Shown here piece by piece: positions 1-20,210 of a stretch of 20,210 nt of DNA. A program made the position numbers and the translations under genes. This DNA comes from Baffinella frigidus. Its lineage: Eukaryota > Cryptophyceae > Cryptomonadales > Baffinellaceae. The DNA lies in assembly GCA_026770585.1 (NCBI GenBank), contig MU646715.1, positions 209,374 through 229,583 on the forward strand, given 5' to 3'. The notes below the pieces were generated by a model. The model saw only the letters and a list, made by a program, of their open reading frames with translations. It did not search any database and was not told the origin of the DNA. How positions within the stretch are numbered: the stretch's first letter is position 1; each line of letters opens with the position of its first letter.

Positions 1-36
1 GGTTTGGGGTTTGGGGTTTGGGGTTGGGGTTGAGGG
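1..36. repeat. TTTGGGG 7-mer block in the intron after exon 52
   Basis: Tandem TTTGGGG units with the G-rich strand on plus. This is the start of the next intron, which continues beyond the window. Confidence 0.85.
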
Positions 37-44
37 GTCCAGAC

Positions 45-98
45 CGTTTGCTCGGCCGCAGTCCCTCCCGCGCGCGCTTTGTGTGAGACGGCGAACAC
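45..98 (-). CDS. Exon 52 (M18, truncated by the window)
   Basis: Phase 0/0, acceptor ACAG|GTG, donor ACG|GTCTGG. Encodes VFAVSHKARAGGTAAEQT, the A-R-x-G-G-T motif; the W-x-S-D-T continuation lies beyond position 1. Confidence 0.75.
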
Positions 99-3000
99 CT
101 GTAAAGGGTTTGGAGGGGTTCAGGCTTCAGGGCTCAGGGCTTAGCACGTAGGGTTCACAGTTGAAGGTTTGGGGTTCACAATTTGGGGTTTAGTGTTTAG
201 GGTTCAGGGTTCAGGATTCAGGGTTTTGAGTTCAGGGTTTCGGAGTGAGGGTTTAGTTTTGAGGGATTAGGGTCGAGGGCGAAGACCCCCAGTTCAGGGT
301 TCAGGGTTAGGGCTCACTCAAGGTTGAAGGTTCATGGTGGCTTAGTGTTTAGGGGTCAAGGTGCATACCCCCAGCGCCGCGCCCGTCGCCGTTGTTACCA
401 AGCCGCCGAGGCGCCGGTGGTTCCCGAGAGAGACCGAGAGGAGCACGGGCGTGTCGTAGGAGAGCGCTTCTGTCGATGTGCCGCCCACCTGGGGTGGGGT
501 GTGGGGGTTGGAGTGTGGGGTGTGGGGTGTGGGGTGTGGGTTTTGGGGTTTGGAGTCTGGGGTCTGGGGGGAGAGGCGCCAGAGAAGTTTAGTTTCCTCA
601 ACGGATCCTGCCTAGAGAAAATGACATTGCGGGAAAACCACTTTGACCTGTCACGGCCGAAACGGTCCAAAGGTAAATATTAAAGGTCACTCTCTGACAC
701 ACCTGGCGCTCTCCCGCAGTGACGACCATTCCCAGCGTGCACGCAATCCCCTGCGGCGCGAGGGCCCTATCCTGCCAACTGCCGCAACATCCTGCCAACG
801 GCCACCCTATCCTGTACTAACACACAAACTCTTTATCTGAGTGATAGACACCTGGCGCTCCCCCGCAGTGACGACCATCCCGAGCGTGAACGCAATACCC
901 TTGGGCGCGAGGGTCTTGACGGAAGTATCCGAGACCCACGCGGTCGCCTCTGCTGCACTCCCCTCCGCGAACCCCTGCGCCCAGGGGTTACGGTTCAGGG
1001 TTTTTGGGGTAGGTTTGCTCGGCTGAGAGGGATGACGCAGAAGGAGAGAGGAGGAGGAGGAGGAGGAGGAGGAGATATCCCCTACTATTCCCCTCAAACC
1101 CCGAAAGAACAACGAGGAGAACAAGACAGGGGATCCACGCGGTGGTCTCGCAGCCACTCCCCTCCGCGAAACTCTGCGCGCGTGGTCGGGAGTCAGGATG
1201 TCTTCAGGTGTTGGAGAAGAAGAGAAATAAAACGCAGAACACACAGAAAAGAAGAAGAACCAGAAGAATGCGGAGCGCGGGTTTAGGGTTTAGTGTTCAG
1301 GGTTCAGGGTTTATGATTTAGGGTTCTATGATTTAGGGTTTAAGGTTTAGGGTTTAGGGTTCAGGGTTGACCACGCGCGCGGCCATCGACGCATCAAAGC
1401 TCCCGAACGCATACCCACCAATCGTGACGCTCAGCGCGGCGCCGCCCGTCGGGAAGTTGGCGGGAAGCGAGACTGTTCCGAGTGAGTCCGGCGCGTCATA
1501 CGACACCGCTTCTTTGAGCGTGCCCGATGCGAGCGTGCCTGCGGAGAAGGGGCGGGGGTTAGGGGCACGTTAACACGCGCGGCGTGTGGAACACATCCGT
1601 CGACTTTGGATTGGAGGAAGCTGGCTGGGAGCGAAACGGTTCCGAGTGAGTCAGGGGCATCGTGTGGCACCGCTGACTTGAGCGTGCAGGATGCGTGCCT
1701 GCGGTGCCCAGGGAACTTGCGTTATGAGGGTGTTCTGGGTTTAGGGTTGAGAGGATAGAGGTTAGGGGATAGGGGCTAGAGGTTTTAGGGTGGAGGGGTT
1801 TAGGGAGGTGAGAGTTAAGATGTTAGGGTGAAGCCCCAGAGACGGTTGGAGGGAGCCAGGGGCGTCGTACACCACCGCTGATTTGAGGGTCCCGGATGCA
1901 AGCGTTCCTGCGGAGAAGGGTCATGGGTTACGGGCAAGTTAACAGGGTATATGGAGGTGAGGGTTGAGGGGGCACCTGCAGTGACGACGACGCGTTTGGA
2001 CGCGCCGATGCCGCGCGTCGCGATGCACGTCACCGCGGACTCCTGCGGATACGCTTTCGCCTTAGAGCTTTGGAGTTTTGGGTTTCCGTCCGACAGGATC
2101 AAGAAGAAGAAGCAGAATCGCAGAGACACGGTGGGAGTAGTACAGCGACCCGGCTTGGGGTTAGGGATTAAGTGGGGTTAGGGATTTGGTGTGTGGTGTT
2201 TAGGGTTTGGGGTTTCTGAATTAATCAGCGGGATTGCACAGATTTGAGACGAACAAGAAGAAGAAGACGAAGAATATTGCAACGGCGGGTTCGGGGGCAG
2301 TACCGAGACCCACGCGCTGCCCTGTGACCCCGTCCCACCCACCCGCGCGCCAACCTGCGTTGGGATTTGGGGTTTGGGGTTTGGGGTTTGGAGTTTGGGG
2401 TTTGGGGTTTAGGGTTCGGGGTTCGGGGTTCGGGATTTGGGGTTTAGGGTCTAGCGCGCAGAGCTGCTGCCCTCATCCAGGAGCATGCTTGGATTGGGAT
2501 TTGAGGGTTTAGGATTTGAGGTTAAGGGTTTGGGGGTTTAGGGGTCCGGGTTTGGGGTTCACCGACACGTCGCGGCTCGAAGAAAACCCCGAACCTGAGA
2601 CTGTCAGGTGACGGCTCTCCGCCTGTGTGGGGTTTAGGGTTTAGGGTTTAGGGTTTGAGGTTTAGGGTTTAGGGTTTATGGTTTATGGTTTATGGTTTAG
2701 GGTTTAGGGTTTAGGGTTTAGGGTGCAGGGTTCAGGGTTCAGGGCTTAAGGAGGGGTAAGCAGACGTTAGGCTTTAGGGTATGGTGATAGGGGTTCAGGG
2801 TTTGGGGAAGGGTAATGGGAATCACCGGGGGCATATTCAGCGTTCCCAACACGCTCTGCGAGACGTGAAGGTCGAAGGACAAGGCCTCGGTGAGACTCCC
2901 GGGGAAGATCCCGGCCGTGACGAAGAGCGGGATTGTTCGGTGCACGCCCGCGGGCGCTGTGGCTCTGACGGATGTGCCTGCGCGAGGGTTGAACGGGGGT

Positions 3001-6000
3001 TGAGTGTGGTTTGATTTGATTTAGTATGCGACCTACGGTTTGGGGTTCGGGTTCTGGAGTGTGAAGCGCGTGGGGTCTGGGGATTCAGTTTCGGGATTCG
3101 AACCTGAGAGCCAGACAGTGGCCTCGGATGCAGTGGATCCGACGCGCGCGGACGGCGTGAGGTCTGACGCGTACCCGAACGCTGACCCCGTCATGGTCAC
3201 TTCGTCGCCGGTTGGCTGCGGCGGGAGGTTGATGGCGCCAGAAGCCGCCTTCATCTGCGCCACCGGGGAAGAGAGGGCGTTGCTTCAGGGCACACTCCTG
3301 TTGGGGTGGCGCAAGGGCTGGGTCGGGCGTCGGGGTTAGGGGTGACCAACACGAGAGTGGTTCAGGGTTCACGGTGTAGAGTTCACCAACTCGGGCGTGG
3401 TTTCGGGAGTTAGGCGTGACCTCTGGGACGGAGTAGGAGAAGACGTCGAGGATCGTTGCGCGCGTCTTCGCCACCGTCACCGCGAACCTGCGGTTCGGGT
3501 TTCGGGTTTCGGGTTTCGGGTTTCGGGTTTCGGGTTTCGGGTTTCTCGGCTTCGGGTTTAAGGTAAAGGACCGCCACCGTCACCGCGAACCTGCGTTTCG
3601 GGTTTCGGGTTTCGGGTTGGGGGGTTGGGTTAGTGGTTTATGGTTTGGGGCTTGAATTTGGGGGTTCAGGGTTTCGGGTTGAGGGTTTAAGAATGAGGGT
3701 TGAGGATGTAAGGTTGAGGGTTGTGGGTTGAGATTCGATGGTTTAGGGTTTAGGGTTAGGGTTTAGGGTTTAGGGTTGAGGGTTTAGGGTTGAGGGAGTA
3801 ACCCGTGGGTGCGACCGAATCCGGTGGCAGCAACGCAGAGGAGTGCCGAGTCGGAGAACCTGATTGTAGGGTGTCGGGTTTCGGGTTCAGGGGGTATGGT
3901 TCCGGGCTCCAGGTTCCGGGTCCCGGGTCCCGGGTCCCGGGTTCCGGGTTCCGGATTTCGGGTTTCTTGTTCCGGGGTTCGGGTGAAGGGTTTCGGGAGA
4001 ACCATTCGGAACGCTCGCATGAGGTGGATCCAGCGCGCGATCGCACCTGGGTTTGTGTTTGGGGTTTGGGATTTGGAATTTGGGGTTTAGTGTTTAGTGT
4101 TTAGTGTTTTGTGTTTGGTGTTTAGTGTCGAGTGTCTAGTGTCTAGTGTCTAGTGTCTAGTGTTTATTGTATTGGGTTTGGGGTAAGTGCTCAGGGTTGA
4201 GTATGGGGTTTCGGGTTCATGGTTGCGGGTTTGGGGTGTAGGGTTCAGGGCGCGCACCGTCGAATCCACAATCCCAAGGTCGAGGCCAACAAAGATGTTG
4301 AAGCCCGCGCCGAAGCGCGCCCCGAATAGGGTGAACGCGCTCCCGCCTGGCGCCGCCGCGTTGCCCGGGGTTGACCCTGTCAGGTCTGAGGCGTTGTACC
4401 TGCGGGGTGTGGGGTTTGCGTTTGAGTTTTGCCCCTGTCAAGTCGGATGTGTTGAGCCTGGCGTGGGGTTTGGAGATTGGGGGTTGGGGTTGCCGCGTTG
4501 CCCGGGGTTGACTCTGTCAGGTCCGACGCGTTGTACCTGGTGTGAGTTTGGGGTTTGGGGTTTGCGGAGTGCAGTGTGAGGTTTAGGATCTGGGGTCTGG
4601 GGTCTAGGGTTTAGGGTTTAGGGTTTAGGGTTTAGGGTTTAGGGTTTAGGGTTTAGGGTTAGAGTTAGAGTTTGGAGTTGAGTTTTTAGGGTTTAGGGTT
4701 TAGTGATTATGGTTTGGGGAATGGGGTTTAGGATTGAGGGTTTGGGTTTGGGGGGCGTACAGGTAGGGTCCCGTGACGGTTGCGACGCGCTCCGCGATCG
4801 TGAGCACCGCGCCCACCGGCAACAGCGATCCCGCAAAGTTCACCTGCGGAGGGTTTGAAACACACGCGTTTAAGGCCCAGCATTTCATAACGCTCCACCT
4901 AACTCCGGACCATCGTCCGGCAATGGTCAGGAGTTCGTTCTGATCATATCGGGACGATGGTTAGCACTGCGCCTACCGGCACCAGCGAGCCGGCAAAGTG
5001 GACCTGCCAAGGGGTTGCGGGTGTGGGGTTGGTGGGTTGGTGGGTTGGTGGGTTGGTGGGTTGGTGGGTTGGTGGGTTGGTGGGTTGGTGGGTTGGTGGA
5101 TTGGTGGGTTGGTGGGATGGTGGTTTGGGGAAGGTTTTAGGGTTTGGGGTTTGGGGGCGGGGTTTTGGGTTCGGGGGTTGGAGTTTTGGGTTTGGGTTTG
5201 GGGTTGGGGTTTAGGGTTTAGGTTCGGGGTTTATGAAGTGGGGTTTGGGGTTTGGGGGTTAGGGATGACCTGCGACGCGTACTTGCAGAGCGCCGATGAA
5301 TCCGAGACCCACTTTGTCGCTTCGCACGCCCCGGCTGCGCCCCCCAGTCGCCCCTGCAGTGTGGATGTATGGTTTGGGGTTTGAGGGTTCGGGTAAAAAT
5401 CGGGAAACCGAGACCCACTTGGTGGTTTGGCACACCCCCGCAGCGCCCCCGAGCCGCCCCTGCACGGAGGTATTGTAGAAATGGGCTCCGCGCGGATTCA
5501 AGGTCAGGTCAGGAAAAACGTCTTTTCGAAAAAAAAACGTCGAAAACGAACTTTTATGCTATCTTAGGCATGGGCAAGATGCCTAAAATGGAATCAACCA
5601 CCCTCAAGATAGCACAAAAGTTCATTTTCGACGATTTTTTCTCAAAAAGACGTTCCTGACCTCCTCACCTCACGTTTTAGAAATCCGCGCGGAGCCCATT
5701 TCTACAATAGGGTTGGGGTGAAGGGTTTTAGGTTGAAATCGGGAATAGGACACTCATTTTGTCGCTTGGCACGCCCTGCCTGCGCCCCCCAGCCACCCCT
5801 GAGGTGTGAATGTAGGGTTTGGGGTTTGGGGTTTGGGGTTTACTGTTACGGATTTAGTGTTTAGTGTGTTCTGTTGAGGGGGGTACAGGTTTCAGGGTGT
5901 AGGGTTCAGGGTTCAGGCTTTAAGGGTTAGGGACAGGGTTTCGGGCGTACGGTTTCGGGTTTCGGGTTTCGTGTTTCGGGTTTCGGGTATGGGGTTTAGG

Positions 6001-9000
6001 GTGACGTTTGGGAGTGATCGGTACCTTGGGCGTGGAGTCGGAGACCCCGAAGTTCCCGCCGACAATCGTGACCTGCTTTCGGGTTTCAGGTTTAGGGATT
6101 TGAGTCCAGAGTTGAGGGATTAACCAAAAAGATGACACTTTGAAGTTTGGGGTTTAAGGTTCAGGGTCCGGGGTGTAGGGTCCAGGGTTTGAGAGTGGAC
6201 CGTCTTGCAGGACGTGAAGTCCGTCATAGGCTTAGAGTTTAGGGTTTAGGTTTGGGGTTAAGGATTTAGAATTCAGGATTTTTTGTCTTGCGAGTTTCCG
6301 GCTTCCAGCTTATTGATAAAGAAGAAGGGTTTGGGAGTTGACCGTCCAGCAGTCCTTGATCGACTTAGGGTGTAGGGTATCAGGTGTAGGGCTTAGGGTA
6401 GCAGGTTTAGGATTTGGGGTGTAGGTATAAGGTTTAGGAATCAGGGTTTGTGGTTGACCGTCTGGCAGGACGTGCAGTCCGTGATATCGGCGACGGCCGT
6501 GAGGTAGAGGTTGTCGAACGTGAAGGCTTTGGAGAGCGTCGATGGCGGCACGGACGGCGAGGCCACGGACACCACGATCGCCGCCTGTGTTGAGTGTTCA
6601 ATGTTAAGTCTTTAGTGTTGAGCGTTTAGTGTTTAATGTTGAGTGTTAACTGTTCAGTGTTTAGAGTGTAACGTTCAGTGTTTAGTGTTTGGAGGGTATT
6701 GGTTGCAAGGGTCAGGGTTTAGGGTTTGGGATGTGGACCTGGGGCGCAGAGCCAGGAGAGATGCGCACGATCAGCGCCGAGTCCGATACCCACACCTGCT
6801 TTATGGTTTCGAGTTTATGGTGCATACCTTATGGTTTATGGTTTGTGGTTTATGGTTGACCCTAAAAACGATACACTACCGAGCCAGGGGCTGAGGGGTC
6901 CGCACCGTCCCAACCGCGCCCGTCCCTCCGACGCGAGAGGCCGGAGAGTAGTCCGCGGTGCCGAGCTCGATGCTGGTCAGGAGGGAGAGCTGCCCGCCGA
7001 ACCGCTCGCCGAAGAGCGTGTACACCCTGCGTGATGGGTGTGGGGTTGGGGATTTACGGATTACCCCTGCGTGTGGGGTTTCAGGTTTACGCATGACGGT
7101 TAATGTTTCGGGTTCAGTAGGTAGTGTTTGGAGTGTTCGGATTAGGGTTGGGGTTCAGGGTTCAGGGTTCAGGGTTTAGGGTGTGGGGTGCAAGGCTTAT
7201 GGTTTTGGATTTAGAGTTGTGGCGTTAGGGTTCAGGGTTAGGGAATTACCCGCCCGTCTGCGGCGCGTTCCCGCCCGAGATGGACGAGACCTGGTTTCGG
7301 GTTTAGTGGTCAGTGTTTAGTGTTCAGTCTTTAGCGTTTAGCGTTTAGCGTTTAGTGTTTAGTGTTTCGGGTCCAGGGTTTAAGGTTGAGGGTTGACTGT
7401 GTGGGGTCTGGGGTTTGGGGTTCAGGGTTTGGGGTTTAGGATGGAGACCGCGATGGAGGAGTACGCGATGGAGGACGTGAGGGTGCCGGCGCGCTTGCCC
7501 ACCGTGACCGCCGCCCCCACCGGCGTGAGGAGGCCCATGTGGTTGTCGAACTTCGGAAGCTTGCAGATCACCGTGGAATCCGAGACCCACTCCGTCTCTT
7601 CGCACGCACCCTGGTTTAGGGTTGCGGGTTTTAGGGTTTAGGGTTGTGGTGCAGGTCCATGTTTAGAGTTTCGGGATTGGGGTGCTTGGTAGGGCTTAGC
7701 AACCGCCCTGCCTTGAAGCTTTAGGGTTTGGGTTTTACCGCCCGTCCGCCGATCGCCATTCCACGCCGAACAAGCCCTACCCCTTCTCTAACAGGGTCCG
7801 ATCTCATACCTCAGGACAACGTTTGTACCAGGAAAGGGTTGTACACGTAGTTGTATAACCCATACATGTATTGTACATCCTGGTCCTGGTACAAACCCGT
7901 ACAAACCCTTTTACCGCCCGGCCGCCGATCCTCGCACGCGGGGTGTGCGATTCGACGCCAAAGTTGTCTCCGTGCATCGTCACTCGGCTGCATGAGGTGC
8001 AATCTGCCCGAGTCGGTTTGGGGTTAGGGTTAGGGTTTGGGGCGTGGTGTGTTTGTTTCGGGTTTCAGGTTTTTGGGCTTTGGGTTTAGGGTTAATGGCT
8101 TTGGGTTTTGGGTTTAGGGTTTAGGGTTTGGGGTTTATTGTTTATGGTCTATTGTTTATTGTTTATTATTTACTATTTATTATTTTTTCTTTAGGGTTTA
8201 CGGTTTAGGGTTTAAGGTTTAGGGTTTAGGGTTTAGGGCGTAGGGTTTGTGGATTTATAATTTAGGTAGTGGGGTTGCGAGTTGGTTCAGGGATTAGGGT
8301 TGGGGTGTGAGGGTTGAGGGTTGGGAGGATGAGGTGTTGTGGTCGAGGGTTACCTTGCGGTTTCGGGTCAATCGAGGATTCGTGAAGGGTTTGAGGAGGG
8401 TTGAGGGTTGAGGGTTGAGGGTTGGGGGATGAGGTGTTGGGGGTGAGGGTTGGGGGATGGGGTGTTTGGGGTGAGGGGTACCCGTGAGGTTTTCGACGGC
8501 GTTGAGCGCCGGGGCGTCGTACGTGACCACGTTTGTCATCGTCCCCAACGACCTGCGTTTTCGGTTGCGGTTTAGGGTTTTGGGTTTAGGGTCCATGGTT
8601 CATGGTTTATTGTTTGTTGTTTGTTATTTATTATTTATCATGTATCATTTATTGTTTACTATTCAGGGGTTAGGGTTTAAGGTTCATGGTTTATGGTGTA
8701 TTGTTTATTGTTTATTGTTTATTGTTTATTGTTTATTGTTTATTGTTTATTGTTTATTGTTTATTGTTTATTGTTAATGGTTTATTGTTATGGTTTATTG
8801 TTCAGGGTTAAGGGTTCAGGGATTACTGGATCGAGGCGACGATTGCCTTCTCGATGAACATTCCTGGTTTTGGGAGGTGGGTTTAGGGCTTAGGGTTTGG
8901 ATGTACGGTTTAGGATTTAGGGTTTAGGGTTTAGGGTTTAGGGTTTAGGGTTTAGGGTTGCGGGTTTAGGGTTTAGGGTTTAGGGTTTAGGGTTTAGGGT

Positions 9001-12000
9001 TTAGGGAGTGCCGTGCGCGGCTTTCAGGTGCATCGCCGTCTCGCTCGTCCACACCTGCTTTAGGGTTTAGGGTTAAGGGTTCAGGGTTTGGGGTTTAGGT
9101 TTTAGGGTTTAGGGTTTAGGGTTTAGGGTTTAGGGTTTAGAGTTTAAGATTGAGTGTTTACGGTTTACGATTAACGGTTTAGGCTTTATGATTTAGGGTT
9201 CAGAGTTTTGGGTTTGGGGTGAATGGTGCAGGATTGAGACTCGAGGCTGTAAGGCAGGGTTTTCGGGTTCGCACCGACTCCTCCGAGGAAGTGCCGCCGA
9301 CCCTGGTCACCACCGAGGCGTCGTACGGCACCAGGTTCCGCCCCGTCACCTGCTTCAGGGTCAGAGACGCTTCAGGCTTTCGTGTAGGGTTAGAGCCGGT
9401 TCATTGCTTACATCATCCCAACCCGTAACCCTCTGCGTGGGGCTCAACGTGTGATTTCGGGTGTAGGGTTGGGGTGTGACCGAGACGGTGAGCCCCCCGA
9501 AGGGGTTCATGTTGCGCGGCGTGGCTGAGGCGACCGTTGGCCCGTCATACGTTAACACCTGCGGAAACGAATAAAAACATTAGTTTTGATCAACGAAAAT
9601 TACTACACACATGCTTTACTATTACTAGTATGCCCCAGTTGTGTAGTAATTTTCGTCGCGGGGTTCATGCTTCGCGGCGTCGCGGAGGCGACTGTTGGCC
9701 CGTCGTACGTCTGCACCTGCTTCGAGTCGCACCGGGTTTCGGGCTTAGGGTTTAGGGCCTAGAGTTCAAGGTTAAGGGTTGAGGGCTTGGGTTCTGGGGT
9801 TCAAAATTTATGGTGAAATATTTAGGGTTTAGGGTTGAGGGATTAGGGGTTAGGGTTTAGGGGTTTGCCTCTGACGCGGTGCCCTGATTGAGCGCGACCG
9901 TGACCCCCGCGGAGTGTGCGCCCCCAACCCCCAACCCCTTAAAAACCACTAACCTCTGCCCCTGAAAACCCTATCACTGAAAGACGGCGGTGGGGCTTTG
10001 CCTCAGAGACGGTGCCCAGGTTTCGGGTATCGGGTTTCAGGTTTCGGGTTTAGGGTTCAGGGGTTTGCCTCGGTGACGGTGCCCTGCTTGAGCCCGATGG
10101 TGACCCCCGCGGGGTGTGCGCGATACGTCCCGGCGTTGGAACCCTTGCATTTGATCGATGTCTCCGCCACCCAGATCGTCACCTGGCCGGAAGGGGTTTC
10201 GAGTTCGGCTTCAGGGGTTCGGCGGTAGAGTTTCGGTTTTGGGGTTTGGGGGTATGTTTTGGTTTCGGGGTGTAGGGTGTGGGGTCCAGGGTTCAGGATT
10301 CAGGATTCAGGGTTCAGGGTTCAGGGTTCGGGGTTCGGGGTTCGGGGTTAGTGTTCCAGGTTCAGAACCTGGGACGCCGACGCGGGGTTTGACAACGGAG
10401 TCGAACAACACATTTCGGGAGTAGGGTTTGGGGACCAGTATACCCTATACCATATACCCTATACCATATACCATACACCACATTACAGGGGTTTCGGGGG
10501 TTGGGGGACCTCCGATGCCGTGGCGCCGACGCGCGGTTTGACAGTCGAGTCATACGACGCAAAGTTCAACCCGGTCAGCGTCACGAGCCCTGTGTCAGGG
10601 TGCAGGGGTTTAGTCCCAGCATATAACATCTTCTGTTTCGCAAAGTGTCCATCTAAAATATTCCTGGTAAAAAATCAGGCATTTTAAACCTCTAAAAGCA
10701 CGGAATGGCTCCAACGCCAAGCCAAATCTGAATCTGGTTTGACGGTTGAGTCATACGACGCGAAGTTCAAGCCCGTCTACGTGACAAGGCCTGGTGTGGG
10801 GCTTAGGGTTTAGGGTTTAGGGTTTCGTGTTTGGGGTTCAGGGTTTAGGGTTTAGGGTTTAGGGTTTAGGGTTTAGGGTTTAGGGTTTAGGGTTTCGGGT
10901 TTCGGGTTTCGGGTTTCGTGTTTAGGGTTTGGGGCTTAGGGGTTGGGGTTTAGGGGTTACGGTTTTGGGTTTTGGGTTTCGGGTTTTGGATTTTGTTTTT
11001 TTGGTTAGGGGTTGGGGGTTTGAGGGTTCGGGTTTGGGGATTAGGGTTTGGGGTTTACCCGTGGGCTCCGTGGCGAGGTTGACGGGCGCGATCGTTTCGA
11101 GCACCTGCGGTTGTGGTTTGGGGTTTGGGGTTTAGAGTTTGGGGTTTGGGGTTTAGAGTTTGGGGTTTAGGACATAGGGTTTAGAGTTTAGGGTTTAGGG
11201 TTTAGGGTTTAGGGTTGAGGTTTTAGTGTTTAGGTTTTAGGGTCTATGGGATACCGGGTCGTCGTAGGAGAAGAGGTTGATCTTGGTCGAGAGGATCGGG
11301 TTGATCGTGAGCGTCGCCGTGTGCTGCCCCCCGGCCCCGCGCGGCACCTGCATTCGGAATGTCGGTTTGATTTCGTTTGAGTTGAGGGTTAAAGGTTGAG
11401 GGTGGAGGGTTGAGGGTTGAGGGTTGAAGGTTGAGGGTTGATCGTGAGGGTTGCCGTGTGCTGCCCCCCGGCTCCGCGCGGCACCTGCATTCAGGTTTTG
11501 GGTTCACGGTTCAGGGTTCATGAGAAAGAAAGAAGACGAATAGAAGAGAAAGAAAGAAAGAAGAAGAACCGAGAGAAAGAAAGAGGGCGACAAGAAGAGC
11601 ACACACGAAGAAAAAAAGAAGGAGACGAGGTGAGACAGGATCAAATCGAGGATGGAGCTCGTGGAAGTTGGAATGGACCTTGCCGTAGATGTTGGTGTCG
11701 GACACCCACCGCGTGCTTTGGCAGGCTGTCCCCCCAAGGCGCGCCTGCTTCCGGGACAGAGGCCTTAGAACAGATCCTTGGGGGTCCAGGGTTGGGAATA
11801 AGGTTTAGGGTTCCGCCACACACCAAACACCAACCCCCCCATGGCGAGCCTGCGTTCGAAACAAAGGGCTTTGAACAGAGCCCTCGAAACAAAGGGCTTT
11901 GTTTGTACAAACAAAGGGCTTTGTTTGTACAAAGCCCTCGGCTTTGTTTGTACAAAGCCCTCGAAACAAAGGGCTTTGTTCCAGGCTTCTGGGGTCCAGG

Positions 12001-15000
12001 GTTTCGAGAGGGTTCTAGGGTTCAGGGTCTCTAGGGTTCTAGGATTTCCAGAGGGTTCTACGGTTCATGGTTTCCAGGGTCCAGGGTTCAGGGTTTCGGG
12101 TTGTGCAGCCCGACCCCCCGAGACCCGCCTGCGACCCTCGCGGAGGGTTGAGGATTCGGGTTTCGGGCTGAGGGAATACGGATTAGGGGGTTGGGTTTCA
12201 GGGTGAGGAATCAGGGTTAAGGTTCCTCGTGTTTCGCAGGGGTTCGGGTTGAGGGGGTAGGGTTTGGGGGGTAGAGTTGAGGGTCTTGGGGCTGGGCGTG
12301 CGTTGGGTTTATCGTGGAGGATTCCGTAGTCCCGTGGAGGGTCTCGGATTTCGTGGACGCAGGGTTTCAGGGGTTCGGATTTCGGTTTTTGGTTTTCGGG
12401 TCCAAGGGCTAGAAACGCGCCTTTGGGGTTTGGAGTGTAGGGTTTAGGGTTTAGGGTTTAGGGTTCAGGGTTCAGGGTTCAGGGTTCAGGGTTTAGGGTT
12501 TAGGGTTTGGGGTTTAGGGTTTAGGTTTTAGGGTTGAAGGGTTGGGATTTGGGCGTGCCTTTGGTGTATCGTCGAGGATGCCGTAGTTGGCCCCGACGAA
12601 GGAGATCAGCACCCCTCCTGGTTTCGGGTTTCGGGTTTCGGGTTTTGGATTTGAGGGTTAGGGTGCAAGGTGTAAGGTTTAGGGTTTAGAGTGATGGCTT
12701 ATCGTTTAGGGTTTGGGGGGATGGTTCGAGATGATAGGGTTTCAGGTTTCGGGGGACATGGTCCAGGCACACAAAAGAGTAGGTTATAGGGTCTAGGGTG
12801 TAGTTTATAGGGTTTCGGATTGAGAAGGGTACCAAGGGCCTTGGTGTTGGACAGCGATGGGAACAAGTAATGTGGAGCGTGTACAAGTGTTTTACAGCGC
12901 GTACACGTATGAAAGAGCGCGTACAACCGTTGTAGAGCGCGACAATTACCGAGGGCCTTGGTGTTGGCCGTGATCGACATGTCATCATACGAGAACGCGA
13001 GCGTCCACGTAGGTCATTTAGCACGCGGGTACACGTATTGCAGAGCGGGCACACGTATGGCAAAGCGCGTACACATATTGTAGAGCGCGTATAACAATTG
13101 TAAAGCGCGTACAATCATTGTATAACACGGTTTATGGGGGTACCGATAGCCTTGGCGTTGGACGGCGACGTGGCGGTGATGGACATGTCATCATACGAGA
13201 ACGCGAGCGTCTTCGCCGAGACGTAGTTCGCGACCGTGGCCTCGACTGTCAGGCCCGTACCCGTCCCGGAGGGCGCGTAGCACGCCTGGTTAGGGGTCAG
13301 GGTGTGAGGTTTGGGATTTAGGGCTTGTGATTTGTGGTTTGTGATTCAGGGTGTGGGGTTCAGGGTTCAGGGTTTAGGGTTTAGGGTTTTACAATTCAGG
13401 GTTAAGGGTTCAGGGGTTTACAAGTTGAGGGTGTAGGGGGGTTCACAATAGTGGTGTCGGAGATCCAGTCGGTGCGCGAGCAGTCCGTGGCCCCCTCGCT
13501 ACAAGTATTGTAGAACGCGTACAAGAATTGTAGAGAAAATAAAATATTGCAGAGCACGTACAAGTATTGTACAGCTCTTACACGTATTGCATACTACGCA
13601 CACGTATTGCAGAGGGTTTATCTTACGATGGTGGTGTCGGAGATCCAGTCGGTACGCGGGCAGTCCGTGCCCCCCTCGCGCGCCTTCACCGTCGAGTCGA
13701 TCGGCGCGAAGTTGGAGCCTGTGCGAGAAGGTTTAGGGGTAAGCGTTGAGGGTTTGGGGGCTTGGGTTGAGACAAGATGTTTAGTGTTTAGTGATTGGTG
13801 TTTATTGTTTCGGGGGTTTACGGTTTAGGGTTTAGGGTTCGGGGTTTAGGGTTGAGGGTTTGGGGGTTGGGGGTGTGACCGAGAATGTTGCGGGCGAGCC
13901 CCCCGGAACGCACGGTGTTCCCGAAATACATGTCGACCACGTGGAGATGGTCGTAGCTGAACGCCTCCGTCACCGTGGCGATCGAGTTGTTGTACCTGCG
14001 TCCGGGTTTCGGGTTTCGGGTTTCGGGTTTCGGGTTTTAGATTTTTAGGTTCACGGGTTTATGGTTAGGGTTAGGGTTTAGGGTTTAACGCTCAGGGTTT
14101 AGGGTTTAGGGTTTAGGGTTTAGGGTTTAGGGTGTGGGGTTTAGGGTGGGGGTTTGGGGTTCAGGGTGTACGTCTCGGAGAGCTGCGTGACCGCGATCGC
14201 CCGCGCGTACAGCGGTACGCCTGATCAGGGGTTGCGGGTCAGTGTTTGGGTTTATTGTTTAGTGTTTAGTGATGAGTGTTTAGGGTTCAGTGTTCATTGT
14301 TCAGGGTTGAGCATTTTTGGGTTCAGGGTTCAGGGTTCAGGGTTCAGGGTTTGGGGATCAGAGCTCAGTGTTTAGGGTTCAGGGTGTAAGGTGTATGGTG
14401 TAGGGTGTAGGGTGTAGAGTTGAGGGGGTACCCCCCGCGACAGCGCACCGGAGCGCAGTGTCAGACAACCACTCCGTGTGCTCCGCGGCCGTCCCCCCCA
14501 GCCGCGCCATGCTCGAATACTCGACTTGGCCCAACTGCGCGCCGAAGACCGTGAGCAGCGCGAGGTTGGTGATGCCCGACGTGGGGCCGTTGGACGTCGC
14601 AGCGGGCACGTTGACGAGCACGTGGGCGTCGTAGGTCAGCAGTCCCGTCACGGTCCCCGTCGCGCGGTTGATCGTCGCCGTCGCCACCCGCGCCTCCAGC
14701 CGCCCTGACGAAACGTGTCGTGTCCTGTTTAGTACCAGGAAACCCTCTGTCGTGTCCAGGTTAGTACTGGGGAATGCAGTGGATAGTCAACTGCGAAGAT
14801 CGTCGCCGTCGCCAGTCGGGCCTCCAACCGCCCTGGCAAGCCGAGGAGACGTCAGCACAGAGGCAGTGCCACGTCAGCACCTCCTGAACCCTGCACGCCG
14901 CACCCTGAATCCTGGACCCTGGACATATGGGGGCTCGTAACCTGACGAGGCGCGGGCGACGACGGCGGAGTCGGAGACCCACGAGGAGGCCTCGGTGCCC

Positions 15001-18000
15001 GTCCCGCCGATCCGCGCGTTCATCGAGAAGTCGAACGACCTGTGTCGTGTCCTGTTTAGTACCAGGAAACCCTGTGCCGTGTCCATGTGACTACCAGGAA
15101 ATGCAGTGGTTGGTCAAATGCAGTGATTAGTCAAGTTCATCGAAAAGTCGAACAACCTGCGAGGGGGAGAAAAGTGCGTTATTTTGGGGTACCTAAAACC
15201 TAAGCCATCACCAACGATAAACCCTCACGGTTGGGATTTATGGTCCAGGGTTTATGGTGGTAGTGGTCGCACCCGAAGGTAAGGCCGATGATGGTGACAG
15301 AGACGGCGCCCGTTTTGGGCAAGTTGCGCTGCAATGACCGAACGACTGATCCGGGCAGAGTTTGAACCAGGAAAGCCTCTGTCGCGTCCAGTTGCGTACC
15401 AGGAAATGCAGTGATTAGTCAACTGTGTGGCCGGAAGCATTACCCGAAGGTGAGGCCGATGATGATGAAAAAGTCGAGAGTGGAACGTCTCAAAGAAAAG
15501 TTAACTTAAGGTAACGGTGGATTACCCGAAAGTGAGGCCGATGATGGTGACGGAGATGGCGCCGGTCTTGGGCAAGTTGCGCTGCACGGACCGGATCACA
15601 ACCCCCGCGTCGAACCTGGTGTGGTGTTGACAGTTTAGTGTTGACATTTGAATCCTAAACACTAAACACTGAACACTCAAAACCCAAAACCCAACGGCCA
15701 ACACTAAAAACTAAACACTAAACACTAAACACTAAACACTCAATATTGCAGAGCCACAGACGGGCTCACAGTCATGAGAATCGTGGCTCCAGTTCTGTAT
15801 GGGCTGAGCGCAAATGCAAGGTTGTCGAACCTGGTGTAGTGTTTATAGTTTAGTGTTTATAGTTTAGTGTTTAGTGTTTAGTGTTTGGTTTTTAGTTTTT
15901 AGTGTTTAGTGTTCAGGATTCAAATGTGATTTAAATTTGATTTAAAATGGATCGTCCGGGTGAGGAGGCGGGGCTCGGGCTTACGAGAAGGAGTTTGTGA
16001 TCGTGCCCGCCACGTCTACCCGGTGCCCGGCCGTCACGATCACCTGTTCCAGGATTCGGGTTTAGGGTGGTTTCGGGTCTCGGGTTTCGGATTTCTTCGG
16101 GTTTCTTCGGGTTTCGGGATTAGAGTGGTTTCGGGTTTCGGGTTCGGATTTCGGGGTTCAGGGCTGGAGTTTGGGAATCCGCTCACCGAGATGTGCGCGC
16201 CTTTCGAGATTCGGGTTTCAAGTTTCGGGTTTCGAGTGGTTTCGACTTTCGGGTCTCGAGTGGTTTCGGGTTTCGGGTCTCGGGTTTCGGGTTTCGGGTT
16301 TCGGGTTTCGGGTTTCGGGTTTCGGGTTTCGGGTTTCGGGTTTCGGGTTTCGGGTTTCGGGTTTGACCGAGATCTGCGCGCCGAAACCGGGCGGCATCAA
16401 CCCCCGCACGCTCGTGTCCGACCCCTGGTGTAGGGTTTGGGGTTTGGGGTTTGGGGTGTGGGGTGTGGGGTTTGGAGTTTGGGGTTTGGGGTTTGGGGTT
16501 TGGGATTTGGGGATCATGGTTTGGGGCTCAGGGTTTAGGTGTTGGGTGTTGGGTGTAAGTGCTTAGTGTTCAGTGTTTAGGGTTGAGATTTTAGATTGTC
16601 GCAATAGTCACGCGATTGGTGGAGTTACGGGTATAGGGTCTAGATTTAGGGGTGAGGGTATAGGGATCACCCATTCGGTCGAAACAAACGCCGTCAGGTC
16701 TTAGTGTTTCGGGTTCAGGGTTCAGGGTTTCAGGGTTTCGGGGTTTAGGGTTTGGGATTCAGGGGTCAGGGGGTAGGGGTTACCCATTCGGTGGACGCGA
16801 AGGCCGTCGGGTCGAGGCGCAGCGCGGGCGTGTGGTCCGCCGACGCCAGACCGGACCTGCGGTTTCGGATTCGGGGATTAGGATTCGAGATTGCGGTTTC
16901 GGGTTTCGGTTCTGGGTTTCGGGTTTCGGGTAGAGGATTTATGGTTCGGGGTGTAGGGTCATCGCCAACGTCTCGGGGTCCAGTCTGGTGGTCGGGAACT
17001 ACGGTTGTTGGGTTGAAAAAGAGGGGGCAAACCCCGAGACGTTGGCGATAATCTCCGCGGCAATCGGGTTCCCGTTTGTCGCTGAGGATCCGCTGAGGCT
17101 CGGCGCGTCGAACGTCACCGCTTCCGTCACGTACCGCGCCACTCCTGGTTTTGGGGGTTTGCGTTTTGAGCTTTGGGTTTTGGGTTTTGGGTTTTGGGAT
17201 TTGGGTTTTGGGTTTTGTTTTTTGTTTTTTTGGGTGGGGTTGGGGTGTTGGGGTTTCGGGGGTTTGGCAATAGGAGTTCGGGATTTGGGATTTGGGATTT
17301 GGGATTAGGGTTTTGAAATGAAGGTTTTAGGGTCTAGAGTTGGGGGGGTTAGGGGTTGGACCTGGGTTGATGGTCGCGGCTACGGTTTGGTAGAAGCCTC
17401 CGCCCGCGGCTGGCTGGCACGTGGCCGCAGTGTCGCTGAGCCACGCGGACGCCTCGCACGTCGTTCCCCCGAGGCGCGCCACGGGCGAGGAGTCGCTCCG
17501 CGCGAAGCTCGACCCCGCGATTTCCAGCAGGCTGATCACACTCCGGAGCGGGGGCGTGTTGCCGGGCGCGACGGTGCGGATGGAGATGTCGTCGTAGGTG
17601 ACTGTCTCCGTCATCGTGCCCACCTGCCGCCCCGCAGTGTTTGGTTCAATTTCGCACCGTTCCAGGGGGAAATTGGCCCAATCTCCATCCTTGATTTGAT
17701 CCACTTCGGAGGGACTCGCAACCACTCTAGACCGTGAAACATGAACCCTAGGTGCTGGTGGAGATGCCGTCGTAGCTTACCGTCTCCGTCATCGTGCCCG
17801 CCTGGTTTGGTGTTTGGTGTTTGGTGTTTGGGGTTCGGGGTTTGGGGTTCAGAGTTCAGGGTTCAGGGTTCAGGGTTCAGGGTTCAGGGTTCAGGGTTCA
17901 GGGTTCAGGGTTCAGCTGGCAAATGGCGCTATCGGCGCAAAAGGGCCAACGCAAAAAGGGTTTGGACGAACCTGAAGTCCCACAGTGATAGCGACAAGCC

Positions 18001-20128: not shown

Positions 20129-20210
20129 CTGCTTTCGGGTGCTGGGTTTCAGGTTTGGGGTTTGGGGTTTGGGGTTTGGGGTTTGGGGTTTGGGGGTTTG
20201 GGGTTTGGGG
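20129..20210. repeat. TTTGGGG block upstream of exon 1
   Basis: About eight TTTGGGG units running to the window end; the 3' part of an intron. Confidence 0.88.

Follow-up and report, generated by a model that had tools for sequence, protein, structure and literature searches.

Introns of a TIG/IPT-repeat gene in the cryptophyte alga Baffinella frigidus contain partial copies of the ends of neighboring exons, each set off by an insert from the junction that it copies. These copies, here called echoes, almost always carry one splice site of their exon and never both. We consider it likely that they arose by repair of staggered breaks with captured filler and were retained at exon edges by the rebuilt splice site. 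The window, the whole 20,210-nt stretch of DNA that was analysed, is part of a genome assembly of 382 Mb in 1364 contigs; its features are listed in Table 1.

Table 1. Gene, exon-edge echoes (minus strand) and inserts in the window.
Feature	Position	Strand	Remarks
TIG/IPT-repeat gene, 45-exon stretch	2846-20128	-	hand-curated chain; intron-rich
donor-side echo of exon 20067-20128	19852-19904	-	50/53 identical, GT kept
22-bp minisatellite insert between copies	19905-20046		dispersed genome family
acceptor-side echo of exon 18637-18720	18890-18942	-	52/53 identical, starts at CCAG
GTACA 20-mer type insert	18725-18889
acceptor-side echo of exon 17362-17623	17751-17799	-	43/49, similarity from CAG
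unique-looking insert	17627-17750		one 43-nt match among loci compared
donor-side echo of exon 16784-16856	16671-16700	-	24/30, GT kept
donor-side echo of exon 16368-16424	16187-16201	-	14/15, GT kept
long donor-side echo of exon 15526-15615	15273-15340	-	60/68, similarity up to GT
short donor-side echo of exon 15526-15615	15444-15468	-	23/25
acceptor-side echo of exon 14942-15039	15135-15156	-	20/22, similarity from CAG
32-mer element insert	15043-15134		copies also in gaps 14716-14794, 15366-15425
acceptor-side echo of exon 14432-14704	14798-14832	-	31/35, similarity from CAG
donor-side echo of exon 13627-13718	13448-13499	-	48/52, similarity up to GT
GTACA 20-mer insert	13500-13624
donor-side echo of exon 13144-13285	12965-13005	-	39/41; junction reached across deletion only, by eye
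second donor-side echo of exon 13144-13285	12838-12857	-	18/20
donor-side echo of exon 12559-12617, GC donor	12303-12330	-	24/28
acceptor-side echo of exon 11255-11347	11435-11484	-	47/50
acceptor-side echo of exon 10510-10589	10736-10788	-	44/53
unique-looking insert	10593-10735		short partial matches in other loci
donor-side echo of exon 10510-10589 without exon end (exception)	10375-10402	-	24/28, 14 nt short of junction
donor-side echo of exon 10069-10182, GC donor	9877-9921	-	40/45
acceptor-side echo of exon 9481-9558	9660-9710	-	45/51
hairpin-bearing insert, dispersed hairpin family	9562-9659
donor-side echo of exon 7915-8003	7739-7754	-	15/16, GT kept
donor-side echo of exon 6459-6584	6201-6228	-	25/28
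outer acceptor-side echo of exon 5270-5353	5743-5798	-	46/56
inner acceptor-side echo of exon 5270-5353	5404-5459	-	46/56
TA-type MITE inside echo gap	5471-5709		at least 40 genome copies
acceptor-side echo of exon 4761-4843	4955-4999	-	38/45
acceptor-side echo of exon 4258-4399	4492-4536	-	42/45
second acceptor-side echo of exon 4258-4399	4429-4454	-	21/26
acceptor-side echo of exon 3421-3487	3572-3590	-	19/19
extra pair outside chain, donor type	699-764/848-913	-	splice-like motif only
extra pairs outside chain, acceptor type	933-980/1132-1179, 1452-1544/1616-1704, 1469-1575/1839-1944	-	splice-like motif only

An intron-rich TIG/IPT-repeat gene

Exons were located with a simple hidden Markov scan, and a chain of 45 exons on the minus strand was then fixed by hand. 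The spliced frame comprises 1387 codons and is free of stops. All 44 introns end in CAG and begin with GT (40) or GC (4), sites that the curation favored. The first base of the downstream exon is G in 42 of 44 cases and the second is T in 23, CAG/GT being the commonest acceptor context among these introns. Further exon-like stretches lie to the left of position 2846, outside the curated chain. TIG/IPT-domain matches were found in five of the ten pieces scanned (E up to 1), one of them above the Pfam cut-off. A first protein search gave no match; a search with part of the translation returned six relatives, one of which is named from B. frigidus. No second allele of the gene was reported, and among other protein matches the one with the best E-value has 40% identity. 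Searches of Rfam, at the gathering score, and of plasmids returned no match.

Two TIG-repeat matches in the same genome, G000:C4:1746603-1753037 and G000:C376:15036-27740, lie in frames that run without interruption for 2405 and up to 1712 aa and are apparently intron-free, in contrast to the window gene with its at least 45 exons. The introns across the window (1-20210) are rich in degenerate telomere-like 7-mers, nearly all C-rich in the sense orientation; the plus strand contains TTTAGGG 158 times and CCCTAAA once. CTAAAC within these arrays resembles the branch-point consensus and could act as a branch point.

Exon edges are duplicated in the adjacent introns

Each exon edge was aligned, as an exon-only query, to the adjacent intron, with the gene's other introns as the null and a score of at least 24 required. 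Copies were present for 22 of the 88 exon ends, where 0.43 would be expected by chance: 11 of 44 acceptor edges (0.24 expected) and 11 of 44 donor edges (0.19 expected). With second copies counted, 26 echoes, 13 on each side, are found in 20 of the 44 introns. Their exon part spans 15-68 nt at 80-100% identity, and the insert, taken as the distance to the copied junction, measures 29-389 nt. A preliminary description of this DNA had listed about 36 echoes (19 acceptor-side, 17 donor-side). The echoes are real, but about 30 are firm, namely these 26 and four outside the chain; some of the shorter ones were seen by eye and fall below the threshold.

Introns of low-complexity 7-mers could mimic repeats, and mismatched flanks scored up to 141 in one unfiltered comparison described below. 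Yet the possibility that the echoes reflect chance similarity or an assembly artefact is negligible, because the queries were exon-only and set against other introns, the highly similar copies enclose differing inserts, and 57,924 bases of Markov-shuffled sequence yielded no gapped direct pair. These results rule out a chance-level echo frequency.

The splice site lies within the copy in 24 of 26 echoes by alignment, and in 25 when the gapped case is included. Acceptor echoes retain CAG in 13 of 13 cases. Donor echoes retain GT or GC in 11 of 13 by alignment, and a further one (12965-13005) does so when read by eye over a deletion. The earlier statement that each echo includes the adjacent splice site therefore needs one exception, 10375-10402, which lacks the exon end. 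The companion statement, that no echo has both sites of its exon, stands (0/26); the closest approach is a copy of 58 of the 62 nt of exon 20067-20128.

Ungapped similarity ends within 1 nt of CAG or GT in 11 of the 26 echoes, three of which may continue with gaps. In most of the rest, leaving aside the two echoes that do not reach the junction, it continues into the intron for 2 to nearly 60 nt, often across 7-mer repeats whose alignment is difficult. The sharp ends may be break positions or may reflect later turnover of intron sequence. Short duplication between the start of an intron and the start of the next exon was in weak excess at a few offsets only. By eye, an exon end near 17033 (17033-17051) has an inverted copy some 50 nt from it, at 16964-16982.

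None of the 26 local alignments contains an indel. Echo and exon differ at 23 first, 20 second and 68 third codon positions, and 67 of these 111 differences are synonymous, compared with 27% expected at random. Together with the retained splice sites, this pattern could be read as function, the partial exons being conserved for use in alternative or recursive splicing. The third-position excess looks modest, however, once matched for base context (our estimate from the counts), and a constrained exon compared with a drifting copy would yield much of it. What exceeds the prediction for a freely drifting echo hints only weakly at constraint. No echo has a second splice site, and most would presumably add frame-breaking inserts if used. 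We rejected function as the explanation, leaving a small chance that some echoes serve in splicing.

Echo and insert together account for the added intron length

The median length is 373.5 nt for introns with an echo and 176 nt for those without. Subtracting both echo and insert gives a median of 194.5 nt (P = 0.69 versus the others), whereas subtracting the echo alone leaves 343 nt, still longer than the others (P = 1.6e-6). Where an intron has several echoes on one side, only the outermost was used. All 20 echo introns retain 109-557 nt beside the added unit, a length like that of ordinary introns. Echo plus insert is thus an added unit and not rearranged intron. Echoes are present in 19 of 21 introns of at least 300 nt and in 1 of 23 shorter ones, with the 300-nt cut set after the lengths were known. 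The claim that echoes flank nearly every intron insert fits these long introns but not the full set, in which 20 of 44 have an echo.

A simpler event would be the pasting of a short exon-edge copy into an already long intron, so that the intervening sequence is old intron. Local repetition is indeed pervasive, with 545 of 835 random control segments having a second match in their own locus. A length-biased control, in which introns were drawn by length from the pooled set, set the data apart from this model at P = 0.056 only; the arithmetic therefore rests mainly on the comparison between echo introns and the others. We nevertheless regard such pasting as very unlikely, given that introns stripped of the duplication alone remain far longer than the others, that the insert is missing from related copies elsewhere, and that the 22-mer element lies flush between copies.

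Inserts of several types lie between long duplications

The inserts named in the preliminary description are all present: the MITE at 5471-5709, hairpins near 9593 and 7821, GTACA 20-mer arrays, the 22-bp minisatellite at 19.9-20.03 kb, and unique-looking sequence at 10593-10735 and 17627-17750. A genome search with the minisatellite (from 19905-20046) gave at least 67 matches. We retrieved 29 copies; L042 and L059 were dropped for masked flanks, and 28 copies, including the window's, could be evaluated. A complex direct duplication spans the element in 18 of the 28 and is flush on both sides in 15, compared with 55 of 1500 random intervals of matched lengths (3.7%; p = 7e-15); the other 13 copies lack a flush duplication. 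Without filtering, 19 of 28 copies reached a score of at least 40, but the mismatched-flank null then rose to 141, probably through 7-mers, and because of this inflation the filtered count is used. Flush duplications range from 24 to 81 nt, and one pair, identical over 46 of 46 positions, is probably recent.

The ends of these arrays point in two directions. In most copies the array is separated from the duplication by unrelated bases, an argument for filler. On the other hand, 8 of 18 arrays have a start phase in common, a possible sign of a preferred end, while 10 start at other phases. In 15 of 18 duplications, both copies have GGT no more than 20 nt from their intron-side end, compared with 0.49 for single random windows (p = 0.003), the gene context of the copies being judged from motifs in the duplications only.

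Such features would suit a dedicated mobile system in which minisatellite-type elements are inserted by an enzyme with a long, variable stagger and a preference for exon-intron junctions, akin to introners with very long target duplications. The dispersal of the 22-mer family, its flush duplications, the shared phase, the GGT motif, and the echoes that end within 1 nt of a splice site all fit. The varied phases of the remaining arrays, the extra bases beside them and the 13 copies without a flush duplication do not, nor does the finding that several unrelated insert types with no common terminal motif share the same duplication. We consider a system of this kind unlikely.

Other families behave differently. 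The MITE family has TA at both ends, duplicates TA, and comprises at least 40 copies at 97-100% identity; it was probably active recently. A flush long duplication was found at 0 of 16 MITE copies tested (one masked MITE locus was left out), contradicting the idea that MITE insertion caused the echo and indicating that the MITE lies in the window's gap without having made it. The hairpin family, represented by the insert near 9593 with its inverted repeat, has a flush long duplication at 1 of 24 copies, the window's own. The GTACA 20-mer supplies four inserts in echo gaps of the window, and by eye a duplication accompanies it at 1 of 6 outside places; we rejected it as a second replicate of the 22-mer pattern. 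At L066 (1-110 and 404-531), a 128-nt direct duplication surrounds a GTACA array together with a partial third copy. The 32-mer element occupies three echo gaps of the gene (14716-14794, 15043-15134 and 15366-15425). A genome search that skips common words placed it at two sites, both in the window gene, which suggests spread by local copying.

Gapped direct duplications occur across the genome

To place the window in context, we counted gapped direct pairs, leaving out pairs of 7-mer repeats, tandem arrays and low-complexity sequence. The window contains 11.9 pairs per 10 kb, and 16 other loci (131 kb unmasked, chosen for holding the MITE) contain 5.4-20. Of the 17 comparison loci, 16 are MITE-chosen and several are only partly readable; the one chosen independently has 5 pairs in 4976 readable bases. 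The same self-comparison gave none in 50 kb of E. coli, as in the shuffled sequence. Since the density elsewhere is similar, the window is not special in this respect. Gap sizes peak at 50-150 nt with few below 25 nt, i.e. filler-free copies are rare.

Several possible determinants of these pairs were rejected. Borders of 7-mer arrays are not a convincing hot spot: they coincide with 6 of 22 pairs in the window (7.6 expected) and 26 of 155 in other loci (19.1 expected), a value reached by 10 of 200 shifted sets. Inserts are not preferentially local copies either, as same-locus matches were found for 12 of 22 inserts versus 60 of 110 random segments in one set and for 109 of 167 versus 545 of 835 in another, with no difference. 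Among 100 pairs we found no shared motif at insert ends. At duplication borders elsewhere, the splice-like motifs CAG (134 versus 93 expected) and ACCT (45 versus 22) are enriched, although both copies were counted and GAAA and other words are enriched too.

Related copies with and without the insert support reading the echoes as target duplications, as does the 22-mer family lying between long duplications elsewhere. At L013, one of three related segments has the form duplication, 91-nt insert, duplication, and two have a single 28-nt version. Among repeated segments of all loci, 35 insertion places comprise 16 with a duplication of at least 18 nt and 19 with none to 6 nt; several of the 16 share a site, and at least two of ten inspected are low-complexity (CT-rich, GAG-rich) and should be discounted. 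Because a deletion between copies could yield the same contrast, it does not prove the direction of events.

A model for intron growth by break repair

In the model that we favor, each echo and the exon edge that it matches are the two halves of a target-site duplication. A double-strand break whose nicks lie far apart (about 15-80 nt) would open the DNA at an exon edge, and fill-in of the overhangs would duplicate that edge with its splice site. Filler of about 30-390 nt, such as a minisatellite or 7-mer array, would then be joined between the copies. With the splice site present in the duplicated piece, the filler and one copy could still be spliced out, leaving a longer intron. The open spliced frame suggests that the splice sites in the echoes are skipped. 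Direct duplications flank the inserts of the 26 echoes and 15 of 28 copies of the 22-mer; their lengths vary (15-68 and 24-81 nt) and no terminal motif is shared, yet 8 of 18 arrays share a start phase. The proposed anatomy, in which an insert lies within a long target duplication and the splice site is thereby rebuilt, is supported by the echoes and the length arithmetic. Against the model, the 11 sharp echo ends are sharper than random offset nicks predict, and copies lacking filler are rare here whereas tandem duplications are described as common in rice.

The preliminary description placed staggered breaks near exon edges. The anatomy of insert and long duplication agrees with such breaks, but they need not favor exon edges: given the similar density in other loci and no clear excess at 7-mer borders, the placement may be due to selection. 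Breaks of this type appear to occur genome-wide, and a coding gene would keep those that span exactly one splice site of an exon. An insertion within an exon, or duplication of a whole exon, would not persist because it would alter the protein; this would account for the presence of one splice site in nearly every echo and of both in none. A bolder reading, which we offer tentatively and think possible though doubtful, is that almost all long introns are built up from successive minisatellite-type inserts, best seen in the 22-bp family, spread among genes by break-and-copy with 25-80 nt staggers and a bias to exon-intron junctions; these would form a new class of intron-growing insert.

Intron growth, and the survival of genes that receive large insertions, are usually guessed from worn scars, whereas the scars described here can be read. 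Single events and their sizes are marked by duplicated exon edges, which suggest that a rebuilt splice site lets an insertion persist. A second strain of the species would make the rate and mechanism of intron growth directly measurable.

Comparison with known systems

The preliminary description knew of no intron-growth system with this signature. That was too strong, as parallels are described for rice, horse and Daphnia (PMC7407515, PMC7215372, PMC3443670), although the titles and abstract openings consulted, on introners, intron gain, break repair and cryptophyte introns, mention no long exon-edge duplication as a route of intron growth.

Rice carries insertions of 10-1000 bp, some with filler from nearby, whose tandem or partial duplications a review (PMC7407515) explains by synchronous asymmetrical nicks followed by end joining, a process termed ‘patch-mediated’ double-strand break repair (Vaughn and Bennetzen 2014); a paper title calls tandem duplications in rice common. 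Our duplications resemble these in the offset nicks proposed and in the filler of some, but nearly always enclose filler, and many straddle splice sites and so enlarge introns. In Daphnia, 43% of gained introns are bordered by short direct repeats (PMC3443670), and there, as here, repeats around inserted DNA are interpreted as the product of staggered breaks that were repaired with filler. The Daphnia repeats are short and the introns new, whereas the 15-68 nt copies described here enlarge existing introns.

Introners are dispersed, like the 22-mer family; they lie within genes and, as proposed here, recruit a splice site from the duplicated target. Target duplications are 3-9 bp in some families (PMC9860276), and direct repeats are 3-5 nt in Amoebophrya (PMC7789003). 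Apart from the inverted repeat of the hairpin insert near 9593, introner-type short target duplications and/or terminal inverted repeats were not found here: the duplications around the 22-mer are long and variable, and inserts share no ends. Nor did insertion create a new intron in any of the 20 echo introns, each of which keeps intron sequence of its own beside the added unit.

Interstitial telomeric repeats of horse and human are repeat arrays inserted at breaks, with direct target duplication from a staggered break at a few horse loci (PMC7215372). Here the inserts are of many types and the duplications lie on exon edges. Finally, introns can be gained by tandem genomic duplication of AGGT (PMC3443670; PMC4974935), in which a duplicated splice motif similarly lets new DNA be removed. 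In our case the edge of an existing intron is duplicated, and instead of adjacent copies we find copies separated by inserts of other sequence. Parallels to the echoes therefore exist in several systems; their scale and the apparent growth of introns set them apart.
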